Assembly (NCBI RefSeq): GCF_009754905.2
Contig: NZ_CP066775.1
Location: 1,736,001-1,800,000 of the forward strand
Reading direction: 5' to 3'
Length of the DNA: 64,000 nucleotides
Origin: Mucilaginibacter ginkgonis
GTDB taxonomy: Bacteria > Bacteroidota > Bacteroidia > Sphingobacteriales > Sphingobacteriaceae
Part shown: piece by piece, positions 1 to 64,000 of the stretch
How positions within the stretch are numbered: the first letter of the stretch is position 1
How the letters are laid out: each line of letters begins with the position of its first letter
The notes under the pieces: generated by a model
What the model was told of the DNA's origin: nothing
Databases searched by the model: none
Seen by the model: only the letters and a program-made list of their open reading frames with translations
Made by a program: the position numbers and the translations under genes

Positions 1-298
1 ATCCAATACCTGCTGCACACATAATAGCCGCCGACGGAAATATCCAAACCAGGAAAGTCATGACAGCCAGCGGCACTTTCCCTACTTTGTAACCAATGCC
101 CACCACAACTTGCGTAGATGACGGGCCGGGCAGCATTTGTGTCAAAGCATTCAGCTCCATCAACTCCTCTTCGGTAATGTATTTACGTTTATGTACAAAT
201 TCGCGCAGTAAAACAGACAGGTGGGCCTGCGGGCCGCCGAAGGCTGTAAATGTGTAGATCAGCACATCGCGCAAAAACAACAGATAACGCTTGCTCAC
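1..298 (-). CDS. Chromate transporter ChrA family, N-terminal part (runs off the window)
   Basis: This is an inner-membrane transporter of the ChrA (CHR) family, which exports chromate or related oxyanions. The reverse strand reads from a GTG at 298 (Val-Ser-Lys-Arg start) to the window edge, about 99 residues. The family's N-terminal signature is visible: a Phe-Gly-Gly-Pro-Gln stretch after the first helix, then Leu-Thr-Gln-Met-Leu-Pro-Gly-Pro around residues 50-60, then a Gly-Tyr-Lys-x-Gly segment and a hydrophobic helix. The start lies 9 bases after the stop of the upstream TPR gene on the same strand, so the two are probably cotranscribed. An ATG slightly upstream is followed at once by a stop, so GTG is the only sensible start. 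The substrate cannot be read from this fragment. Confidence 0.85.
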   Translation of the reverse strand, partial: MSKRYLLFLRDVLIYTFTAFGGPQAHLSVLLREFVHKRKYITEEELMELNALTQMLPGPSSTQVVVGIGYKVGKVPLAVMTFLVWIFPSAAIMCAAGIG

Positions 299-307
299 TG
301 GTTACAT

Positions 308-649
308 TTAATAATCATCGTCATCCTCTTCAAGCCCCTGCGCCATGCGTAATGCACCTTGCAGCTCATTATAAGCATGGCTATTTCGTGATGCCAGGGT
401 TATTTCCATCCCTTTCTGATAAGTAGCGATAGCTTCATCCTTTCGGTTTAGCAATTCGTATAATTTGCCAAGGTGATAATAGGTGCCAAAGTATTCGGGA
501 TGATCTTTAACCAGCGTTTCATAATATTCAAGCGCGCGGGCATGGTCGTTCAACTTAAGGTATTCTGTAGCAATGGCATATTGCAAAAACTCGTCGTTAG
601 GTTCGTTTTTTATAAATTCTAATAGCTTCTCCAAGCGGGTTTGCTCCAT
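308..649 (-). CDS. Small TPR-repeat protein
   Basis: A 113-residue cytoplasmic protein made mostly of two tetratricopeptide repeats (roughly residues 20-85; the second contains the Tyr-His-Leu-Gly-Lys-Leu-Tyr-Glu-Leu pattern), ending in an acidic tail of Glu-Glu-Asp-Asp-Asp-Asp. TPRs mediate protein-protein contacts; the partner is unknown. The start chosen is the ATG at 649 (Met-Glu-Gln-Thr-Arg). The frame stays open further upstream, but that extension would run across the promoter and start of etfB on the other strand. It is probably the first gene of an operon with the chromate transporter gene, 9 bases downstream. Confidence 0.75.
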   Translation of the reverse strand: MEQTRLEKLLEFIKNEPNDEFLQYAIATEYLKLNDHARALEYYETLVKDHPEYFGTYYHLGKLYELLNRKDEAIATYQKGMEITLASRNSHAYNELQGALRMAQGLEEDDDDY

Positions 650-670
650 CTTTAACTCGTCCTTTTTTAA

Positions 671-678
671 TACCTTTG
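671..678 (+). promoter_or_regulatory. Predicted -7 box (TACCTTTG) of the etfBA operon
   Basis: TACCTTTG matches the Bacteroidota -7 consensus TAnnTTTG and lies 16 bases before the etfB ATG at 695. No clear -33 TTG at the ideal distance was seen. It would give a leader of roughly 10 bases. Confidence 0.45.
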
Positions 679-694
679 CAAAAACCTGTGAATT

Positions 695-1432
695 ATGAAC
701 ATATTGGTCTGTATCAGCAACGTGCCCGATACCACTACAAAAATAACCTTTACAGATAACAACACGCAATTTAATAGCGCCGGCGTTCAATTTATCATCA
801 ATCCTTATGATGAGATAGCTCTGGCCCGGGCAATAGAACTAACCGACGGTGGCAAGGGTAATGTTACGGTGATCCACGTGGGCGAAGCCGCTAACGAACC
901 AACGATACGCAAGGCGCTTGCCATAGGCGCAACTGATGCCGTACGCATCAACTCAGCAGCGCACGATGCCTTTTTTGTAGCTGAGCAGATAGCAGCCTAC
1001 GTAAAGCAGCATCCTTTCGACCTGATTCTGACAGGCCGTGAGTCGATAGACTATAATGGGTCTAAAGTAGCAGCGATGCTGGGCGAATTGCTGGACATCC
1101 CATCTGTATCGATCATTAAAAAGTTGGATACTACTGATAGTGAAGCGACAGTTGAGCGCGAGATAGAAGGCGGCAAAGAAGTGCTGACCATTCCATACCC
1201 GTTTGTTGCCGGTTGCGCAGAGGGTGTGGCAGAACCGAAAATCCCAAACATGCGCGGTATAATGGGCGCGCGCAGCAAGCCCCTAACCGTTTTAGAGCCT
1301 GTTGAAGCAACCGTTTATTCGGAAATTTTAAGCTATGAAACTCCTGCCCCACGCGGTCAGGTAAAATTAGTGAGCACAGATGAAACCGCACAACTGGTAA
1401 ACATGTTGCACACCGAAGCCAAAGTGATCTGA
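695..1432 (+). CDS. etfB: Electron transfer flavoprotein subunit beta
   Basis: The 245-residue beta subunit of the heterodimeric electron transfer flavoprotein binds AMP and, with EtfA, carries electrons from acyl-CoA and other dehydrogenases to the quinone pool. Family features include the N-terminal Met-Asn-Ile-Leu-Val-Cys-Ile-Ser-Asn-Val-Pro-Asp start, the Asn-Pro-Tyr-Asp-Glu-Ile-Ala-Leu motif near residue 36, and the Gly-Arg-Glu-Ser-Ile-Asp-Tyr-Asn-Gly stretch in the adenosine-phosphate pocket. Length is normal for the family. It is the first gene of an operon; etfA follows after 25 bases. Confidence 0.95.
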   Translation: MNILVCISNVPDTTTKITFTDNNTQFNSAGVQFIINPYDEIALARAIELTDGGKGNVTVIHVGEAANEPTIRKALAIGATDAVRINSAAHDAFFVAEQIAAYVKQHPFDLILTGRESIDYNGSKVAAMLGELLDIPSVSIIKKLDTTDSEATVEREIEGGKEVLTIPYPFVAGCAEGVAEPKIPNMRGIMGARSKPLTVLEPVEATVYSEILSYETPAPRGQVKLVSTDETAQLVNMLHTEAKVI

Positions 1433-1457
1433 TTTAAAAATTCTAGAAATTTAAAAT

Positions 1458-2435
1458 ATGTCGGTTTTAGTATATGCAGAGAACGCGGATGGCAAATTCA
1501 AGAAATCGGTTTATGAAGCCGTTACGTATGCCCGCGCCATCGCGGACCAAAATAATACAATTGTTACGGCCATTTCAATCGGCGATGTTGCTGATAGCGA
1601 ATTAAGCCAGTTAGGTAATTACGGTGCGCAGAAGATTTTAACTGTCAGCAATGACAAACTTAAAAACTTTGTAAACCAGGCTTATGCAGCAGTTATCGCA
1701 CAGGCAGCTAAAAGCGAGCAGGCAGATGTTGTAGTAATATCTAACTCATTCTCTGGCCGCGGATTAGCCCCGCGTGTTGCAGTGAAATTGAGTGCGGGAG
1801 TTGCAGATGGCGCGGTTGCCTTGCCTGAACAAAGTGGCGGCAAGTTCACTATCAAAAAAACGGCATTTTCCGGAAAAGCGTTCGCGACTGTCGAACTTAC
1901 TTCTGCTGTGAAGGTTATCGCACTTACGCCAAACTCTTACAAAGTTGTAGAGAATGCCACCGGTGCGCAACCGCAAGCCTTTACCGTTGAAACTGATGAA
2001 AACGATTTTAAAGCAATGCTAAAAGACATTGCTAAAGCAAGCGGTAAGGTTTCTTTACCCGATGCTGAGATCGTAGTATCTGGTGGTCGCGGATTAAAAG
2101 GGCCTGAAAATTTCAAATTAGTTGAAGATCTTGCCGAACTGCTTGGTGCCGCAACCGCTTGTTCAAAACCGGTATCAGACGCAGGTTGGCGCCCGCACAG
2201 CGAGCACGTAGGCCAAACCGGCATTGCAGTAAGTCCAAATTTATATATCGCGATAGGCATCTCCGGTGCGATACAGCATCTTGCAGGTATCAGCGCATCA
2301 AAAGTTATTGTTGTCATCAACAAAGATGCCGAAGCGCCGTTCTTCAAGGTAGCCGATTATGGCATTGTTGGAGACGCTTTCGACGTGGTGCCAAAATTGA
2401 TAGAAGCTGTTAAAGCTTACAAAGCGTCGGCTTAA
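1458..2435 (+). CDS. etfA: Electron transfer flavoprotein subunit alpha
   Basis: The 325-residue FAD-binding subunit of electron transfer flavoprotein. The N-terminal half is the ETF alpha/beta fold. The C-terminal half (about residues 200-320) is the FAD domain, with Ser-Gly-Gly-Arg-Gly-Leu-Lys-Gly, Ala-Gly-Trp-x-Pro-x-x-Glu-His-Val-Gly-Gln-Thr-Gly and Gly-Ile-Ser-Gly-Ala-Ile-Gln-His-Leu-Ala-Gly, all hallmark EtfA signatures. It follows etfB on the same strand and is followed 10 bases later by a bifunctional-nuclease-family gene, so the three are likely cotranscribed. Confidence 0.95.
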   Translation: MSVLVYAENADGKFKKSVYEAVTYARAIADQNNTIVTAISIGDVADSELSQLGNYGAQKILTVSNDKLKNFVNQAYAAVIAQAAKSEQADVVVISNSFSGRGLAPRVAVKLSAGVADGAVALPEQSGGKFTIKKTAFSGKAFATVELTSAVKVIALTPNSYKVVENATGAQPQAFTVETDENDFKAMLKDIAKASGKVSLPDAEIVVSGGRGLKGPENFKLVEDLAELLGAATACSKPVSDAGWRPHSEHVGQTGIAVSPNLYIAIGISGAIQHLAGISASKVIVVINKDAEAPFFKVADYGIVGDAFDVVPKLIEAVKAYKASA

Positions 2436-2445
2436 AAGATTTGTG

Positions 2446-3060
2446 ATGGCGAATAATATGAAAAAGATCAAGCTGGATATTGTTGGGCTTTCTTACAGCC
2501 AAACGCAATCCGGCGCCTACGCATTGGTGTTAGGCGAAGTTGGCGGCCGCCGCAGGCTGCCGATTATCATCGGCAGTTTTGAGGCACAGGCCATCGCTAT
2601 TGAAATTGAGAAAATGACGCCCAGCCGCCCGCTTACGCACGATCTTTTTAAAAGCTTCGCCCAGGCTTACAGCATTAATATTACAGAGATCATCATCTAT
2701 AATCTTGTCGACGGTATATTTTACTCAAAGCTGGTTTGCTCCGACGGTAAGAAAACTATGGAGATAGACGCCCGCACATCTGACGCCATTGCGATGGCGG
2801 TAAGGTTCGAGTGCCCCATTTACACGCACGAATTTATTTTGTCGACAGCTGGTATTGTAATTGAAGGCAACGACTTTGTGTACCTTGAAAATATGGGCGA
2901 GCCTGCTGAAGAAAAAAATACAGTTCCTGTAGGTGGCAGCGGATATGGCTCATTAAGCGTTGATGAGTTGAAAACTAAACTCGCTTCTGCCCTTGGCGAC
3001 GAAGCTTATGAGAAAGCCGCAAAAATCCGTGACGAACTGAACAGGAGGAAATCTTCCTAG
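2446..3060 (+). CDS. Bifunctional nuclease family protein (BFN/DUF151) with C-terminal UvrB/UvrC-like motif
   Basis: A 204-residue protein with an N-terminal BFN/DUF151 domain (about residues 5-135), containing the diagnostic Asp-Ala-Arg-Thr-Ser-Asp-Ala-Ile-Ala-Met-Ala segment. A short C-terminal helix-rich segment (about 168-200; Leu-Lys-x-Lys-Leu...Glu-Lys-Ala-Ala-Lys-Ile-Arg-Asp-Glu-Leu) matches the UVR motif. In plants and some bacteria the domain has been linked to RNase/DNase activity; the role in Bacteroidota is unknown. Possible starts are GTG 2443, ATG 2446 and ATG 2458; ATG 2446 is taken here. It sits 10 bases after etfA, suggesting cotranscription. Confidence 0.85.
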   Translation: MANNMKKIKLDIVGLSYSQTQSGAYALVLGEVGGRRRLPIIIGSFEAQAIAIEIEKMTPSRPLTHDLFKSFAQAYSINITEIIIYNLVDGIFYSKLVCSDGKKTMEIDARTSDAIAMAVRFECPIYTHEFILSTAGIVIEGNDFVYLENMGEPAEEKNTVPVGGSGYGSLSVDELKTKLASALGDEAYEKAAKIRDELNRRKSS

Positions 3061-3097
3061 AAGCCTAATCCTAAGCTTTTTTTAATCAAGGTCTGTC

Positions 3098-3580
3098 TTA
3101 CGCAGCGGCTAATCCCGCTCCGCCGCTCACAACCAAGGCGTCTTCAATAAGTCCGATAACCGGGTCTAAAATTCTTGTTTGTTTAACCGTTTGCTTACGG
3201 ATGTAAAAACTCGCATATGTAGATGCCAATGCACTTACACCGCCAATAATAACCCCTCTTAAAGGTTTATTGCCTGCGGCTTTGTAGATACTGGCACCGG
3301 CCACCATCCCGGCGGCAACACGGCCTATCAGTCCGGCAGGTTGTATCCGGTTTGGGGCAGATGGCATCTTATCGCCAACAAATTCACTCAAAGCGAGCAC
3401 CTTTAAAGCGACGGATACTTTGTCGTTTTGCATAAATTTTAAGCCCGATCTGCCGATGTTCCTGCTATGATGGTGACTAAGAATATGACTGGTGACAGCC
3501 GGTGCAGAAAAAGTACGCATACCCGCTAATGCTCCCACACCAACTGCTTGCCAAAACGGCTCCTTCATTTTCTTTGACAT
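3098..3580 (-). CDS. DUF4126-like small membrane protein
   Basis: A 160-residue protein resembling DUF4126-type membrane proteins. The N-terminus has Gly-Ala-Leu-Ala-Gly-Met-Arg-Thr-Phe-Ser-Ala-Pro-Ala, the usual opening of the family. It is followed by a segment rich in small residues (Gly-Arg-Val-Ala-Ala-Gly-Met-Val-Ala-Gly-Ala) and hydrophobic stretches near residues 85-130. It ends in a Gly/Ala-rich tail. The function is unknown. It is divergent from the next small membrane protein gene at 3717. The family assignment is from memory of the sequence pattern. Confidence 0.65.
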   Translation of the reverse strand: MSKKMKEPFWQAVGVGALAGMRTFSAPAVTSHILSHHHSRNIGRSGLKFMQNDKVSVALKVLALSEFVGDKMPSAPNRIQPAGLIGRVAAGMVAGASIYKAAGNKPLRGVIIGGVSALASTYASFYIRKQTVKQTRILDPVIGLIEDALVVSGGAGLAAA

Positions 3581-3716
3581 ATCTTATTGAATTATCCTGA
3601 ATCTAAACTGCGTTATACAGGGTTATGTTTGCCTGTACCCGCAAACATTTTAGCTCTATCGGTAAAATGTTAAATCAATAATTAAGTATGGTTGTTGACC
3701 TTCTAAACACTTTATT

Positions 3717-4268
3717 ATGAGATTAAAAGAGGAGAATATACTTGGCGAACTAGGAAGCGCCATAGGTAAAGGTTTATTAGCAGGCTTAGCGGGTACCGCC
3801 GCCATGACACTATCTCAAATGATCGAGATGAATATTACCAAACGCGAACCCAGCGATGCGCCGTCTAAAGCGGTGTCAAAAGTTGTTGACGTAAAGCCGG
3901 TTAACGAAGATGAAAAAGAAAAAGTAAATAATGAAATACACTGGACTTACGGCACCGCCCTGGGTATTTCACGCGGACTGATCGGCCTTACCGGTCTAAA
4001 AGGCTGGAAGGCTACTGCACTTCACTTTGGCTTGGTTTGGGGGGCATCTATGGTGATGCTGCCAAAACTTAAAGTAGCCCCGCCGGTAACTGAAGAAGAA
4101 CCGCAAGCGGTAGCAATTGACGGTTTTCATCACGCGGTTTACGCGCTGGCTACAGGTTTAGCTTATGACGCCCTGGATGCAGGCGGCCGCCACGAACGTA
4201 AACTCAATAAATTACTTACGCAGCTGAAAGACAGGGGGGTCATAAGCAATATCAAGAAGAGGTTTTAA
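3717..4268 (+). CDS. Hypothetical membrane-associated protein
   Basis: A 183-residue protein that I cannot assign to a named family. It has a Gly/Ala-rich hydrophobic helix near residues 15-35 (Gly-Lys-Gly-Leu-Leu-Ala-Gly-Leu-Ala-Gly-Thr-Ala-Ala-Met), a charged linker, then two further hydrophobic helices around 85-120 and 140-155, and a basic C-terminus. The layout suggests a small integral membrane protein. Its 5' end faces that of the DUF4126-like gene across about 135 bases, and the pair may share regulation. A family B repeat and a terminator follow it. Confidence 0.6.
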   Translation: MRLKEENILGELGSAIGKGLLAGLAGTAAMTLSQMIEMNITKREPSDAPSKAVSKVVDVKPVNEDEKEKVNNEIHWTYGTALGISRGLIGLTGLKGWKATALHFGLVWGASMVMLPKLKVAPPVTEEEPQAVAIDGFHHAVYALATGLAYDALDAGGRHERKLNKLLTQLKDRGVISNIKKRF

Positions 4269-4283
4269 AATCAGCCACTTTCA

Positions 4284-4336
4284 TCACCATTGCGAGCAAC
4301 AACGTGACGAAGCAATCCCGGATTGCAATGATGAAA
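4284..4336. repeat. Intergenic palindromic repeat, family B (CATTGCGAG...GAAGCAATC type)
   Basis: The stretch contains CATTGCGAG and, about 15 bases later, GACGAAGCAATC, then GATTGCAATGA. The same words occur at 57219-57341, and a degraded form at 39050-39081. It lies between two genes and has no coding potential. It is likely a degenerate miniature repeat found in many copies in such genomes. Confidence 0.6.
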
Positions 4337-4357
4337 TTGTCGAATTGTAAAAAACAA

Positions 4358-4392
4358 AAAACGCCGCTCCGGAAATCCGGGGCGGCGTTTCA
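4358..4392 (-). terminator. Rho-independent terminator of the RND efflux operon
   Basis: A strong hairpin with arms AAACGCCGCtCCGG and CCGGgGCGGCGTTT around an AAAT loop, with a run of A on the plus strand that becomes a T run after the hairpin on the minus strand. It sits 20 bases after the RND gene stop. Confidence 0.85.
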
Positions 4393-4411
4393 CATTATAT
4401 AAACTAAACTA

Positions 4412-7400
4412 TTACTCGGTCACTAATTTTGGCTCTTCGGTTTGTACGGGTTTCTTCTTAAAGTAGTTCTTGATATTTACACGGATGATGTACATACATG
4501 GGACCAGGATCAGCGTAATGATGGTAGCGAAACCAAGACCGAAGATCATCGTCCAGGCTAAAGGCCCCCAGAATGCTACGTTATCGCCACCAAAGTGAAT
4601 ATGCGGCGCAAAATGCGTGAACATCTCTACAAAGTCGATATTGAAACCTACTGCCAGCGGCACCAAGCCTAATATCGCCGCAGTAGCTGTTAGCAATACT
4701 GGCGTCATACGGGTGTGGCCTGCCTCTACAACTGCATCGTGGAGGTTCATGCCTTCTTCCATCAGTATATCCGTAAATTCTACAAGCAGGATACCATTCC
4801 GGACGACGACACCAGCCAACGCAATAATACCAACACCTGTCATCACAATAGCCATGGTCATACCGGTTAAGCTTACGCCCAGTAATACACCAATGATACT
4901 GAAGAAGATCTCACTGATAATGATCAGCGTTTTACCTATCGAGTTAAACTGTATCATCAAAATGATCAGGATCAAACCGAATGAAGTTGCCAAAGCACCG
5001 CCCAAAAAGGTAACGGCTTCCATTTGATCTTCCTGACCACCACCCTGACGGATGATGATACTATCATCTTTCTTAAAGTTTTGTATCGCTTTAAAGATGG
5101 TAGCGTTCACATCATTCGGGTTATATGGTTTCACAACGCTTGATCCCAATGTCAACACCCTGCGTTGCTGCTTGCGTTTAATGTTGCTGTAAGTGTTGGT
5201 ATAATCAACATTGGTGAAGGCTGAAATTGGCACCTGCCTAATGGCCCCGCCTGTAGCAAGGTCGCGGTAAGTGATCTTCATATTACGCAACTGGTCGATG
5301 TTGCCACGCTGCGACTCCAGCGCACGCACCTTGATCTGGTAATCATCTTCTTTGGTATTACGGAAGTCACCTGCTTTAGCGCCGAATACCGCTGCACCAA
5401 GTGCCTGGCTAACCTGCGCTGTAGTTATACCTTCGCGGTTTGCACGCTCACGGTCGACATCAAATACAATTTCGGGTTTGTCATTTTGCACATCGGCAAC
5501 CAGGTTTTCTATACCGGCGATATTCTGTTTAGCCAGGTAGCTCTTTAAACGGTTACCTGTGGCTACCAAAGAGTCAAGGTTATCACCAATGATCTCAATA
5601 CTGATATCCTTTTGTACCGGCGGGCCGCTGTTTTCCTGTTGTACAGAGATCTTAACACCCGGTAAACCTTGGACGGCACCACGGATACGCTCTAAGACCT
5701 TCTTAGTGTCTTTGCCTTCACGTTTGCCAAATTCAACAAAGGCAACGGTTACCTTACCTTTATTTTCGTAATCGCCTTGATCTTCATCGGTTGGATCAGA
5801 AACGCCTTTTGTAACGTTTGATATTACCGACGATACAATGTCCTTGTCAGGTTCAACTACTTCGGCTACGCGCTTCTCAATTTTCTTGGTTACCTCATTT
5901 GTAGTTGCCTGGTCTGTACCAATTGGCATAGTAATATATACATAGGCAAAATTGGGGTCGCCCGAAGGGAAGAACACCGGGGTTTTACCTAATACACTGT
6001 TAATTATCAAGGCTACGATGAACAGACCCAGCGTACCAAACAGTACAGTAACAGGCCTGTGCACGGCTTTTTCTAATATTCTTGCATACCAGTCCCTGAA
6101 TTTTGGCCAGGCTTTGGTTTGGAAAGTATCTATAGCCCGCAGCAAAACAAAGTGGTTAAGCAGATAAAGCAGGATGGCCAGTACAAGGAAGTTACCCATG
6201 CCCATGGTCCATTTACCGGCAAAGAACATGATATAGCTTAAGGCCGCTAACACAGTCATAATGCCCACAACCTTGGCAGTCTTTTTATCAAACTTTGGAT
6301 TATCATGCTCACCGGCAATATGCGGTTTCATAAAATCAACCGCGAAAACCGGGTTCATAATGTAAGCCACCACTAAAGACGCTAACAAGGTTATGATCAG
6401 CGTGATCGGCAGGAAGAACATGAAGTGACCTATCAGGCTATTCCAGAAAGCCAAAGGAATAAATGGTGCCAAGGTTGTCATCGTTCCCGAGAATACCGGT
6501 AAGAACACCTCACCAGCAGCCATTTTAGCAGCCTCTTTGATCGGTACGCGGCCGTTGTCAAATATCCGGTGTGTATTCTCTATTACCACAATAGCATCAT
6601 CCACAACGATACCTAATGCGAGCAGGAATGAGAATAACACGATCATATTAAGTGTGAAACCAATAACAGGCATTACCAGGAACGCGATGAAACACGACAG
6701 TGGTACCGACAGTGCTACGAATACCGCGTTGGTAGTTCCCATAAAGAACATCAGGATCACCGTTACCAAGATGAAACCTATAACTATGGTGTTGATCAGG
6801 TCATTAAGGGTAGTGCGGGTTTTGTCTGACTGATCGCCTGTCACCGTGATATTCAAACCTTTAGGAAAAACCGTTTTCTGCTTGTTCTTGATCAACGCGT
6901 TGATCTTGTCAGAAGCTTCGATCAGATTCTCTCCTGTACGTTTACTAACGTTTAGCGTGATAACATTCTTGAAATTAGGATTTTCCGGCGTTTTTAAACG
7001 CGCATAACTTTCCTGCTCTAAGAATGAGTCTTTAATTTCGGCAATATCGCGCAGGTAGATGGCCTGACCTTTTGGATTACGCAAAGCCATGCGGGACACT
7101 TCATCAGCGCTCTTAAAATCCTGTTTAATGTCTATGCTCCTGCGCACACCATCGGTCTTTACTGTACCCGCAGAGGTAAGAATGTTCTCATTACCTATAG
7201 CCTGAATAATGTCGTTAAAGGTTACTTGCGCCGCGGCCATTTTATTCAGATCGACATTTACTTGAATTTCCGGTGTCAGCGCGCCTACCTCATCAACTTT
7301 AGAGATCTCTTTGTAACTTTCTATCTCGTCTTTCAACAGGTCTGCATATTCCTTTAGCTTCTTCAGGTCATAATCGCCGGAAATATTGATGTAAAGGATA

Positions 7401-7840
7401 GGCAAGTCGGCCACATTGATGTCTGATATCACAGACTCCTTAAGATTATTGTCATTCTGCGGCAAATCTTGTTTTGCTTTATCCACCGCGTCTTTTACAT
7501 CAACCTTAGCGTCTTTAATATCTACGTTAGCCTGAAACTCTGCCGTAATAATAGATACGTTCTGTACAGAGTTTGAGGTAACCTTCTTTAATCCCTTAAG
7601 CGACTTTAGTTGCTTCTCTATCTGCCTGGTTACCAGATTCTCAATATTTTGTGGCGATTGGCCTGCAAAAGTTGTGGTTACGAAAACCTTCGACTGGGCA
7701 ATGTCAGGGAAGTTTTCTTTAGGCAGCGTATTGTAGCTGATGATCCCCAATACGGTGATCAGGAACACCAGTACGTAAATAGCTGTCTTATTATCTATGG
7801 CCCAACTTGATGGGCCGAATTCTTTTTTAACGTCTTTCAT
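4412..7840 (-). CDS. RND-family efflux transporter permease (AcrB/MexB superfamily)
   Basis: A 1142-residue inner-membrane proton-driven pump of the HAE/AcrB type that works with a periplasmic fusion protein and a TolC-like channel to export drugs or other toxic compounds. TM1 is near residues 16-35 (Tyr-Val-Leu-Val-Phe-Leu). The Pro-Lys-Glu-Asn-Phe-Pro-Asp-Ile motif follows. The proton-relay helix Leu-Gly-Ile-Val-Val-Asp-Asp-Ala-Ile-Val-Val-Ile-Glu-Asn is present, as is the second transmembrane bundle with Gly-Val-Val-Val-Arg-Asn-Gly-Ile-Leu-Leu-Val-Glu-Phe. The frame is open to an ATG at 7882, but that start overlaps the preceding gene's stop by 20 bases. The ATG at 7840 (Met-Lys-Asp-Val-Lys-Lys) leaves a 22-base gap and is preferred. 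It is slightly longer than E. coli AcrB (1049). It is the last gene of the tetR-tolC-hlyD-RND operon. Confidence 0.93.
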   Translation of the reverse strand: MKDVKKEFGPSSWAIDNKTAIYVLVFLITVLGIISYNTLPKENFPDIAQSKVFVTTTFAGQSPQNIENLVTRQIEKQLKSLKGLKKVTSNSVQNVSIITAEFQANVDIKDAKVDVKDAVDKAKQDLPQNDNNLKESVISDINVADLPILYINISGDYDLKKLKEYADLLKDEIESYKEISKVDEVGALTPEIQVNVDLNKMAAAQVTFNDIIQAIGNENILTSAGTVKTDGVRRSIDIKQDFKSADEVSRMALRNPKGQAIYLRDIAEIKDSFLEQESYARLKTPENPNFKNVITLNVSKRTGENLIEASDKINALIKNKQKTVFPKGLNITVTGDQSDKTRTTLNDLINTIVIGFILVTVILMFFMGTTNAVFVALSVPLSCFIAFLVMPVIGFTLNMIVLFSFLLALGIVVDDAIVVIENTHRIFDNGRVPIKEAAKMAAGEVFLPVFSGTMTTLAPFIPLAFWNSLIGHFMFFLPITLIITLLASLVVAYIMNPVFAVDFMKPHIAGEHDNPKFDKKTAKVVGIMTVLAALSYIMFFAGKWTMGMGNFLVLAILLYLLNHFVLLRAIDTFQTKAWPKFRDWYARILEKAVHRPVTVLFGTLGLFIVALIINSVLGKTPVFFPSGDPNFAYVYITMPIGTDQATTNEVTKKIEKRVAEVVEPDKDIVSSVISNVTKGVSDPTDEDQGDYENKGKVTVAFVEFGKREGKDTKKVLERIRGAVQGLPGVKISVQQENSGPPVQKDISIEIIGDNLDSLVATGNRLKSYLAKQNIAGIENLVADVQNDKPEIVFDVDRERANREGITTAQVSQALGAAVFGAKAGDFRNTKEDDYQIKVRALESQRGNIDQLRNMKITYRDLATGGAIRQVPISAFTNVDYTNTYSNIKRKQQRRVLTLGSSVVKPYNPNDVNATIFKAIQNFKKDDSIIIRQGGGQEDQMEAVTFLGGALATSFGLILIILMIQFNSIGKTLIIISEIFFSIIGVLLGVSLTGMTMAIVMTGVGIIALAGVVVRNGILLVEFTDILMEEGMNLHDAVVEAGHTRMTPVLLTATAAILGLVPLAVGFNIDFVEMFTHFAPHIHFGGDNVAFWGPLAWTMIFGLGFATIITLILVPCMYIIRVNIKNYFKKKPVQTEEPKLVTE

Positions 7841-7862
7841 GCTCTTATGATAAGATTTTGGT

Positions 7863-8969
7863 TTAGTTAGCCGCTTGTGCAACCTTTATTCTATCGCCGT
7901 CTTCAATGTCAGACGCGCCATCTGTCACCAATTGATCGCCCGCTGAAAGGCCGGAAACGATTTCTGACTTGCCACCATAACTTGCGCCAACTTTTACGTT
8001 TTTGCGTTTAGCAACACCATTTTGGTTCACAAATACATAATCGCCGCCCTCAGACTTTTGGATAGCTTTTACCGGTACAACAATAGCGTTTGTCTTGTTG
8101 TAATCTGCTATTTTGATAATGGCTGTCATATTAGGACGAAGAGAAGCACGTGCAGGTAATTTAATTTCGGCAGCAAAGCTTCTTGATGTTGGATCGATGG
8201 CTTTAGCAGCGAAAGTCACTTTAGTTACTAGTGAATCATTAGCATCAGGAACCACAACCTTTACGCTGTTGCCGGTGCCTACGCTTCCTGAGTATGATTC
8301 GGGAACGTCAACCTTAACTTTTAATTGGTCTGCGTTTACTACGCGGATGCCTGTTTGCCCCGGCTGCGCAACCTGGCCAAGTTTAAGGTCCATCTGGTCA
8401 ACCGTACCACTGATAGGCGATTTGATGGTGTACATCGCCGCTTGTTGTCTTAAAGAAGCTAAAGCTTTTTGGCTGGCCTCTAAAGTAGTTTTAGCCTGAA
8501 GAAACTGCACTTCGGTACCTATTTTTTGGTCCCACAGGTTTTTCTGACGCTGGTATAAAGTGTTGTTCAGTTGCAACTGAGCCTGAGATTGGGCAATGTT
8601 TTGCCTTAAAACATTATCATCTAATTGAACCATTACCTGTCCGCGCGACACATGCTGGCCAACTTTTACATAAATGGCTGTAATAGTACCAGGCGATTGC
8701 GGATAAGCCGTAACATTGTCCTGCGCGTCTATCTTACCTTGCAACTCTACGTAATTTGTGAAGGTGCCGGGTTTAATATCATAAACATTCACCTCTGTCA
8801 CTTTAGAAGAGTCCTGGCCTGCGCCGGTTTTAGCTTCTAATGCAGTGATCTTGGTTGTCAGGTCTGCTTGTTGTTTTTTAAGATCGGCAAGCTCTGTTTT
8901 AGCGTCTTTGGGCTTGTTGCAAGCTGCCAGTGCAACTACAGCCAATGTGGTATATAAAATCTTTTTCAT
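7863..8969 (-). CDS. Efflux RND transporter periplasmic adaptor (HlyD/AcrA family lipoprotein)
   Basis: A 368-residue membrane fusion protein linking the RND pump to the outer-membrane channel. It begins with a lipoprotein signal (hydrophobic stretch ending Leu-Ala-Ala-Cys at residue 16), so it is probably lipid-anchored to the inner membrane like AcrA. A coiled coil near residues 24-50 (Leu-Lys-Lys-Gln-Gln-Ala-Asp-Leu) precedes the biotinyl-lipoyl-like half motifs (Gly-Thr-Ile-Thr-Ala-Ile-Tyr-Val-Lys-Val-Gly-Gln and Ile-Lys-Ser-Pro-Ile-Ser-Gly-Thr-Val). A beta-barrel and a membrane-proximal domain (Gly-Leu-Ser-Ala-Gly-Asp-Gln-Leu-Val) follow. It is third in the efflux operon. Confidence 0.94.
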   Translation of the reverse strand: MKKILYTTLAVVALAACNKPKDAKTELADLKKQQADLTTKITALEAKTGAGQDSSKVTEVNVYDIKPGTFTNYVELQGKIDAQDNVTAYPQSPGTITAIYVKVGQHVSRGQVMVQLDDNVLRQNIAQSQAQLQLNNTLYQRQKNLWDQKIGTEVQFLQAKTTLEASQKALASLRQQAAMYTIKSPISGTVDQMDLKLGQVAQPGQTGIRVVNADQLKVKVDVPESYSGSVGTGNSVKVVVPDANDSLVTKVTFAAKAIDPTSRSFAAEIKLPARASLRPNMTAIIKIADYNKTNAIVVPVKAIQKSEGGDYVFVNQNGVAKRKNVKVGASYGGKSEIVSGLSAGDQLVTDGASDIEDGDRIKVAQAAN

Positions 8970-8999
8970 GGTGCTTATTTGAGTGTGTGATTGTTTAGT

Positions 9000-10352
9000 T
9001 TAATATTGAATGCGGCCGTAAGTGCGGTCAAGTTCTACTTTATTTACCAGGGCATCGTACAAACCTTGTATGTATTTATCGTCGGCGTCAACCAAGGCAG
9101 TTTCTGCCTGGGTTACCTCGATGCTCGACCCTACGCCTTGCTGATATTTGATCTTCGATACGCGCAATACCTCTTGTGCTAAATCACGGTTGCGGCGCTG
9201 GCTGTTAAGTGTTTGCAAACCGTTTATATAATTGATCCTTGCGTACTCTGCCTGTAATGCGAAACCATTCTTAGCGTTTTCCATGTCATTTTGCGTTTTC
9301 TGAACGGTGATCTTAGATTGTGCTACCTGGTATTTATGCTGGAATCCCGTGAAAACCTGCCAGCTTAAACGTAAGCCGATATAGCTTGACGGGAACTGGT
9401 TGGCGTACAAATTACCGAACGCGTTGTCTTGGTAAGCAGATGTAAAGTTGCCTATCGCCGAAAGCTTAGGAAAATAGTTAGCCTGGTTACGCTTAACGTC
9501 CAATTGGTTAAGCCTGTATTGGGTTTCCAATAAACTATACTCAATTCGGTTTTTATAGAGGGTGGTGTCCGTAGTTTGTGCAGCGGCGGTTTCGTCCAGT
9601 TTAACATCTTCAAGTTTATCTAACAAGATCAGATTCTCCTGGATAGGCATACCCATTTGAAATTTTAACATTTGATAGCCTACTGCTAATAATCGTAATG
9701 CATTCTCTCTGTTAGAAACCAAAGTATTGTATTGAACAGTTGTACGATCTACATCGATTTTCTCTACAAAGCCTTGCTTGTTTTGCGCTGTGGTTTGGTC
9801 GAGTTGTGTCTTCAGTTGTTTGATGTTCGCATCAAGCAGTTTTACCCGCTCATCGTTAACCAAAACAGAGTAATATGCCTTGGTAACATTTACGTTTGCC
9901 TGGATCTTTGAACGCGTAAGGCTTTTTTGGGACAACTCCTGATAAGTCTTAGATGCCTTTAAGCCTATAAAGAATGTACCATCGAACAATAACTGGCTGG
10001 CATCAACCCCAAAGTTAGACTGGTACTTTACCCCAAATTTAACCGGGATGAAGGTTCCGGGCGCGCCGAAAAATTCGCCGGGTAATAAGGTAGTAGGAAT
10101 TTTAAGATAGTCTAATAAACTGGCCGAGGCAGTCAACTGCGGCAAGCCCTGACCTGTAACCTCTTTCACCCTGTATTGCGCGCTTTTGATGTCAAGGTTA
10201 GCGTTTATCACAGTGTCCTGGTGCTGTAACGCATAGGCGATACAATCGGCAAGGGTAAAACTGTGCGTAGGCGCCGCAGGCGGCGGGGTCTGCGCCATTA
10301 CCCGCGTAATAAGCGAACCTGTTACAATTAATGTTAGAAACAATTTATTCAT
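9000..10352 (-). CDS. TolC-family outer membrane efflux protein
   Basis: A 450-residue outer-membrane channel with two OEP repeats, completing the tripartite pump encoded by this operon. It has a Sec signal peptide (Leu-Thr-Leu-Ile-Val-Thr-Gly-Ser-Leu, cleavage after Val-Met-Ala-Gln near residue 20), the entry motif Thr-Leu-Ala-Asp-Cys-Ile-Ala-Tyr-Ala-Leu and the long helical segments typical of the alpha barrel. The second repeat holds Gly-Leu-Arg-Leu-Ser-Trp-Gln-Val-Phe. It starts 18 bases after the TetR gene stop and is followed after 30 bases by the adaptor gene. Confidence 0.92.
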   Translation of the reverse strand: MNKLFLTLIVTGSLITRVMAQTPPPAAPTHSFTLADCIAYALQHQDTVINANLDIKSAQYRVKEVTGQGLPQLTASASLLDYLKIPTTLLPGEFFGAPGTFIPVKFGVKYQSNFGVDASQLLFDGTFFIGLKASKTYQELSQKSLTRSKIQANVNVTKAYYSVLVNDERVKLLDANIKQLKTQLDQTTAQNKQGFVEKIDVDRTTVQYNTLVSNRENALRLLAVGYQMLKFQMGMPIQENLILLDKLEDVKLDETAAAQTTDTTLYKNRIEYSLLETQYRLNQLDVKRNQANYFPKLSAIGNFTSAYQDNAFGNLYANQFPSSYIGLRLSWQVFTGFQHKYQVAQSKITVQKTQNDMENAKNGFALQAEYARINYINGLQTLNSQRRNRDLAQEVLRVSKIKYQQGVGSSIEVTQAETALVDADDKYIQGLYDALVNKVELDRTYGRIQY

Positions 10353-10370
10353 ATCAAGATAGTGATGGTT

Positions 10371-10988
10371 TTATGCTGTTTTCTTTAATTTATTTTGATA
10401 CTCATTGAGGAGCTGGTACCCTTCAAGCGTTACTATACCGTAATTGAAATGCTCCACAAACTGCTGCTGTACTTTTACAACATTGAATTGAGGTGCGGGG
10501 AAATTTTGCTGATTAAAACCCGATTCTACCTGCAGGATGCGCATGCGCGCAATGACCCGTACATCAATTTCGGGGCGTATATAACCTTCCTCTATTCCTT
10601 TAAGCATCAGTTCTTCTAATCGCTGAACTATAGACTCCCATTTAAACTTTTGAATAATGGCCCAGCCTTCCGGATGATATTTCTGCAGATCATGCATAAG
10701 AATGGGGTTCATCCGTGACAGCATCTCTTCTGAACAGCGCATCCATTCTGATAACTGCGCGATAACATTATCTGCCTCGTTCATCATCTTGTCCATCTCG
10801 GTCTCATCTTGCTGCATCCGCATCTTCACCAAAGCTGTTACCAGCTCATTCTTATCGGCAAAATGCTGATAGATGGTCTTTTTCGACATTCCCAAATGGC
10901 GGGCAATATCATCCATCGTAACGCTTTTTATCCCCGCTGTTAAAAACAGGTCTAATGCTCCGTTTAATATTCTTTCGAACTGACTCAT
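10371..10988 (-). CDS. TetR/AcrR-family transcriptional regulator of the efflux operon
   Basis: A 205-residue regulator with an N-terminal TetR helix-turn-helix (about residues 18-50; Ser-Val-Thr-Met-Asp-Asp-Ile-Ala-Arg-His-Leu-Gly-Met-Ser-Lys-Lys-Thr-Ile-Tyr-Gln) and a variable ligand-binding C-terminal domain. It is the first gene of the operon with TolC, adaptor and RND pump. A 32-bp interrupted palindrome directly upstream (11003-11034) overlaps its predicted promoter, which points to autorepression relieved by a pump substrate. The ligand cannot be predicted. Confidence 0.93.
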   Translation of the reverse strand: MSQFERILNGALDLFLTAGIKSVTMDDIARHLGMSKKTIYQHFADKNELVTALVKMRMQQDETEMDKMMNEADNVIAQLSEWMRCSEEMLSRMNPILMHDLQKYHPEGWAIIQKFKWESIVQRLEELMLKGIEEGYIRPEIDVRVIARMRILQVESGFNQQNFPAPQFNVVKVQQQFVEHFNYGIVTLEGYQLLNEYQNKLKKTA

Positions 10989-10995
10989 TTCGACG

Positions 10996-11034
10996 CAAAA
11001 CTATGGAAACATTTTTTGATTAAAAAGTTTCCAT
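10996..11034 (-). promoter_or_regulatory. Predicted promoter and TetR operator of the efflux operon
   Basis: On the minus strand TAGTTTTG (11003-10996) fits the TAnnTTTG -7 box and ends 7 bases before the tetR ATG, so the transcript would be nearly leaderless. Immediately upstream, ATGGAAAC (11003-11010) and GTTTCCAT (11027-11034) form perfect 8-bp inverted arms with a partly symmetric A/T core. The arms overlap the -7 box and the spacer, as expected for a self-binding TetR repressor. Confidence 0.55.
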
Positions 11035-11182
11035 CGTTTATTACAATTTCCAGACATTCTTGACTTAACAAATGAACATTGCAAATTTTGCTTAAGAAAC
11101 TTTAGTAAACGGCGTGTGCTTAAGACATTTACAGGGGATAATTGCGACATGAACTTTATCGTTTACGCCAAAAGCTAATTAT

Positions 11183-11190
11183 TATCTTTG
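11183..11190 (+). promoter_or_regulatory. Predicted -7 box (TATCTTTG) of purB
   Basis: TATCTTTG matches TAnnTTTG and ends 15 bases before the purB ATG at 11206. The frame is open upstream of that ATG, but only through this box, which supports the downstream start. A -33 element is not obvious. Confidence 0.5.
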
Positions 11191-11205
11191 TGCAAACGTA
11201 TAACC

Positions 11206-12549
11206 ATGCACCTTACTGCTCTGTCTGCCATCTCGCCTATTGATGGCCGCTATAGAAATACTACTAAAGAACTAGCTGCTTATTTTTCTGAGTTTGCCCT
11301 CATTAAGTACCGCGTATTGGTAGAGGTTGAATATTTCATCGCGCTGTCCCAATATGGGCTGCCGCAGCTTCAGCCTTTAGATAGCGTGATAACAGAAAAG
11401 TTACAGGGCATTTATAAAACGTTTAGGGAGGAAGATGCGCAATCCATCAAAGACATCGAAAAAACAACCAACCATGATGTCAAGGCGGTTGAGTATTTCT
11501 TAAAGCAAAAGTTCGACGAGTTGGGCTTGTCATCGCACAAAGAGTTTATACATTTCGGGCTTACCTCTCAGGACATAAATAACACCGCGATACCATTAAG
11601 TTTTAAGGAGGCTTTAAATAATGTCTACTACCCTTCTATAAATGAGCTGGTTGAGGTGCTTAAAACCTACGCCTCAGACTGGGCTAATATCCCTATGCTG
11701 GCACATACACACGGTCAGCCGGCATCACCTACCCGCCTGGGAAAAGAGATACTGGTGTTTGTTGAGCGGATTGAAAAGCAGCTCGAACTGCTTGATGCAA
11801 TTCCTTTCTCTGCTAAATTTGGCGGGGCTACGGGCAACTTTAACGCCCATAAAGTGGCCTATCCAAAGCATGATTGGATAGCTTTTGGAAACACCTTTGT
11901 AAATGACACTTTAGGTTTAAGCCGCTCGCAGCATACTACTCAGATTGAACACTACGACAACTTTGCCGCCAAATGCGATGCGCTGAAACGCATCAACAAT
12001 ATCATCCTCGACCTTGACCGTGATATGTGGACCTATATCTCCATGAATTACTTTAAACAGAAAATCAAAGCGGGAGAAATTGGTTCATCAGCAATGCCGC
12101 ATAAGGTTAATCCCATTGACTTTGAAAACAGCGAGGGGAATGTTGGGATCGCCAATGCTTTGTTTGAACACCTGGCCGCGAAGTTGCCGGTATCACGTTT
12201 GCAGCGCGACCTTACTGATTCTACCGTACTTCGCAATATTGGCGTGCCGGTTGCCCATACGCTCATCGCGATTAAATCTACAATTAGGGGTTTAAACAAA
12301 TTGCTCTTGAACGAGGCCGCCATTAACACCGATCTGGAAGATAACTGGGCAGTAGTTGCCGAAGCTATACAAACCATCCTTCGCCGCGATGGCTACCCTA
12401 ATCCGTACGAGGCCTTAAAAGACCTTACCCGTACCAATAGCCAGATAAATGCTGCTACCATTGCCGCTTTTGTTGATACCTTGGACGTAAGCGAAGAGAC
12501 ACGCGGGGAGTTAAAGTGTATGACGCCACAGAACTATACAGGGGTGTAA
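11206..12549 (+). CDS. purB: Adenylosuccinate lyase
   Basis: A 447-residue cytoplasmic enzyme of the fumarase/aspartase superfamily. It acts twice in purine synthesis: SAICAR to AICAR plus fumarate, and adenylosuccinate to AMP plus fumarate. Visible landmarks are the N-terminal Ser-Pro-Ile-Asp-Gly-Arg-Tyr, the Thr-Ser-Gln-Asp-Ile-Asn-Asn segment, His-Thr-His-Gly-Gln-Pro-Ala and the signature loop Gly-Ser-Ser-Ala-Met-Pro-His-Lys-Val-Asn-Pro-Ile. Start is ATG 11206 (Met-His-Leu-Thr-Ala-Leu). Length and motifs match the E. coli-type PurB group. It is monocistronic as far as can be seen. Confidence 0.96.
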   Translation: MHLTALSAISPIDGRYRNTTKELAAYFSEFALIKYRVLVEVEYFIALSQYGLPQLQPLDSVITEKLQGIYKTFREEDAQSIKDIEKTTNHDVKAVEYFLKQKFDELGLSSHKEFIHFGLTSQDINNTAIPLSFKEALNNVYYPSINELVEVLKTYASDWANIPMLAHTHGQPASPTRLGKEILVFVERIEKQLELLDAIPFSAKFGGATGNFNAHKVAYPKHDWIAFGNTFVNDTLGLSRSQHTTQIEHYDNFAAKCDALKRINNIILDLDRDMWTYISMNYFKQKIKAGEIGSSAMPHKVNPIDFENSEGNVGIANALFEHLAAKLPVSRLQRDLTDSTVLRNIGVPVAHTLIAIKSTIRGLNKLLLNEAAINTDLEDNWAVVAEAIQTILRRDGYPNPYEALKDLTRTNSQINAATIAAFVDTLDVSEETRGELKCMTPQNYTGV

Positions 12550-12623
12550 GTCATTAACGGGTCAAAACAAGCCTGGCTTTATTGCCAGATGAATTAGATA
12601 GCTAACTTTGCTTAGGGGTTATT

Positions 12624-12700
12624 GTTATCCTGCACTTGTTTCAGGATCTCTCAGAACAGTTTGAATTGCAAGTGAGATGCCGAAACAAGTTCGGCATGAC
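12624..12700. repeat. REP-like pair of inverted hairpins, family A
   Basis: Two short hairpin units in opposite orientation. The left unit is ATCCTG...CAGGAT (with CACTTGTTT inside), and the right unit is ATGCCGAA-ACAAG-TTCGGCAT. Each is flanked by GTTAT/GTGAGATG-type ends, so the right unit ends in CATGAC. A second pair lies at 63391-63470 with compensating base changes in the stems. It is non-coding; the frame of the downstream Nfu gene runs open through it only by chance. Confidence 0.7.
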
Positions 12701-12727
12701 GGTCTCCAGAAAATTAATCTTAACATA

Positions 12728-13279
12728 ATGAACATCAACGTATATACCGAGAGCACGCCGAACCCGGCAACAATGAAATTCATTGTCAATAAATTGCTGA
12801 TAAACGGCAGCCAGGACTATCCCACCAAAGAGTCTGCAGAGCATGCTTCTTTCGCCAAAGAATTGTACAAGTTCTCTTTTGTAAACGGTGTCTTTTTCGC
12901 CAGCAACTTTGTTACTGTGACCAAAACGGAAGGCAGTGAATGGGACGATATAGAGCCTATACTGAAAGAGTTTGTTAAAGGCGCGGTGGAATCGGAGTTA
13001 AAAGTTAAAGCGGAAGAAGTTGAATCTGACGTGACTTTCGAAGGTACAGACGCTGAAGTAAAGATCCAGCAGATCTTGCATGATTACGTTCGCCCGGCTG
13101 TTGAGCAGGATGGCGGCGCTATTGCCTATAAATCTTTTGAAGAAGGCGTGGTTACTGTTGAACTTCGCGGTTCATGCAGCGGCTGCCCATCGTCGACCAT
13201 TACCCTTAAAGCCGGTATTGAAAACCTGTTAAAACGCATGGTTCCCGAAGTACAGGAAGTAGTTTCTGAGGCTATGTAA
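12728..13279 (+). CDS. NifU-family iron-sulfur scaffold protein (Nfu type)
   Basis: A 183-residue Fe-S cluster carrier with an N-terminal Nfu_N domain (Tyr-Thr-Glu-Ser-Thr-Pro-Asn-Pro-Ala-Thr-Met-Lys-Phe near the start) and a C-terminal NifU-like domain. The two cluster-binding cysteines lie at 150 and 153 (Gly-Ser-Cys-Ser-Gly-Cys-Pro-Ser-Ser). It probably delivers 4Fe-4S clusters to apo-enzymes. The frame is open to 12677, but that upstream part is translated repeat DNA (12624-12700), so ATG 12728 is the real start. A hairpin terminator follows at 13322. Confidence 0.93.
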   Translation: MNINVYTESTPNPATMKFIVNKLLINGSQDYPTKESAEHASFAKELYKFSFVNGVFFASNFVTVTKTEGSEWDDIEPILKEFVKGAVESELKVKAEEVESDVTFEGTDAEVKIQQILHDYVRPAVEQDGGAIAYKSFEEGVVTVELRGSCSGCPSSTITLKAGIENLLKRMVPEVQEVVSEAM

Positions 13280-13321
13280 TTTGATGATTCCACCGATTTG
13301 GTGAAATTACACTGATAGATA

Positions 13322-13348
13322 CTAAGCGCTCTATAGGGGCGCTTTTTT
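13322..13348 (+). terminator. Terminator after the Nfu gene
   Basis: The hairpin AAGCGC...GCGCTT is followed by a run of six T, 43 bases after the Nfu stop codon. Confidence 0.7.
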
Positions 13349-13411
13349 ATGTAAGTACATTCCGATCGCGGCATTCTGAAATGCATATATTTACATGCAA
13401 GTCAATAAGTT

Positions 13412-13795
13412 ATGTCAACCAGATTATTACCAACTCTGTCCGTCCGCCGAGGTAAAGAAGCAGTAGACTTTTACAAAAAAGCTTTCAATGCTTTTGAAAT
13501 AATGATGGTAGCTGACCCGGAAGGCAACATAGTTGCTGAACTGGCAATAGACGAAGTTCATTTTATTGTGGCTGATGAGGCCCCTGATTATGGCAACTAC
13601 AGTCCGGAAAGTTTAAGCGGCACAACAATACGCATGGGTCTAGAAGTTGATGACCCGGATGGTGTTGCCGCGCAGGCGGTAGCATCAGGAGCACAGGAAG
13701 TTTACCCTGTTGCTGATCAAAGCTATGGATACCGTTTGGGCTGCATTGAAGATCCTTTCGGCCACAGGTGGGAAATATTTAAGAAATTACAGTAG
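13412..13795 (+). CDS. VOC-family (glyoxalase/bleomycin resistance-like) protein, PhnB type
   Basis: A 127-residue single-domain VOC protein with the repeated beta-alpha-beta-beta-beta fold: Val-Arg-Arg-Gly-Lys-Glu-Ala-Val-Asp-Phe-Tyr-Lys-Lys-Ala-Phe near the start and Asp-Pro-Phe-Gly-His-Arg-Trp-Glu-Ile at the end, the latter typical of the YkuL/PhnB-like subgroup. Such proteins bind a metal and small molecules, but the substrate is not predictable. It stands alone between a terminator and a convergent gene. Confidence 0.85.
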   Translation: MSTRLLPTLSVRRGKEAVDFYKKAFNAFEIMMVADPEGNIVAELAIDEVHFIVADEAPDYGNYSPESLSGTTIRMGLEVDDPDGVAAQAVASGAQEVYPVADQSYGYRLGCIEDPFGHRWEIFKKLQ

Positions 13796-13900
13796 TCCAT
13801 TCAACAGGATCAGGCTGACATAATTGATCAGTTTTAATTCCACCGGGGAGGATGTGCGGTGGGAACTGTGGTGGCTGAGGTAAGTTCTCGTATAAAGACA

Positions 13901-13927
13901 CACCCCTAACCCCTCTCAAGAGGGGAA
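13901..13927. repeat. Intergenic palindromic repeat, family D (CCCCTCTCAAGAGGGG)
   Basis: The hairpin CCCCTC-TCAA-GAGGGG is preceded by ACACCCCTAA. Related C-rich/G-rich palindromes occur at 38974-39042, 52261-52292 and 52995-53027. It lies between convergent genes and could also weakly terminate transcription. Confidence 0.5.
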
Positions 13928-13934
13928 TTAAAAA

Positions 13935-14723
13935 CTACCCAAAATATTTTCGTATTTCAGTCAGCAATTCCTCTGATATCAAACCATTACTCGCGGCCAC
14001 ATCGCAGGTAGCTAAAACGTCGGCAGTGCCCTTAAAATCTACCACCGTGCCGCCGGCCTGGCGAACGATAACTATTCCGGCAGCAATATCCCAGGGTTTT
14101 AAATTGTATTCGTAGTAGCCTTCAAAGCGGCCACAGGCGGTGTAGCACAAGTCGACAGCCGCAGAACCTAAGCGTCGCAAGCCGTGGCAATTGCGCATAA
14201 GGTGGGTAAACAGTTCTATGTATTGCGGCTGCTTTTCAAAGTCATAATAAGGGAAGCCTGTAGCCAAAAGACTATCCCCAATAGTTGGCTTGTTACTTAC
14301 ACGTATTTCCCTACCGTTCAGATAGGCAGGTGCATCTTTCCAGGCGTAAAAACATTCGTCCTGATTTATTTCGTAAACCACCCCCAGAACCAATTCATCG
14401 TATTCTTTTAAAGCGATTGAGACCGAGAACACAGGCAAGCCATGAATGAAATTTGTGGTACCGTCCAAAGGATCTATTATCCAATTATATCTTTCGCCAA
14501 TACGGCTGCTGGTTTTTTCTTCTGTTATAAAACCGGCCCCAGGTAATATTTTAGATAGGCTATCTACAATCATTTGTTCCGCGCCCTTATCTACGTAAGA
14601 CACCAGATCATTAAGGCCTTTATATTCAATTTTATCAGGGTCGAAATTAGTGCGCTCATCCCTGATAAAGGCGCCGGCTTGCTTAGCAACTTCAATTACC
14701 TTTTGTGTTATTGTTTCGAGCAT
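13935..14723 (-). CDS. Inositol monophosphatase family protein
   Basis: A 262-residue lithium-sensitive-type phosphatase (IMPase/SuhB fold) that hydrolyses inositol-1-phosphate or related sugar phosphates using Mg2+. The metal-binding motifs are present: Thr-Glu-Glu-Lys-Thr and Asp-Pro-Leu-Asp-Gly-Thr-Thr-Asn-Phe in the first half, Trp-Asp-Ile-Ala-Ala-Gly in the second. Its start overlaps the end of the GtrA-like gene by 32 bases, which implies translational coupling at the end of an mtaB-lgt-gtrA-IMPase operon. The exact substrate is unknown. Confidence 0.9.
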   Translation of the reverse strand: MLETITQKVIEVAKQAGAFIRDERTNFDPDKIEYKGLNDLVSYVDKGAEQMIVDSLSKILPGAGFITEEKTSSRIGERYNWIIDPLDGTTNFIHGLPVFSVSIALKEYDELVLGVVYEINQDECFYAWKDAPAYLNGREIRVSNKPTIGDSLLATGFPYYDFEKQPQYIELFTHLMRNCHGLRRLGSAAVDLCYTACGRFEGYYEYNLKPWDIAAGIVIVRQAGGTVVDFKGTADVLATCDVAASNGLISEELLTEIRKYFG

Positions 14724-15171
14724 GGTGCCTTAGCGTTAAGTTGAATGAGAATAGTTTATGAATAAAGAAACTGGCAAGGAACAGGCTTAATGCAGCTGCA
14801 GGCCGCGCCACAGGTGGCGGGAAGTGCAGGTACATCACCATAATTTTTAAGATAAACAGGTTGGCAAAAAAACCTATGCAAGCCACACTCAAAAACCTGA
14901 TGAACTGCTGTGCCGGGGGTAGTTTAGATTCGGAAAATACAAGGTAGCGCGTAATCAGAAAGTTAACTACCACACCCAGCACGTACGATATACAAAATGA
15001 TACGCCGTAATTTATGCGGAACCCCATTACCGCCTGCGTATTATTTTTAAACACTAAATAATAGAGGATGTTAAAAGTGCTGATATCGACTATAAAACCA
15101 ATACCGGCCGAAAGAACAAATCTTAGCATCTGGTTGCCCAAAATAGCCTGCCATATTCCTTTAGGCGGCAC
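14692..15171 (-). CDS. GtrA-like membrane protein (putative flippase)
   Basis: A 159-residue protein with four predicted transmembrane helices (about 15-37, 46-70, 90-110, 120-140) in the GtrA pattern: [12 protein letters not shown], then Asn-Tyr-Gly-Val-Ser-Phe and [11 protein letters not shown]. GtrA proteins are thought to flip undecaprenyl-linked sugars or help build surface polysaccharide. The GTG start overlaps the lgt-like stop by 11 bases; an internal ATG (Met-Leu-Arg-Phe) is an alternative. No glycosyltransferase is adjacent. Confidence 0.83.
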
Positions 15172-16330
15172 CTTGTGGTATATATTTATTTCTCCTGGCG
15201 TTTACACATAATGCAACGCCCGCCAGTACCAAAATAAGGGATATCATTTCTGCCTGGGTGAAAGACAAGCTGCCGATATGATAACGCGTGTTTACGCGAA
15301 TCAACTCGATAAAGAAACGTTCTATGCCGTTAAGGATCAAATAAATCCCGAAGAACATGCCCGGGCTTTTAATGCGGTCGCGGATGCTCCACAAAAAGAA
15401 GAACAGCAGCAGGCAAACTACGCACTCATAAAAAGAGGTTGGGTAAACCGGCAGGCGCAGTTCATTGCAATACTTACCCACGCAATTTGCGATCGGGTTG
15501 TTAAAATCAACCTGGTTTACGTTATGCGGAAATTTGAAAGACCACATCCAGTCTGGTGCCCAGCTAAGCCATTGCGGTTTGGGGTTTAGGTTCGGGATGC
15601 CCCAGTCGCCGTCGCCGCTCATCTGGCAACCTATGCGTCCTATAGCGTAAGAAAGCATCATACCCGGCCCCCCAATATCAAGCATGGTAAGCGGCTTTAC
15701 CCCGTGTTTGTTGGCAATGTAAAGTACGGCAGCTCCTCCGCAAATTAAACCGCCGTAGAAGGTTAAACCGCTAAAACCAATCAGCATACCCACAGGATCG
15801 TGCATAAACTCGTCCCAATTCTCAAGGGCATTAAAAAGCTTAGCTCCGGCAAAACCGCATATCGCAGCCCAAACCAATATAGTACCCATCAATTCATATG
15901 GATGGACCATAACACGTTTGGTTATTGGCTCGGCTAATTCATTCTTTTTGGCATCGCGCCAGGCCCAATAAACGAACCCTGCGCAAAGTATTATACCGCC
16001 AATAAGATTGCCACGGGTAGAAAGGATAAAGTCTTGTGGGCTGTTTACCAAGTCGCGGTAGTTTAAAATAGCATCTATCAATTTATAACCTGCTATAAAA
16101 CCAAATATGGCATTAGTAAGCAATTCGGCATAGCTAACCTTCTGGCCGATAGTGATTGTTTTCTCAAACGGATGGATATATCCCAGGCGCTCTTTACGTT
16201 TAAACTCTTCTGTAAACGCCCAATATGCAGCAATGAAAGCCAAGGCTACAAAGAATCCAAAAGTTTGAAAAGGTAATGGGATGTTTAGGCCTGTAAAGTA
16301 TCTGATCAGGTCTGAAAGGGTTGGGAACAT
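15161..16330 (-). CDS. lgt: Prolipoprotein diacylglyceryl transferase-like protein
   Basis: A 389-residue polytopic membrane protein of the Lgt family, which attaches diacylglycerol from phosphatidylglycerol to the lipobox Cys of prolipoproteins. At least seven hydrophobic helices are visible. The core signature region reads [14 protein letters not shown], a variant of the usual Gly-Arg-x-x-Asn-Phe motif. The C-terminal helix contains Gly-Ile-Glu-Arg-Phe-Phe-Ile-Glu. It is about 100 residues longer than classical Lgt because of extended loops. The frame is open into mtaB, but ATG 16330 (Met-Phe-Pro-Thr-Leu) lies 28 bases after the mtaB stop. The altered signature leaves the exact reaction open. 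Confidence 0.78.
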
Positions 16331-16358
16331 CAGGCAGAATTTTGAGGCGAATATAAGG

Positions 16359-17678
16359 CTAATGCACCAATATTTCCTCGGCCTCGGCAATTTCAACGTC
16401 GCCGTCGGCAGCAATTTGGGTAAGTTTTACGTTACGCAATTCATTCACCAAAATTGGATCATACTTGGTTTTTACCTTTACATAATTGCGGGTAAAACCA
16501 TGCATGTAACCATCCTTTACATCGCCTTCAAACAATACTTCGTCTTCAATACCTACTTGCGATTCGTAAAACGCGCGGCGTTTTTTGTCAGACAGAATAT
16601 GCAGCATTTTGCTTCGCTCGGCACGGGTAGATCCCGGTATGCTCCCGGTCATTTCTGCTGCAGGCGTGTTGTCACGCTCAGAATAAGTAAAGACGTGCAG
16701 GTAGGAAATATCCAGCCTGTTCAGGAAATTGTAGGTATCGATAAAATCTTCGCGTGTTTCACCCGGGAAACCAACGATCACATCAACACCTATACAGCAA
16801 TGCGGCATTACTTGCTTGATCTTCGCTACGCGGCTTGCATATAACTCGCGTTTGTAACGGCGGCGCATCAACCCTAAGATCTTATCTGAGCCAGATTGCA
16901 GCGGGATATGAAAATGCGGAACAAACCTTTTTGATGATGCGACAAAGTCTATGATCTCATCGGTAAGCAAGTTAGGCTCGATCGAAGAAATGCGGTAGCG
17001 GTCGATGCCTTCAACTTCGTCAAGCGCCTTTACGAGGTCGATAAACCTATTTACGCGCTCACCATTCTGCAGGCCAAAATCACCCAGGTTAACGCCGGTC
17101 AAAACGATTTCGCGTACACCGGAAGCCGCGATGACTTTGGCCTGTTCGATAACGTTTGCTATGGTATCGCTGCGGCTATTGCCACGCGCAAGCGGGATGG
17201 TGCAAAATGAGCACGAGTAATCGCAGCCATCCTGTACTTTTAAGAAAGTGCGGGTACGGTCGCCAAATGAATATGATGATACAAACTGATTGGCTTCTGA
17301 TACCGGCTGATTATAAACCAAAGCTTTCGGCTGCTTGGTCAGGTCGGTAATGTGGTCTACGATCTGGAACTTTTCGGCAGCGCCTAATACCATATCTACA
17401 CCGGGAATTTCGGCTATCTCAACGGGCTTAAGTTGCGCATAACAACCTATTACCACTATGTAAGCCTGCGGCGAGATCTTAAGTGCTTCTTTAACGATTT
17501 TTTTGCACTTCTTGTCGGCGTTTTCTGTAACAGAACAGGTATTGATCACAAAAACATCAGGCGTTTCTGCAAAGCCGACGGTTTGGTAACCGGCATTGTT
17601 GAACAGCCTCCCTATCCCGGACGATTCCGAATAGTTAAGCTTACAGCCCAAAGTATATAACGCTACCTTTTTGTTCAT
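16359..17678 (-). CDS. mtaB: tRNA t6A37 methylthiotransferase MtaB
   Basis: A 439-residue radical SAM methylthiotransferase that converts t6A to ms2t6A at position 37 of tRNAs reading ANN codons. The N-terminal UPF0004 domain has [12 protein letters not shown] with the first cluster cysteines. The radical SAM core has [13 protein letters not shown] near residue 150. The sequence ends with a short TRAM-like region. Start is ATG 17678; the in-frame ATG at 17693 falls inside the -7 box, so it cannot be used from that promoter. It is the first gene of the mtaB-lgt-gtrA-IMPase group. Confidence 0.93.
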
Positions 17679-17690
17679 TTTACAAGGGTG

Positions 17691-17698
17691 CAAATATA
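17691..17698 (-). promoter_or_regulatory. Predicted -7 box (TATATTTG) of mtaB
   Basis: On the minus strand TATATTTG (17698-17691) matches TAnnTTTG and ends 12 bases before ATG 17678. It supports that start over the in-frame ATG at 17693. Confidence 0.5.
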
Positions 17699-17763
17699 CG
17701 CATTTGACTTATTGGTTTTGTCTGCAAAGGGTTAACTTTAAGATACTAATACTTTATATTTAA

Positions 17764-18690
17764 ATGAGAAGACTACTAATAATTCTGTCCTATCTTTTTA
17801 TATCGGAATCAGCATTTTCTAATACTATCGATAGTTTGAAAACTCCGCAAGATGTTATCAATTTTTTAAATAGGTTAGATGGTAGCTTTACCACGAAATA
17901 CAGCCCCGGGCTTAAATTTTTGACAGATAGTGCATTTCGTAAACAACTAGGATGTCCCGAAACTGCTACCGTACTGAACTTAAAAAGCTGGAGTAAATGC
18001 GATTTGAATGGAGACGGTAAAACAGACCTGTTGGCAATGCCATTGTGGTATAAAATTGAAGTTTTCGTCGCAATTGATAACGGCAATAGTGGCTATAAGC
18101 TTATAAGGCTGTCCAAAGAAGTTTTCGAGAATTGCCAATTTGCTAAACCAATTATCGTTGACCAAAAGCTAATGGTTATGTTTTATGGCAAATCAAAAGT
18201 GCCCGGCAAACTTTTTGGAAGCTATAGTGAACATATCCAAGTAGATACCCTTATTTACAAATTTTCTAACTTCATTGAATATCATTCAAAAAAAGTGGAG
18301 TACAATGTCGACACAATAATATTCCATGCAGGTATGTGCTTCGGAACTTGTCCAAGCTTTCTGCTTAAAATATCAAAAAATGGATTTGCAGAATATTCAG
18401 CACAATACTATAATCCTACAAATGGTGACTTTACCGGCAATTTACACAAAAAGAAGCTTCGCGATATTTTGTCACTTATGGATTATATACATCTAAGAGA
18501 TTTGAAGGAAAACTATCAAGTAAACTGGACTGACGATAAAACTTACAACCTTGAGATAAAATTTAACGACGGAAGCGTAAAAAAGATTTCAGATTATGGA
18601 GGCTTGGGCACATTTGGTTTAAGGGCTTTGTATGCAATGTTATTTGAACTAAGATCCTCAACTAATTGGATAAAGAGCCAACCTAATTAA
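17764..18690 (+). CDS. DUF6438-domain secreted protein of unknown function
   Basis: A 308-residue protein with an N-terminal signal peptide (hydrophobic residues 4-18, cleavage after Ser-Ala-Phe-Ser). The first 150 residues form a domain I do not recognise, with Asp-Leu-Asn-Gly-Asp-Gly-Lys-Thr-Asp (a calcium-loop-like or FG-GAP-like motif) near residue 82. The C-terminal part (about 180-300) resembles DUF6438, with the hallmark Gly-Met-Cys-Phe-Gly-Thr-Cys-Pro-Ser. The gene is visibly more AT-rich than its neighbours and stands alone, suggesting an accessory origin. Function is unknown. Confidence 0.7.
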   Translation: MRRLLIILSYLFISESAFSNTIDSLKTPQDVINFLNRLDGSFTTKYSPGLKFLTDSAFRKQLGCPETATVLNLKSWSKCDLNGDGKTDLLAMPLWYKIEVFVAIDNGNSGYKLIRLSKEVFENCQFAKPIIVDQKLMVMFYGKSKVPGKLFGSYSEHIQVDTLIYKFSNFIEYHSKKVEYNVDTIIFHAGMCFGTCPSFLLKISKNGFAEYSAQYYNPTNGDFTGNLHKKKLRDILSLMDYIHLRDLKENYQVNWTDDKTYNLEIKFNDGSVKKISDYGGLGTFGLRALYAMLFELRSSTNWIKSQPN

Positions 18691-18774
18691 AAGTTTATAT
18701 GAGCGTTATAAAAAGCTGATAAACAATATTAATTAACTATTAGTTTATACCATTTTCGACATTCCAGCAAATAA

Positions 18775-18801
18775 AAAAAGCCACCCATTAGGTGGCTTTT
18801 T
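18775..18801. terminator. Bidirectional terminator
   Basis: A perfect hairpin with 11-bp arms AAAAAGCCACC and GGTGGCTTTTT and a 5-base loop. It lies between the convergent DUF6438 gene and the small lipoprotein gene, and has an A run on one side and a T run on the other. Confidence 0.85.
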
Positions 18802-18820
18802 GTTAATTAATTCAGAAGTA

Positions 18821-19018
18821 TTATGGTTTCCTGGTGGTGTCTGTTTTCATCATGCTGTCTTTCTTAACAGAATCAGCAGGAGCCGGTGTGCTCATCATTT
18901 TTGTTGAATCTACTTTAGTACTATCAGTAGAGCTTGCTGCTTTCTCAGAGCTGCAACCTACCGCGATGCTACCTGCAAACACTGCTGCGATAGCAAATTT
19001 TAACATGTTGTTTTTCAT
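18821..19018 (-). CDS. Small Ser/Thr/Lys-rich lipoprotein
   Basis: A 65-residue lipoprotein. It has a signal peptide of about 18 residues with lipobox Ala-Val-Gly-Cys, then a mature part of about 45 residues made almost only of Ser, Thr, Asp, Lys, Pro and Met, with no predicted fold. Start is ATG 19018 (Met-Lys-Asn-Asn-Met); an upstream in-frame ATG at 19063 would add a non-signal N-terminus. It is divergent from the DUF4142 lipoprotein. Function is unknown; it may be a small envelope stress or spacer protein. Confidence 0.7.
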   Translation of the reverse strand: MKNNMLKFAIAAVFAGSIAVGCSSEKAASSTDSTKVDSTKMMSTPAPADSVKKDSMMKTDTTRKP

Positions 19019-19225
19019 AGTGTCTTGTTGTCTTGGTGAATTATGATTGTACCCGTTCAACACCCCTCCTATCGTATTGTTTTACAAAAAGTTAAATAGC
19101 ATTGCTTCACAGACGTAACTTAATAGTATATGCAGCATGCGTACCATCGTAAAAAACGTTGATTAAAACTTTTAAGATTAAGTATGTGTTATAGCGATAC
19201 ACAAAACACTTAAAATTATAATCCT

Positions 19226-19813
19226 ATGAAAAAGTTAAGTTTCGCATTGATGCTGGCTGCATCAGCTTTGGCATTCCAGGGTTGCAGCAACGGCCAAAAA
19301 GATGCAAAGGAAACAGCAGACAGCTTAAACAAAACTAAAGACACTACAACTAACGTTGCAGCAACAGGCGGTATCGCTGTTGACCAGGGCGACGCAAAAT
19401 TTGCTACAGACGCGGCCAATGGTGGCATGGCAGAAGTTGCCTTAGGCAAATTAGCTTTAACAAAAAGCACCAATCCAGATGTTAAAGGCTTTGCCAACAT
19501 GATGGTGAACGACCATGGTAAAGCAAATGCCGATCTGATGGCTTTAGCAAAAGCAAAAAACATTACCCTGCCTGCTACCGTTGACGAGGAGCACCAAAAG
19601 AAAGCGGATGACTTAAGCAAAATGTCTGGTAAAGACTTTGACAAAGCGTATGTTGATGCAATGGTAGACGGCCACAAAAAGACTTTAGACCTGATGAACT
19701 CAGAAGCTAAAGATGGTAAAGACGCCGACCTTAAAGCATTCGCTGCTAAAACTGCGCCGATAGTGAAAATGCACTTAGACGCGATCAACAAGATCCATGA
19801 CACCATGAAATAA
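19226..19813 (+). CDS. DUF4142-domain lipoprotein
   Basis: A 195-residue lipoprotein (signal peptide with lipobox Gly-Cys at residue 20) carrying a DUF4142 domain (about 55-190), a helical bundle related to ferritin-like folds. The pattern Gly-Gly-Met-Ala-Glu-Val-x-Leu-Gly-Lys-Leu-Ala, then Ala-Asn-Met-Met-Val-Asn-Asp-His-Gly-Lys-Ala-Asn, is typical. Paralogues are common in soil Bacteroidota, often in stress-associated settings. Function is not established. A strong terminator follows at 19835. Confidence 0.87.
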   Translation: MKKLSFALMLAASALAFQGCSNGQKDAKETADSLNKTKDTTTNVAATGGIAVDQGDAKFATDAANGGMAEVALGKLALTKSTNPDVKGFANMMVNDHGKANADLMALAKAKNITLPATVDEEHQKKADDLSKMSGKDFDKAYVDAMVDGHKKTLDLMNSEAKDGKDADLKAFAAKTAPIVKMHLDAINKIHDTMK

Positions 19814-19834
19814 GCGCTAAGCATTATCTCTAAC

Positions 19835-19868
19835 AAAAAACCTCCCGGAATTTCCGGGAGGCTTTTTT
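19835..19868. terminator. Bidirectional terminator between DUF4142 and GH130 genes
   Basis: The hairpin CCTCCCGG-AATTT-CCGGGAGG has AAAAAA before it and TTTTTT after it. It serves the convergent genes on both sides. Confidence 0.88.
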
Positions 19869-19891
19869 GTTTTTACGCTTGTCTACAGAGA

Positions 19892-21388
19892 TTAAATCGT
19901 TTTGTCGTTGGCTTTTTTGTTTATCGCGCCATCAGATAAAAGCCGGTCGATCAACGCGTCAACTTCTACTTCAGCAAAAGAGGTAGAATAGTCTGACAGT
20001 CCGTAAGGTATGATCAACTTATTATTGTGGATAATGGCACCGCAAGAGTAAATTACGTTAGGTACATAACCCTCACGTTCCTCAGCATTTGGCACCAGTA
20101 AGGGCTCTCGTAAACGGCCAATTTCTACTGCCGGGTCGTCAAGTTTGAGCAGGCTCACACTCAATACATATTTGCGCATTGGCCCTACCCCGTGGGTTAT
20201 CATCAGCCAGCCGGCCTTGGTTTCAATTGGCGAACCGCAGTTGCCGATCTGCACAAATTCCCAGGCAAACTTTGGCCGCTGCAACTCTATCGGTTTTTCC
20301 CAGATATTAATTTTATCCGAATACATGATGTAGTTGTTACACCCGTCTATACGAGATATCATCACATACTTGCCATTGATCTTTCTCGGAAACAGCGCCA
20401 GGTTTTTATTCTGTGCACCATCGCCGTAAAGCGGCATTATCTTAAAGTTGTAAAAATCATTTGTCTGCAAAAGTTTTGGCATAATCAACGCACCGTCATA
20501 TGCTGTATAGGTTGCATAATAGACAGTGCTGCCATCTTCATGGTAGAATTTTACAAAGCGTGCATCCTCAATGCCTTTACGCTCATATTCAGAGATAGGA
20601 AATATTACCCTGTCAGAGATATCGGTATCCAGCGAGAATACTATCTCGTAATATGAATCGGCCAGCCAGAGAATCTTGTCATACTCCAGTTTTTTAACAT
20701 CATCTTTTTGCACAGCCTGTGAATCGATCAATATGCGGCGCAGGTTGGCGTATTCGAAATGCTGGTCTAACTTACCTTCAATTTCGTTAAGCACATCGAT
20801 GTTTATTTGGGTAACTACAGCCTTTTCAAAAAATAACTTCTTGTTGTAAACCGCATTACGAACAATTTCTGCCTCATCGATGTAGTCGCCGGCGGGGATA
20901 ACGGTGATATTGTTGTATTTATCTATCAACGCCCTGCGGAAAGTGATAGAAGATATGTGTCCCTCACCGACCGCGCGGAAACTAATGATCACGCGGCGCT
21001 CACCGTCTTCCAGGTCGCCCTGATCCGGGTCATCTACTATTGACGGATTAAAGAACGCAGCCGACTCGATAGAATATTCGTGAGTAAAATATGAACCGAT
21101 TAATAGCCTTAAGTAAGTCGACAGGCTGTCGTAGTCGATATTCAGTTCGGTAAAAAGGTTTTTTAGCTTGCTGCAATGCCTGTTAAGCACGCGGGTAATG
21201 TTACGGTGCCTTTTGGAGTACTCTTGCAGTAAAGGGGATATGATTTCGAAAGCCTGATCTTCATTCAATTGCATTACCCTTTGAATAACTTCTTTGGCCC
21301 TGTCATGGCCATTGAAGAAAAAGCGGGCTATAACACGTTTGGGATCGGGATTTACTCTTACGGGTTTACGCTCTATGGATAGTCTCAT
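19892..21388 (-). CDS. Glycoside hydrolase family 130-like protein (mannoside phosphorylase/hydrolase type)
   Basis: A 498-residue protein. The C-terminal two thirds resemble GH130 five-bladed beta-propeller enzymes: Gly-Ile-Glu-Asp-Ala-Arg-Phe, Thr-Ala-Tyr-Asp-Gly, Asn-Leu-Ala-Leu-Phe-Pro-Arg, and Gly-Gly-Trp-like Ala-Gly-Trp-Leu-Met-Ile-Thr-His-Gly-Val-Gly-Pro. Family members phosphorolyse or hydrolyse beta-mannosides. The N-terminal 170 residues are an extra helical region. No signal peptide is seen, so it is probably cytoplasmic. It is upstream of and divergent from a two-component system, with no sugar transporter or other CAZyme nearby. Its substrate is inferred from the family only. 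Confidence 0.8.
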   Translation of the reverse strand: MRLSIERKPVRVNPDPKRVIARFFFNGHDRAKEVIQRVMQLNEDQAFEIISPLLQEYSKRHRNITRVLNRHCSKLKNLFTELNIDYDSLSTYLRLLIGSYFTHEYSIESAAFFNPSIVDDPDQGDLEDGERRVIISFRAVGEGHISSITFRRALIDKYNNITVIPAGDYIDEAEIVRNAVYNKKLFFEKAVVTQINIDVLNEIEGKLDQHFEYANLRRILIDSQAVQKDDVKKLEYDKILWLADSYYEIVFSLDTDISDRVIFPISEYERKGIEDARFVKFYHEDGSTVYYATYTAYDGALIMPKLLQTNDFYNFKIMPLYGDGAQNKNLALFPRKINGKYVMISRIDGCNNYIMYSDKINIWEKPIELQRPKFAWEFVQIGNCGSPIETKAGWLMITHGVGPMRKYVLSVSLLKLDDPAVEIGRLREPLLVPNAEEREGYVPNVIYSCGAIIHNNKLIIPYGLSDYSTSFAEVEVDALIDRLLSDGAINKKANDKTI

Positions 21389-21533
21389 AAATTAAATAGC
21401 TGACAACGTAACACCGGTTGCCACAAATTGATTGCGCTTTTTTGATTTAGTTGTTCTGCTGTGCCAATGTATTAATAATTACATACACGTTTGTTCACCG
21501 TTTTAAGTTTTACAATTTTGTAATTTGCGCCGT

Positions 21534-22211
21534 ATGAACGTTTTGATTGTAGAAGACGAGCGGAGCCTTGCCCTTGAGATGGATGAATTTCTTACCCACG
21601 AAGGTTTCACCGTTGAACATGCCCGCACCAGCCGCTCTGCAGAAGAGAAGATATTTGTAAACAGTTACGATTTTATACTGCTTGACCTAGGTTTGCCCGA
21701 CGGTGACGGTTTTGACCTGCTAAGAACGTTTAAGGGGCTGCGCGACCGTGAAGATGCCGTGATCATATTGACAGCCCGTGCGGCGGTTGATGACCGTATA
21801 CGGGGCTTAGAAGGCGGTGCTGATGATTACTTGCCTAAACCATTTTCTTTAAATGAATTATTGGCACGGATGCACGCCATTACTCGTCGCAAGCATAAAC
21901 TGGAAACCAACGAGATAGATATCAAAGGTTTCAGGATGAATATACAAAACCGCACTTTGCAATATGGTAATGACCGTATTAACCTTACCCGCAAGGAATT
22001 TGAAATATTGAACTATTTGGTACTGAATAAGAACAGGGTGATCTCCCGTACTAACTTAACCGAGCACGTTTGGGGCGATGTATTGGAGATCAATTCCGAC
22101 TCCAACTTCGTCGATGTGCACGTAAAGAACCTGCGGAAAAAGCTTTCTCAGTTTGCCGTTATAGACTGGTTTGAAACCGTACGTAGTATTGGTTACCGTG
22201 TAAACATCTAA
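21534..22211 (+). CDS. OmpR/PhoB-family response regulator
   Basis: A 225-residue DNA-binding response regulator. It has a receiver domain (1-120) with the acidic pocket Glu-Asp-Glu near residue 8, phospho-acceptor Asp51 (Leu-Leu-Asp-Leu-Gly-Leu-Pro-Asp-Gly) and Lys in Leu-Pro-Lys-Pro-Phe. The C-terminal winged helix follows (Leu-Thr-Arg-Lys-Glu-Phe-Glu-Ile-Leu, then Val-His-Val-Lys-Asn-Leu-Arg-Lys-Lys). ATG 21534 gives the canonical Met-Asn-Val-Leu-Ile-Val start; an in-frame TTG at 21525 is unlikely. The sensor kinase gene follows after 5 bases. Confidence 0.94.
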   Translation: MNVLIVEDERSLALEMDEFLTHEGFTVEHARTSRSAEEKIFVNSYDFILLDLGLPDGDGFDLLRTFKGLRDREDAVIILTARAAVDDRIRGLEGGADDYLPKPFSLNELLARMHAITRRKHKLETNEIDIKGFRMNIQNRTLQYGNDRINLTRKEFEILNYLVLNKNRVISRTNLTEHVWGDVLEINSDSNFVDVHVKNLRKKLSQFAVIDWFETVRSIGYRVNI

Positions 22212-22216
22212 GCTGC

Positions 22217-23539
22217 ATGAAACTGCAGATTAAACTTACGCTCTACAACACCCTAACCAAGGTGGCTGTGATCGTATTCTCGGGTATCCTTATCTATCTA
22301 TCGCTCGAAAGGATTTCTTACCATCATATCTCCGTCCGGCTGCAAAATAAAAAGCGTGAGTTTTTCAGGGAATTGAGCTCGACAGGTTTGTCTAGCGTAT
22401 TAGAACAGCAAAAGTTTTATGCCGATTATAATATTCTTAAAGATGATTACATACAGGTAAAGCAAATCGCATCTATGCCCGCGTCTGCAATAGTCGACAC
22501 TTTTAGCACCGGGCAGCGCACCATCGAAGGCACAACAGATACCTATCGCATTTTACGGTGCAGGTTCAATAATAAAAATAAAACATACCAATTAGAGGTT
22601 GGCAATACGCTCGACGCTGTAGAAGACCTTAAAAGCACTATACAAGGCTACACGTTGATTATACTAGGCGTGGCCCTTACCTTATCGCTTTTAAGCGACA
22701 TGTTTTTCACTAAATACCTGCTTAGTCCGCTTTATCGCATTATAGATAAAAAGCTTATCCGCGTAAACGACCCGCTTAATTTCGATTACGAAAAAGTTGC
22801 CACTACTACTGATGACTTTAGTTTGCTTGATGACAGCATTAGTTCGCTGATGAAAAAGATAACAGGCATGTTTATGCTGGAAAAGCAATTCATAGCCAAT
22901 GTATCGCATGAGCTACTCACGCCGATCTCTATCATCAGTTCGCGATTGGAGAATATGCTTTCGCACGAAACACTTTCTGAAGATGCCGAGAACAAGATCT
23001 TCGCTTCGCTGAAAACTTTAAACCGCTTAAAGTCTATCATAAACGGCCTGTTACTGATATCGCAGGTTGAGAACAATCAGTTCAACAAAAATGACAAAGT
23101 AAATATCGCGGAGCTGATAGCAGAGACCGCCGAAGAACTGGAGGACCGTTTAGAAGATAAAGAGATCACCTTCCAAAACGATTTGAAATATGCTTCGCAG
23201 ATTACCGGTAACCGCGCGCTTATACATACAATGTTGTTTAATCTTTTTAATAACGCTATTAAATACAATTATAAAAGCGGGACAATTAAAGTAAAAGATC
23301 GATGGGCTGATGGCAGATATAGCCTGGTGATCAGCGATAGCGGCATTGGCATGAACCAGCAGCAAATAGATAACGCGTTTAACCGTTTTGAGAAATTTGA
23401 TACGGGTGAACCCGAAAGCTTTGGATTGGGCTTAGCTATCGTAAAAAGTATCACCATTTTCCACGGTATCGATATTACTATCCACTCCGCAAAAGACAAG
23501 GGAACAGCTATAAACCTGCTGTTTAAGGCCGAAAGCTAA
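22217..23539 (+). CDS. Two-component sensor histidine kinase
   Basis: A 440-residue membrane kinase, partner of the adjacent regulator. Helices near residues 14-32 and 143-165 flank a periplasmic sensor of about 110 residues with no recognised fold. The HisKA box has His231 in Val-Ser-His-Glu-Leu-Leu-Thr-Pro. The ATPase domain follows with N box Asn-Leu-Phe-Asn-Asn-Ala, G1 Asp-Ser-Gly-Ile-Gly-Met and G2 Gly-Leu-Gly-Leu-Ala-Ile-Val. The E-L-L-T-P variant replaces the common E-L-R-T-P. The signal is unknown; a terminator follows at 23616. Confidence 0.93.
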   Translation: MKLQIKLTLYNTLTKVAVIVFSGILIYLSLERISYHHISVRLQNKKREFFRELSSTGLSSVLEQQKFYADYNILKDDYIQVKQIASMPASAIVDTFSTGQRTIEGTTDTYRILRCRFNNKNKTYQLEVGNTLDAVEDLKSTIQGYTLIILGVALTLSLLSDMFFTKYLLSPLYRIIDKKLIRVNDPLNFDYEKVATTTDDFSLLDDSISSLMKKITGMFMLEKQFIANVSHELLTPISIISSRLENMLSHETLSEDAENKIFASLKTLNRLKSIINGLLLISQVENNQFNKNDKVNIAELIAETAEELEDRLEDKEITFQNDLKYASQITGNRALIHTMLFNLFNNAIKYNYKSGTIKVKDRWADGRYSLVISDSGIGMNQQQIDNAFNRFEKFDTGEPESFGLGLAIVKSITIFHGIDITIHSAKDKGTAINLLFKAES

Positions 23540-23615
23540 CTTCACAAAATCTTCATATTCGATTTTCACCTTTGAGACGTAAAGTTTTAGTTTCGAGTTA
23601 CCCCTATTTTGACGG

Positions 23616-23646
23616 CTGCCCCGATTTTATCGGGGCAGTTTTTTTA
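23616..23646 (+). terminator. Terminator after the two-component operon
   Basis: A perfect hairpin CTGCCCCGAT-TTT-ATCGGGGCAG is followed by eight T, 77 bases after the kinase stop. Confidence 0.9.
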
Positions 23647-23669
23647 TATAAACCCATATGTTTACCCGA

Positions 23670-23850
23670 GTGTCACATGTGACACTTTCTCCATAATACT
23701 GACTTATTGGTATCTGACAATAGATTGTCAGCGCTGCGAACGCCTCATTTTCAATCATGCACAATAGTGTCAGTGTTTCAGGTTTGCGGTTTTCGCGCGA
23801 AAAGTGTCACATATTGTCACAGGATGTGACAATGACAAAATAGCGTCAGT
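23670..23850. other. Cluster of TGTCA/TGACA palindromes in a convergent intergenic region
   Basis: The 361-base gap 23540-23900 holds no gene. After the kinase terminator it contains a series of palindromes: GTGTCACATGTGACAC (23670-23685, perfect), CTGACAAT-AG-ATTGTCAG (23714-23731), TTTTCGCGCGAAAA (23790-23803, perfect) and ATTGTCACA-GGA-TGTGACAAT (23813-23833). The pentamer TGTCA or its complement TGACA occurs nine times between 23671 and 23837, far above the level of less than one expected by chance. Genes on both sides end here, so this is not an ordinary promoter. Confidence 0.7.
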
Positions 23851-23900
23851 ATACCTGGACAGCCTTTCTTGCTACTAATTCAAAAAAGGCCAGAACGATC

Positions 23901-24818
23901 TTAAATCATTTTGTTGCGCTTTATAAGATAGGCTTTTAAAACGTCATAGTAGCCGCCGTTTATGTCAGCGTCAACAATATCAATCTTATATTGCGCGCAT
24001 TTGAGTTCCAGCTGCCGCCTGTACTCGCTCAAAGAATTTACATAACTGTCGCGTACTCTATTTGGATGTATCTTCACTTCTTCGCCGCTTTCCATATCTA
24101 TAAAACGGTGCGGGCGGTTACCAAAGTCAAACCCTACTTCCAGCTTATGATCGGCAACATTAAAAATGATCACCTCGTGTTTGTTATATTTCAAATGCTG
24201 TATAGCCGCGAACAAAGCATTCATTTTTTCGGGGCTGATCGCATTCTCCAGCATATCGCTAAAAATGATGACCATGCTGCGCTGATGTAACTCTTCGGCC
24301 ACGCGGTGCATCACACCGGTTATATTAGTTTGCGCGTTGAGCCGCGGCGACTCGTATGCTTTCTCTAACTGGGCATACAAGTAAAACAGGTGCTGTGTGG
24401 TTGAACGGGCTGCGCTAAGCATCTGCAGATCATCCGCGAAAAGGCCTAAACCAAAGGCGTCGCGTTGCCTTTTGAACAAGTACATAAGCGAGGCTATGGC
24501 GTAAATGCTAAACTGCAGCTTATTGGTAATACGGTCTGGAAAATTCATCGAAGAAGAGGTATCCAGCAAAAGGTAACTGCGCAGGTTGGTCTCCTCTTCG
24601 TATTGCTTTACAAACAACTTGTCTGTGCGGGCAAAAAGTTTCCAGTCGATATTCTTGACGGACTCGCCTGTGTTATAAAGCCGATGTTCGGCAAACTCAA
24701 CAGAAAATCCATGAAACGGGCTTTGATGCAGGCCGGTTATAAAACCTTCTACCACTTGCCTGGCTAATAATTCTAAGTTAGCTAGTTGCCTTACCTGATT
24801 TTCTGCACTGAGTTCCAT
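23901..24818 (-). CDS. DUF58-domain protein
   Basis: A 305-residue cytoplasmic protein of the DUF58 family, a von Willebrand factor A-like fold usually partnered with MoxR ATPases and vWA membrane proteins. It has the diagnostic Tyr-Asn-Thr-Gly-Glu-Ser-Val-Lys-Asn-Ile-Asp-Trp-Lys-Leu-Phe-Ala-Arg near residue 50 and a degenerate MIDAS motif Leu-Asp-Thr-Ser-Ser-Ser-Met (about 90). No MoxR gene is visible here. It begins 67 bases after the trxA stop, beyond the trxA terminator. Confidence 0.87.
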   Translation of the reverse strand: MELSAENQVRQLANLELLARQVVEGFITGLHQSPFHGFSVEFAEHRLYNTGESVKNIDWKLFARTDKLFVKQYEEETNLRSYLLLDTSSSMNFPDRITNKLQFSIYAIASLMYLFKRQRDAFGLGLFADDLQMLSAARSTTQHLFYLYAQLEKAYESPRLNAQTNITGVMHRVAEELHQRSMVIIFSDMLENAISPEKMNALFAAIQHLKYNKHEVIIFNVADHKLEVGFDFGNRPHRFIDMESGEEVKIHPNRVRDSYVNSLSEYRRQLELKCAQYKIDIVDADINGGYYDVLKAYLIKRNKMI

Positions 24819-24832
24819 CTGCCTAAAAATAC

Positions 24833-24862
24833 AAAACGCCGTAACTTACGTTACAGCGTTTT
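24833..24862 (-). terminator. Terminator of trxA
   Basis: The hairpin AAAACGC-c-GTAAC...GTTAC-a-GCGTTTT (one mismatch in the stem) lies 22 bases after the trxA stop on the minus strand, with a short T-rich tail. Confidence 0.65.
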
Positions 24863-24884
24863 AATATCAATTTATTTTAATTGC

Positions 24885-25205
24885 TTATGCCAGCTGGCTT
24901 TGCAGTTTGCCTGCAAGTACAGATTTAGGCACAGCGCCGATTTGCTTATCTACTATTTCGCCATTTTTGAAAAATAGTAAAGCCGGGATGTTGCGGATAC
25001 CGTATTTCATAGAAATGCCGGGGTTGCTATCTACATCAACTTTACCTACTACTGCCTGGCCGTCATATTCTTTTGCAATTTCTTCTACAACAGGGCCAAC
25101 CATACGACAAGGGCCACACCACTCTGCCCAAAAATCTACTAGTACCGGTTTATCTGATTTTAACACAACTTCATCGAAGTTCGCGTCTGTAATTTCTAAA
25201 GCCAT
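24885..25205 (-). CDS. trxA: Thioredoxin
   Basis: A 106-residue cytoplasmic thioredoxin with the active site Trp-Cys-Gly-Pro-Cys (Cys30 and Cys33), the buried Asp in Val-Asp-Phe-Trp-Ala, and the cis-Pro loop Arg-Asn-Ile-Pro-Ala-Leu. It reduces protein disulfides, including those of ribonucleotide reductase and methionine sulfoxide reductases. Length is canonical and there is no signal peptide. It has its own predicted promoter (25230-25261) and terminator. Confidence 0.96.
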   Translation of the reverse strand: MALEITDANFDEVVLKSDKPVLVDFWAEWCGPCRMVGPVVEEIAKEYDGQAVVGKVDVDSNPGISMKYGIRNIPALLFFKNGEIVDKQIGAVPKSVLAGKLQSQLA

Positions 25206-25229
25206 GATATTTTTTTATTTAAAGTTCAA

Positions 25230-25261
25230 CAAATATAGAGTAATCAAAACGCTTGCCACAA
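25230..25261 (-). promoter_or_regulatory. Predicted trxA promoter (TTG-N21-TATATTTG)
   Basis: On the minus strand a TTG (25261-25259) is separated by 21 bases from TATATTTG (25237-25230), close to the Bacteroidota -33/-7 arrangement. The -7 box ends 24 bases before the trxA ATG. Confidence 0.6.
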
Positions 25262-25349
25262 GTGGATATCTGACAATCTGACAAATAAATTAACAAACTA
25301 CTGATAAAGTTTTTCACAACAGGCAACTTATCCACTACCGCCGGTAACT

Positions 25350-25380
25350 GACATTTGTACAAAAATCAGGCACAAATGTC
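25350..25380. promoter_or_regulatory. Inverted repeat upstream of the pxp operon
   Basis: Perfect 9-bp arms GACATTTGT (25350-25358) and ACAAATGTC (25372-25380) are separated by 13 bases and lie 65 bases before the pxpB ATG. The geometry fits an operator for a dimeric regulator, though no regulator gene is adjacent. Confidence 0.45.
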
Positions 25381-25445
25381 CACATGAGGTTTCAACATCA
25401 TGTCTGTTTGGTTTAAACCCATCTTTAGGCTAACTTAACCGGCCA

Positions 25446-26195
25446 ATGGCCGGGTCTAACAACGCTGACATACAGATCTATTACCTTAGTGAAGGCGCGT
25501 TAACGGTGCAATTTGGAAACCAGATCAGCAACCAGGCGCTGGCAAATGTGCAGCGTTTAAACAACCTTGTCTGTCAGTCGCCGTTTGACGGATTGATTTC
25601 CACCGTGCCGGCTTATACTACGCTATCAGTTTTTTTTGATCCTGTTATTGTGATCGCCGACCAGGCGATGCAGGGCGTAGACTGCTTTGAGAAAGTGTCG
25701 AATTTTATAAAGGAACGTATTGCTGAAAAAAGCACAAACGCAGCCGGCAACTTTCACACAGTAGAGGTACCAGTATGCTACGGTGGCGACTTTGGTCCTG
25801 ATCTGGATTTTGTAGCTAAAACTAATGGTTTAAGTGCGGATGAAGTGATAAGCATACATCATAGCGCAAAATATACGGTGGGGATGATAGGCTTTTTGCC
25901 CGGGTTCGCGTACCTGATGGGGTTGGATGAACGATTGGCTACACCCAGAAAAGCATCGCCGCGTAAATTTGTACCTGCAGGGTCGGTAGGGATAGCGGGG
26001 AGCCAGACAGGTATCTATCCTTTAGACAGCCCCGGCGGATGGCAGATCATCGGGCGAACGCCCCTAACAATGTTCAATGCCGAAGGCGAACAAACAAGTT
26101 TGCTAAAGGCGGGCGATAAAGTAGTTTTTAAACCAATTACCCGTGACGAATTTAATTTTATAACCGGCAACCAGTATGCAGATCAGGATCAATAA
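25446..26195 (+). CDS. pxpB: 5-oxoprolinase subunit PxpB (KipI family)
   Basis: A 249-residue cytoplasmic protein of the KipI/AHS1 family, a cyclophilin-like fold. With PxpC and PxpA it forms the bacterial ATP-dependent 5-oxoprolinase that opens pyroglutamate to glutamate. Signatures include Val-Pro-Val-Cys-Tyr-Gly-Gly-x-Phe-Gly-Pro-Asp-Leu near residue 110 and Gly-Phe-Leu-Pro-Gly-Phe-Ala-Tyr-Leu followed by Pro-Arg-Lys-Ala-Ser-Pro-Arg. In Bacillus the homologue KipI also inhibits a sporulation kinase, which does not apply here. The stop overlaps the pxpC start by 20 bases. It is the first gene of the operon. Confidence 0.93.
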   Translation: MAGSNNADIQIYYLSEGALTVQFGNQISNQALANVQRLNNLVCQSPFDGLISTVPAYTTLSVFFDPVIVIADQAMQGVDCFEKVSNFIKERIAEKSTNAAGNFHTVEVPVCYGGDFGPDLDFVAKTNGLSADEVISIHHSAKYTVGMIGFLPGFAYLMGLDERLATPRKASPRKFVPAGSVGIAGSQTGIYPLDSPGGWQIIGRTPLTMFNAEGEQTSLLKAGDKVVFKPITRDEFNFITGNQYADQDQ

Positions 26196-27174
26196 GCCGG
26201 GTTTGCTAAGTACAGTGCAGGATTTAGGCCGCTTTAAATATCTGGCCAATGGTGTGCCTGTTAGCGGCGCTATGGACAAGTTATCTGCAGCAATTGCCAA
26301 TATTGCCTGTGGAAACGATATGAATGATGCCGTTATAGAATTTACCTACGCAGACGCAACGTTCACTGCAGAAAACGATCTGATAGTAGCTTATTGCGGA
26401 GGCGGACTTAATTTTAAAGTTGAGGGCCGCGTTTTACCCACAGGCAAGCCCATCTTTATTCCCAAAGGAACAGCAATTACGTCAATACCTGAAACGGAAG
26501 GTTGCCGCACTTATCTGGCAATAGCCGGCGGATGGGATGTGCCTGTGGTTATGGGTAGCAAAAGCACGTGCCTGGTTGCAGGTTTTGGTGGGTATCACGG
26601 ACGGGTGATAAAGAAAGGTGACGCGCTAAAGGCCATCGGTTATAAAAGCGAATTGAGCGAAGCAATTCTAATTGCATTGAAAGGCAGGGATATTAAGTGT
26701 GCTAACTGGAGCATAGCCCGCGATATGTTTGCACCTGCGGATACGAAGTTGATACGCGTTGTGCCAGGACCCGAATTTACACGCTTTGACGCAACCTCTA
26801 TCTTAAATTTTTTGTCACTGCCGTATACGCTTACGCCCGAGAGTAACCGGATGGGTTACCGCTTGGCAGGAGAAAAGTTAGTGAGCACAAACAAGGCGGA
26901 GATGATCTCGACGGCGGTTACACCCGGAACAATCCAGGTAGCAAATGATGGCAGCCCGATCCTTTTAATGGGCGATTGCCAAACCACCGGTGGCTACCCG
27001 CGCATTGCGCAGGTTACAGCGGTAGACTTACCCCTATGTGCCCAACTGAAGCCCGGCGACAATATCTATTTTAAAGAGATAAGCCGCCATGAAGCCGAAA
27101 TGCTTTATCTTGAACGGCACGAAGAATTGAAACAATTACAACTGGCTATAAAAACTAAATACTTACCGGGATGA
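26176..27174 (+). CDS. pxpC: 5-oxoprolinase subunit PxpC (biotin-dependent carboxyltransferase-like)
   Basis: A 332-residue AHS2/KipA-family subunit of 5-oxoprolinase. The opening Lys-Pro-Gly-Leu-Leu-Ser-Thr-Val-Gln-Asp-Leu-Gly-Arg and the later Ser-Asn-Arg-Met-Gly-Tyr-Arg-Leu and Gly-Gly-Tyr-Pro-Arg-Ile-Ala motifs are diagnostic. It is fused to urea amidolyase in some organisms but separate here. It overlaps pxpB by 20 bases and pxpA by 4 bases, so translation is likely coupled. Confidence 0.94.
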   Translation: MQIRINKPGLLSTVQDLGRFKYLANGVPVSGAMDKLSAAIANIACGNDMNDAVIEFTYADATFTAENDLIVAYCGGGLNFKVEGRVLPTGKPIFIPKGTAITSIPETEGCRTYLAIAGGWDVPVVMGSKSTCLVAGFGGYHGRVIKKGDALKAIGYKSELSEAILIALKGRDIKCANWSIARDMFAPADTKLIRVVPGPEFTRFDATSILNFLSLPYTLTPESNRMGYRLAGEKLVSTNKAEMISTAVTPGTIQVANDGSPILLMGDCQTTGGYPRIAQVTAVDLPLCAQLKPGDNIYFKEISRHEAEMLYLERHEELKQLQLAIKTKYLPG

Positions 27175-27932
27175 TCTCTATAGATCTAAACTGCGATATG
27201 GGCGAGGCCTTCGGCAACTACGCTATGCCCAACGACGCTATTTTGATGGATTATATTACATCGGCAAATATTGCCTGTGGCTACCATGCCGGGGATGCGG
27301 CGGTTATGCAGCAAACCGTTTCCCTGGCAGTGCAAAAGGGCGTTGCAATAGGCGCCCACCCGGGCTTGCAAGACCTGCAAGGCTTTGGCCGCAGGGAAAT
27401 GAAAATAAGCGCAGACGAAGCTTACCAGATTACCCTTTACCAGATAGGTGCCCTTGCGGGCTTTGCACAAGCGGCGGGCGGCAAGCTGAACCATGTGAAA
27501 CCGCATGGGGCTTTGTATAACATGGCAGCGAAAGACGCCGCGCTGGCCAAAGCCTTGGCCCGGGGAGTAAAAGATTTTGATGCTGATCTTATATTCTACG
27601 GTTTGGCCAATAGCGAAATGTTAACTGCTGCACAGAGCTTAGGCTTGAAAACAGCGTCGGAGGTTTTTGCCGACCGCACTTATCAGGACGACGGCACCCT
27701 TACCCCGCGCTCGCAACCTAACGCCATGATTACGGACGAAGAGGCATCGATAGCGCAGGTACTGCGAATAGTTACGCAAAGCGAAGTGGTTTCTGTAACC
27801 GGCAAAATAGTAAAGCTAAATGCCGATACACTTTGCTTGCACGGTGATGGCGCGCACGCGGTGCCATTTGCCAAAAAAATAAATGAACGATTAAAAGCCG
27901 AGGGCCTTACCATTAAAGCGCCGCGAATTTGA
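27171..27932 (+). CDS. pxpA: 5-oxoprolinase subunit PxpA (LamB/YcsF family)
   Basis: A 253-residue LamB/YcsF-family subunit with a deacetylase-like barrel. Family landmarks are the N-terminal Ile-Asp-Leu-Asn-Cys-Asp-Met-Gly-Glu-Ala-Phe-Gly, then Asn-Ile-Ala-Cys-Gly-Tyr-His-Ala-Gly-Asp, Gly-Ala-His-Pro-Gly-Leu, Val-Lys-Pro-His-Gly-Ala-Leu-Tyr and the terminal Cys-Leu-His-Gly-Asp-Gly. With PxpB and PxpC it converts 5-oxoproline to glutamate. The ATG overlaps the pxpC stop, and the stop TGA overlaps the TTG start of the next gene. Confidence 0.95.
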   Translation: MISIDLNCDMGEAFGNYAMPNDAILMDYITSANIACGYHAGDAAVMQQTVSLAVQKGVAIGAHPGLQDLQGFGRREMKISADEAYQITLYQIGALAGFAQAAGGKLNHVKPHGALYNMAAKDAALAKALARGVKDFDADLIFYGLANSEMLTAAQSLGLKTASEVFADRTYQDDGTLTPRSQPNAMITDEEASIAQVLRIVTQSEVVSVTGKIVKLNADTLCLHGDGAHAVPFAKKINERLKAEGLTIKAPRI

Positions 27933-29116
27933 GCTCTGCGAAGAAATTTAACTGGAGCGTACTCACAGGCGCCGTTTTCCTGATGGCGTCATCGGCGATC
28001 GGGCCGGGCTTCTTAACGCAAACCGCGTTGTTCACCGCGCAACTGGGCGCCAGTTTTGGTTTTGTGATCCTGCTGTCAATAGTGCTTGACCTCGTCGCCC
28101 AGCTAAATATATGGCGGGTAATATGCATTGCTGATAAACCCGCGCAAGATATCGCCAACCAATTGGTACCCGGCCTTGGTTATGCATTGTCGGTTTTAGT
28201 TTTTCTTGGCGGCATGGCGTTTAATATTGGCAACATCGCAGGTGCTGGCTTGGGGTTGAATGTTTTACTCGGTGTAGGTGTTGGCCAGGGTGCGATCATG
28301 AGCGCCATAATCGCTATTGGAATTTTCATTTACAAAGAAGCCGGTAAGGCGATGGACACCTTTGCCAAAACCCTCGGCTGCCTAAAGATCTTACTGGCCT
28401 TATATGTTGCTTACATAAGCAGCCCGCCCCTGACGGAAGCCGCTGCACGATCGGTCAACCCAACTCAGTTTAGTTTTGCCGCGGTGCTTACCATTGTTGG
28501 CGGAACGGTTGGTGGTTATATAACCTTCGCGGGCGCGCACCGCTTGTTAGACGCCGGGCTAACAGGCCGCCAAAACTTGCCGCAAATAAATAAGGGCGCC
28601 TTGAGCGCGATAGGATTGGCATCTGTTATGCGCATATTATTGTTTCTTGCAGCGCTTGGCGTGGTAAGTGCCGGCAACGTTTTAGACCCTGCTAACCCGG
28701 CTGCGTCGATATTTAAACTATCGGCGGGCCAAATTGGGTATAAACTCTTCGGGCTCATTATGTGGTCTGCAGGTATATCTTCTGTTGTTGGCTCGGCATT
28801 TACATCAGTATCATTCATCAAAAGTTTTAGCCCCGTTATACTGAAATATAACCGGCACATTATCATCGCTTTTATAATTATTGCCTGTGCTATATTCTTG
28901 GTTGTAGGCAAACCGGTAAAATTGTTGGTAGCGGCAGGTGCCGTTAACGGACTAATATTACCATTGGCGTTGGGAACGATGCTGGTGGCCGCTTACGCTA
29001 GTAAAATAGTTGCCAACTATCGCCAACCTCTCTGGCTTACCGTGCTGGGCGTTATCGTGACATTAACGATGGCGTGGATGAGCTATGGCGCTATTATACA
29101 AATCATTAAAAGTTAA
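27929..29116 (+). CDS. NRAMP-family-like transporter linked to 5-oxoprolinase (YcsG type)
   Basis: A 395-residue membrane protein with about eleven hydrophobic helices and an NRAMP-like opening (Ala-Ile-Gly-Pro-Gly-Phe-Leu-Thr-Gln-Thr). The canonical metal-binding Asp-Pro-Gly-Asn of true Mn/Fe transporters is absent, being replaced by Gly-Pro-Gly-Phe. Bacillus subtilis has a similar gene (ycsG) between ycsF and kipI, so this member more likely moves an organic substrate such as 5-oxoproline, or a counter-ion, than a metal; that is inference. The TTG start sits in TTGA, overlapping the pxpA stop by 4 bases. Confidence 0.82.
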   Translation: MSSAKKFNWSVLTGAVFLMASSAIGPGFLTQTALFTAQLGASFGFVILLSIVLDLVAQLNIWRVICIADKPAQDIANQLVPGLGYALSVLVFLGGMAFNIGNIAGAGLGLNVLLGVGVGQGAIMSAIIAIGIFIYKEAGKAMDTFAKTLGCLKILLALYVAYISSPPLTEAAARSVNPTQFSFAAVLTIVGGTVGGYITFAGAHRLLDAGLTGRQNLPQINKGALSAIGLASVMRILLFLAALGVVSAGNVLDPANPAASIFKLSAGQIGYKLFGLIMWSAGISSVVGSAFTSVSFIKSFSPVILKYNRHIIIAFIIIACAIFLVVGKPVKLLVAAGAVNGLILPLALGTMLVAAYASKIVANYRQPLWLTVLGVIVTLTMAWMSYGAIIQIIKS

Positions 29117-29120
29117 GATC

Positions 29121-31667
29121 GTGAAATTTGCTGCCTGTCTTATTATTTCATTATTGATCCTTAAAGCGGCCATTGCGCAGGTTCCTGTAGAAAATGGTGT
29201 ATCATTAAAGCTGGCAACTTACCGGCATAAAATTATTAGCAACATTCAGTACAAGCTGGCATTTAACATTCCGGCGGAAAAATCTGTTGCTTTAACCGGG
29301 ACAGAGGTGCTGACGTTCAACCTCACAGAAAACAGTCAGCCGCTGCAATTGGATTTTAAACAATCTGCAGAAAACTTGACGGCGTTGACGGTAAATGGCA
29401 AGCCATCGATGATAAATTTAACTAATGAACACCTCGTAATAGCTAAGAACGCCTTGGTAAAAGGTGCTAACAGGGTAGCGTTGTCGTTTACATCCGGCGA
29501 TGCTTCGCTAAACCGAAATAATGAATATTTGTATTGCCTGTTTGTGCCAGATCATGCGCGATCCGTCTTCCCCTGTTTTGATCAGCCTGATCTGAAAGCC
29601 AGATTCCTGTTGACACTTACTGTCCCTAAATACTGGCAGGTTTTAGCCAACGGACGCCAAACAGACCACCGGGAAAACAGTACAAGCGTCACCTACCACT
29701 TCGCAAACTCCGACAAGTTACCCACCTATTTATTCTCTTTCACGGCCGGGAAATATACCTATGCGAAACAAAACATCGGCAACCGCGACGCGGAATTTTT
29801 GTATCGGGAAACCGATCCCGCGAAGATCAGGCTAAGCGTAGATTCGGTTTTTATAGACCACAAAAACGCGATTAACTTTTTACAGAATTGGACCGGTAGA
29901 CCTTTCCCCTTTCAAAAAGTTGGCTTTGTTGCCATCCCCGATTTTCAATTTGGCGGCATGGAACATCCGGGCGAGGTGCAGTACAAAGCATCGAGCCTTT
30001 TCCTGGATGAGGGCGCCACACGCGACCAGTTTCTGAGCCGTGCCACGCTAATTTCACACGAAACAGCGCACATGTGGTTCGGTGACATGGTGACCATGCA
30101 ATGGTTCAATGATGTGTGGATGAAAGAGGTGTTTGCCAACTTTATGGCCGACAAGGTAAGCGAGAAGGTTCTGGGCACAGATGAGTTTAACCTGCGCTTT
30201 TTGCAGGACCACTACCCTGCTGCCTACGCCGTAGACCGTACAGCGGGAGCAAATCCCATCCGCCAGCAGCTTGATAATCTGCAGGATGCCGGCTCGCTGT
30301 ATGGTAACATTATCTACCACAAAGCACCCATTATGATGCGCCAGCTGGAACTGTTGATGGGCAAAGAGCACTTTCGCGCCGGCATACGGGAATATCTTAA
30401 AAAGTATGCTTACGGCAACGCCACCTGGGATAACCTGATCGGCATTTTGAGCAAATATACAAGGGCCGATCTTTACAAATGGAACAGAGTTTGGGTAAAC
30501 CAGCCGGGCCGGCCTGTTTTTGATAGCCGCATTACTTACAGCGGGAACCAAATAACAGGTTTTGACATCACCCAAACCGCAGAACAAAAACCCGAACGCA
30601 TTTGGCCGCAAAATTTTAGTGTCACCTTGGTTTATGCCAATACAAAACGCCCGATTAAGCTAAAGATGGATAAGCAACTGGTAAGCGTAAGCCAGGCCAT
30701 TGGTTTAGAAAAGCCGTTGTACATTATCTATAATTCTGACGGGTATGGCTATGGACTATTTCCGAATGATGCCGGGGCAAATGCCGGTTTATATAACCGC
30801 ACTAACACCACAGAAAGGTCATCGCTTTACATTGGTGATTATGAGAATATGCTGGCAGGCCGTTATTTTAAACCTGCCGAACTTTTAGAACTTTACAAGA
30901 ATGGCCTTACTGCTGAAACAAACGAAAGCAGCCTGCGCTTGCTGACAAATTATTTCGGCAATATCTATTGGGAGTTTTTAACTGCGCAGCAGCGCGCTGC
31001 TGTTTCTGCCGGTCTGGAGCAAGCGTTATGGAACGCAATGACAATTCAAACAGCAGCAAACAATAAGAAAATATTGTTCAAAGCATATCAGGATATTTAT
31101 ACTTCGGGCGATGCGCTAAAACAGATACATAACATTTGGGAAACGCAAAAAGCGCCGGAAGGAGTTAAACTGACTGAAGATGACTACACCTCGCTGGCGC
31201 TTTCATTAGCGTTAAAGGGCTATAACGCCCACGACATCTTACCTGTACAGATCGGCCGGGTAAAGAACGATGAGCGCAAAAAACGTTTGGAATTTATGCT
31301 GCCTGCACTATCGCAGGATGTGCGCGAACGCGACGCATTCTTTGCAAGCCTTGCCGACCGGAAAAACCGCCAGAAGGAAGCTTGGGTTACAGCGGCTTTA
31401 AGTTACCTTAACCACCCGTTGCGGCAGTCAATTTCTGTGAAATATTTACAAAAGAGTTTGGATATGGTAGAAGAGATACAACAAACCGGCGACCTGTTTT
31501 TCCCGCAGTCGTGGCTGGCCTCCATTTTCAGCAGCTACCAAAGCGAAGAGGCCGCTAGTATCGTGAAGGACTTTTTAGCAAGCCACCCAAACTATAACCC
31601 AAAACTTAAAGCAAAAATTCAACAAGCAACAGATAACCTGATGCGCGCGCAGACTTTAGTAAGGTAA
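29121..31667 (+). CDS. Secreted M1-family aminopeptidase
   Basis: An 848-residue zinc metallopeptidase of family M1. A signal peptide (hydrophobic 4-18, cleavage after Ala-Ile-Ala-Gln near 21) points to export. The exopeptidase motif Gly-Gly-Met-Glu-His lies near residue 278. The zinc site is His313-Glu-x-x-His317 with the third ligand Glu336 in Lys-Glu-Val-Phe-Ala-Asn. The C-terminal ERAP1-like helical domain is present. Start is GTG 29121, four bases after the transporter stop; the frame is open upstream inside that gene but yields no signal peptide. As the last gene of the pxp operon it may release N-terminal residues, including pyroglutamate precursors, from peptides. Confidence 0.92.
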   Translation: MKFAACLIISLLILKAAIAQVPVENGVSLKLATYRHKIISNIQYKLAFNIPAEKSVALTGTEVLTFNLTENSQPLQLDFKQSAENLTALTVNGKPSMINLTNEHLVIAKNALVKGANRVALSFTSGDASLNRNNEYLYCLFVPDHARSVFPCFDQPDLKARFLLTLTVPKYWQVLANGRQTDHRENSTSVTYHFANSDKLPTYLFSFTAGKYTYAKQNIGNRDAEFLYRETDPAKIRLSVDSVFIDHKNAINFLQNWTGRPFPFQKVGFVAIPDFQFGGMEHPGEVQYKASSLFLDEGATRDQFLSRATLISHETAHMWFGDMVTMQWFNDVWMKEVFANFMADKVSEKVLGTDEFNLRFLQDHYPAAYAVDRTAGANPIRQQLDNLQDAGSLYGNIIYHKAPIMMRQLELLMGKEHFRAGIREYLKKYAYGNATWDNLIGILSKYTRADLYKWNRVWVNQPGRPVFDSRITYSGNQITGFDITQTAEQKPERIWPQNFSVTLVYANTKRPIKLKMDKQLVSVSQAIGLEKPLYIIYNSDGYGYGLFPNDAGANAGLYNRTNTTERSSLYIGDYENMLAGRYFKPAELLELYKNGLTAETNESSLRLLTNYFGNIYWEFLTAQQRAAVSAGLEQALWNAMTIQTAANNKKILFKAYQDIYTSGDALKQIHNIWETQKAPEGVKLTEDDYTSLALSLALKGYNAHDILPVQIGRVKNDERKKRLEFMLPALSQDVRERDAFFASLADRKNRQKEAWVTAALSYLNHPLRQSISVKYLQKSLDMVEEIQQTGDLFFPQSWLASIFSSYQSEEAASIVKDFLASHPNYNPKLKAKIQQATDNLMRAQTLVR

Positions 31668-31672
31668 ACGCT

Positions 31673-32236
31673 CTAAAGATTTGCCAGTTTAAAATAGCCA
31701 AGATGGATCTCATCTTCTGCTTGCTCTTCTGTTGGTGTTATCCTCAGCGTAAACCGTTGCTTTTCCCAAGCCGGCAAAATGTCTTCTATTTCGTAAATGT
31801 CATCCACGTCTACGCCAAACTTATCATCGATATGCGAGTTGGCGCCTTCGAAATGTACGGTCTTGAAAAATTCGGTCTCTTTAGCCCATGCAATAGCCTT
31901 GCTCATGTTTGGCTGCACAGTAACCAGCTTCTTATGCGGCTCGTCAAATAAACCACGCTGATAACCGCCAAGGTTGATAAAGAACAGTTTAGCATCGGTA
32001 TTACCTGTCTGCTCGTTGCTTCCTTTTTCGACAACCTCGATTTTATATCCCCCCACATAATTTACCTCGCGCCAGGCATCAACATGGATGCGTCCGTTGG
32101 CTTCGGGCCAAAACTTAATGATACCCGGCACCAGTTCTTTTAACGAGGTGCCTACGCTAAAAAAGATGTCGTGTTGTTCTGTATGGCGTCCCGGCGGGCA
32201 GCAGCCAAGCATCAGCATAAATAGTTTGTTGTTCAT
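31673..32236 (-). CDS. DUF1543-domain protein
   Basis: A 187-residue protein of the DUF1543 family, recognised by its start Lys-Leu-Phe-Met-Leu-Met-Leu-Gly-Cys-Cys-Pro-Pro-Gly-Arg-His-Thr-Glu-Gln-His-Asp. Two related halves are suggested (about 1-85 and 90-187). No signal peptide or membrane helix is seen. The function is unknown. It converges on the aminopeptidase gene, their stops being 5 bases apart, so the two genes share a 3' region. Confidence 0.82.
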   Translation of the reverse strand: MNNKLFMLMLGCCPPGRHTEQHDIFFSVGTSLKELVPGIIKFWPEANGRIHVDAWREVNYVGGYKIEVVEKGSNEQTGNTDAKLFFINLGGYQRGLFDEPHKKLVTVQPNMSKAIAWAKETEFFKTVHFEGANSHIDDKFGVDVDDIYEIEDILPAWEKQRFTLRITPTEEQAEDEIHLGYFKLANL

Positions 32237-32338
32237 TGCGGGTTGAAATTATGCAGGCAAATTACTTACTTTTAAAAAGATGAAGAGCGTGTTTTAATTT
32301 AATTACCTTAAGATATTGCCTCACCGGGATTACCAATT

Positions 32339-32779
32339 ATGGAGACCATCGAAATAAAAAAACAAAGCAAGCGTATCTTCGCGCAAGAGGCTAACCTCTC
32401 CGGTTCCAGATTTCACAACGCAATGTTGAACGATTGGGACCTGAATGATGTTGCCATGTGCAATCTAAAGATCGTTAATGCCAACCTTAGCGACCTGGAA
32501 ATCGAAGGCGCGCAAATGGGCGGCGCGTACATCCACAATGTAGGCGGGCCTCCCGAAGGTCACCCTGCATACGACCCAAACTTTAAACAGCGCCCAGTTA
32601 AGTTTGAAGATTGTAATTTAAATAATAGTACAATGTCTGATTGTTACCTCGGATCTTTCACCATTACGAACTGTAACCTCACTAACGCGAAGATCGAAGA
32701 TTGCAACCTGGCCGGAATGACCATCAACGGCATCCTGGTTTCGGACCTGTTAGCAGCCTATCGTAACGCCGTTAAATAA
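32339..32779 (+). CDS. Pentapeptide-repeat protein
   Basis: A 146-residue protein with two blocks of pentapeptide repeats of the A(D/N)LXX type: residues about 18-62 (Ala-Asn-Leu-Ser-Gly, Ala-Asn-Leu-Ser-Asp, Leu-Glu-Ile-Glu-Gly) and 90-130 (Cys-Asn-Leu-Asn-Asn, Cys-Tyr-Leu-Gly-Ser, Cys-Asn-Leu-Thr-Asn, Cys-Asn-Leu-Ala-Gly). A non-repeat insert (Gly-Gly-Pro-Pro-Glu-Gly-His-Pro) lies between them. The right-handed beta helix may mimic DNA, as in gyrase-protecting Qnr proteins, but nothing shows that here. It converges on the VOC/MFS genes. Confidence 0.82.
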   Translation: METIEIKKQSKRIFAQEANLSGSRFHNAMLNDWDLNDVAMCNLKIVNANLSDLEIEGAQMGGAYIHNVGGPPEGHPAYDPNFKQRPVKFEDCNLNNSTMSDCYLGSFTITNCNLTNAKIEDCNLAGMTINGILVSDLLAAYRNAVK

Positions 32780-32782
32780 AGT

Positions 32783-33139
32783 CTATTCCTGGTGCAGGCT
32801 TAAGCGGTTACCATCTGGATCTATAACGGCGGCAAATCTGCCCCATGGCGTCTGGTCTATCGGCTCTGCTTTTATGCCTTTGCTTTGAAGGGTGGCAAGC
32901 TCGGCATCAAGATCGTTGCAGTGGATAACAAATCCACGGAGGCTGCCTACGGGCATTTCGGGGAACCAGGTTACCAGCGCTATTGTCGTATGCGGCGCGC
33001 CGGGCAAAGCCATTTGTACCCATTTTTGATCAGGGCCCAAAGGCGCCTCAATGATCAGTTCAAAACCAAATTTCAGATAAAATTCTTTAGCGCGCTGTTG
33101 GTCGCTTACCGGGATTGAAACAATGCTAATGTGGTTCAT
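32783..33139 (-). CDS. VOC-family (glyoxalase superfamily) protein
   Basis: A 118-residue VOC protein: Val-Ser-Ile-Pro-Val-Ser-Asp-Gln-Gln-Arg-Ala-Lys-Glu-Phe-Tyr at the start and Ile-Asp-Pro-Asp-Gly-Asn-Arg-Leu-Ser-Leu at the end, with His-x and Glu/Gln metal-ligand positions. The substrate is unknown. It starts 2 bases after the MFS transporter stop and is therefore its operon partner. Confidence 0.86.
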   Translation of the reverse strand: MNHISIVSIPVSDQQRAKEFYLKFGFELIIEAPLGPDQKWVQMALPGAPHTTIALVTWFPEMPVGSLRGFVIHCNDLDAELATLQSKGIKAEPIDQTPWGRFAAVIDPDGNRLSLHQE

Positions 33140-33141
33140 AT

Positions 33142-34464
33142 TTAGTGGGTTATGTGGCTTATATGATTATCTTCCATTTTAGTATGCTTGTCACTATCAG
33201 GAATAAAAGCACTGACGATTAACGATACTACAGAACAGGCCGTTATATACCAGAAGAACCATTCAGCATGGCCTGCTACTTTAAAGTTTAAGGCAACAGA
33301 CTCGGCAGTCCCGCCAAAAATCGCAACGGATAAGGCATAAGGAAAACTTACACCCAGCGAGCGGATGTTGGCCGGAAACAGTTCTGCTTTGATGATGGCA
33401 GATATAGAAGTGCAAAAACTTAAGATAACCAGTGCCGCTACAATGAGCAGGGTTGCCGTATAAAAATCATGCGTGCGGCCAAGCGCTGTCATAATAGGAT
33501 AAGTGGTAACCATACTGACAACGCCGTAAATCACCATCAATCTTTTTCGGCCGATCTTATCGCTTAACAATCCGGATAATGGCTGCGCTATCATGAACAC
33601 AATAAGCGCGATCATGGTAATGGTGGTCGACTCATTCTTGGTGAAGCCTGCCGTATTGACCAGGAACTTTTGTATATAAGTTGTGAACGTATAAAACGCC
33701 ACTGTTGTGCCGATGGTAAAGCCTACGATCAATAACAGTTCTTTTTTGTATTTCAACAGTTCTGCAAAGCTACCTTTGCGCGACTCGGCAACGGTTTCAT
33801 TTTTAAATGACTCCGTTTCAGGTAAACTGCGGCGTAAATAAATGGCAGAGAAAGCCAGCAACGCGCCTAAGCCAAAAGGTATGCGCCACCCCCATTCGCC
33901 CAATTGCGCGGGGGTTAAAAATATGCGCTGTAAAGCAAGTAGTATCGTTAACGCGATGATCTGGCCTAAACATGATGTTACGTACTGAAAGCTGGAGTAG
34001 AACCCTCTGCGATGTTTGGGGGCTATCTCGCTCAGATAAGTTGCCGCCGTTCCATACTCGCCGCCAATGCTTAAACCTTGCAACATGCGCGCAAGTACCA
34101 GGATGATAGGCGCGGCAATCCCTATGGTATTGAAGTTGGGCACAAAGGTGATCATTAGCGAGCCGCCGCTCATCATTAAAACAGACAAGGTTAGGGCCGC
34201 TTTGCGGCCTTTTTTATCTGCATAAGTGCCCATGATCCACCCGCCAATAGGGCGCATTAAAAAACCGATGGCGAAAATGCCGGCTGTATTAAGCAACTGG
34301 GCGGTCTGATTTGCTTTGGGGAAGAACGCCGCGCCGAAGTACAACGCGAAAACAGAATAGGCATACCAATCGTACCACTCCACCAAGTTACCAACAGAGC
34401 CGCCGAAAATGGCTTTGGCTTGTTGCCTTATAATTTGTGACCTGGTAAGTTTGACGGGCTGCAT
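33142..34464 (-). CDS. MFS transporter, metabolite:H+ symporter (KgtP/ProP-like) family
   Basis: A 440-residue inner-membrane symporter with 12 helices. MHS-subfamily signatures are Gly-Asn-Leu-Val-Glu-Trp-Tyr-Asp-Trp-Tyr-Ala-Tyr in helix 1, Arg-Pro-Ile-Gly-Gly-Trp-x-x-Gly-x-Tyr-Ala-Asp-Lys-Lys-Gly-Arg in loop 2-3, and Gly-Leu-Ser-Ile-Gly-Gly-Glu-Tyr-Gly in helix 4-5. Relatives carry alpha-ketoglutarate, citrate, proline/betaine or shikimate; the closest substrate cannot be chosen by eye. ATG 34464 (Met-Gln-Pro-Val-Lys-Leu) is preferred; an in-frame start at 34479 is possible. It is divergent from the fulvocin-like cassette. Confidence 0.9.
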   Translation of the reverse strand: MQPVKLTRSQIIRQQAKAIFGGSVGNLVEWYDWYAYSVFALYFGAAFFPKANQTAQLLNTAGIFAIGFLMRPIGGWIMGTYADKKGRKAALTLSVLMMSGGSLMITFVPNFNTIGIAAPIILVLARMLQGLSIGGEYGTAATYLSEIAPKHRRGFYSSFQYVTSCLGQIIALTILLALQRIFLTPAQLGEWGWRIPFGLGALLAFSAIYLRRSLPETESFKNETVAESRKGSFAELLKYKKELLLIVGFTIGTTVAFYTFTTYIQKFLVNTAGFTKNESTTITMIALIVFMIAQPLSGLLSDKIGRKRLMVIYGVVSMVTTYPIMTALGRTHDFYTATLLIVAALVILSFCTSISAIIKAELFPANIRSLGVSFPYALSVAIFGGTAESVALNFKVAGHAEWFFWYITACSVVSLIVSAFIPDSDKHTKMEDNHISHITH

Positions 34465-34499
34465 GGCTAAAAGTATCAATTTGCGGCGGACAAAAACAA

Positions 34500-34530
34500 T
34501 TGCGCTGCTGCAAAAAATAAAATAAATTTG
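34500..34530 (+). promoter_or_regulatory. Predicted promoter of the fulvocin-like cassette (TTG-N20-TAAATTTG)
   Basis: TTG at 34500-34502 and TAAATTTG at 34523-34530 are separated by 20 bases, the ideal Bacteroidota spacing. The box ends 47 bases before the ATG at 34578, leaving a very AT-rich leader that contains alternating TATA runs. Confidence 0.6.
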
Positions 34531-34577
34531 GATTTTAATATATAATATATATTAGTTTCTCTAAACTAAACAATATT

Positions 34578-35225
34578 ATGAAATCAAAAATTATCCTAAC
34601 GGCCTTAACCGCAGTTCTTTTTTTCTCATGTAAAAAAGAACAACAAAGCAATGTTGCGAATGATGTCAACACCTCAAAAACGATTGCCACACAAAGTATC
34701 AACTCAGCTCTTATTCGAGAGGTAACAAGTCTTCCAACTTACAGCGAAAGAAAATCTGCTTATGTAAAAATGCTTAGTGATTACGAAAAGTACACTGTCT
34801 GGAATACGCGCTTCCAAGATGCTATCTCCTCTCATGCTTTCAATGCGGAACAGCTAGGACTCATTAAAGAAGTGGTTGCAAAAGTCACTCCCGTTTTTTT
34901 CACTGATACATTAGTGCGCAATACTAACGGTTTCTTTTTTGCTGATTGGAAAATTCGTGCTAAAGAACATTTTTCGTTGGCTCAATTAAAGTATTTGTTG
35001 AGCGATATAATTATCTTTAATAAGAGTGACTTTGTAAAATTGGGTAGCGAAGATATTACAATACAACAGGCTGTTGTTAAAACAATGAATGTGCCAGCAA
35101 GTTGCGGTTGCAGTATGCAATCAGATTGGTGCGGTACTGCATATGGCTGCTATGGCAGGTCTTGTAGTCATGACACCGGTTGTGGGACGTTATTGCAATA
35201 TGATTGCAATGGTCTTTGTTATTAA
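34578..35225 (+). CDS. Fulvocin C-related bacteriocin precursor (lipoprotein with eight-Cys C-terminal core)
   Basis: A 215-residue protein with a lipoprotein signal (lipobox Phe-Phe-Ser-Cys, Cys18), a helical middle region of about 150 residues, and a cysteine-rich end. Residues 174-215 hold eight cysteines (176, 178, 185, 191, 196, 202, 210, 214). The order Ala-Ser-Cys-x-Cys-Ser...Ser-Asp-aromatic-Cys resembles the start of fulvocin C, the 45-residue four-disulfide bacteriocin of Myxococcus fulvus (compared from memory). The core is likely released by cleavage before Ala174 or Cys176, but no protease is encoded alongside. Codon use is AT-rich, unlike the surrounding genes. It overlaps the next gene. 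Toxicity is inferred, not shown. Confidence 0.75.
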   Translation: MKSKIILTALTAVLFFSCKKEQQSNVANDVNTSKTIATQSINSALIREVTSLPTYSERKSAYVKMLSDYEKYTVWNTRFQDAISSHAFNAEQLGLIKEVVAKVTPVFFTDTLVRNTNGFFFADWKIRAKEHFSLAQLKYLLSDIIIFNKSDFVKLGSEDITIQQAVVKTMNVPASCGCSMQSDWCGTAYGCYGRSCSHDTGCGTLLQYDCNGLCY

Positions 35226-36150
35226 ATTTGATTCTGTGAAACCTTATGCAAGAATTTTTTATATAGTTGGAATCGTAATAATAAGCTGCGCGATAATGTT
35301 TGCAAACGCTTATTTAGCGTCAGTTTCTATAATACGAGATAACAGGTTAGCTAGTAATCAATCGCTTTTTTTTCTTTATTTTTTTTCAATAATAATATTT
35401 ACTAAAGTATTTGGCACTGTTAATACTAATTACCTGATATTACTATTGTTTTTGCCCGTGTTTTTTTTATCCGTATTTGGGGTATACGCTAACCCTTACG
35501 CATTTCCATATAAGTATCCATTACAAACGATAAACGTACTTTTTGCATTATTTTTAGGCAAACAGGCATCACAATTTAAGCAGCCTGCTTTTTTTAAGCA
35601 GGCTGCCATTTGCATATCGGGTGCAATTGTATTATTTGTGTGTTGCTGGTATCTTTTTAAAAAGGACTTTGCCGATGATAGCCAGATGCGAACAAGTGTC
35701 TTTAAAGAAAAACAAAACCAAAAAGATATTTTACAAATTGAGAATGAACTAGTAGATACCTTAGGCAACCACTTGGTGTTTAATGATAAAAAGTATTACA
35801 TACTCGATTTTAGTTATCGCGATTGCAGGCCTTGTAGAATCAAATTAGATTTCTTAAAGCGCTTTTCTAAAGAAAGCCCTTCAAATTTGCAGATTGTTTA
35901 CATTTCGCCATCAATTGCAGAAACCTATAAATATTTTAAAGAGAATCTAACGCACGAAAACGATGATAAAATTATTTATGCTTATTTAAACGATAATGTA
36001 TTGCTAAAAAAAATGGGTATAACACTATTCCCACGTGAAATTTTTATAGGTCCCGATCTTAAAATTTTAAGATTTAAGGATGGATTTCAGGAATCTGATG
36101 AGAGTTTCTACAAGGAAAACACATTAAAATTTATTAACAATGCGCAATAA
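35209..36150 (+). CDS. Membrane-anchored thioredoxin-fold protein with Cys-Arg-Pro-Cys site
   Basis: About 313 residues. The N-terminal half has four or five hydrophobic helices (about residues 12-32, 45-63, 70-90, 130-150) in a MauE/DoxX-like arrangement. A last helix leads to a soluble C-terminal thioredoxin-like domain (about 190-313) with Asp-Cys-Arg-Pro-Cys-Arg in place of Trp-Cys-x-x-Cys and a cis-Pro (Leu-Phe-Pro-Arg-Glu). The domain would face the periplasm and could oxidise, isomerise or reduce the eight-Cys peptide of the gene before it. Starts at 35209 (ATG, 17-base overlap) or 35236 (GTG) are possible. It overlaps the DUF1573 gene by 11 bases. The gene is AT-rich. Confidence 0.75.
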   Translation: MVFVIKFDSVKPYARIFYIVGIVIISCAIMFANAYLASVSIIRDNRLASNQSLFFLYFFSIIIFTKVFGTVNTNYLILLLFLPVFFLSVFGVYANPYAFPYKYPLQTINVLFALFLGKQASQFKQPAFFKQAAICISGAIVLFVCCWYLFKKDFADDSQMRTSVFKEKQNQKDILQIENELVDTLGNHLVFNDKKYYILDFSYRDCRPCRIKLDFLKRFSKESPSNLQIVYISPSIAETYKYFKENLTHENDDKIIYAYLNDNVLLKKMGITLFPREIFIGPDLKILRFKDGFQESDESFYKENTLKFINNAQ

Positions 36151-36523
36151 ATTAATCCGTCTTATATCACTGGCCGTGATAATTGCAAGCGGCTGTAAAG
36201 AAAAACCCCCGAAAATCGTATTCATGTATCAAACAGTTAATATGGGTGTTCTCGATAGCACGCATAAGATAACAACAAAAACATTCAGGTTTAAAAACCG
36301 TGGTGGGCACAAATTGGTTATCAAAAACATAGCCTCTGATTGTTCTTGTACAGTAGCAAAATTTACCAAAGATTCTCTTTCGCAAGGTCAAGAAGGCGAA
36401 ATTTTAATTACTGTAAACCGTGATCAAATCATAGAAAGAGGCAACCTTGAACGGAGAGCGGTTGTGGAAAGCAATACTACACCTATACTACATTCGCTTA
36501 TTATAAAAATGCGTGTAAATTAA
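36140..36523 (+). CDS. DUF1573-domain lipoprotein
   Basis: A 127-residue lipoprotein (signal with lipobox Ala-Ser-Gly-Cys, Cys19) whose mature part is a single DUF1573 beta-sandwich. The family core is seen in Phe-Arg-Phe-Lys-Asn-Arg-Gly, Leu-Val-Ile-Lys-Asn-Ile-Ala-Ser-Asp-Cys-Ser-Cys-Thr and the late Gly-Glu-Ile-Leu-Ile-Thr-Val. Such proteins are common in Bacteroidota and often sit beside thioredoxin-like secreted genes. Overlap with the membrane thioredoxin gene makes it the third cassette member. It may bind or present the peptide or protect the producer, which is speculative. Confidence 0.8.
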   Translation: MRNKLIRLISLAVIIASGCKEKPPKIVFMYQTVNMGVLDSTHKITTKTFRFKNRGGHKLVIKNIASDCSCTVAKFTKDSLSQGQEGEILITVNRDQIIERGNLERRAVVESNTTPILHSLIIKMRVN

Positions 36524-36678
36524 AAGACTTTGCGAGTCACAATTTAAAAACTTAAAATTCTAAGTCTAGCAAAAAAGACGCTCATTGCATATTTGGCATA
36601 GCTAAAGCCATCCTTTTTTATTTTCACTTTAATGGTGATATTTCGCAGCATAGATGCACATCACCAAAATCTATTTTT

Positions 36679-37215
36679 ATGCAAGCACATCCCTTTCCTG
36701 TCGATGCACAACAACGGGAAGAATTTTTTCTACTGTGTTATAAACAAACCTTCCCTGCCGTTGCCGCGTATGTGGCTAAAAGAGGCGGCAGTTTTGAAGA
36801 TGCAAAAGATATTTTTCAGGATGCGGTTGTAATTTATTACGAGCACTTTGTGAACAACAAGACAGAGCCGCATAACCGGCAGGCTTACCTGATGGGGGTT
36901 GCTAAAAACCTTTGGCTGCGCAAGTTTAACAGTGAAAAGATGACAACGCCGATCGAACAGATTACTGATCTGCCTGTAGAGGAAAGTGAAGATCTGTCTG
37001 AGACACGCGTGCTAAATTTCCTTGAAAAAGCCGGTAAGAAATGTTTGGAGCTCCTCCGCGCTTTCTACTATGACAAAGTGCCGCACGAAGAACTTGCCGG
37101 GCAATTTGGCTTCTCTGGTGTTAGATCGGCAACTGTGCAGAAATATAAGTGTTTAGAGAAAGTGCGCGACACCGTAAAACAAAAACAATTGCAATATGCG
37201 GACTTCGTTGAATAA
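36679..37215 (+). CDS. RNA polymerase sigma factor, ECF/sigma-70 type
   Basis: A 178-residue sigma factor with region 2 (about 15-85: Phe-Pro-Ala-Val-Ala-Ala-Tyr-Val, Phe-Glu-Asp-Ala-Lys-Asp-Ile-Phe-Gln-Asp-Ala-Val, Ala-Tyr-Leu-Met-Gly-Val-Ala-Lys-Asn-Leu) and region 4 (about 120-170: Leu-Leu-Arg-Ala-Phe-Tyr-Tyr-Asp-Lys-Val-Pro-His-Glu-Glu-Leu-Ala). This layout is usual for Bacteroidota ECF factors. It overlaps the following small gene by 20 bases. The target promoters are not identified; no copy of an obvious shared motif was found in the window. Confidence 0.87.
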   Translation: MQAHPFPVDAQQREEFFLLCYKQTFPAVAAYVAKRGGSFEDAKDIFQDAVVIYYEHFVNNKTEPHNRQAYLMGVAKNLWLRKFNSEKMTTPIEQITDLPVEESEDLSETRVLNFLEKAGKKCLELLRAFYYDKVPHEELAGQFGFSGVRSATVQKYKCLEKVRDTVKQKQLQYADFVE

Positions 37216-37477
37216 GATAGCCGAAACTGAAATTTTTCTGCAAGGCGATATGGAGCCAAATGATGCCTTGCTTTTCAAGGCAGATATGCTGATTAATCCG
37301 TCGCTTGAGGAAAATGTAACAGCCCAGGCACGCACCTATCACCTTATAAAGCAATACAGCCGCAAACAGCTAAAAGCTGAGCTGGAAACCGTTCACCAAA
37401 AATTATTTACGCAAAGTCGTTTCAGGATTTTCGCTGAACGGGTGAAGCGCTTGTTTAACGACGAGCCGTTTAAGTAA
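37196..37477 (+). CDS. Small protein encoded with the sigma factor (candidate regulator of it)
   Basis: A 93-residue protein with no recognised domain, no cysteines and no membrane helix. It is helical and charged, with Leu-Gln-Gly-Asp-Met-Glu-Pro-Asn-Asp-Ala-Leu-Leu-Phe-Lys-Ala-Asp-Met near the start, a pattern seen in the cytoplasmic N-terminus of many anti-sigma factors. Its start lies inside the end of the sigma gene (20-base overlap), implying matched synthesis. It may be a soluble anti-sigma factor or the remnant of a membrane-bound one. Confidence 0.6.
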   Translation: MRTSLNKIAETEIFLQGDMEPNDALLFKADMLINPSLEENVTAQARTYHLIKQYSRKQLKAELETVHQKLFTQSRFRIFAERVKRLFNDEPFK

Positions 37478-37495
37478 TCCATTATTAGGAAAACC

Positions 37496-38674
37496 TTACG
37501 ACAACTTTCTGCGCTTCTTTTCTTTGACTATCAAACTCAGTTCGCGGCTCATTTGCCCGGCAATGGCGGTGTTCTCCTGTGCACGGCGAAAAAGGTATGG
37601 CAGCACTGCTTTAACCGGTCCGTAAGGCACGTATTTGGCAATGTTGTAATCGGCACTGGCAAGGTTAAAGCTTAAATTATCGCTCATGCCCAAAAGTTGA
37701 GAGAAATACACGTTTTTATTGTCATGTGCTATCCCCTTACGCTCCATTAGTTCGGTGAGTACCCTGCAGCTTTGTTCGTTATGGGTGCCTGCTACAAAAG
37801 CGATCTTATCGATGTGATCTGTACAAAAATCGAGGGCTTTGTCGTAATCATTATCGGTTGCAGCTTTATCAGACTGTATAGGTGATGGATAGCCTTTTTC
37901 AGCAGCGCGTTTACGCTCCTTTTCCATATAAGCGCCACGCACCAGCTTAGCGCCAAGCATAAAGCCTTCTTCTTCGGCAACTGCAAAATCATCTTTAAGC
38001 GACTGCAATTTATCGTGACGATATATCTGATAAGTATTATAAACGATGCACTTATCTGCATTAAAACGGCGCATCATTTCCAGCGCCAAATGGTCGATCG
38101 TTTTTTGTATCCAGCTTTCCTCGGCGTCTATCATTACCGGCACGCCGGCATCTGATGCTTTCTGGCAAATGGCCAGCACTCTGGCCTGTACCTTTTGCCA
38201 CTCGTCGCTTTCTTCGGCGGTGAGGCCCCGGCCTGCATCCAATTTTTCAAGCAAACCAAAGCGGCCTACACCTGTAACTTTAAAAACAGTAAGCGGGATG
38301 GCATTATCGCCTGTGGCACGTACAATGGTACGAATGATCTCGTCGCGGGTCTCGTCAAAAACAGCTTCTTCGTCTTCACCCTCTACCGAGTAATCTAATA
38401 TGGTCCCTACTCTCCCGCCGGCCAGCTCTTGTATAACCGGTGTGCACTCCTCAATGGTTTCTCCGCCGCAAAATTGCTTAAATATGGTAGCCTTAATAAT
38501 TCCCTTTATAGGCAAGCCAATCTTCATAGCAAAATTGGTAATGGGCGGACCGACTTTTACCAGCGTATTTATATTTATAGCCCTAAAAAGCCAGTAAGCA
38601 CGGTTAAGCCCGGCATTGTTCAGATGCCTGAACGCGATCTCGGTGTTCTCGAACGATAATTTAGATTTGGGCAT
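37496..38674 (-). CDS. Proline dehydrogenase family protein
   Basis: A 392-residue FAD-dependent (beta-alpha)8 barrel enzyme that oxidises proline to 1-pyrroline-5-carboxylate and feeds electrons to the quinone pool. PRODH landmarks are Lys-Val-Thr-Gly (strand 2), Asp-Ala-Glu-Glu-Ser-Trp, Tyr-Asn-Thr-Tyr-Gln, Lys-Leu-Val-Arg-Gly-Ala-Tyr and Gly-Thr-His-Asn-Glu. It is separate from P5C dehydrogenase here, as is common in Bacteroidota. The frame is open to ATG 38701, but a -7 box (TAAATTTG) ends 4 bases before it, so transcription would start at or inside that ATG; ATG 38674 is therefore preferred. Confidence 0.9.
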   Translation of the reverse strand: MPKSKLSFENTEIAFRHLNNAGLNRAYWLFRAININTLVKVGPPITNFAMKIGLPIKGIIKATIFKQFCGGETIEECTPVIQELAGGRVGTILDYSVEGEDEEAVFDETRDEIIRTIVRATGDNAIPLTVFKVTGVGRFGLLEKLDAGRGLTAEESDEWQKVQARVLAICQKASDAGVPVMIDAEESWIQKTIDHLALEMMRRFNADKCIVYNTYQIYRHDKLQSLKDDFAVAEEEGFMLGAKLVRGAYMEKERKRAAEKGYPSPIQSDKAATDNDYDKALDFCTDHIDKIAFVAGTHNEQSCRVLTELMERKGIAHDNKNVYFSQLLGMSDNLSFNLASADYNIAKYVPYGPVKAVLPYLFRRAQENTAIAGQMSRELSLIVKEKKRRKLS

Positions 38675-38705
38675 TGCGCCCGGGTCACTTTCAACTGGCA
38701 TGGTG

Positions 38706-38713
38706 CAAATTTA
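38706..38713 (-). promoter_or_regulatory. Predicted -7 box (TAAATTTG) of the proline dehydrogenase gene
   Basis: On the minus strand TAAATTTG (38713-38706) matches TAnnTTTG. It is divergent from the S4-domain gene's box at 38752, so the two promoters share a stretch of about 50 bases. Confidence 0.5.
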
Positions 38714-38751
38714 GAAATGCATTATCATAACCCATTATAACGCGAATAGTT

Positions 38752-38759
38752 TATTTTTG
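38752..38759 (+). promoter_or_regulatory. Predicted -7 box (TATTTTTG) of the S4-domain gene
   Basis: TATTTTTG matches TAnnTTTG and ends only 6 bases before the ATG at 38766, so the mRNA should be leaderless or nearly so. Confidence 0.5.
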
Positions 38760-38765
38760 CCGGGT

Positions 38766-38972
38766 ATGATCAAGTTTAAACTGGAGGGCGAATTTATCCC
38801 GCTGATACAATTACTTAAAGCCACCAACCTGGTACAAACAGGCGGCGAGGCGCAGATAGTTGTATCAGAAGGCGAAGTAAAATATAACGGCGAAGTAGAT
38901 TACCGCAAACGCCTGAAAGTAAGACAAGGCGACAGAATAGAATACAACGGGCAAAAGATAGAGGTGGTGTAA
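38766..38972 (+). CDS. S4-domain RNA-binding protein (YbcJ-like)
   Basis: A 68-residue protein that is a single S4-type RNA-binding domain: Phe-Ile-Pro-Leu-Ile-Gln-Leu-Leu-Lys-Ala-Thr-Asn-Leu-Val-Gln-Thr-Gly-Gly-Glu-Ala and Lys-Tyr-Asn-Gly-Glu-Val-Asp-Tyr-Arg-Lys-Arg-Leu-Lys-Val, the usual pattern of the YbcJ/YaaA group. It probably binds ribosomal or structured RNA. An in-frame TTG at 38757 lies inside the promoter box, so ATG 38766 is used. Confidence 0.88.
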   Translation: MIKFKLEGEFIPLIQLLKATNLVQTGGEAQIVVSEGEVKYNGEVDYRKRLKVRQGDRIEYNGQKIEVV

Positions 38973-38973
38973 G

Positions 38974-39042
38974 CCTCACCCAACCCTCTCCGAAGGAGAG
39001 GGCTTTTGAAGTCCTCCCTCCCGGGGAGGATTTAGGTGGGGC
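38974..39042. repeat. Intergenic palindromic repeat, family D
   Basis: CCCTCTCC-GAA-GGAGAGGG (38984-39002) is followed by CCTCC...GGGGAGG and flanked by CCTCACCCAA and TTAGGTGGGG, which are themselves roughly complementary, so the whole block can fold. The stretch also follows the S4 gene directly and may end its transcript. Confidence 0.6.
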
Positions 39043-39049
39043 TCATAGT

Positions 39050-39081
39050 ATGCCGCGTCGCTACGTACTCGCAATGACAAA
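39050..39081. repeat. Partial family B repeat
   Basis: CGTCGCTACGTACTCGCAATGACAAA carries the CTCGCAATGAC end seen at 57331-57341, without its partner end. It is a degraded copy. Confidence 0.4.
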
Positions 39082-39126
39082 CAGGCTAGGAATAACTAAT
39101 AACTTAATAACCCAATCACTAAAAGA

Positions 39127-40182
39127 GTGAACAACATAAACAGCATAGGGTACGAGATTTCGTTTCAAAATAGCCTTAACCAGCTAATCAGCTTCATTGA
39201 CAACAGCAGCTACACAAAATTTTTCATCCTTACAGATGAGATCACTACCGTGCATTGCCTGCCTGCACTTGAAGTCAGATTAGTGGGTCGCACTTATGAT
39301 CTGATAGAAGTGAGCGCCGGTGAAGAATGTAAAAACCTGGACTTTTGCATTGGCGTGTGGAAAATGCTCATCGATTTTAACGCCGACCGTAAAAGTCTGC
39401 TAATTAATCTCGGCGGTGGTGTGGTAACAGATATGGGTGGCTTCATCGCATCTACTTACAAACGCGGTATCGACTTTGTAAATGTGCCGACTACCCTGCT
39501 TTCGCAGGTGGACGCCTCAGTGGGCGGCAAAACCGGTGTCGACCTGGATAGCATTAAAAATATCATCGGTACGTTCACTCAACCTAAAGCCGTATTTATT
39601 GCACACGAATATTTAAGTACGCTGCCCGAAAGGCAAATACTTTCCGGCCTGGCCGAGATGCTGAAACACGGACTTATTAAAGACCAGGCGTACTGGAACG
39701 ATTTGAAAAACAGCGATCTGTCGCTGCCATCTGCAGAATTAGTTTACCGGTCAGTCGAGATAAAAAATGAAGTTGTCATTGCTGACCCGCACGAAAAAGG
39801 GATCCGCAAGGCATTGAATTTTGGGCACACAGTTGGCCACGCTGTCGAAACGTTTTCATTAGATAATGATAAACGCTCGCTTACCCACGGCGAAGCGATA
39901 GCGATTGGTATGGTGTGCGAAAGCTGGCTTTCCTGTAAAAAGAGTGGCCTGAGCCAAAATGAGTTAGACGAGATCGTCGGCGTATTGATGCGCCTGTATC
40001 CTAAATACAATTTGCAACTCGAACGGGCAGACGAAATCATAACCCTGATGCGTAAGGACAAAAAGAATGAAGGCAATAAAATTAATTGTACTTTATTAGT
40101 GTCCATCGGCAATTGCCTGATAGACCAGATCTGCAGCGAAGATGAGTTGCGCGAAAGTTTGGAATTTTATGCAGGGCTTTGA
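39127..40182 (+). CDS. aroB: 3-dehydroquinate synthase
   Basis: A 351-residue NAD- and Zn-dependent enzyme that converts DAHP to 3-dehydroquinate, the second step of the shikimate pathway. Motifs include Gly-Gly-Gly-Val-Val-Thr-Asp-Met-Gly-Gly-Phe-x-Ala-Ser, Pro-Thr-Thr-Leu-Leu-Ser-Gln-Val-Asp-Ala-Ser-Val-Gly-Gly-Lys-Thr-Gly, Gly-Leu-Ala-Glu-Met-Leu-Lys-His and the zinc ligand region Asn-Phe-Gly-His-Thr-Val-Gly-His-Ala. It starts with GTG at 39127, as no ATG lies nearby. Flanked by repeats, it seems monocistronic. Confidence 0.95.
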   Translation: MNNINSIGYEISFQNSLNQLISFIDNSSYTKFFILTDEITTVHCLPALEVRLVGRTYDLIEVSAGEECKNLDFCIGVWKMLIDFNADRKSLLINLGGGVVTDMGGFIASTYKRGIDFVNVPTTLLSQVDASVGGKTGVDLDSIKNIIGTFTQPKAVFIAHEYLSTLPERQILSGLAEMLKHGLIKDQAYWNDLKNSDLSLPSAELVYRSVEIKNEVVIADPHEKGIRKALNFGHTVGHAVETFSLDNDKRSLTHGEAIAIGMVCESWLSCKKSGLSQNELDEIVGVLMRLYPKYNLQLERADEIITLMRKDKKNEGNKINCTLLVSIGNCLIDQICSEDELRESLEFYAGL

Positions 40183-40194
40183 TTTTTCCCGCTT

Positions 40195-40269
40195 GTCATA
40201 CTGAGTGAAATGAAGGACTTATGCGCCGGTGCATTTGAGCATAAGATTCTTCACTCCGTTCAGAATGAC
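40195..40269. repeat. Intergenic inverted repeat, family C (GTCATACTGAG...CAGAATGAC type)
   Basis: GTCATACTGAGTGAAATGAAG on the left and CTTCACTCCGTTCAGAATGAC on the right are near reverse complements at the ends of a 75-base element. An inner inverted pair is present as well (CTTATGC / GCATAAG). It is non-coding, typical of a short MITE-like repeat. Confidence 0.6.
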
Positions 40270-40323
40270 AATCTAATGTTGTATCATGACTAACAATTAC
40301 CCCTTTTTTAACGTTATTTGGGC

Positions 40324-41229
40324 ATGTTTTCTTTAGACGGTAAAACAAACGCGGTGGTGGTGCTTGTCGCGCTGCTGGTTATTCTTACCCTTGCAGAAAT
40401 GTGGTTCAGCTACCGCGAAAACAAGAAACTTTACGAACGCCGCGACACATTAACCAATATTTACCTTACTATCATCGCGTTTGTTATTAATCTTTCTGTT
40501 AAAGGATTTACATTTTTTATACTTCAATATTTTTACCGTTTCCGTCTGTTTCAAATACAAAACGTTGTGCTGTATTGGTTTTTGCTGGTTGTAGTTCAGG
40601 ACCTGCTTTACTGGGTGCTGCATTATACCGGACACTATGTGCGTTTGTTTTGGGCCATGCATGTTACGCACCACTCGTCAGAGCATTTTAACCTGACAAC
40701 CGGTTTCAGGTCGACCGTTTTTGAACCTTTGTACCGCGTGTTCTTTTACCTGCCATTGGCATTTATGGGGTTTAATGCCATAGACATTTTATATGCTTAT
40801 TTGATCACCCAGCTTTACGGCAACATTGTACATACCCAGTATCAGATAAACTTGCCTAAGTGGTATGGGTGGATATTTGTCACGCCATCGCATCACCGCG
40901 TACACCACGCTTCAAATATCCCCTACCTGGATAAAAATATGGGCATGATGCTCATCATCTGGGACCGCATGTTCGGTACGTTCCGGGCAGAAAACCTTAG
41001 TGAACCCATACGCTATGGCCTGACCCATAACCTCAAAGACAATGGTGCAGTGAATACGATTTTCCACGAGTGGAAAGCCCTTAGCCATGATGTAAAGCGG
41101 GCCCCTGGTTTGGGCAAAAAATTAAACTATATTTTTAACCCGCCGGGCTGGAGCCACGACGGCAGCACACAAACGGCTAAGGTGTTGCAAAGGGAATATG
41201 AGATTGCTAATCAAACTTGTAATATGTAG
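40324..41229 (+). CDS. Sterol desaturase/fatty acid hydroxylase family protein
   Basis: A 301-residue integral membrane di-iron oxygenase. Four or five hydrophobic helices surround the conserved histidine clusters: His-Tyr-x-x-His near residue 102, His-Val-Thr-His-His-Ser-Ser-Glu-His near 116 and His-His-Arg-Val-His-His near 192. Members hydroxylate or desaturate lipids; in this phylum they often act on fatty acids or carotenoids. ATG 40324 is taken; a TTG two codons upstream is unlikely. The next genes downstream are higBA with their own promoter. Confidence 0.9.
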   Translation: MFSLDGKTNAVVVLVALLVILTLAEMWFSYRENKKLYERRDTLTNIYLTIIAFVINLSVKGFTFFILQYFYRFRLFQIQNVVLYWFLLVVVQDLLYWVLHYTGHYVRLFWAMHVTHHSSEHFNLTTGFRSTVFEPLYRVFFYLPLAFMGFNAIDILYAYLITQLYGNIVHTQYQINLPKWYGWIFVTPSHHRVHHASNIPYLDKNMGMMLIIWDRMFGTFRAENLSEPIRYGLTHNLKDNGAVNTIFHEWKALSHDVKRAPGLGKKLNYIFNPPGWSHDGSTQTAKVLQREYEIANQTCNM

Positions 41230-41247
41230 TACTACGTATTACATTTG
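41217..41247 (+). promoter_or_regulatory. Predicted higBA promoter with embedded operator palindrome
   Basis: TTG (41217-41219) and TACATTTG (41240-41247) are 20 bases apart. The spacer is filled by the near-perfect 20-bp palindrome AATATGTAGTACTACGTATT (41221-41240, one mismatched pair), whose centre is the perfect GTAGTACTAC. Its position fits an operator bound by HigA or the HigBA complex. The box ends 5 bases before the higB ATG, so the transcript is nearly leaderless. Confidence 0.65.
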
Positions 41248-41252
41248 TATTT

Positions 41253-41531
41253 ATGATCGAGACGATAACGAGCAAAGCACTCACCCTTTATTATCAAACG
41301 GGGAATGGCGCAAAATTACCGTCGCAGCAATTAAGTAAGATCGCGAGAATATTATCTGCTTTAGATGCGGTTTCTTCTGAAGAAGATATTAAGCAACTTG
41401 GTTTGGGCGTTCACAGGTTGACAGGTACTTTAAAAGATTTTTGGTCAATTAAAGTGACAGCTAATTATCGCATCATTTTTAGGTTTGACGATGGTAATAT
41501 CTTCGATGTTGATTATCTCGATTATCATTAA
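41253..41531 (+). CDS. higB: Type II toxin HigB (RelE/ParE superfamily)
   Basis: A 92-residue mRNA-cleaving toxin of the HigB type, active on translating ribosomes. The C-terminal core Leu-Lys-Asp-Phe-Trp-Ser-Ile-Lys-Val-Thr-Ala-Asn-Tyr-Arg-Ile-Ile-Phe-Arg-Phe-Asp-Asp-Gly is characteristic, as is the final Asp-Val-Asp-Tyr-Leu-Asp-Tyr-His. It is toxin-first, followed by its antitoxin 11 bases later, the usual order for higBA. The length is typical and the frame intact. Confidence 0.9.
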   Translation: MIETITSKALTLYYQTGNGAKLPSQQLSKIARILSALDAVSSEEDIKQLGLGVHRLTGTLKDFWSIKVTANYRIIFRFDDGNIFDVDYLDYH

Positions 41532-41542
41532 AACATTTGGCT

Positions 41543-41842
41543 ATGCTTAAAAGGAATTTACCCCCCACTCACCCCGGCGAAATATTAAAAGAGATGTTTA
41601 TTGTTGAACGCGGGTTAACAATAACAGAAGTTGCAAAAGGCTTAAACATGGCCCGTGCTAATCTTTCATCTGTCATCAACGGTCATTTAGGCATCAGTCC
41701 CGAACTTGCTGTAAAGCTTTCCGAGGCTTTTGGTAACACGGCTCAATTTTGGGTTAATTTGCAAAATAATTATGAATTATGGCATGCTGAACGAAAAGTA
41801 AAACGTTCAGAAATTCATCGGTTCTACAAAGAATCAGCCTGA
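41543..41842 (+). CDS. higA: Antitoxin HigA (XRE-type HTH)
   Basis: A 99-residue antitoxin with the HigA opening His-Pro-Gly-Glu-Ile-Leu-Lys-Glu-Met, an HTH_3 domain (about 20-70; Ile-Thr-Glu-Val-Ala-Lys-Gly-Leu-Asn-Met-Ala-Arg-Ala-Asn-Leu-Ser-Ser) and the end Leu-Gln-Asn-Asn-Tyr-Glu-Leu-Trp. It neutralises HigB and probably represses the operon at 41221-41240. The ATG at 41543 is used; a TTG at 41537 is possible. The following gluQ gene starts 5 bases after its stop. Confidence 0.92.
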   Translation: MLKRNLPPTHPGEILKEMFIVERGLTITEVAKGLNMARANLSSVINGHLGISPELAVKLSEAFGNTAQFWVNLQNNYELWHAERKVKRSEIHRFYKESA

Positions 41843-41846
41843 TATT

Positions 41847-42722
41847 TTGCTTTATAAATTCACCAAAACCCGCCTTGCCCCTACGCCCAGCGGCTACCTG
41901 CATATCGGAAACATACTCTCGTTCGGAATCACGGCAGGGCTCGCTAAAAAATATAAGGCAAAAACGCTGTTGCGTATCGATGACCTGGACAAGGTTAGGG
42001 CTAATCCGCTTTTTGTTGCTGACATTTTCGAAACTTTAAATTTCTTAAGTATTGAATGGCAAGAAGGCCCCCGACACGCAATTGATTTTGAAAACCATTT
42101 TTCGCAAACCAAACGACTAGGGCTCTATGATCAGGCCATTGAACAACTAAAAAATGACGGTAAACTTTTCGCGTGCACATGCTCGCGTACCGCGTATTCA
42201 CCAGCAGCTTGCGATTGCCGCAATAAGCACCTAAGTTTTGATACATCAGCTGCCAATTGGCGGATAATTTCTGACAATTGTCAGTTGCTAATAAAGCAAT
42301 TAGACAGTACCATCATCCAAGCCGAATTGCCGGAAGGCATGCAAAACTTTATTGTTCGAAAAAAAGATGATTATCCTTCCTATCAGCTAGCCTCGGTGGT
42401 TGATGATCTGCATTTAGGGGTTGATCTTATTGTCCGCGGGCAGGACCTTTGGGAATCTACACTCGCGCAGCAATTCTTAGCTCAACAATTAGGGCGTCCT
42501 GATTTTGCAGAAATTGCTTTTTACCACCATCCGCTCATTAAAAATGCATCCGGCGACAAGCTGTCTAAATCGGCAGGTGACACGTCTGTAAAATATTTAC
42601 GCGAAAACGGAGCTACTCCGGCTGAGGTATTTGGGCGAATATGTACACATGCGGGAGTTAATGGGCACGCTCATAATTGGGATGAATTCGTTGACCTGAT
42701 TGCTAATCATTTTAAATTGTGA
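41847..42722 (+). CDS. gluQ: Glutamyl-Q tRNA(Asp) synthetase (GluRS-like, lacks anticodon-binding domain)
   Basis: A 291-residue stand-alone catalytic domain of a class I glutamyl-tRNA synthetase. GluQ attaches glutamate to queuosine of tRNA(Asp). Seen here are the HIGH-like motif Leu-His-Ile-Gly-Asn, the zinc ligands Cys-Thr-Cys...Tyr-Ser-Pro-Ala-Ala-Cys near residue 110 and the KMSKS-like Lys-Leu-Ser-Lys-Ser near 230. The anticodon domain is missing, as in GluQ. The start is TTG 41847, directly after higA, with no ATG within reach. Whether it is translated from the higBA transcript or from its own is unclear. Confidence 0.87.
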   Translation: MLYKFTKTRLAPTPSGYLHIGNILSFGITAGLAKKYKAKTLLRIDDLDKVRANPLFVADIFETLNFLSIEWQEGPRHAIDFENHFSQTKRLGLYDQAIEQLKNDGKLFACTCSRTAYSPAACDCRNKHLSFDTSAANWRIISDNCQLLIKQLDSTIIQAELPEGMQNFIVRKKDDYPSYQLASVVDDLHLGVDLIVRGQDLWESTLAQQFLAQQLGRPDFAEIAFYHHPLIKNASGDKLSKSAGDTSVKYLRENGATPAEVFGRICTHAGVNGHAHNWDEFVDLIANHFKL

Positions 42723-42805
42723 CAACCCCCTTACTATTTATCCACATCGGCGTAAAAAAGTAACATCGCTTCGCAGAATTATATCGCAATGCTGATATTG
42801 CCTGC

Positions 42806-43288
42806 ATGTCTGTGTCGGCGTTTTGGGTCAAGTGGTTATTGCGCATCTATCCGCCGCTTTTCTTTCAGCGCATTTGGGTACAAAGCTTGTCTGCCGACTT
42901 TAAACAAGCACGTGTTAAGATCAACAAAAGCCTGATTACGAGCAATTACAACAACTCTATTTTTGGCGGCACCATTTTCTCGGCAACCGACCCATTTTAT
43001 CCCGTAATGGTCCACCAGGTGTTTATCAAAAAAGGTTATAACGTATTGGTGTGGAGCAAATCATCGCAGATACTGTTTGTAAAGCCCGGCAACACCGACC
43101 TGTTTTTTGAAGCAATCCTTGATGACGCGCATATCTCCGAAATAGAGCACATCATCAATACAGAAGGCAAGCACACTTATTTTTTCGACATCGAAATTAA
43201 AAACAAAGCAGGCGAAGTTTGTGCCGCTGTGACTAACGAAGTTTACATTCGAAACCTTAACTTTTTAGCACCCGAAGATGGAAAATAA
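42806..43288 (+). CDS. DUF4442-domain protein (hotdog-like)
   Basis: A 160-residue protein matching the DUF4442 pattern, a hotdog-fold family related to thioesterases. Landmarks are the N-terminal Leu-Leu-Arg-Ile-Tyr-Pro-Pro-Leu-Phe-Phe, Asn-Tyr-Asn-Asn-Ser-Ile-Phe-Gly-Gly-Thr-Ile-Phe-Ser-Ala-Thr-Asp-Pro and the late Phe-Phe-Asp-Ile-Glu-Ile. The substrate is unknown. Its stop overlaps the next gene by 11 bases. Confidence 0.78.
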   Translation: MSVSAFWVKWLLRIYPPLFFQRIWVQSLSADFKQARVKINKSLITSNYNNSIFGGTIFSATDPFYPVMVHQVFIKKGYNVLVWSKSSQILFVKPGNTDLFFEAILDDAHISEIEHIINTEGKHTYFFDIEIKNKAGEVCAAVTNEVYIRNLNFLAPEDGK

Positions 43289-43739
43289 CAACTCATTTGA
43301 AGAGCTTAGACACGAAGGCTATTCAGTAACTAATAATCTGTCAATGATAGATACTGAAGCGGTTTATCAGTTTATGATCAATGAATCCTACTGGGCGCAA
43401 GGCATGCCAAAAGAAAAGTTCGGCATCGCTATCAATAATTCAATGGTCTTCGGCGTTATCAAAGAAGATATCACGGCAGGCTTCGCACGGGTAATTACTG
43501 ACAAGGCCACCTTTGCTTATTTATGTGATGTATTCATTGCGAAAGATTATCGGGGCAAAGGTTTGGGCAAATTTCTGATCAATGAAATAGTGAACCACCC
43601 GCAATTGCAGGGGCTTAGAAGATGGTCTTTGGCTACGCGCGATGCACATGGCCTGTACAAGCAATTTGGGTTTGCAGAAATCTCAAAACCGGAGATTTGG
43701 ATGGAGAAATATAAGCCTTATATTGAGCAAGGGAGCTGA
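43278..43739 (+). CDS. GNAT-family N-acetyltransferase
   Basis: A 153-residue acetyl-CoA-dependent acetyltransferase. The acetyl-CoA loop Asp-Val-Phe-Ile-Ala-Lys-Asp-Tyr-Arg-Gly-Lys-Gly-Leu-Gly-Lys lies near residue 85-100 and is followed by Leu-Ala-Thr-Arg-Asp-Ala-His-Gly-Leu-Tyr. This sub-pattern is the one seen in YjgM/YdgE-like small GNATs. The target is unknown. It overlaps the DUF4442 gene by 11 bases and precedes the AlbA_2 gene by 6 bases. Confidence 0.87.
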   Translation: MENNNSFEELRHEGYSVTNNLSMIDTEAVYQFMINESYWAQGMPKEKFGIAINNSMVFGVIKEDITAGFARVITDKATFAYLCDVFIAKDYRGKGLGKFLINEIVNHPQLQGLRRWSLATRDAHGLYKQFGFAEISKPEIWMEKYKPYIEQGS

Positions 43740-43745
43740 GCGGAG

Positions 43746-44369
43746 ATGAACATAAAAAGAATGATCCTTGAGGGTGAAACTGTTACCCAGGATTTTAAAA
43801 AGACAATAACCAGTTGCGAGAAGATCGCAAAAACAATGGTCTCCTTCGCTAATAACAAAGGCGGCAAACTGCTGGTTGGCATCCTGGACGATGGAACCAT
43901 AAAAGGTGTTAAGTCTGAGGATGAAGAACGTTACATGCTTACGAAAGCCGCTCATTTTTATGCCAAGCCTGCGCTTGAACCCATTTTTGAAGAGATCTAC
44001 GTAGATGATAAACTGGTGCTGGTTGTAGAAATAGAAGAAAGCGACACCAAACCGCATTATGCCTTAGGCGAAGATGGCAAATGGTGGGTATACGTGCGGG
44101 TGAAAGATAAAAGCGTTTTGGCCAGCAAGATCGTGGTGGATGTTTTAAAGCGCCAGGGCGCAGATAAAGGTGTGTTCATCGAGTATTCGTCTAAAGAAAA
44201 AGCGCTGTTAGAATACCTGGAGAAGAATGAGCGCATCACACTGACCGAATATGGCAAGATGTTAAACCTGGGACGGCGCCGTGCGCAGCGCATTATGGTT
44301 GACCTCGTACTATCAGGTGTGATACGTGTACACACCACAGAAAAGGAAGAGTTTTACACAGCCAGTTAA
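43746..44369 (+). CDS. AlbA_2/Schlafen-type DNA-binding domain protein
   Basis: A 207-residue protein. Its N-terminal domain (about 10-130) has the AlbA_2 pattern, Gln-Asp-Phe-Lys-Lys...Ala-Lys-Thr-Met-Val-Ser-Phe-Ala-Asn-Asn-Lys-Gly-Gly-Lys-Leu-Leu-Val-Gly-Ile, and is followed by a C-terminal winged-helix region (about 155-200). Relatives act as regulators or in defence-linked loci, but no partner of either kind is visible here. It could be a local transcriptional regulator. It is the third gene of the DUF4442-GNAT-AlbA_2 run. Confidence 0.8.
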   Translation: MNIKRMILEGETVTQDFKKTITSCEKIAKTMVSFANNKGGKLLVGILDDGTIKGVKSEDEERYMLTKAAHFYAKPALEPIFEEIYVDDKLVLVVEIEESDTKPHYALGEDGKWWVYVRVKDKSVLASKIVVDVLKRQGADKGVFIEYSSKEKALLEYLEKNERITLTEYGKMLNLGRRRAQRIMVDLVLSGVIRVHTTEKEEFYTAS

Positions 44370-44411
44370 CGGCACATTTGTTTTCATAACTTTGGCAATA
44401 CCTGCCTGATT

Positions 44412-45791
44412 ATGAAAAACTACTTTGATCACTACAAGCCGCATTACCGCCCTAACTTAAAATTAGCTATCCCGGTTGTGATATCACAACTCGGGCATAT
44501 GCTGGTTGCCGCGTCTGATAGTATCATTGTTGGTCAGTTTGCAGGGACCATCGCGTTAGCTGCTGTGTCTCTGGTAAGCAGTATGTTTACGGTCATTATG
44601 ATGATCGGTATTGGCATCTCTTATGGTATAACTCCGCTTATCGCGCAATATAACGGGCAAAAAAATTATGCTGAATGCGGGCGATTGCTGTCAACCAGTT
44701 TGTTGATAAACATTGCAACGGCGGTTCTGCTATTTGTACTCATATACTTTGGAGCTGAAAGCATCATCAGTCACTTAGGGCAAGTGCCGGCCGTGGTTGA
44801 GCAAGCCAAGCCGTTTTTACTGCTCATGGGTTTGTCTATTATCCCGCTGCTTATCTTCAATACATTCAAGCAATTTGCAGAAGGCCTTGGCTTTACAAAG
44901 CAAGCCATGCTTATATCCATTTGGGGTAACATCATCAATATCGTATTAGGGATCATCTTTGTGAAAGGCATGTTTGGCATACAGCCTATGGGCGTGCGTG
45001 GTGTTGGTTACAGCACCCTGATAGATCGCAGCCTCATGGCAATTGTCATGTCGGCTTATGTATTACGTTCTGCAAAGTTCAAAGCCTATCTTATAGATTT
45101 CGTAGTTGGCGGTTTCAATAAGTTGCGGGCCGCAAAGATCCTTAAAATAGGCGCGCCCGTTGCCATGCAATATACTTTCGAGATCAGCGCGTTTAGCGGG
45201 GCGGCAATAATTATCGGTACAATGGGCGCTGTGCCGCAGGCCGCGCATCAGATAGCTTTAAACTTAGCAGCAATGACCTACATGGCGGCCAGCGGAGTTG
45301 CAGCGGCAGCGGCTATAAAATCTGGCAATTATTTTGGGGCTAAGCAATTTACAGACTTGCGGGCTTCGGCTATTGCCAGTTATCACATTGTGTTAATATT
45401 TATGACCATCACAGCATTGATCTTCACCGTATTTCATCAATGGCTACCTTACATTTATACCACCGACAGATCTGTAATTGCTATTGCAGGCCAACTGTTA
45501 ATGATAGCTGCAGTTTTTCAATTGTTTGATGGTGCGCAGGTTATTGGCCTTGGTGTACTGCGTGGAATGGGTGATGTTAATATTCCCACGTTTATCACCT
45601 TTTTGGCGTATTGGGTTGTTGGCATCCCGGTTGGTTACCTATTAGGATTATATTTTAAATTGGGTGTGGCCGGAGTTTGGTACGGATTGGTTTTTGGTTT
45701 GTTAGCCGCCGCTTTGATGTTATATTTCCGTTTCAGAAGCATAGCTAAACATCAACAGGCCCTTGCAGAAATAGCTGCTTTAAATAGTTAA
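44412..45791 (+). CDS. MATE-family efflux transporter
   Basis: A 459-residue inner-membrane transporter of the NorM/DinF-type MATE family, exporting cationic or organic compounds with Na+ or H+. It has two six-helix halves. MatE landmarks are Ala-Ala-Ser-Asp-Ser-Ile-Ile-Val-Gly-Gln in helix 1-2 and Gly-Ala-Ala-Ile-Ile-Ile-Gly-Thr in the second half. A possible -7 box TAACTTTG (44387-44394) is present 17 bases before the ATG. The next gene follows after one base. Confidence 0.92.
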   Translation: MKNYFDHYKPHYRPNLKLAIPVVISQLGHMLVAASDSIIVGQFAGTIALAAVSLVSSMFTVIMMIGIGISYGITPLIAQYNGQKNYAECGRLLSTSLLINIATAVLLFVLIYFGAESIISHLGQVPAVVEQAKPFLLLMGLSIIPLLIFNTFKQFAEGLGFTKQAMLISIWGNIINIVLGIIFVKGMFGIQPMGVRGVGYSTLIDRSLMAIVMSAYVLRSAKFKAYLIDFVVGGFNKLRAAKILKIGAPVAMQYTFEISAFSGAAIIIGTMGAVPQAAHQIALNLAAMTYMAASGVAAAAAIKSGNYFGAKQFTDLRASAIASYHIVLIFMTITALIFTVFHQWLPYIYTTDRSVIAIAGQLLMIAAVFQLFDGAQVIGLGVLRGMGDVNIPTFITFLAYWVVGIPVGYLLGLYFKLGVAGVWYGLVFGLLAAALMLYFRFRSIAKHQQALAEIAALNS

Positions 45792-45792
45792 G

Positions 45793-46296
45793 ATGATGGT
45801 AAACCCGCTAATATTGACGCTGACCATCAGTGATGAAGCTCAAGCCTATTTCAACACATTAAGGAAGCAACACTTTCCACCGGAACGTAATTTCCTTGGC
45901 GCACACCTCACTTTATTTCATCAATTGCCGGCAGACGAACCATCTATTGTGGGTCAGCTTAAAGAACTTGCCCTTATGACGCAGCCATTTGCCATGCTGG
46001 TGGAAGCTCCGGTTAGTATCGGTAATGGAGTAGCATTCAAGATAAAGAGTGGGCAGCTTGCCGCAATACATGCGCGCCTGCAACAATCGTGGCAGCAGTG
46101 GCTCATTCCGCAAGACCGGCATAAGCTACATCCGCATATTACAATTCAGAATAAAGTAACCGCCGACGTCGTAAAAACATTACTGACACAAATAGATGCA
46201 GGCTTTGCTCCATTCGAGATTACTGCCACCGGATTTGCGCTATGGGAATACCTTGGCGGCCCGTGGCGGTTTGTTCAGGGATTTGAGTTTAAATAA
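45793..46296 (+). CDS. 2'-5' RNA ligase/phosphoesterase-superfamily protein
   Basis: A 167-residue 2H-phosphoesterase-like protein. The two catalytic His-x-Thr motifs are present: His-Leu-Thr-Leu-Phe near residue 37 and His-Pro-His-Ile-Thr-Ile near 115. Such enzymes act on cyclic or 2'-5' linked RNA ends. It begins one base after the MATE stop and is likely cotranscribed. The ATG at 45793 is followed by a second ATG. Confidence 0.85.
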   Translation: MMVNPLILTLTISDEAQAYFNTLRKQHFPPERNFLGAHLTLFHQLPADEPSIVGQLKELALMTQPFAMLVEAPVSIGNGVAFKIKSGQLAAIHARLQQSWQQWLIPQDRHKLHPHITIQNKVTADVVKTLLTQIDAGFAPFEITATGFALWEYLGGPWRFVQGFEFK

Positions 46297-46723
46297 AATG
46301 TGTCATTACAAGGAGCGCAGCGACGCCCGCACGTTCATCTAATCAAGTTTGCCTTTTTATCTATCAGTTTGTAACGGTGGATGCAAATCTCTCCACTCCG
46401 GATAACGGTAAGCGTTTCCAACAAAGCCTATACTTACGTGCAGGTGATCTTACATTGTCCCCTGGCGACGCTATGGCGATACTATGGCGATGGCGGGTCA
46501 TTTTATGGCTCAAATGGATGTTTTTTATAAGGTCAACGAAAACTAAAAAATCTATATAACTGATTTACAACGCTATATGAACAATCTTTATTACTGCTTT
46601 TGAGCGCCCCACTGGCGACGCCACCCCTGTCATTAAAGCGGTAACTGCACTCGGCGGCGATACAGGCACACGGCTTGTGCTAATCAATTGACTAATGCGC
46701 GACGGTTTGATTGAATTTGGCTT
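46297..46723. other. 427-base intergenic stretch with a family B/C repeat trace and a possible gene remnant
   Basis: At 46301-46331 GTCATTACAAGGAGCGCAGCG is a degraded repeat end. Around 46465-46500 the word CTATGGCGA occurs twice close together. From about 46615 to 46723 one plus-strand frame reads Thr-Gly-Asp-Ala-Thr-Pro-Val-Ile-Lys-Ala-Val-Thr-Ala-Leu-Gly-Gly-Asp-Thr-Gly, then continues across one stop as Leu-Met-Arg-Asp-Gly-Leu-Ile-Glu-Phe-Gly. This looks like the end of a decayed gene, but I cannot name its family. Nothing else is seen. Confidence 0.35.
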
Positions 46724-47626
46724 CTAGAAATATAGCTCGTCGGCAACGCGGTATGTATTGCAATGCGCGTTTACGATATCTCTGATGTCTGCCGAGTAGC
46801 CGCCACCCATGCTCACCTGTACCGGGATATTATTTGCTTTGCATTGTTCAAACACAAATCGTTCGCGGGCTTTGCAATCATCTTTGCTTAGTGACAGTTT
46901 ACCTAATTTGTCCGTAGCCAAAACATCTACACCCGCCAGGTAAAAGATAAAGTCGGGTTTTTGTTGCGCTATAAGCTTAGGTAACGTATCCTTTAAGATT
47001 GTAAGGAAGCTTTCTCCATCGGTGCCGTCCGGCAATGGAATGTCTAAATCCGAGTGTTCTTTACGCGCCGGAAAATTGTTAGCACCATGCATAGAAAATG
47101 TGAAAACCTGCGGCTGGTTCTCAAATATTTGTGCTGTACCATTCCCCTGATGCACATCCAGATCGACGACCAGTACCGACGACGCTAATTTATGATGCAG
47201 CAGATAATTTGCCGCTATGGCCTGGTCATTCAGCATACAAAAACCTTCGCCCCAATTAGTACCGGCATGGTGTGTACCACCTGCAACATTAAATGCCACG
47301 CCATACTCAAAGGCGTACTTGCAGCCATCTATCGTTCCTTTGGCAATACGTATCTCCCGCTCAACCAACTTAGCCGAAAGCGGAAAACCAATTCTGCGCT
47401 GCTCTTTCGCGCTCAGCGTCAGATCACGTAATTGATGCCAATACTCGCGGTCATGCGTCCGCAATATCGTTTCTTCGTCGAGCTCGTCGGGAGAAAACAG
47501 GTTGTCTTTTGTGATCAACCCTTCATGCAGTAACTGCCCCGGTATTAATTCATATTTCAGCATCGGGAAACGGTGACCTTCCGGCAATGGATGCGCGTAT
47601 ATTGGGTCAAAGGCTATCTTAAGCAT
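46724..47626 (-). CDS. Histone deacetylase-family (arginase/deacetylase fold) protein
   Basis: A 300-residue Zn-dependent deacetylase-like enzyme. Class signatures are His-His-Ala-Gly-Thr-Asn-Trp-Gly-Glu-Gly-Phe-Cys-Met-Leu-Asn-Asp, Val-Asp-Leu-Asp-Val-His-Gln-Gly-Asn-Gly-Thr-Ala (zinc ligands Asp and His) and Leu-Ala-Gly-Val-Asp-Val-Leu. Bacterial members usually act on acetylated polyamines or acetoin-like substrates. It lies one base downstream of kynureninase on the same strand and is therefore cotranscribed with it. Confidence 0.9.
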   Translation of the reverse strand: MLKIAFDPIYAHPLPEGHRFPMLKYELIPGQLLHEGLITKDNLFSPDELDEETILRTHDREYWHQLRDLTLSAKEQRRIGFPLSAKLVEREIRIAKGTIDGCKYAFEYGVAFNVAGGTHHAGTNWGEGFCMLNDQAIAANYLLHHKLASSVLVVDLDVHQGNGTAQIFENQPQVFTFSMHGANNFPARKEHSDLDIPLPDGTDGESFLTILKDTLPKLIAQQKPDFIFYLAGVDVLATDKLGKLSLSKDDCKARERFVFEQCKANNIPVQVSMGGGYSADIRDIVNAHCNTYRVADELYF

Positions 47627-47627
47627 A

Positions 47628-48914
47628 TCAGGCTGTTGCAGACGCTGCTTCTTTCATGATCTCCGCCGCGTGGTACACGTCTGTAAATGTATTATACAGC
47701 GGCACCGGTGCCAGGCGTATTACATCAGGTTCGCGCCAGTCGCCAATAACGCCTTGATCTAGAAGTTTGTCAAATATCTTTTTACCGTTGCTTTTACAAA
47801 TGATCGATAACTGGCTGCCGCGCGCGCTTTGCTGCGCAGGAGTAATGATCTTATACTGTTCTGTACCCAGGTCTTTATTTATTCCATTGATGAGATATTC
47901 CAGATAAGCGGTTAGCCTGTCAGCTTTTTGTCTCAGTTTTGCCACGCTACCGGCGCGCTCAAATAGCTGCAAAGATGCGTGTAAAGATGCCATCAGCAGA
48001 ATGGGGCTTGTGCTCACCTGCCATCCTTCGGCGCCAGCCTCGGGTACAAAACCCTGGGTCATTTTAAAACGCTCGTTTAGCTTATAACCCCACCACCCTG
48101 CAAAACGGTTTAAGGTGCTGTCTCTGTGGTGCTGCTCGTGCACAAATATTCCGCTGATACCACCCGGACCGGAATTCATGTATTTGTATGAACACCAGCA
48201 GGCAAAATCAACATTCCAGTCGTGCAGCTTTAGGTTTACGTTCCCCACAGCGTGAGCCAGGTCAAATCCGGCGGGAATACCACGTTCATGAGCAGCCTGC
48301 GTAATGGTTTCGATATCAAAAAACTGGCCCGTGTAGTAATTTATGCCGCTGAACAGCACCAGTGCCAAGTCGTCTGCATTGGCTTCAATAGCGGCGACTA
48401 TATCCTCTGTCCGGAGTGTGTATTCTCCTTCAGGGGGAAATACCTCGATGATCGCATCTTCCGGGTCGAAGCCGTGAAACCTAACCTGGCTTTCAATGGC
48501 GTATTGGTCAGACGGAAAGGCCCCGCCCTCCATCAATATTTTGTATTTCTTCTTTGCGGGCTTATAGAAACTAACTAGCAGCAAGTGAAGGTTAACGGTC
48601 AGCGAACTCATTACCGTCACTTCACTGTCCTTAGCGCCTACTATGTTTGCTATAGGTGCCGCAAGTTTGCGATGGTATTGCAGCCATGGGTCACTTCCGT
48701 TAAACCACCCCTCTACCCCCAGTTGCTGCCAGGAACTTAGTTGTTTTGTTATTTCCTCAACAACAGCTTTCGGCTGCAACCCCAAAGAGTTACCGCACAG
48801 ATAGATAACATCCTTACCGTTATTCTGCGGAAAAAGGAATTCTTCCCTGAATGCTGCAAACTCGTCGTTAATATCCTGATCTTGCGCGAAGGCCAAACTA
48901 TTGTGCCACTCCAT
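47628..48914 (-). CDS. kynU: Kynureninase
   Basis: A 428-residue PLP enzyme that cleaves kynurenine (or 3-hydroxykynurenine) to anthranilate (or 3-hydroxyanthranilate) and alanine. Landmarks are Tyr-Leu-Cys-Gly-Asn-Ser-Leu-Gly-Leu-Gln near residue 40, Asp-Leu-Ala-His-Ala-Val-Gly and the PLP Lys in Cys-Trp-Cys-Ser-Tyr-Lys-Tyr-Met-Asn-Ser-Gly-Pro-Gly. ATG 48914 (Met-Glu-Trp-His-Asn-Ser) is used rather than an in-frame ATG at 48929, which sits in the terminator of the upstream gene. No other kynurenine-pathway gene is in the window. Confidence 0.94.
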   Translation of the reverse strand: MEWHNSLAFAQDQDINDEFAAFREEFLFPQNNGKDVIYLCGNSLGLQPKAVVEEITKQLSSWQQLGVEGWFNGSDPWLQYHRKLAAPIANIVGAKDSEVTVMSSLTVNLHLLLVSFYKPAKKKYKILMEGGAFPSDQYAIESQVRFHGFDPEDAIIEVFPPEGEYTLRTEDIVAAIEANADDLALVLFSGINYYTGQFFDIETITQAAHERGIPAGFDLAHAVGNVNLKLHDWNVDFACWCSYKYMNSGPGGISGIFVHEQHHRDSTLNRFAGWWGYKLNERFKMTQGFVPEAGAEGWQVSTSPILLMASLHASLQLFERAGSVAKLRQKADRLTAYLEYLINGINKDLGTEQYKIITPAQQSARGSQLSIICKSNGKKIFDKLLDQGVIGDWREPDVIRLAPVPLYNTFTDVYHAAEIMKEAASATA

Positions 48915-48930
48915 GTGCCAATTATACAAA

Positions 48931-48952
48931 AAAAGCAGGCCGAACCTGCTTG
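48931..48952 (-). terminator. Terminator after the pyridoxamine phosphate oxidase-like gene
   Basis: The hairpin AAGCAGG-ccga-ACCTGCTT has seven A on its left side (T run on the minus strand). It sits 5 bases after the stop at 48958 and immediately before kynU. Confidence 0.7.
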
Positions 48953-48957
48953 TATAA

Positions 48958-49464
48958 TTATAAGGCTAACTTATCATGCTCGCCTTCTACGTATTTTTTT
49001 CCGGTGACGGCGGCAGCCAGCTTTTTAAATGTTATAGCGATAATGCCGGCGCTGCTATCCCAATATTCGGCATTCTGCGCCTCAACCTTTAACAAGGTCA
49101 ACTTTGGATCGTCAATACCGTCGGGGAAAAATATTTCTACATACGGGTTCCACAACTCTTTCATCTTCGCGCGGTCGTCCACCGTAGTGGCAACGCCGGT
49201 TAAGCTGACGTATATATTTTGCGCGATGTCTGAATAGGTGATCGAAACCGTATTATCGACAGAAATTTCCTGCACTTTTGGAGAAAATTCATTGGTGAAA
49301 AACCAAAAATTGCCGTCTACATCAACCTGGGCGGTACCCATTGGGCGGCTGTGAAAGCCCTCTGCAGCATTGTAAGTGGTGAGCATGCCGGTGCGTATGC
49401 TGTCGACCAATTTGCGCAGCTTTTCAATATTTTCTAAACGTTTTAGTTCGTCTTCAAATTCCAT
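48958..49464 (-). CDS. Pyridoxamine 5'-phosphate oxidase-like protein (general stress protein 26 type)
   Basis: A 168-residue flavin-binding split-barrel protein. The pattern Gly-Met-Leu-Thr-Thr-Tyr-Asn...Ser-Arg-Pro-Met-Gly-Thr-Ala-Gln-Val-Asp, followed by Gly-Asn-Phe-Trp-Phe-Phe-Thr, is typical of the GSP26/pyridox_ox_2 group. It probably binds FMN or F420-like cofactors; no substrate is predictable. It is monocistronic. Confidence 0.85.
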   Translation of the reverse strand: MEFEDELKRLENIEKLRKLVDSIRTGMLTTYNAAEGFHSRPMGTAQVDVDGNFWFFTNEFSPKVQEISVDNTVSITYSDIAQNIYVSLTGVATTVDDRAKMKELWNPYVEIFFPDGIDDPKLTLLKVEAQNAEYWDSSAGIIAITFKKLAAAVTGKKYVEGEHDKLAL

Positions 49465-49520
49465 ATTGGTGATTGTTTGTTATTCATACAACCATCAATA
49501 TTTACTTTTAGTTTAAAATA

Positions 49521-50123
49521 TTATCGATTTGGTTTGCTCACATATTTGTTGCCCTTTACATAAAAACGGTAAGGCAATAAGGCATCCTCTTTGGCATAGT
49601 CAACGCCTACCCTCGGCACTGTTGCCACCTCTTCATCCGCGAATGACAAACCCCTGTCTTCCAGCCACAAAACATCGCTTTGCAGGCTTATGGCATTGAT
49701 CTTACGTGATATACCCAGCGCCTTTGCAACCGAACCCGGGCCCGAAGTAATAGTAGGCTTGATGACCGCCATATTACGGCGGTATCGCATAACGTCAAGA
49801 CCTATGGTTGGATCAACCGCGCGTATCAATACAGCGTGCGGCTGATCCTCAACTGATGTCACAATATTGAGCATTTCATGAATGCCATAACACAGATAAA
49901 CATAAGCGACACCGCCTTGCATATACATGGTTTGCGTACGTGGCGTGCGGCGGTCGCCGTAAGCGTGCGATGCTTTATCGATGATGCCGGCATAAGCCTC
50001 GGTCTCTACAATGTACCCACCTGTAAGTTGCCCGTCTAAATTGGTAAACAGGTATTTGCCAATGAGATCGCGTGCAAGGGCGACCACATCATTAGACTGA
50101 TAATAAGAATCGGGCAGTTTCAT
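49521..50123 (-). CDS. DNA-3-methyladenine glycosylase (AAG/MPG family)
   Basis: A 200-residue monofunctional base-excision glycosylase removing alkylated purines and hypoxanthine. AAG landmarks are Ile-Val-Glu-Thr-Glu-Ala-Tyr (catalytic Glu region), Arg-Thr-Pro-Arg-Thr-Gln-Thr-Met-Tyr and Ala-Tyr-Val-Tyr-Leu-Cys-Tyr-Gly-Ile-His-Glu-Met-Leu-Asn. Its ATG overlaps the stop of the hydrolase gene by 4 bases. Confidence 0.93.
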   Translation of the reverse strand: MKLPDSYYQSNDVVALARDLIGKYLFTNLDGQLTGGYIVETEAYAGIIDKASHAYGDRRTPRTQTMYMQGGVAYVYLCYGIHEMLNIVTSVEDQPHAVLIRAVDPTIGLDVMRYRRNMAVIKPTITSGPGSVAKALGISRKINAISLQSDVLWLEDRGLSFADEEVATVPRVGVDYAKEDALLPYRFYVKGNKYVSKPNR

Positions 50124-50767
50124 TCAGCGAGTATTTGTTCGAGCCAGGCGCTCACTTCGTCTGCGCGGTTATAGACCATAATATGGCTGCCGCCTTTAAT
50201 GACGGTAGCGTTTGGAGTTTTACGAAAATCAAAAACGCGGTCTTTATCGCCAATGATCTGGTAAACGTTATCGAATTGCGTTGTACTTTGCCATTTGAGT
50301 ATAGCACCCATTGCCCACTTTACAAACTTAGGCGATGAATCGCGGATCATGTCTGTAAAAAGGTTGGTTTTAACTTTCTCCATTTTGCCCATCACGGGCA
50401 CCATACGGGCAGCAATATCAATAATTGCTTTTTCTGATGCCAGCTTGAATACCGGCCACCGGCTAAAGGTTTTGAAGTAGGCCGGCGCCTCATCTGTACT
50501 TCTAATGCTTGATATCAAAATAGCTTTAGCCAACCCTATTTGTTTATTTATCTCAATAGCCATTACTCCGCCCAAAGACAAGCCCACCACAGTATCATTA
50601 TGCTTTATGCCGTAATGAGAGATTAGCTTCCCGGCATAAGTGGCGATAGTATCACGCCTATCCGGTTCTATCCAGTCGACAAATACCTTTTCAACATTGG
50701 TGATCCTGATACGGTCGAAAGCGCGGCGGTCGGCACCGAGACCGGAGATAAAGTAAACCTTACGCAT
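50120..50767 (-). CDS. Alpha/beta hydrolase
   Basis: A 215-residue serine hydrolase. The nucleophile elbow Gly-Leu-Ser-Leu-Gly-Gly lies near residue 65, the acid is in Gly-Asp-Lys-Asp-Arg-Val-Phe and the His in Gly-Gly-Ser-His-Ile-Met-Val. The oxyanion opening Tyr-Phe-Ile-Ser-Gly-Leu-Gly-Ala-Asp-Arg-Arg is also typical. The substrate is unknown. It overlaps both neighbours by 4 and 8 bases. Confidence 0.87.
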   Translation of the reverse strand: MRKVYFISGLGADRRAFDRIRITNVEKVFVDWIEPDRRDTIATYAGKLISHYGIKHNDTVVGLSLGGVMAIEINKQIGLAKAILISSIRSTDEAPAYFKTFSRWPVFKLASEKAIIDIAARMVPVMGKMEKVKTNLFTDMIRDSSPKFVKWAMGAILKWQSTTQFDNVYQIIGDKDRVFDFRKTPNATVIKGGSHIMVYNRADEVSAWLEQILAE

Positions 50768-51233
50768 TTAATAACTGAACCACCTGCTCAAGATATTTAG
50801 CATCAACTTCGTCAAATTGGTTAAGCTCTTCGCTGTCCACGTCAAGCACGCCATAGATCTGTCCGTCTTTGACCATTGGCACCACTATCTCTGATTTTGA
50901 TAGTGAGCTGCAGGCAATATGGCCGGGGAACGCGTCAACATCGGGAACTACCAATATCTCTTCCTGCTGCCAGGCAGTTCCGCAAACGCCTTTGCCTAAA
51001 GCAATGCGCGTGCAGGCAACCGGGCCCTGGAACGGGCCTAAAACCAATTCGCCGTCTTTTACCAGATAAAATCCTACCCAAAACCATTTGAATTGCTCCT
51101 TTAGCGCCGCAGCCATGTTAGCCATATTAGCCACCGCGTCGGTCTCGCCCGTAAGCAAAGCTTTGATCTGCGGAATAAGCGATTCATACTGCGCAGCCTT
51201 ATCGCCGCTGCTGATTTTGAGGTCTTCTGCCAT
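50760..51233 (-). CDS. GAF-domain protein, free methionine-(R)-sulfoxide reductase type
   Basis: A 157-residue GAF protein of the fRMsr (MsrC) type, which reduces free methionine-R-sulfoxide. Family cysteines are present in Pro-Val-Ala-Cys-Thr-Arg-Ile, Gly-Lys-Gly-Val-Cys-Gly-Thr-Ala and Ile-Ala-Cys-Ser-Ser-Leu-Ser-Lys-Ser-Glu-Ile-Val-Val-Pro. It is first of a three-gene run (GAF, hydrolase, MPG) and has a -7 box TAAATTTG (51245-51238) only 4 bases before its ATG, indicating a nearly leaderless mRNA. Electrons would come from thioredoxin. Confidence 0.88.
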   Translation of the reverse strand: MAEDLKISSGDKAAQYESLIPQIKALLTGETDAVANMANMAAALKEQFKWFWVGFYLVKDGELVLGPFQGPVACTRIALGKGVCGTAWQQEEILVVPDVDAFPGHIACSSLSKSEIVVPMVKDGQIYGVLDVDSEELNQFDEVDAKYLEQVVQLLNA

Positions 51234-51237
51234 AACA

Positions 51238-51245
51238 CAAATTTA
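51238..51245 (-). promoter_or_regulatory. Predicted -7 box (TAAATTTG) of the GAF-hydrolase-MPG operon
   Basis: On the minus strand TAAATTTG (51245-51238) matches TAnnTTTG and ends 4 bases before the ATG at 51233. Confidence 0.5.
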
Positions 51246-51304
51246 AACACATAGGTGATTAGTTAATGGGTTAAATCTCACATTTATTAGCTTACTTAGC
51301 CGCC

Positions 51305-52012
51305 GTGATCGTTAGCCTTACCATCGTCCGGTATCAAAAAACATTTACCCAATTTGGGCTTATGGCAATGGCTTTGCATCGCATACCCATGGTGTTTCAG
51401 CGGCGCTGCCGCTTTTGGAAATTGTTAGGCAGCGGCAAAAACGGCACCTTCGACCTATCTCCCGACTGGCAGCAATGGGGCCTTTTAGCGGTTTGGAATA
51501 ACCGGGAAGATTTTGACGAGTTTTATAAAAAATCGCTGGTCGCCAAATGGTGGGATGTTTTTGCTGCCGAGCAATGGACCATACTTTGCGAACCACTGCA
51601 AAGCCACGGCAGGTGGGACGGCCGGGCGCCATTTGGCAATCCAACGCCATCAGAACATACAGGCCCTGTTGCTGTACTTACGCGGGCAACCATCCGCCTG
51701 CATAAACTGAAAGGCTTTTGGGCAAATGTGGATAGTGTGGCCAAAATCATGACGTCTGCTAAAGGTTATGTGATGTCTTTAGGTATCGGCGAAGCACCTG
51801 TATTCAGGCAGGCGACCTTTTCTGTTTGGGAAAGCCTGGACGATGTTAAAGCTTTTGCTTACCGTTCGCGTGAACATGCCGAAGTCATCAAAAAAACCCG
51901 CGACAATGATTGGTATAGCGAAGAGTTGTTTGCGCGCTTCAAGATCATTGATACGATAGGCAGCATTAACGGCGCAGATCCTTTAAAAGGATTGCTTAAT
52001 TTTACCAAATGA
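51305..52012 (+). CDS. Spheroidene monooxygenase (CrtA)-like protein
   Basis: A 235-residue protein resembling CrtA, which in phototrophs ketolates spheroidene; in non-phototrophic Bacteroidota relatives the substrate is unclear. Recognisable parts are Leu-Ala-Val-Trp-Asn-Asn near residue 62, Val-Ala-Val-Leu-Thr-Arg-Ala-Thr-Ile-Arg and Ser-Val-Trp-Glu-Ser-Leu. The start is GTG 51305. No other carotenoid gene is in the window, so a carotenoid role is not supported by context. Its stop overlaps the following gene as ATGA. Confidence 0.75.
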   Translation: MIVSLTIVRYQKTFTQFGLMAMALHRIPMVFQRRCRFWKLLGSGKNGTFDLSPDWQQWGLLAVWNNREDFDEFYKKSLVAKWWDVFAAEQWTILCEPLQSHGRWDGRAPFGNPTPSEHTGPVAVLTRATIRLHKLKGFWANVDSVAKIMTSAKGYVMSLGIGEAPVFRQATFSVWESLDDVKAFAYRSREHAEVIKKTRDNDWYSEELFARFKIIDTIGSINGADPLKGLLNFTK

Positions 52013-52257
52013 GGATCATTGCCGAGCTGCCCCACCCCGATTTTAAAGTTTCCATTCTGAATATGAACCAAAAGTTTATCATCAAGATAGAAAAAGGCAC
52101 TTTTGAGCAAATCTATAAGATACCTGAGATGGATTTGACAGATGGCGTTAACAGTGTATTCGAAATTTTAGATGATGAGTTTCTGGCCACTGTTAATGAA
52201 CGCTTCAAGGCTATGAATGATGATTTTAAAGCAACGTATTTTAGGTATAATTATTAA
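52009..52257 (+). CDS. Small protein of unknown function coupled to the CrtA-like gene
   Basis: An 82-residue soluble protein with no recognised domain. The sequence alternates beta-like segments (Ile-Ile-Ala-Glu-Leu-Pro-His-Pro-Asp-Phe-Lys-Val-Ser-Ile-Leu) with a C-terminal charged helix. The ATG overlaps the stop of the CrtA-like gene (4 bases), so the two are translated together and may act together. No Cys or His cluster is present. Confidence 0.6.
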   Translation: MRIIAELPHPDFKVSILNMNQKFIIKIEKGTFEQIYKIPEMDLTDGVNSVFEILDDEFLATVNERFKAMNDDFKATYFRYNY

Positions 52258-52260
52258 ATG

Positions 52261-52292
52261 CCTAAGTCAACCCTCTCCGAAGGAGAGAGCTT
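52261..52292. repeat. Intergenic palindromic repeat, family D
   Basis: CTCTCC-GAA-GGAGAG (52273-52287) matches the core at 38984-39002. It lies directly after the 82-residue gene and may terminate transcription on both strands. Confidence 0.55.
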
Positions 52293-52303
52293 TACAACGC
52301 TGT

Positions 52304-52990
52304 TCATTTCAACAACTCCTCCACCAACTTTGGAACACCTACCGAGGCTTTCTCTTCTATCTTGATAACATTCGGTAGATAAACATCCGGGACTACCGGG
52401 TCTATAATATACTTCGGTGTTTCCCGCGGAACAAAATTGATCAAACCGGCGGCAGGGTAAACAGCCAGTGAGGTGCCAACTAATATAAAAATATCGGACT
52501 GAGCGCACACGTCTGCAGCGGGTTCTATCATCGGTACAGCCTCGCCAAACCATACCACGTGTGCACGTAGTGGCGATCCTAATTCGCACACCTCGTCCAT
52601 TTTAATTTCCCAGCCATCTATTGGGTATGTGAGGTTAGGGTTTTTGCTCGATTGCGAAAGGGTGATAATGCCATGCAGGTGCAGTACATTTTTACAGCCG
52701 GCCCGCTCATGCAGATCATCAATGTTTTGGGTAATTATGGTAACGTTAAACTTATTCTGCAATTTGGCTAAAGCATAATGGGCGGCGTTGGGTTTTGCTT
52801 CCAGGACGGACTTGCGGCGTTGATTATAAAAATCCTGAACCAATGCGGGGTTGCGTTGCCACGCTTCCGGGGTAGCCACATCATTTATGTCGTAGCCCTC
52901 CCACAGTCCGTCACTATCGCGGAAGGTTTTAAGCCCGCTTTCGGCGCTGATGCCGGCACCGGTTAATATTACTAATTTCTGCTTAGTCAT
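52304..52990 (-). CDS. Sir2-family NAD-dependent protein deacylase (CobB-like)
   Basis: A 228-residue sirtuin. The NAD site Gly-Ala-Gly-Ile-Ser-Ala-Glu-Ser-Gly-Leu-Lys-Thr-Phe-Arg is at residues 11-24, the catalytic region is Gln-Asn-Ile-Asp-Asp-Leu-His followed by His-Leu-His-Gly, and the end has Val-Gly-Thr-Ser-Leu-Ala-Val-Tyr-Pro-Ala. The zinc-finger cysteines of classical sirtuins are missing: the small domain shows just one Cys. The open frame reaches 53047, but this crosses a family D repeat; ATG 52990 (Met-Thr-Lys-Gln-Lys-Leu) is used. It removes lysine acyl groups. Confidence 0.9.
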   Translation of the reverse strand: MTKQKLVILTGAGISAESGLKTFRDSDGLWEGYDINDVATPEAWQRNPALVQDFYNQRRKSVLEAKPNAAHYALAKLQNKFNVTIITQNIDDLHERAGCKNVLHLHGIITLSQSSKNPNLTYPIDGWEIKMDEVCELGSPLRAHVVWFGEAVPMIEPAADVCAQSDIFILVGTSLAVYPAAGLINFVPRETPKYIIDPVVPDVYLPNVIKIEEKASVGVPKLVEELLK

Positions 52991-52994
52991 AAGG

Positions 52995-53027
52995 CCTCTT
53001 CTAATCCTCTCCAAAGAGAGGAGCTTC
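52995..53027. repeat. Intergenic palindromic repeat, family D
   Basis: CCTCTC-CAAA-GAGAGG lies just upstream of the sirtuin start. Together with the copy at 52261 it brackets the sirtuin gene on both sides. Confidence 0.5.
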
Positions 53028-53047
53028 GGTGTTAATATATATGACAT

Positions 53048-53078
53048 AAAAAAAGCGGTGATCGCTCACCGCTTTTAA
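53048..53078. terminator. Terminator after the cobalamin operon
   Basis: A hairpin AAAAGCGGTGA-TCGC-TCACCGCTTTT, perfect over 11 pairs, lies 16 bases after the stop at 53094 and ends the riboswitch-controlled operon (minus strand). Confidence 0.85.
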
Positions 53079-53093
53079 AATATCGCTATTTGA

Positions 53094-53675
53094 TTAAGCA
53101 AGTGCCAGATCGCGCTTTGTGCGTAAAAAAATGTATTTGCTTTTAGCCAGTTCAAAGGCACCGAACAATATCGTACCGTAAATTAAATCGCCTAAAAGCA
53201 TGTTTTTCTCGAAAGGGATAGCATTCCAAAGTGAATGGAAATAACCCATAATACCTTTGCTATACTCCGGCCCGTTTAACCAGGGGTGGATGTCGGTTAA
53301 TAGCCAATGGATCAATACACCACCAACAGAAGCCAGGATCACGTTCACTACGTTTACCTTTTTGATCAGCGTACCAAAAAATACCATCGCCAAAAAGCTG
53401 CCGTAAACAAATGGTGCGTAGCTTGTCCATAATATCAGCTTATGAAAATATAAGTAGTTGATGATGATGTCGCTTACAAAAAGCGTAATGAGCGGCACCA
53501 AATAAGCTTTCCACTTATCGGTAAAATATGTACCGCCGAAAATAGCGATAGCGCCAACCGGGGTAAAATTGCTTAATTGCTGATATTTGAAACTTACCAG
53601 GCGCATAGCTGCTGCTGCAACTATCATTAAGATCAACACCAGGTTGCGTACTTGTATTTTTTGTTGTGATGACAT
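53094..53675 (-). CDS. DUF6580-family membrane protein (candidate vitamin/corrinoid uptake component)
   Basis: A 193-residue protein with about five hydrophobic helices and the family start Arg-Leu-Val-Ser-Phe-Lys...Phe-Thr-Pro-Val-Gly-Ala-Ile-Ala-Ile-Phe-Gly-Gly-Thr-Tyr-Phe. Helical arrangement and Gly/Ala-rich segments recall ECF S-component proteins. Its position behind a cobalamin riboswitch suggests a role in corrinoid or cobalt uptake, by inference. It also has its own promoter (53694-53724), so some expression may escape the riboswitch. No ECF ATPase is in the window. Confidence 0.78.
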   Translation of the reverse strand: MSSQQKIQVRNLVLILMIVAAAAMRLVSFKYQQLSNFTPVGAIAIFGGTYFTDKWKAYLVPLITLFVSDIIINYLYFHKLILWTSYAPFVYGSFLAMVFFGTLIKKVNVVNVILASVGGVLIHWLLTDIHPWLNGPEYSKGIMGYFHSLWNAIPFEKNMLLGDLIYGTILFGAFELAKSKYIFLRTKRDLALA

Positions 53676-53693
53676 ATCTTTTTATAATCTGTT

Positions 53694-53724
53694 CAAAAAT
53701 AGCGATAAGCTACAGAAATAGCAA
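53694..53724 (-). promoter_or_regulatory. Predicted internal promoter (TTG-N20-TATTTTTG) before the DUF6580 gene
   Basis: On the minus strand TTG (53724-53722) and TATTTTTG (53701-53694) are exactly 20 bases apart. The -7 box ends 18 bases before the ATG at 53675, and the -33 element begins directly after the YncE-like gene stop. Confidence 0.6.
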
Positions 53725-54798
53725 TTACTTGTTAAAGAAGGCAACTGTACCCGGGTTTATGCCTACTGTAATATTGTATTCCTTAGCACCTGTTTTATCA
53801 AACGCGAATAGCGCTCCGTTCGACGCATAATTTTTAGCATCTGTAATAAAAAATTCACTGTTCACACTATCATAACTAAGGCTATATGGTGTAGTAACTG
53901 CAGAAGCGTCTATAAAAGAGGTGTTGGTAAACGCTTGCGTCTTAACATTAAACTGTGCAACCTTTTTATCAGACGTAAGGATGTAGACGTAATCCCCATT
54001 CGCTACCAGGTTGGATCCGTAAGCAATGCTGGTGCTGTTTGATGAAATTACCGCGTCTGTATTGTTATCAATAACGGTCATGCCCGGTTTAATGGTATTG
54101 TAATCGCCGCTCGACAGTACATAAACGTGGCCTGAACCATCTGCCGCGATACCTGTAGGATTAGCAATTACGGTGATCGTTTTCGTAACTGTTAAAGTAT
54201 TCAGATCAATCACCGACACCGTTTTATCGGGATTGCCAAATGATAAACCGCCCGAATTTGTTACATACAATTTGTTGTTAGACACCACCATGCGCTCGGG
54301 GTTGCGGCCAACGGCGATAGTTTTTGTAACCGCCATAGAGAAGGTGTCGATCACGGCTACATTACCGTCATAAGTGGTTACAAAAGCGTTGCCCTTATCA
54401 AACGCGAAACTGCGGGGCTCTTTATTTACGTTTCCGCTTTTGAAGGATATCTGTTTCAATTCTGCCGCGGTTTTTGCGTTTAAGATTTCTACTGTGCCCG
54501 ACACGTCTACAGCGATGTACATCTTAGAACCGTAGATCTGAAGATCATTTGGTGTATCGCCCAAACCTTTATTATTAGCCTTGGTAAAAATATCCGCGGT
54601 CACGGTTTTAGTAGCATAATCGTAATAGCTCAGGCTGCCGTTGTTTGACCCGAAACCGCCCTGATTTAGAATGTAGATACCCGCGCGTTGCACTGTGGTA
54701 GTTGGCGCAGGATTGTCCGAATTGTTTTTGCGGCACGACGAGAATATCGATAACAATATCGCGGCTGCCAATAGATTTTTTAAGTTGATGATTTTCAT
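53725..54798 (-). CDS. Surface lipoprotein with YncE-like beta-propeller
   Basis: A 357-residue lipoprotein (lipobox Phe-Ser-Ser-Cys at about 22) whose mature part is a seven-bladed YncE/DUF5074-type propeller with repeats such as Val-Ile-Asp-Thr-Phe, Val-Ile-Asp-Leu-Asn-Thr and Val-Ile-Asp-Asn-Asn-Thr. Propellers next to BtuB-like receptors in Bacteroidota are thought to help capture corrinoids at the cell surface. It lies 10 bases after the TonB receptor in the riboswitch operon. Confidence 0.88.
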   Translation of the reverse strand: MKIINLKNLLAAAILLSIFSSCRKNNSDNPAPTTTVQRAGIYILNQGGFGSNNGSLSYYDYATKTVTADIFTKANNKGLGDTPNDLQIYGSKMYIAVDVSGTVEILNAKTAAELKQISFKSGNVNKEPRSFAFDKGNAFVTTYDGNVAVIDTFSMAVTKTIAVGRNPERMVVSNNKLYVTNSGGLSFGNPDKTVSVIDLNTLTVTKTITVIANPTGIAADGSGHVYVLSSGDYNTIKPGMTVIDNNTDAVISSNSTSIAYGSNLVANGDYVYILTSDKKVAQFNVKTQAFTNTSFIDASAVTTPYSLSYDSVNSEFFITDAKNYASNGALFAFDKTGAKEYNITVGINPGTVAFFNK

Positions 54799-54808
54799 TG
54801 TATATGAA

Positions 54809-56872
54809 TTAAATAGTTATTTGAATAGATAAACGGTATGACCTGCCTGGCAATGGATAGCTTCTTATCACCTGGTAATTTTCGTTAAAAAGGTTGTTTA
54901 CTTCAACTGAAGCGGTATAAGGATAGTGCTTGTTTTGTGATGAATAAATTAATGAGGCGCTGCTCACGCTATACGCCGGCAAAAAGTATTGTGGTTCATT
55001 GTTGCTGGTGTAATACCTCGAAGATGATGTATTGAGTGTATAGTATAATCCTAAATTTTTATGGCTTACCCCACCATTGAGCGTGACTAAATTCTTAGGC
55101 GTGTAAGGGATTTGGTTAAGGTAATAGCTGTCTGTCGGATTGGTTACATCAACTGCGTCCTGATAGGTGTAAGTAGCATTTACGGAAACTAGCCACTCTT
55201 TCGCCGGAACGAGGTGCGTTTTAAAAGTAGCATCCAGGCCCCTTATGTCAACTTTACCCAAATTGGTAACAGATGGTGTTTCGGGCGATCGCGTTGGCAG
55301 GTAAATTATTTTATTATCGATGTTGTTGTAATAAGCGTCCGCTGTAAAGGCTACGTCGCTGAACAAGCCATTAAACGTTTTCTGCCATGTAGCGCCCAAA
55401 TCGTACTGTTTCACCCGTTCTGGTTTTAAATTACGCGGAGCGATGGCATAGTAATATTGTTCTGCAAATGTTGGATACCGGTACACATCCTTGTAAAAAG
55501 CCCTTACTTGAAATCCTGATCTTTGAAACGGGTTGAAGCTTGCGGCAATGGTTGGTGTAAATACCGATTGGCTTTGCGCTGCCGTTCCTGATTGTACACG
55601 GTCATGGATGTAATTGTTCAACAATGAGCCTTGCAGCTTAAAACGGCCTAAAGAAACGTCACTAGAGAATACATTGTAAAGCGCCAACCGGGTTGGGAAC
55701 GCGTATGTATAAACGTCTGCAAACAGGTTAGTTAAAGCAGCGTCTGAAGCGTATGCTACTTGCCAGTTGGGTAAGAGGTTGTAACCAACCGAAACGGATT
55801 GGTAGAATTCATGCTGTGTATAGTGCTCATTGAGGCCGCCTGTTGCGTTCAAAAAGCTTGGGTCGGTATAGTATAAGTAGTTTTGCGAGTATTTACTGTT
55901 AACAAGCAGATGCAAACTATTAGGAGCAACATATTCGTATGATGATTGGATAAGCAGGTCGTGATTTTGCAGACGCTGCACCGACAGTGGATTATAAAAG
56001 ATCACCGGACCGGGTAATCCCCTGTCGCTGGTGTAATAGTTAAATTGTAGTTTAAATTTGTTACTGTCGGATTTTGTCCAGTAAAGCGCGCCATCTGTTT
56101 GAAAAGATGTTACGTCGCTGTTGATACGGGTAGCCAGAGTGTCCGAGCCATCGCCCGCAACTTTGTATTTATACTTTCCGTTGGCACCGGTATAATTCGC
56201 GTTGATTACGTAAGCCCACTTGCTACTCACACGCTGCTGATATTGAATATAGGGGTTGATGAGACCGAATGATCCGCCGTTAACACCCAGCAATATTTTA
56301 TAAGGTTTTAATGCTGTAAGCTGCGGGCGGATGGTTTTGATATCCAGCACGCTGGCCGACGCGAACGCCCGTGCAGGCTGCACAATGTCGGGCTGCTGTC
56401 CATTGTATAAAGTAATGCTTTGAATATCATACAGATTAAACTTGCCGATATCTATCTGCCCGTTTTGCGCGTCATTTAACAGCACACCATCATACAAAAC
56501 ACCGGTATGGTTTGCGCCAAGGCTGCGTACTGAAATTGTTTTTAGTCCGCCGATGCCGCCGTAGTCCTTGGTGTTTACACCTGCCAGGTTGCTTGCAATG
56601 TCGGCAACTGTAAGGGCGGCATACTTCTTAAAATCTGCGTTTGAAATTTGCTGGCTTGGTGTGGGGTATTGCTTTTTAAGGACGTCGGCATTGATCTTAA
56701 CCTCGCTCAGTTTGGTTGTGTCTTTCTGGGCCTGAACGGTAAACGTTTGAACGGTTAACGCTATAAGCAGGCAAAATCCGACCAATTTGGGTCGATCGGT
56801 TATGTTCTTTGAAAAATAAGCGAAGTACACCTTTACCATCTGTCTTAAAAACACAGGCAACGGGTAATACAA
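54809..56872 (-). CDS. TonB-dependent outer-membrane receptor, BtuB-like
   Basis: A 687-residue outer-membrane receptor. It has a signal peptide ending Val-Gln-Ala-Gln (about residue 49 from the first Met), a plug domain (Lys-Tyr-Ala-Ala-Leu-Thr-Val-Ala-Asp-Ile-Ala, Gly-Gly-Leu-Lys-Thr-Ile-Ser-Val-Arg-Ser-Leu-Gly) and a beta-barrel that ends in Leu-Ser-Ile-Gln-Ile-Thr-Ile. ATG 56839 is an alternative start giving a shorter leader peptide. A cobalamin riboswitch lies directly upstream, so vitamin B12 or another corrinoid is the likely substrate, taken up with TonB energy. Confidence 0.92.
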   Translation of the reverse strand: MYYPLPVFLRQMVKVYFAYFSKNITDRPKLVGFCLLIALTVQTFTVQAQKDTTKLSEVKINADVLKKQYPTPSQQISNADFKKYAALTVADIASNLAGVNTKDYGGIGGLKTISVRSLGANHTGVLYDGVLLNDAQNGQIDIGKFNLYDIQSITLYNGQQPDIVQPARAFASASVLDIKTIRPQLTALKPYKILLGVNGGSFGLINPYIQYQQRVSSKWAYVINANYTGANGKYKYKVAGDGSDTLATRINSDVTSFQTDGALYWTKSDSNKFKLQFNYYTSDRGLPGPVIFYNPLSVQRLQNHDLLIQSSYEYVAPNSLHLLVNSKYSQNYLYYTDPSFLNATGGLNEHYTQHEFYQSVSVGYNLLPNWQVAYASDAALTNLFADVYTYAFPTRLALYNVFSSDVSLGRFKLQGSLLNNYIHDRVQSGTAAQSQSVFTPTIAASFNPFQRSGFQVRAFYKDVYRYPTFAEQYYYAIAPRNLKPERVKQYDLGATWQKTFNGLFSDVAFTADAYYNNIDNKIIYLPTRSPETPSVTNLGKVDIRGLDATFKTHLVPAKEWLVSVNATYTYQDAVDVTNPTDSYYLNQIPYTPKNLVTLNGGVSHKNLGLYYTLNTSSSRYYTSNNEPQYFLPAYSVSSASLIYSSQNKHYPYTASVEVNNLFNENYQVIRSYPLPGRSYRLSIQITI

Positions 56873-56951
56873 AAAGAATAGAAATACTGCTGGTATTTAC
56901 GGCATCCTATTCAAGCTTCAATCCCCGAAAGCCATGAATATTATAATGCTA

Positions 56952-57122
56952 TATAGGCAGGTCTTCTGACTTACTCCCCTTGGCCCGGCCTTCCCATTCG
57001 TTAGTTAAAGAACAGTGGCATTTTGATTGGGCTTTGGTTACAGAGCACACAGCTGCGGGACAGTGCCGGAATCATCACCGGCTTCCCTTTTAATCAATGA
57101 TCGTAATTGATCACTGAACCTT
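56952..57122 (-). promoter_or_regulatory. Cobalamin (adenosylcobalamin) riboswitch
   Basis: Read on the minus strand from about 57122, the RNA has the conserved core: GGGAAGCCGGTG...TCCGGCACTGTCCCGC, then GCCACTG, then GGGAAGGC, and finally AGTCAGAAGACCTGCC, the B12 box. This is the class that senses coenzyme B12 and shuts off translation or transcription when ligand is bound. It lies about 80-110 bases before the BtuB-like receptor start. The whole operon (receptor, propeller, DUF6580) should be repressed by B12. Confidence 0.95.
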
Positions 57123-57218
57123 AAGCACTGCAAATGTAAAAATAGATTTTAGATTATAGCACGAGTTGGCTTAGCAGGTAGTTTTGTTGTCTGAGGGTAA
57201 TAAGGCTAAGATAAATTT

Positions 57219-57341
57219 GTCATTGCGAGAAGTGAAACGACGAAGCTCCCGATAGCTATCGGGACAAAGCATAAAATCTTAAAGAATGTCCTCTGAGATT
57301 GCTTCCCCGATGAATCGGGACAGGCCGTGCCTCGCAATGAC
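57219..57341. repeat. MITE-like inverted repeat, family B (complete copy)
   Basis: The ends GTCATTGCGAG (57219-57229) and CTCGCAATGAC (57331-57341) are perfect 11-bp inverted repeats. Internally there are two more palindromes, CCCGATAGCTATCGGG and CCCGAT-GA-ATCGGG. No ORF lies inside. It sits between the riboswitch promoter region and the nrdA terminator. Confidence 0.65.
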
Positions 57342-57362
57342 AAGGTGGGTTTAAGGGCAGCA

Positions 57363-57391
57363 AAAAAGGCAGACCGAAACCGGTCTGCCTT
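57363..57391 (-). terminator. Terminator of nrdA
   Basis: The hairpin AAGGCAGACCG-AAA-CCGGTCTGCCTT has an A run on its left, which is a T run on the minus strand. It sits 28 bases after the nrdA stop. Confidence 0.85.
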
Positions 57392-57418
57392 GGTATTAGT
57401 TGATTGTTTGGTATTGGC

Positions 57419-59824
57419 TTATGAAGAACAGGTAACGCAACCCTCTTCCATCGAGCAGCTTGGGCCGCTGGTTTGGGTTAGTTCAATGCTGCCCAGGTCA
57501 TTCATCATCTGGGCACTGGTTTCTGCGGCAACAGGCTGGATAACCGGCTCCATTTCTTTGCTGCCTTGTTTCTCAATGGTAAACTGTACCGCTTGTGTAG
57601 CCGCCTGTGTACGCAGGTAATACATGCCGGTTTTCAAACCTTTCTTCCAGGCGTAGAAGTGCATAGAAGTTAGTTTAGAATTGTTAGGGCTGTCAACAAA
57701 CAAATTTAACGATTGCGACTGGCAAATGTATGCGCCACGGTCGGCGGCCATATCGATCAGGCTGCGTTGTTTTATCTCCCAAACGGTTTTATACAGTTCT
57801 TTGATATCTGAAGGTATCTCCGGAATGTGCTGTATAGACCCGTTAGCCGCGATGATATTATTCTTCATAGTGTTGTTCCACAAGCCCAGGTTTACCAGGT
57901 CTTTTAATAAGTGCTTGTTCACGATCACAAACTCGCCGCTCAATACCCTGCGGGTATAAATGTTAGAAGTATACGGTTCAAAACATTCGTTGTTACCAAA
58001 TATCTGTGATGTAGACGCAGTCGGCATTGGTGCAACTAAAAGTGAGTTGCGTACACCGCTTTTCATCACCGCTTTGCGCAAACCTTCCCAATCGTGGCGG
58101 TCTGTTGGTTTTACACCCCACAGATCGAACTGGAATTTACCTTGTGACAGTGGCGAGCCTTTAAACGTTTCGTAAGCACCTTCTTTCACAGCCAGGTCTT
58201 TACTCGCTGTCATGGCGGCAAAGTAAATGGTCTCGAAGATGTTTTTATTCAACACTTTAGCCAATTCGCTTTCGAACGGAAGACGCAGCATAATAAATAC
58301 GTCTGCCAACCCTTGTACGCCTAAACCTATTGGGCGGTGGCGCATGTTAGATCTTTCTGCCTCTATAACCGGGTAATAGTTGTTGTCTATAATGCGGTTA
58401 AGGTTTTTTGTTGCATCGTAAGTGATCTCATATAATTTCTCGAAATCAAATTCCTTGTCCTTAACAAAACGCGGCAGTGCGATGGATGCCAGGTTACAAA
58501 CTGCAACCTCGTCGGCATCTGTGTACTCCATGATCTCTGTACACAGGTTACTGCTTTTAATAGTGCCCAGGTTTTGCTGGTTGCTTTTGCCGTTGGCAGC
58601 ATCTTTATATAACAGGTATGGTGTACCGGTCTCTATCTGTGCGTCAAGGATGGCAAACCATAATTCCTGTGCGCGGACAGTGCGGCGTGCACGGCCTTCT
58701 TTCTCATACTGCTCATACAATTTTTCGAAAGCTTCGCCATGGCATTCAGACATGCCCGGTGCTTCGTGCGGGCAGAAAAGGCTCCAGTCGCCGTTCTCTT
58801 CTACACGTTTCATAAACAGATCGGGTATCCAAAGCGCGTAGAACAAATCGCGGGCGCGCGCTTCTTCTTTACCGTGGTTTTTGCGCAGGTCAAGGAATTC
58901 AAAAACATCTGCATGCCAAGGTTCCAAATAAACCGCAAAGGCACCTTTGCGTTTACCACCACCCTGATCTACATAACGGGCAGTGTCGTTAAACACGCGT
59001 AACATTGGCACAATACCATTACTTGTACCATTGGTACCGCTAATGTAGCTGCCTGTAGCACGCACGTTGTGAATAGCTAAACCGATACCGCCCGCGCTCT
59101 GCGAAATTTTCGCGGTTTGCTTTAATGTATCGTAGATGCCGTCGATGCTGTCATCTTTCATAGACAACAGGAAGCATGACGACATTTGTGGTTTTGGTGT
59201 ACCTGCGTTGAACAGAGTTGGCGTAGCGTGGGTAAACCAGCGCTCGCTCATTTGGTTGTACGTACGGATAACGCTTTCGATATCGTTTTTGTGTATACCA
59301 ACAGCTACACGCATATACATGTGCTGAGGACGCTCAGCAATTTTACCATCAAGGCGCAGCAGGTATGATTTCTCTAAAGTTTTAAAACCAAAGTAATCAA
59401 AGCCAAAGTCGCGGTCGTAAATGATAGAACTATCCAGTATATCGGCATTCTCTTCAATCACCTGCATAATATCCTCAGCAATCAACGGCATTTTGCGGTC
59501 GTTAGCCTCATCTGTGTAATTGTACAACAGGCGCATCGTGTCTGAAAACGACTTGATGGTGTTCTTATGGAGGTTACTTACCGCAATACGGCTGGCAAGC
59601 AAAGCGTAATCGGGGTGTTTGGTGGTTAAAGACGCCGCCGTCTCGGCAGCCAGGTTATCCAGTTCTGTAGTGGTTACCCCATCATACAAACCTTCGATCA
59701 CCTTTTTTGCCACATCAATTGGATCTACCAATGGGCTTAATCCATAAGCCAGTTTTTGCACCCGAGCGGTTATCTTATCAAATTTTACGCTCTCTTTGTT
59801 TCCGTTTCTTTTTGCTACAAACAT
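57419..59824 (-). CDS. nrdA: Ribonucleoside-diphosphate reductase class Ia, alpha subunit
   Basis: An 801-residue catalytic subunit reducing NDPs to dNDPs. An ATP-cone is at residues 1-95 ([15 protein letters not shown]). The catalytic barrel follows, with Ser-Cys-Phe-Leu near 220, Asn-Leu-Cys-Thr-Glu-Ile and [10 protein letters not shown]. The C-terminal redox pair is in [10 protein letters not shown]. It needs NrdB's radical and thioredoxin. nrdB precedes it on the same strand by 163 bases. Confidence 0.96.
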
Positions 59825-59839
59825 TATCCCCTCCTTTTA

Positions 59840-59987
59840 CTCCGCCCTGCCGCGGAACGTTAATTGTATATATTTTTAATTGATCAGTTTTTCAGTATCG
59901 AGTCCTTAGTATCAAAGTATCAAAACTTTGAGTTTTACTCTCCGGCATTTTGTACTTGCTACTTGATACTGGTTACTTGTGTCTTTT
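59840..59987. repeat. Repeat-rich gap between nrdB and nrdA
   Basis: The spacer holds the hairpin TCAAAGT-ATCAAA-ACTTTGA (59912-59931) and several copies of AGTATC/TACTTG words (around 59892-59982) in both orientations. No gene is present. It resembles a repeated intergenic element rather than a terminator, because no T run follows on the minus strand. Confidence 0.45.
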
Positions 59988-60962
59988 CTAAAAATCCTCG
60001 TCCAGCGAAAATGCCTGGTTCTCTTTATTTGAACCTGCCAGCACGCCGGATTTTTGATAATCACCTACCCGCTTCTCAAAGAAGTTGGTTTTGCCTTGCA
60101 GCGATATCATCTCCATAAAATCAAAAGGATTGGCCGCGTTGTATACCTTGCTATAACCCAATTCTGCCAGCCATCTGTCGGCAACAAATTCAATGTATTG
60201 CTGCATCAGGCGAGCGTTCATACCTATCAGGTCAACAGGTAATGCATCGGTTACAAATTCTTTTTCTATTACCACAGCGTCCATAATGATCTTGTGCACT
60301 TCGGCCTCGGGCAGTTTATTAGCCAGCATGCTGTAAAGCAAACAAGCAAACTCGCAATGCAGGCCTTCGTCACGGCTGATCAGCTCATTACTGAATGTCA
60401 AGCCCGGCATTAAGCCCCTTTTCTTTAACCAGAATATAGAACAGAAACTACCCGAGAAGAAAATGCCCTCCACCGCCGCAAATGCAACCAAACGTTCTGC
60501 AAATGAACCGTTTTCAATCCAACGCAGTGCCCATTCTGCTTTACGTTGTACGCAAGGCACAGTTTCTACCGCGTGGAACAAACGGTCTTTCTCTTTAGGA
60601 TCCCTTATATAAGCGTCTATCAGCAGCGCGTAAGTTTCAGAGTGGATGTTCTCCATCATGATCTGGAAACCATAAAAACAGCGCGCTTCCGGCAATTGCA
60701 CCTCGCTCATAAAGTTCACCGCAAGGTTTTCATTCACTATACCATCACTTGCCGCGAAAAATGCCAGGATGTGCGAAATAAAATGGCGTTCCCCATCATT
60801 CAGGTTGTTCCAGTCTTTCATGTCGCCGCTAAGGTCAATTTCCTCGGCGGTCCAAAAGCTGGCCTCATGTTTTTTATACATCTCCCAAATCTTTGGGTAG
60901 TTGATGGGCAGAATCACAAAGCGGTCTTTGTTTTCCTTTAATAATATTTCTTCCTGTTGCAT
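59988..60962 (-). CDS. nrdB: Ribonucleoside-diphosphate reductase class Ia, beta subunit
   Basis: A 324-residue ferritin-like di-iron subunit holding the tyrosyl radical. Iron ligands are visible in [10 protein letters not shown], [10 protein letters not shown]...Glu-Asn-Ile-His-Ser-Glu and [10 protein letters not shown]. The C-terminus Phe-Ser-Leu-Asp-Glu-Asp-Phe is the tail that docks on NrdA. It is the first gene of nrdBA, and its 5' region carries the repeats described at 60963-61337. Confidence 0.96.
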
Positions 60963-61337
60963 ATCGCGCTAATGTTTCTTTCTCAAATTTGATTAGAGAC
61001 GGCAAGTCGTCGCGGCACCTATGCACCGCGGGAAAATACCCCAATTATCAAGCCTTATGTGTGTAAACGTTTGTCGATGACAATTAATTTACAGTTAAAT
61101 TTTAGCGTCCCTTAAACTCCGGTCTCACTAAGTTTTTGAACTGCAACCTTTTGGCCTTTCGGGGATAAGCTTCCCTTCTTACGACCATTTGTTAAATTGC
61201 CTCTTTGAACTTATCTCAAAGCTAAAGGTTAAATTGCTTCACAGTTAGCGTAAGTTTTAAACAAACAGGCCAGTTATCCACAAAATAAAGCCATTGTAAA
61301 ATTTCGAATTTGCTCCCTTGCTGCAACGAATTTATTT
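60963..61337. other. Regulatory-looking 375-base gap between nrdB and the serine hydrolase gene
   Basis: It holds GTTAAATT three times (61094-61101, 61191-61198, 61228-61235); two of these extend to GTTAAATTGCYTC. It also holds one perfect DnaA-box-like TTATCCACA (61274-61282). No gene, riboswitch or strong terminator was recognised. Divergent genes lie on both sides, so both promoters should be here; a good TAnnTTTG box for nrdB was not found (nearest CAAATTTG, one mismatch, upstream of its ATG). Confidence 0.4.
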
Positions 61338-62582
61338 ATGAAACTCATCGTCAGTATCTTATACTTATTAACACCATGTGTATTACTTGCCCAAGCGCCC
61401 GATACGATATTTATAAAAAGACTTTTAGATGAAAATAAGCCTTTGTTTAGCCATGTGTTACAACACGCCACACACAACGAGGTGCAGGTGATCTACACGC
61501 GCGTAGACCGCGACAAAAACAACATTCCGCGTTTCACTACCTACACCTACCGCCTAAACGCAAACCGCTATTTCTATCCCGCGAGTACGGTGAAACTGCC
61601 TACCGCAATATTCGCTTTAGAAAAACTGAATGAACTAAAGGTTAAAGGGTTGACCATGCATTCAACCATGCTGACTGACAGTAGTTTCGCAGCCCAAACC
61701 AAAGTTACTATGGATACTTCATCAGCAACCGGCAAGCCTTCTATGGAGAACTATATCAAAAAGATATTACTGGTAAGTGATAACGACGCCTACAACCGCA
61801 TTTATGAATTCGTTGGTCGAGAAGAGATCAATGAAAAACTAAAAGCGCGTGGAATTAACCAAACCCGAATTGTAAACCGTTTGGCCATTGGTGACGGCGG
61901 AGAAAACGCAAGACATACCAACCAGATACAGTTTTACGATGGTGATAAACTGATTTATACCAAACCACCTTTGTATGATCCACACGATTACCCGATGCAG
62001 TTGGAGAATATGCTGCAAGGCAAGGGCTATCTTGATCGTCGCGACAGCCTGATCATGCGTCCATATGATTTTACAAAAAACAACGTGTACCCACTGGCCG
62101 ACCAACAATTGGTGTTGCGCAAACTGATATTCCCGGAAGCTTTCCCGGCCGCCGAACGGTACAACCTTACCAACGATCAGTATCAGTTTATCTATAAATA
62201 CATGAGCATGTATCCAACTGAAAGCAAAAAGCCGACGTATAACCACCCTGACTATTTTCCCGCTTATTGTAAATTTTTGTTCTGTGGCGGCGACAGCAGC
62301 GCAGTTATCGATCCAAACATCCGCATTTTTAACAAAGTGGGCGATTCCTACGGTTACGATATCGATAACGCATACATAGTCGACTTTAAAAATAAAGTGG
62401 AATTCTTCTTATCAGCCGTGGTACAATCAAATGAAGATGGTATCTACAATGACAACAAATATGAATACGCCACTGTGTGCCTCCCTTTTTTGAAAAATCT
62501 GGGTCAGGTAATTTACTGGTACGAGTTAGGACGCAAAAAAGACCATCTGCCCGATTTGAAGAAGTTTAAGTTTCCTTATTGA
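61338..62582 (+). CDS. Serine hydrolase, class A beta-lactamase-like fold
   Basis: A 414-residue secreted serine hydrolase (signal peptide to about residue 18, cleavage after Leu-Ala-Gln). Active-site motifs are Ser83-x-x-Lys86 (Ser-Thr-Val-Lys) and Ser147-Asp-Asn149. The third motif is weak (Lys-Val-Gly in Asn-Lys-Val-Gly-Asp-Ser-Tyr-Gly-Tyr rather than Lys-Thr-Gly). The length is well above the 290 of real class A enzymes. This makes it a beta-lactamase2-type esterase or peptidase of unknown substrate rather than a proven resistance enzyme. Confidence 0.82.
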   Translation: MKLIVSILYLLTPCVLLAQAPDTIFIKRLLDENKPLFSHVLQHATHNEVQVIYTRVDRDKNNIPRFTTYTYRLNANRYFYPASTVKLPTAIFALEKLNELKVKGLTMHSTMLTDSSFAAQTKVTMDTSSATGKPSMENYIKKILLVSDNDAYNRIYEFVGREEINEKLKARGINQTRIVNRLAIGDGGENARHTNQIQFYDGDKLIYTKPPLYDPHDYPMQLENMLQGKGYLDRRDSLIMRPYDFTKNNVYPLADQQLVLRKLIFPEAFPAAERYNLTNDQYQFIYKYMSMYPTESKKPTYNHPDYFPAYCKFLFCGGDSSAVIDPNIRIFNKVGDSYGYDIDNAYIVDFKNKVEFFLSAVVQSNEDGIYNDNKYEYATVCLPFLKNLGQVIYWYELGRKKDHLPDLKKFKFPY

Positions 62583-62619
62583 ACTTGCCTTTAACAATTT
62601 TTCATTTCGAGAAAACATC

Positions 62620-63378
62620 ATGATGCCGTTACTGTTGAAAATGAAACATCAACAGAAAAACATCATGGCTATTACAGCATTACAAAAAAGCATAACATTA
62701 CATGGCGCGGATAACCACTCCGAACCAATAAACTTAAACTGGGGCGAGCGCTACGTATCTATAGCGCTTGGCGCTAAGCTTGCCTTATCGGGCATTACCC
62801 ATATTTTTAAGCACCCTTTGACCAGCATCATTAAAGTGGGTGCCGGTGGGTATTTGCTTGGCCGCGGCATTACAGGCCATTGCGAGTTATACACCAAGCT
62901 AGGCAAGTCTACCACAGAGCCGGTTAATGTGAATATCCGGACCTCATTTGTGGTGAATAAACCGCGAGAAGAGGTCTACAGCTTTTGGAGAAAGCTTGAT
63001 AATCTACCATTATTTATGAACCACCTGGAAAGTGTAGAAGTATTGGACGAAAAACGCTCGCACTGGGTATTGAAGTTACCTGCGGATGTTACCACCATAA
63101 GCTGGGACGCGGAGATTGTAAAAGATGAGCCAAACGAAATGATTGGCTGGAGCTCATTACCGGATTCTACGATTGACAATGCCGGCAAAATACGTTTCCA
63201 GGACGGCGTCGAGCCGGGTACGACTTTATTAGATGTAGTGATCAGCTATGAGCCACCGGTTGGCGGAGTTGGTTTCGCGCTTGCGCATGTGCTTAACCCG
63301 GTATTTAAAAACATGGTTGAAAAAGATGTCCGTAACTTTAAACAGTACATGGATATCAATGTGGGTGCGGATATATAG
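62620..63378 (+). CDS. SRPBCC/cyclase-dehydrase family protein with N-terminal membrane segment
   Basis: Up to 252 residues. After a short variable start comes a membrane-associated part (about 45-90; Arg-Tyr-Val-Ser-Ile-Ala-Leu-Gly-Ala-Lys-Leu-Ala-Leu-Ser-Gly, Ala-Gly-Gly-Tyr-Leu-Leu-Gly-Arg-Gly-Ile-Thr-Gly-His-Cys), similar to DUF2892-type inner-membrane segments. A START-like SRPBCC domain follows (about 105-245; Val-Asn-Lys-Pro-Arg-Glu-Glu-Val-Tyr-Ser-Phe-Trp-Arg). The starts at 62620, 62641 and 62665 cannot be told apart. It may bind a lipid or polyketide-like ligand. Confidence 0.83.
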   Translation: MMPLLLKMKHQQKNIMAITALQKSITLHGADNHSEPINLNWGERYVSIALGAKLALSGITHIFKHPLTSIIKVGAGGYLLGRGITGHCELYTKLGKSTTEPVNVNIRTSFVVNKPREEVYSFWRKLDNLPLFMNHLESVEVLDEKRSHWVLKLPADVTTISWDAEIVKDEPNEMIGWSSLPDSTIDNAGKIRFQDGVEPGTTLLDVVISYEPPVGGVGFALAHVLNPVFKNMVEKDVRNFKQYMDINVGADI

Positions 63379-63390
63379 ATGATAAATAAG

Positions 63391-63470
63391 GTCATGCCAA
63401 ACTTGTTTCGGCATCTCATCATACAAGTCTTTAATAATCATGTGAGATCCCGAAACAAGTTCGGGATGAC
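63391..63470. repeat. REP-like pair of inverted hairpins, family A
   Basis: The left unit GTCATGCCAAACTTGTTTCG plus GCATCTCA and the right unit TGAGATCCCGAAACAAG plus TTCGGGATGAC are each hairpins (ATGCC...GGCAT; ATCCCGAA...TTCGGGAT) and point toward each other. Compared with 12624-12700 the stems differ by paired changes, which keeps the folding. Confidence 0.75.
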
Positions 63471-63482
63471 TGGATGATGTTA

Positions 63483-63938
63483 CTACTTAGCCGTTATAAC
63501 ATACGGTTCATACTTACTTTTACGGGCGAAACCAAACATGGTTGCGCCTTTTTTGTAAGGCATGGCCAGGGTGTTGGTGGTGAATTTTACCAGGTTATTA
63601 AAGTCTATCTTTTTGCGGTCGAACACAGATTGCGTAACCATCTTATCACCTTTAAAAAGCATCACCAAACAGATGTCGGTCTCGGTATCGACACCGGTCG
63701 CCTGGATGTCTTTTTTATAAGCTTTAAGCGTAGCGTCAAAAACACGGTCGTTAGTATATGGGCCAAGTACATAAACTTTATCCCAGTCACCTTCTTTATA
63801 GTCAGCTAAATTGAAGGTGCCTTTTTCTTTGTCCTTAAGTTTATCCTTCACGAAGTTGCGCAGGGCACCGCTGTCAATATTGGTGGTACAAGCTGACAAT
63901 ACCAACAGGCCCAAGCAGATAAAAAACAATCTTTTCAT
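63483..63938 (-). CDS. Lipoprotein of unknown function
   Basis: A 151-residue lipoprotein (lipobox Leu-Ser-Ala-Cys, Cys17). The mature part is mixed alpha/beta with Asp-Lys-Val-Tyr-Val-Leu-Gly-Pro-Tyr-Thr-Asn and Phe-Lys-Gly-Asp-Lys-Met-Val, matching no family I recognise. A -7 box TAAATTTG (63954-63947) ends 8 bases before the ATG. The gene converges with the SRPBCC gene across a REP-like repeat. Confidence 0.75.
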   Translation of the reverse strand: MKRLFFICLGLLVLSACTTNIDSGALRNFVKDKLKDKEKGTFNLADYKEGDWDKVYVLGPYTNDRVFDATLKAYKKDIQATGVDTETDICLVMLFKGDKMVTQSVFDRKKIDFNNLVKFTTNTLAMPYKKGATMFGFARKSKYEPYVITAK

Positions 63939-63946
63939 ATCGATAT

Positions 63947-63954
63947 CAAATTTA
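63947..63954 (-). promoter_or_regulatory. Predicted -7 box (TAAATTTG) of the lipoprotein gene
   Basis: On the minus strand TAAATTTG (63954-63947) matches TAnnTTTG and ends 8 bases before the ATG at 63938. The terminator hairpin of the next unit begins within 5 bases. Confidence 0.45.
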
Positions 63955-63958
63955 ACAA

Positions 63959-63990
63959 AAAAGGCCTTCCGAAATCGAAAGGCCTTTTTA
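63959..63990. terminator. Terminator at the window end
   Basis: A hairpin AAAAAGGCCTT...AAGGCCTTTTT has both A and T runs. It probably ends a minus-strand transcript arriving from beyond the window, or acts in both directions. Confidence 0.75.
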
Positions 63991-64000
63991 AATATCTTAC

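Follow-up and report, generated by a model that had tools for sequence, protein, structure and literature searches.

The three overlapping genes at positions 34500-36523 on the + strand of the window (the whole 64,000-nucleotide stretch of Mucilaginibacter ginkgonis DNA that was analysed) raise the question of whether a fulvocin C-like peptide is made here on a lipoprotein with the aid of its own disulfide-forming partners. The genes, termed A, B, and C, were taken from the open frames of the window (Table 1). The sequence-only reading had described them as an overlapping, markedly AT-rich set behind one shared promoter. The longest frame of gene B opens at ATG 35089; the ATGs at 35200 or 35209 are likelier starts, and with either of these the overlap of A and B is 17-26 bases, while B and C overlap by 11 bases, such that the overlapping layout stood as described. 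The AT-richness was likewise upheld: the G+C content of positions 34540-36523 was 0.340 compared with 0.441 on average for the window (sd 0.027 among its 2-kb stretches), and the unit falls in the most AT-rich 2-kb stretch of the window. The promoter call fared less well. The pattern TTG-N20-TAnnTTTG, which we take to be the Bacteroidota promoter consensus, was found as an exact match and is well placed; however, it occurs in 4 copies in the window compared with a mean of 1.64 in shuffled sequences, and since 11 of 100 shuffles also reach 4 copies, the call gains weak support beyond its good placement. A form with TTTG and a 19-base spacing was not found.

Table 1. Features of the three-gene unit, with positions counted from the first letter of the window.
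Feature	Position	Strand	Basis
Promoter-like site TTG-N20-TAnnTTTG	34500..34530	+	exact match, 47 bases 5′ of the A ATG
Gene A, fulvocin C-related lipoprotein, 215 aa	34578..35225	+	NF033852, 85.6 bits, curated cut-off 35
A, predicted signal peptide and lipid-attachment Cys18	34578..34631	+	LTAVLFFSC then KKEQQ; lipobox LFFS-C18
A, predicted helical domain, residues 45-145	34710..35012	+	conserved; mean pairwise identity 19.8% across an alignment of 35 members
A, eight-cysteine module, residues 176-214	35103..35219	+	seven of the Cys columns invariant across the 35-member alignment
Gene B, membrane protein, C-terminal thioredoxin domain	35200..36150, start 35200 or 35209	+	Thioredoxin_8, 28.2 bits; four hydrophobic segments
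B, CRPC motif, residues 209-212	35824..35835	+	sequence; CXXC in 18/21 B proteins
Gene C, DUF1573 lipoprotein, 127 aa	36140..36523	+	Pfam PF07610, 4.3e-17
C, Cys68-Ser-Cys70	36341..36349	+	Cys-x-Cys in 18/18 DUF1573 neighbours of A, first 28 loci

The surroundings of the unit were also inspected. To its left lies a gene on the opposite strand named major-facilitator-like by the look of its sequence, and to its right a sigma-70 region 2 gene (Pfam). The sigma gene and the next gene, of 93 aa, stay paired in all 11 relatives examined (79 other genomes had a match), and within about 1.5 kb of the pair (0.7 kb in L111) neither the three genes of the unit nor the transporter of the left flank were detected in these 11. 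As the relatives with the sigma pair are without A, B, C, and the transporter nearby, no insertion junction can be drawn. In agreement with the sequence-only reading, no ABC gene was seen by eye among the frames at 32000-39500, pointing to the lack of a dedicated ABC exporter in the operon, and no immunity gene was visible in the window.

Gene A was found to match the NCBI family model NF033852, 'bacteriocin fulvocin C-related', far above its cut-off, and this check against the NCBI family models bore out the fulvocin C-like character proposed for the precursor; when compared with Pfam, no family reached cut-off. The core cysteines are located at residues 176, 178, 185, 191, 196, 202, 210, and 214. 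In an alignment of members from Bacteroidota and actinomycetes, from which the broken A genes (L044 and L047) and the degraded L089 were left out, seven of these columns were invariant while the eighth shifted in the alignment. At least eight cysteines were found within the C-terminal 75 residues of the core piece of A at 33 of 34 loci; the exception, L046, had six, with its two remaining cysteines further in, owing to a tail. Thus, the homologues keep the eight cysteines as had been expected. When the parts of the protein were compared, the mean pairwise identity of the helical domain was similar to the 22.1% of the core without its cysteines, and that of the linker was 10.5%. Judged by its sequence, protein A consists of a lipid anchor and a predicted helical domain, from which a variable linker leads to a disulfide module. 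The helical domain and the core are conserved to a like degree, so that a plain leader-toxin arrangement is not a necessary reading of A. A model of the related L065 protein shows helices in the helical domain. The structure of A predicted from the single sequence had a mean pLDDT of 36.5 and was left unused, a profile of A gave nothing convincing against solved structures (best E 0.11), and window A had no match among phage and plasmid records. After the lipid cysteine, A reads C-K-K-E-Q, with a lysine and one acidic residue, compared with the C-X-K-(D/E)2-X given for the Capnocytophaga form of the lipoprotein export signal (PMC5080379). An xK(D/E) sequence was found after the lipid cysteine in 13 of 28 A proteins, of which nine were detected by script and four by eye, the script having used an earlier cysteine in some rows.

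This build is also what would be expected if A were a stable, uncut two-domain surface lipoprotein that uses its disulfide knob to bind a ligand or partner, with B and C maintaining its disulfides and no bacteriocin being made. Consistent with this alternative, the helical domain and core are conserved alike, no common cleavage motif was seen by eye N-terminal to the first core cysteine in the A proteins, the window is without an immunity or exporter gene, and the Bacteroidota members have a lipid anchor. Nevertheless, the NF033852 name and match, the variable linker, the low G+C of the unit, and the distribution of the family argue against it, and we regard it as rather unlikely. The family is thinly and patchily spread in Bacteroidota, where it was detected in 4 of 296 genomes of the phylum, 6 of 151 of the family, 17 of 400 of the order, and 7 of 295 of the class, samples which overlap. 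The order that includes the Bacteroides sp. genome had a family member in 7 of 257 genomes. In actinomycetes, members were found in 9 of 80 genomes of one family (8 over cut-off) and 8 of 246 of its class, and a relative is present in thirteen Streptomyces plasmid records, a location which again speaks against a mere surface lipoprotein. A pattern scan of named genomes returned 19 matches: (i) 6 true members, from Planomonospora, two Nonomuraea, Sinosporangium, Bacteroides sp., and Mucilaginibacter (L066, Mucilaginibacter myungsuensis); and (ii) 13 frames that are seemingly other cysteine-rich proteins.

The neighbours of A were examined at 28 Bacteroidota loci from 26 genomes (L059 being obtained via the pattern scan) and at 6 held-out loci, for a total of 34, with all loci scored alike for genes on the same strand and within 3.5 kb. 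A multi-pass membrane thioredoxin protein was found beside A at 17 of the 28 loci and 4 of the 6 held-out loci (21/34), a short DUF1573 protein at 18 and 1 (19/34), and an O-antigen-ligase-like protein at 7 and 1 (8/34). At least one of these three partner types was beside A at 26/28 and 5/6 loci (31/34), the exceptions being L046, L047, and L131; broken A genes were noted in L044 and L047. Thus, the proposal that the three genes travel together stood for partner types, whereas the exact trio was less common: B and C were both beside A at 10/28 loci and 0/6 held-out loci (10/34), with B missing in 13 of the 34 and C in 15. Applied to a control of 199,365 bases, drawn from the remainder of the window, the loci of the 11 relatives, and the far ends of the A loci, the same neighbour rules revealed no partner-type genes; they excluded four thioredoxin-like frames that lack three membrane segments, together with a long frame of thioredoxin and DUF1573 (in L032, near its A gene). 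Of 30 A genes, 20 had a DUF1573 gene at a distance of no more than 3 kb, in each case downstream and on the same strand, compared with 0.17 expected from copy numbers in a count that dropped the 15 weakest DUF1573 rows. The conserved cysteines and recurrent neighbours place the unit well beyond chance. It could be argued that A has its neighbours by chance or by shared regulation alone, with no joint function, as DUF1573 is common (3-11 copies in 25 of the 26 A-bearing genomes) and the full trio is confined to fewer than a third of the loci; however, adjacency far above background that is repeated in held-out loci, together with a thioredoxin-like fusion in another phylum (see below), makes this very unlikely.

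Gene B was only just recognised by Pfam Thioredoxin_8 (cut-off 27 bits) and had no match among the NCBIfam models. Relatives of B have 3-5 hydrophobic segments. The membrane-part cysteines of B are at no shared positions across relatives, and a DsbB- or VKOR-like relay is thus unlikely. A profile of the membrane part, trained on the same three B genes among others, matched 3 of 151 genomes of the family, each time adjoining A; the remaining three of the six A-bearing genomes of the family had no match to the profile and carry a ligase instead (L028, L035, and L042). When members were left out one at a time, the profile reached near relatives and did not reach L080-L082 and L084. Together with its recurrence beside A, this reciprocal search agrees with the earlier suggestion of a membrane thioredoxin partner dedicated to A. 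The strongest contrary result concerns the active site. The CXXC motif is missing from the B proteins of L037, L038, and L039, which show SAPC or SAAS where CXXC stands elsewhere and are the nearest to window B (34, 28, and 28% identity, respectively, compared with 12-18% for the other 12 compared). A catalytic role of B is therefore weakened in the branch to which the window belongs. Within this branch, B could instead act on A as a chaperone that binds it or as its anchor to the membrane, the thioredoxin fold of B serving to bind and not for redox chemistry, and the retention of gene order and of the eight cysteines of A at the three loci fits such a role. With CXXC present in window B itself and in most B proteins overall (Table 1), we find this very improbable.

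Gene C scored 62.4 bits against Pfam PF07610 (gathering score 26.1), fell under the cut-off of 100 for OS_HP2 (NF041425) at 44.1 bits, and gave a best E of 0.25 against solved structures. The Cys-x-Cys of the DUF1573 neighbours is also kept in the sole held-out example. Two reviews list, in tables, selenoprotein forms of DUF1573 in which the motif reads UGC (PMC9312934, PMC13188914), and this selenocysteine form, known from elsewhere, fits a redox-active pair in the Cys-x-Cys of DUF1573, the domain and motif that C shares with these DUF1573/OS_HP2 (seleno)proteins. In L032, L040, and L042, a separate lipoprotein has an N-terminal thioredoxin-like part followed by a DUF1573 part; in the L032 protein, DUF1573 was over the Pfam cut-off and Thioredoxin_7 below. 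The kept Cys-x-Cys, the UGC form, and the fusion to a thioredoxin-like domain point to redox work for DUF1573. The sequence-only reading had offered C as a possible immunity protein; no evidence in support of this was found, and the idea was set aside.

A second line of evidence came from actinomycetes. In 16 of 17 actinomycete frames, a thioredoxin-like Cys-x-x-Cys domain with the motif Phe-Asp/Asn-x-Ser/Ala-Cys-x-x-Cys is fused N-terminal to the A family region; the Planomonospora frame (L057) is without it, its start following a stop situated 88 bases from the locus end. Not counted were L061/L076 and L105, which are cut by a contig end, and the partial L079, L090, and L091; in L103 and L104, the annotated gene begins 3′ of the fused domain and the fusion was read from the open frame. 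A stretch resembling a twin-arginine signal follows the domain in 9 of the 16 frames and an Arg-Lys form in 2, while two of the 16 (L089 and L109) keep the fused domain with a degraded core of few cysteines. The profile of seven fused domains returned 20 PDB sequences, none significant (E 0.05-0.9), of which 18 were thioredoxins, one a PDI, and one a lipoprotein. A model of the Nonomuraea glycinis protein has the order beta-alpha-beta-alpha-beta-beta-alpha over residues 6-85. A fold search with the actinomycete fusion model (mean pLDDT 64.6) gave a best E of 0.12, with nothing reaching 0.001, its top rows including PDI and thioredoxin domains, and a second fold comparison reached middling Z values of up to 5.1 over model residues 4-91, the helical domain barely being covered, with rows that were mostly glutathione transferases, PDI, or thioredoxin domains. 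The motif and these weak matches hint at a thioredoxin fold for the actinomycete domain. Overall, A is joined to thiol-disulfide proteins by position and by fusion in two phyla.

The order of the actinomycete parts (thioredoxin-like domain, Tat-like signal, peptide) would place the helper inside the cell before export, by predicted topology, and this favours folding help over immunity. It thereby bears on a further alternative, in which B is a means of self-protection: peptide arriving at the producer would be reduced and inactivated by the periplasmic thioredoxin domain of B, with C helping or being unrelated. Immunity genes usually sit directly behind the peptide gene, as does the membrane protein gene B. 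In addition, the thioredoxin part of B relatives matches models of ResA, StoA, and TlpA, all far below cut-off, and exporters of the PedC-associated type (see below) are missing. Set against this are the three near relatives that keep a B gene without CXXC, and the actinomycete domain on the N-terminal side of the export signal, which would be the inner side if the predicted topology holds. Self-protection by B thus appears improbable.

Precedents are available for both the lipoprotein and the helper. Fulvocin C is a bacteriocin of Myxococcus fulvus (cited in PMC8708641; original papers 1977, 1981); the likeness of A to it is the eight-cysteine C-terminal module, a relation that rests on the family model NF033852, whereas the module sits here on a lipoprotein with a helical domain, beside B and C. 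PedC and BdbB are thioredoxin-type disulfide helpers of pediocin PA-1 (PMC4919988) and sublancin (PMC6391423), respectively, and by position and motif the pairing is the same, that of a disulfide peptide gene with a neighbouring gene for a CXXC thioredoxin-fold protein. In contrast to the pediocin PA-1 and sublancin operons, which carry ABC exporters, the window unit has none, and export by the lipoprotein route is proposed; its helper B is, moreover, multi-pass and membrane-bound, and DUF1573 is added. A bacteriocin held to the membrane as a lipoprotein had been considered unusual; within this phylum a lipoprotein bacteriocin has a precedent, the BSAPs of Bacteroidales being described as surface-exposed lipoprotein toxins (PMC12853789). 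The likeness to BSAPs is that of an antibacterial protein as a surface lipoprotein in Bacteroidota, with surface display and activity putative for A; BSAPs have a MACPF domain while A has none (no Pfam match at E up to 1), and the first 68 residues of A gave a weak 13.9 bits against the BSAP model (cut-off 380). Lipoprotein bacteriocins (BSAPs) and thioredoxin-helped bacteriocins (PedC, BdbB) are already known.

Our preferred explanation, to which we assign a probability of about 0.4, is that a fulvocin C-type disulfide module is carried on a lipoprotein, displayed or released, and antibacterial, with B and C as its own thiol-disulfide helpers. Based on its signal, A would exit the cytoplasm via the lipoprotein route, and with this route a dedicated ABC exporter would be superfluous. 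The four disulfides would be formed or corrected in the periplasm by two proteins, B with its membrane-tethered thioredoxin domain and C with its Cys-x-Cys, after which the folded module may be displayed on the cell surface, possibly be released by a cut in the variable linker, and act on related bacteria. Bacteriocin activity of A is something we infer by carrying it over from the family name. The explanation is favoured by the NF033852 score, the conserved cysteines, the recurrent partners, the actinomycete fusion, the thioredoxin-DUF1573 fusions near A, and the PedC and BdbB precedents. It is weakened by (i) the three CXXC-less B proteins, the loci without B or C, and the poor reach of the B profile; and (ii) the failure to see an immunity gene or cleavage motif, the degraded cores of L089 and L109, and the weakness of the fold matches of the actinomycete domain.

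A broader version of this explanation, which we offer as rather doubtful, is that fulvocin C-type peptides of two or more phyla belong to a single system of secreted peptides, defined by a built-in thiol-disulfide partner. In actinomycetes, the partner would be the domain fused ahead of the Tat-like signal, setting the disulfides prior to export, whereas in Bacteroidota it would be the separate membrane-thioredoxin and DUF1573 proteins, the latter being a new kind of helper that would use Cys-x-Cys to serve the disulfides of an antibacterial peptide borne on a lipoprotein. The fulvocin C family is already named and modelled, and helper-linked bacteriocins are already known; in the open-licence papers searched, the build of lipoprotein, membrane thioredoxin, and DUF1573 and the actinomycete fusion appear undescribed. 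Among open-licence PMC papers, none was found on the gene neighbourhood of the fulvocin C family, on DUF1573 together with a bacteriocin, on a ligase with thioredoxin, Bacteroidota, bacteriocin, and lipoprotein, or on NVEALA. The co-occurrence rule would supply the fulvocin C family with a testable chemistry, disulfide formation, and for DUF1573, which is widespread and a domain of unknown function, it would provide an initial clue to its role. The same rule points to display on a lipoprotein as a route that small bacteriocin-like peptides may take in Bacteroidota.

Two types of gene near A at other loci were noted as candidates for immunity, neither of which had a match in the window by the same search. 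In L031, L035, and L132, an ABC ATPase adjoins a small membrane protein; the ATPases are 41-64% identical, and among the small proteins those of L031 and L035 matched one another, while that of L132 had no match to them at E 1e-6. The second type comprises paralogues of A that consist of the helical domain only, which L131 and Sinosporangium (L094) carry downstream of A.

An O-antigen-ligase-like gene was found to adjoin the fulvocin C-related lipoprotein gene (A), on the same strand and at most 3.5 kb away, in 8 of the 34 Bacteroidota A loci (L028, L031, L032, L035, L036, L040, L042, and L129), chiefly in loci without the membrane-thioredoxin gene. When the ligase-like protein of L031 was examined, Wzy_C was detected above the cut-off and a TPR-like end below it. 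Lipoproteins fusing a thioredoxin-like part to DUF1573 were present in three of these ligase-type loci, close to transglutaminase-like lipoproteins.

Candidates for self-protection or export were also identified near A. Core-less paralogues behind A were found in two phyla (L131, Bacteroidota; L094, the actinomycete Sinosporangium) and are candidate immunity proteins or else decaying copies; a small membrane protein encoded with a related ABC ATPase in three loci is a candidate for (i) export or (ii) self-protection.

Features in the window and in A loci (L-numbers) of other genomes, with positions within each
Feature	Location	Remark
Sigma-70-like gene and overlapping 93-aa gene	window 36679-37477	
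Helical-domain paralogue of A without cysteine core	L131 5029-5475	directly downstream of A
Helical-domain paralogue of A without cysteine core	L094 8535-8933 (= L079)	directly downstream of A
Small membrane protein and related ABC ATPase	L031 8919-9901	near A
Small membrane protein and related ABC ATPase	L035 2042-3030	near A
Small membrane protein and related ABC ATPase	L132 7004-7947	near A
Thioredoxin-like/DUF1573 lipoprotein	L032 1604-2644	
Thioredoxin-like/DUF1573 lipoprotein	L040 9628-10719	
Thioredoxin-like/DUF1573 lipoprotein	L042 9839-10906	
Broken fulvocin-related gene	L044 5916-6677	
Broken fulvocin-related gene	L047 6002-6611	
Tandem fulvocin-related genes	L032 5807-7091	
Tandem fulvocin-related genes	L040 6040-7413	

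The A gene itself was found broken in two loci, with the DUF1573 neighbor of L044 still intact, and paired in tandem with a second fulvocin-related gene in two others, where the two genes are unlike in sequence and a single DUF1573 gene follows each pair. Most core cysteines are gone in the actinomycete loci L089 and L109, which retain a fused thioredoxin-like domain and the helical domain. Large linear Streptomyces plasmids also carry fulvocin-related genes (L101-L104; 13 records in total), and no exporter- or partner-like neighbors of these genes were seen in the plasmid annotation of L101-L104. Beside the unit in the window, the sigma-70-like gene and its overlapping partner, which look like a sigma and regulator pair, were conserved together in all 11 same-genus loci examined.
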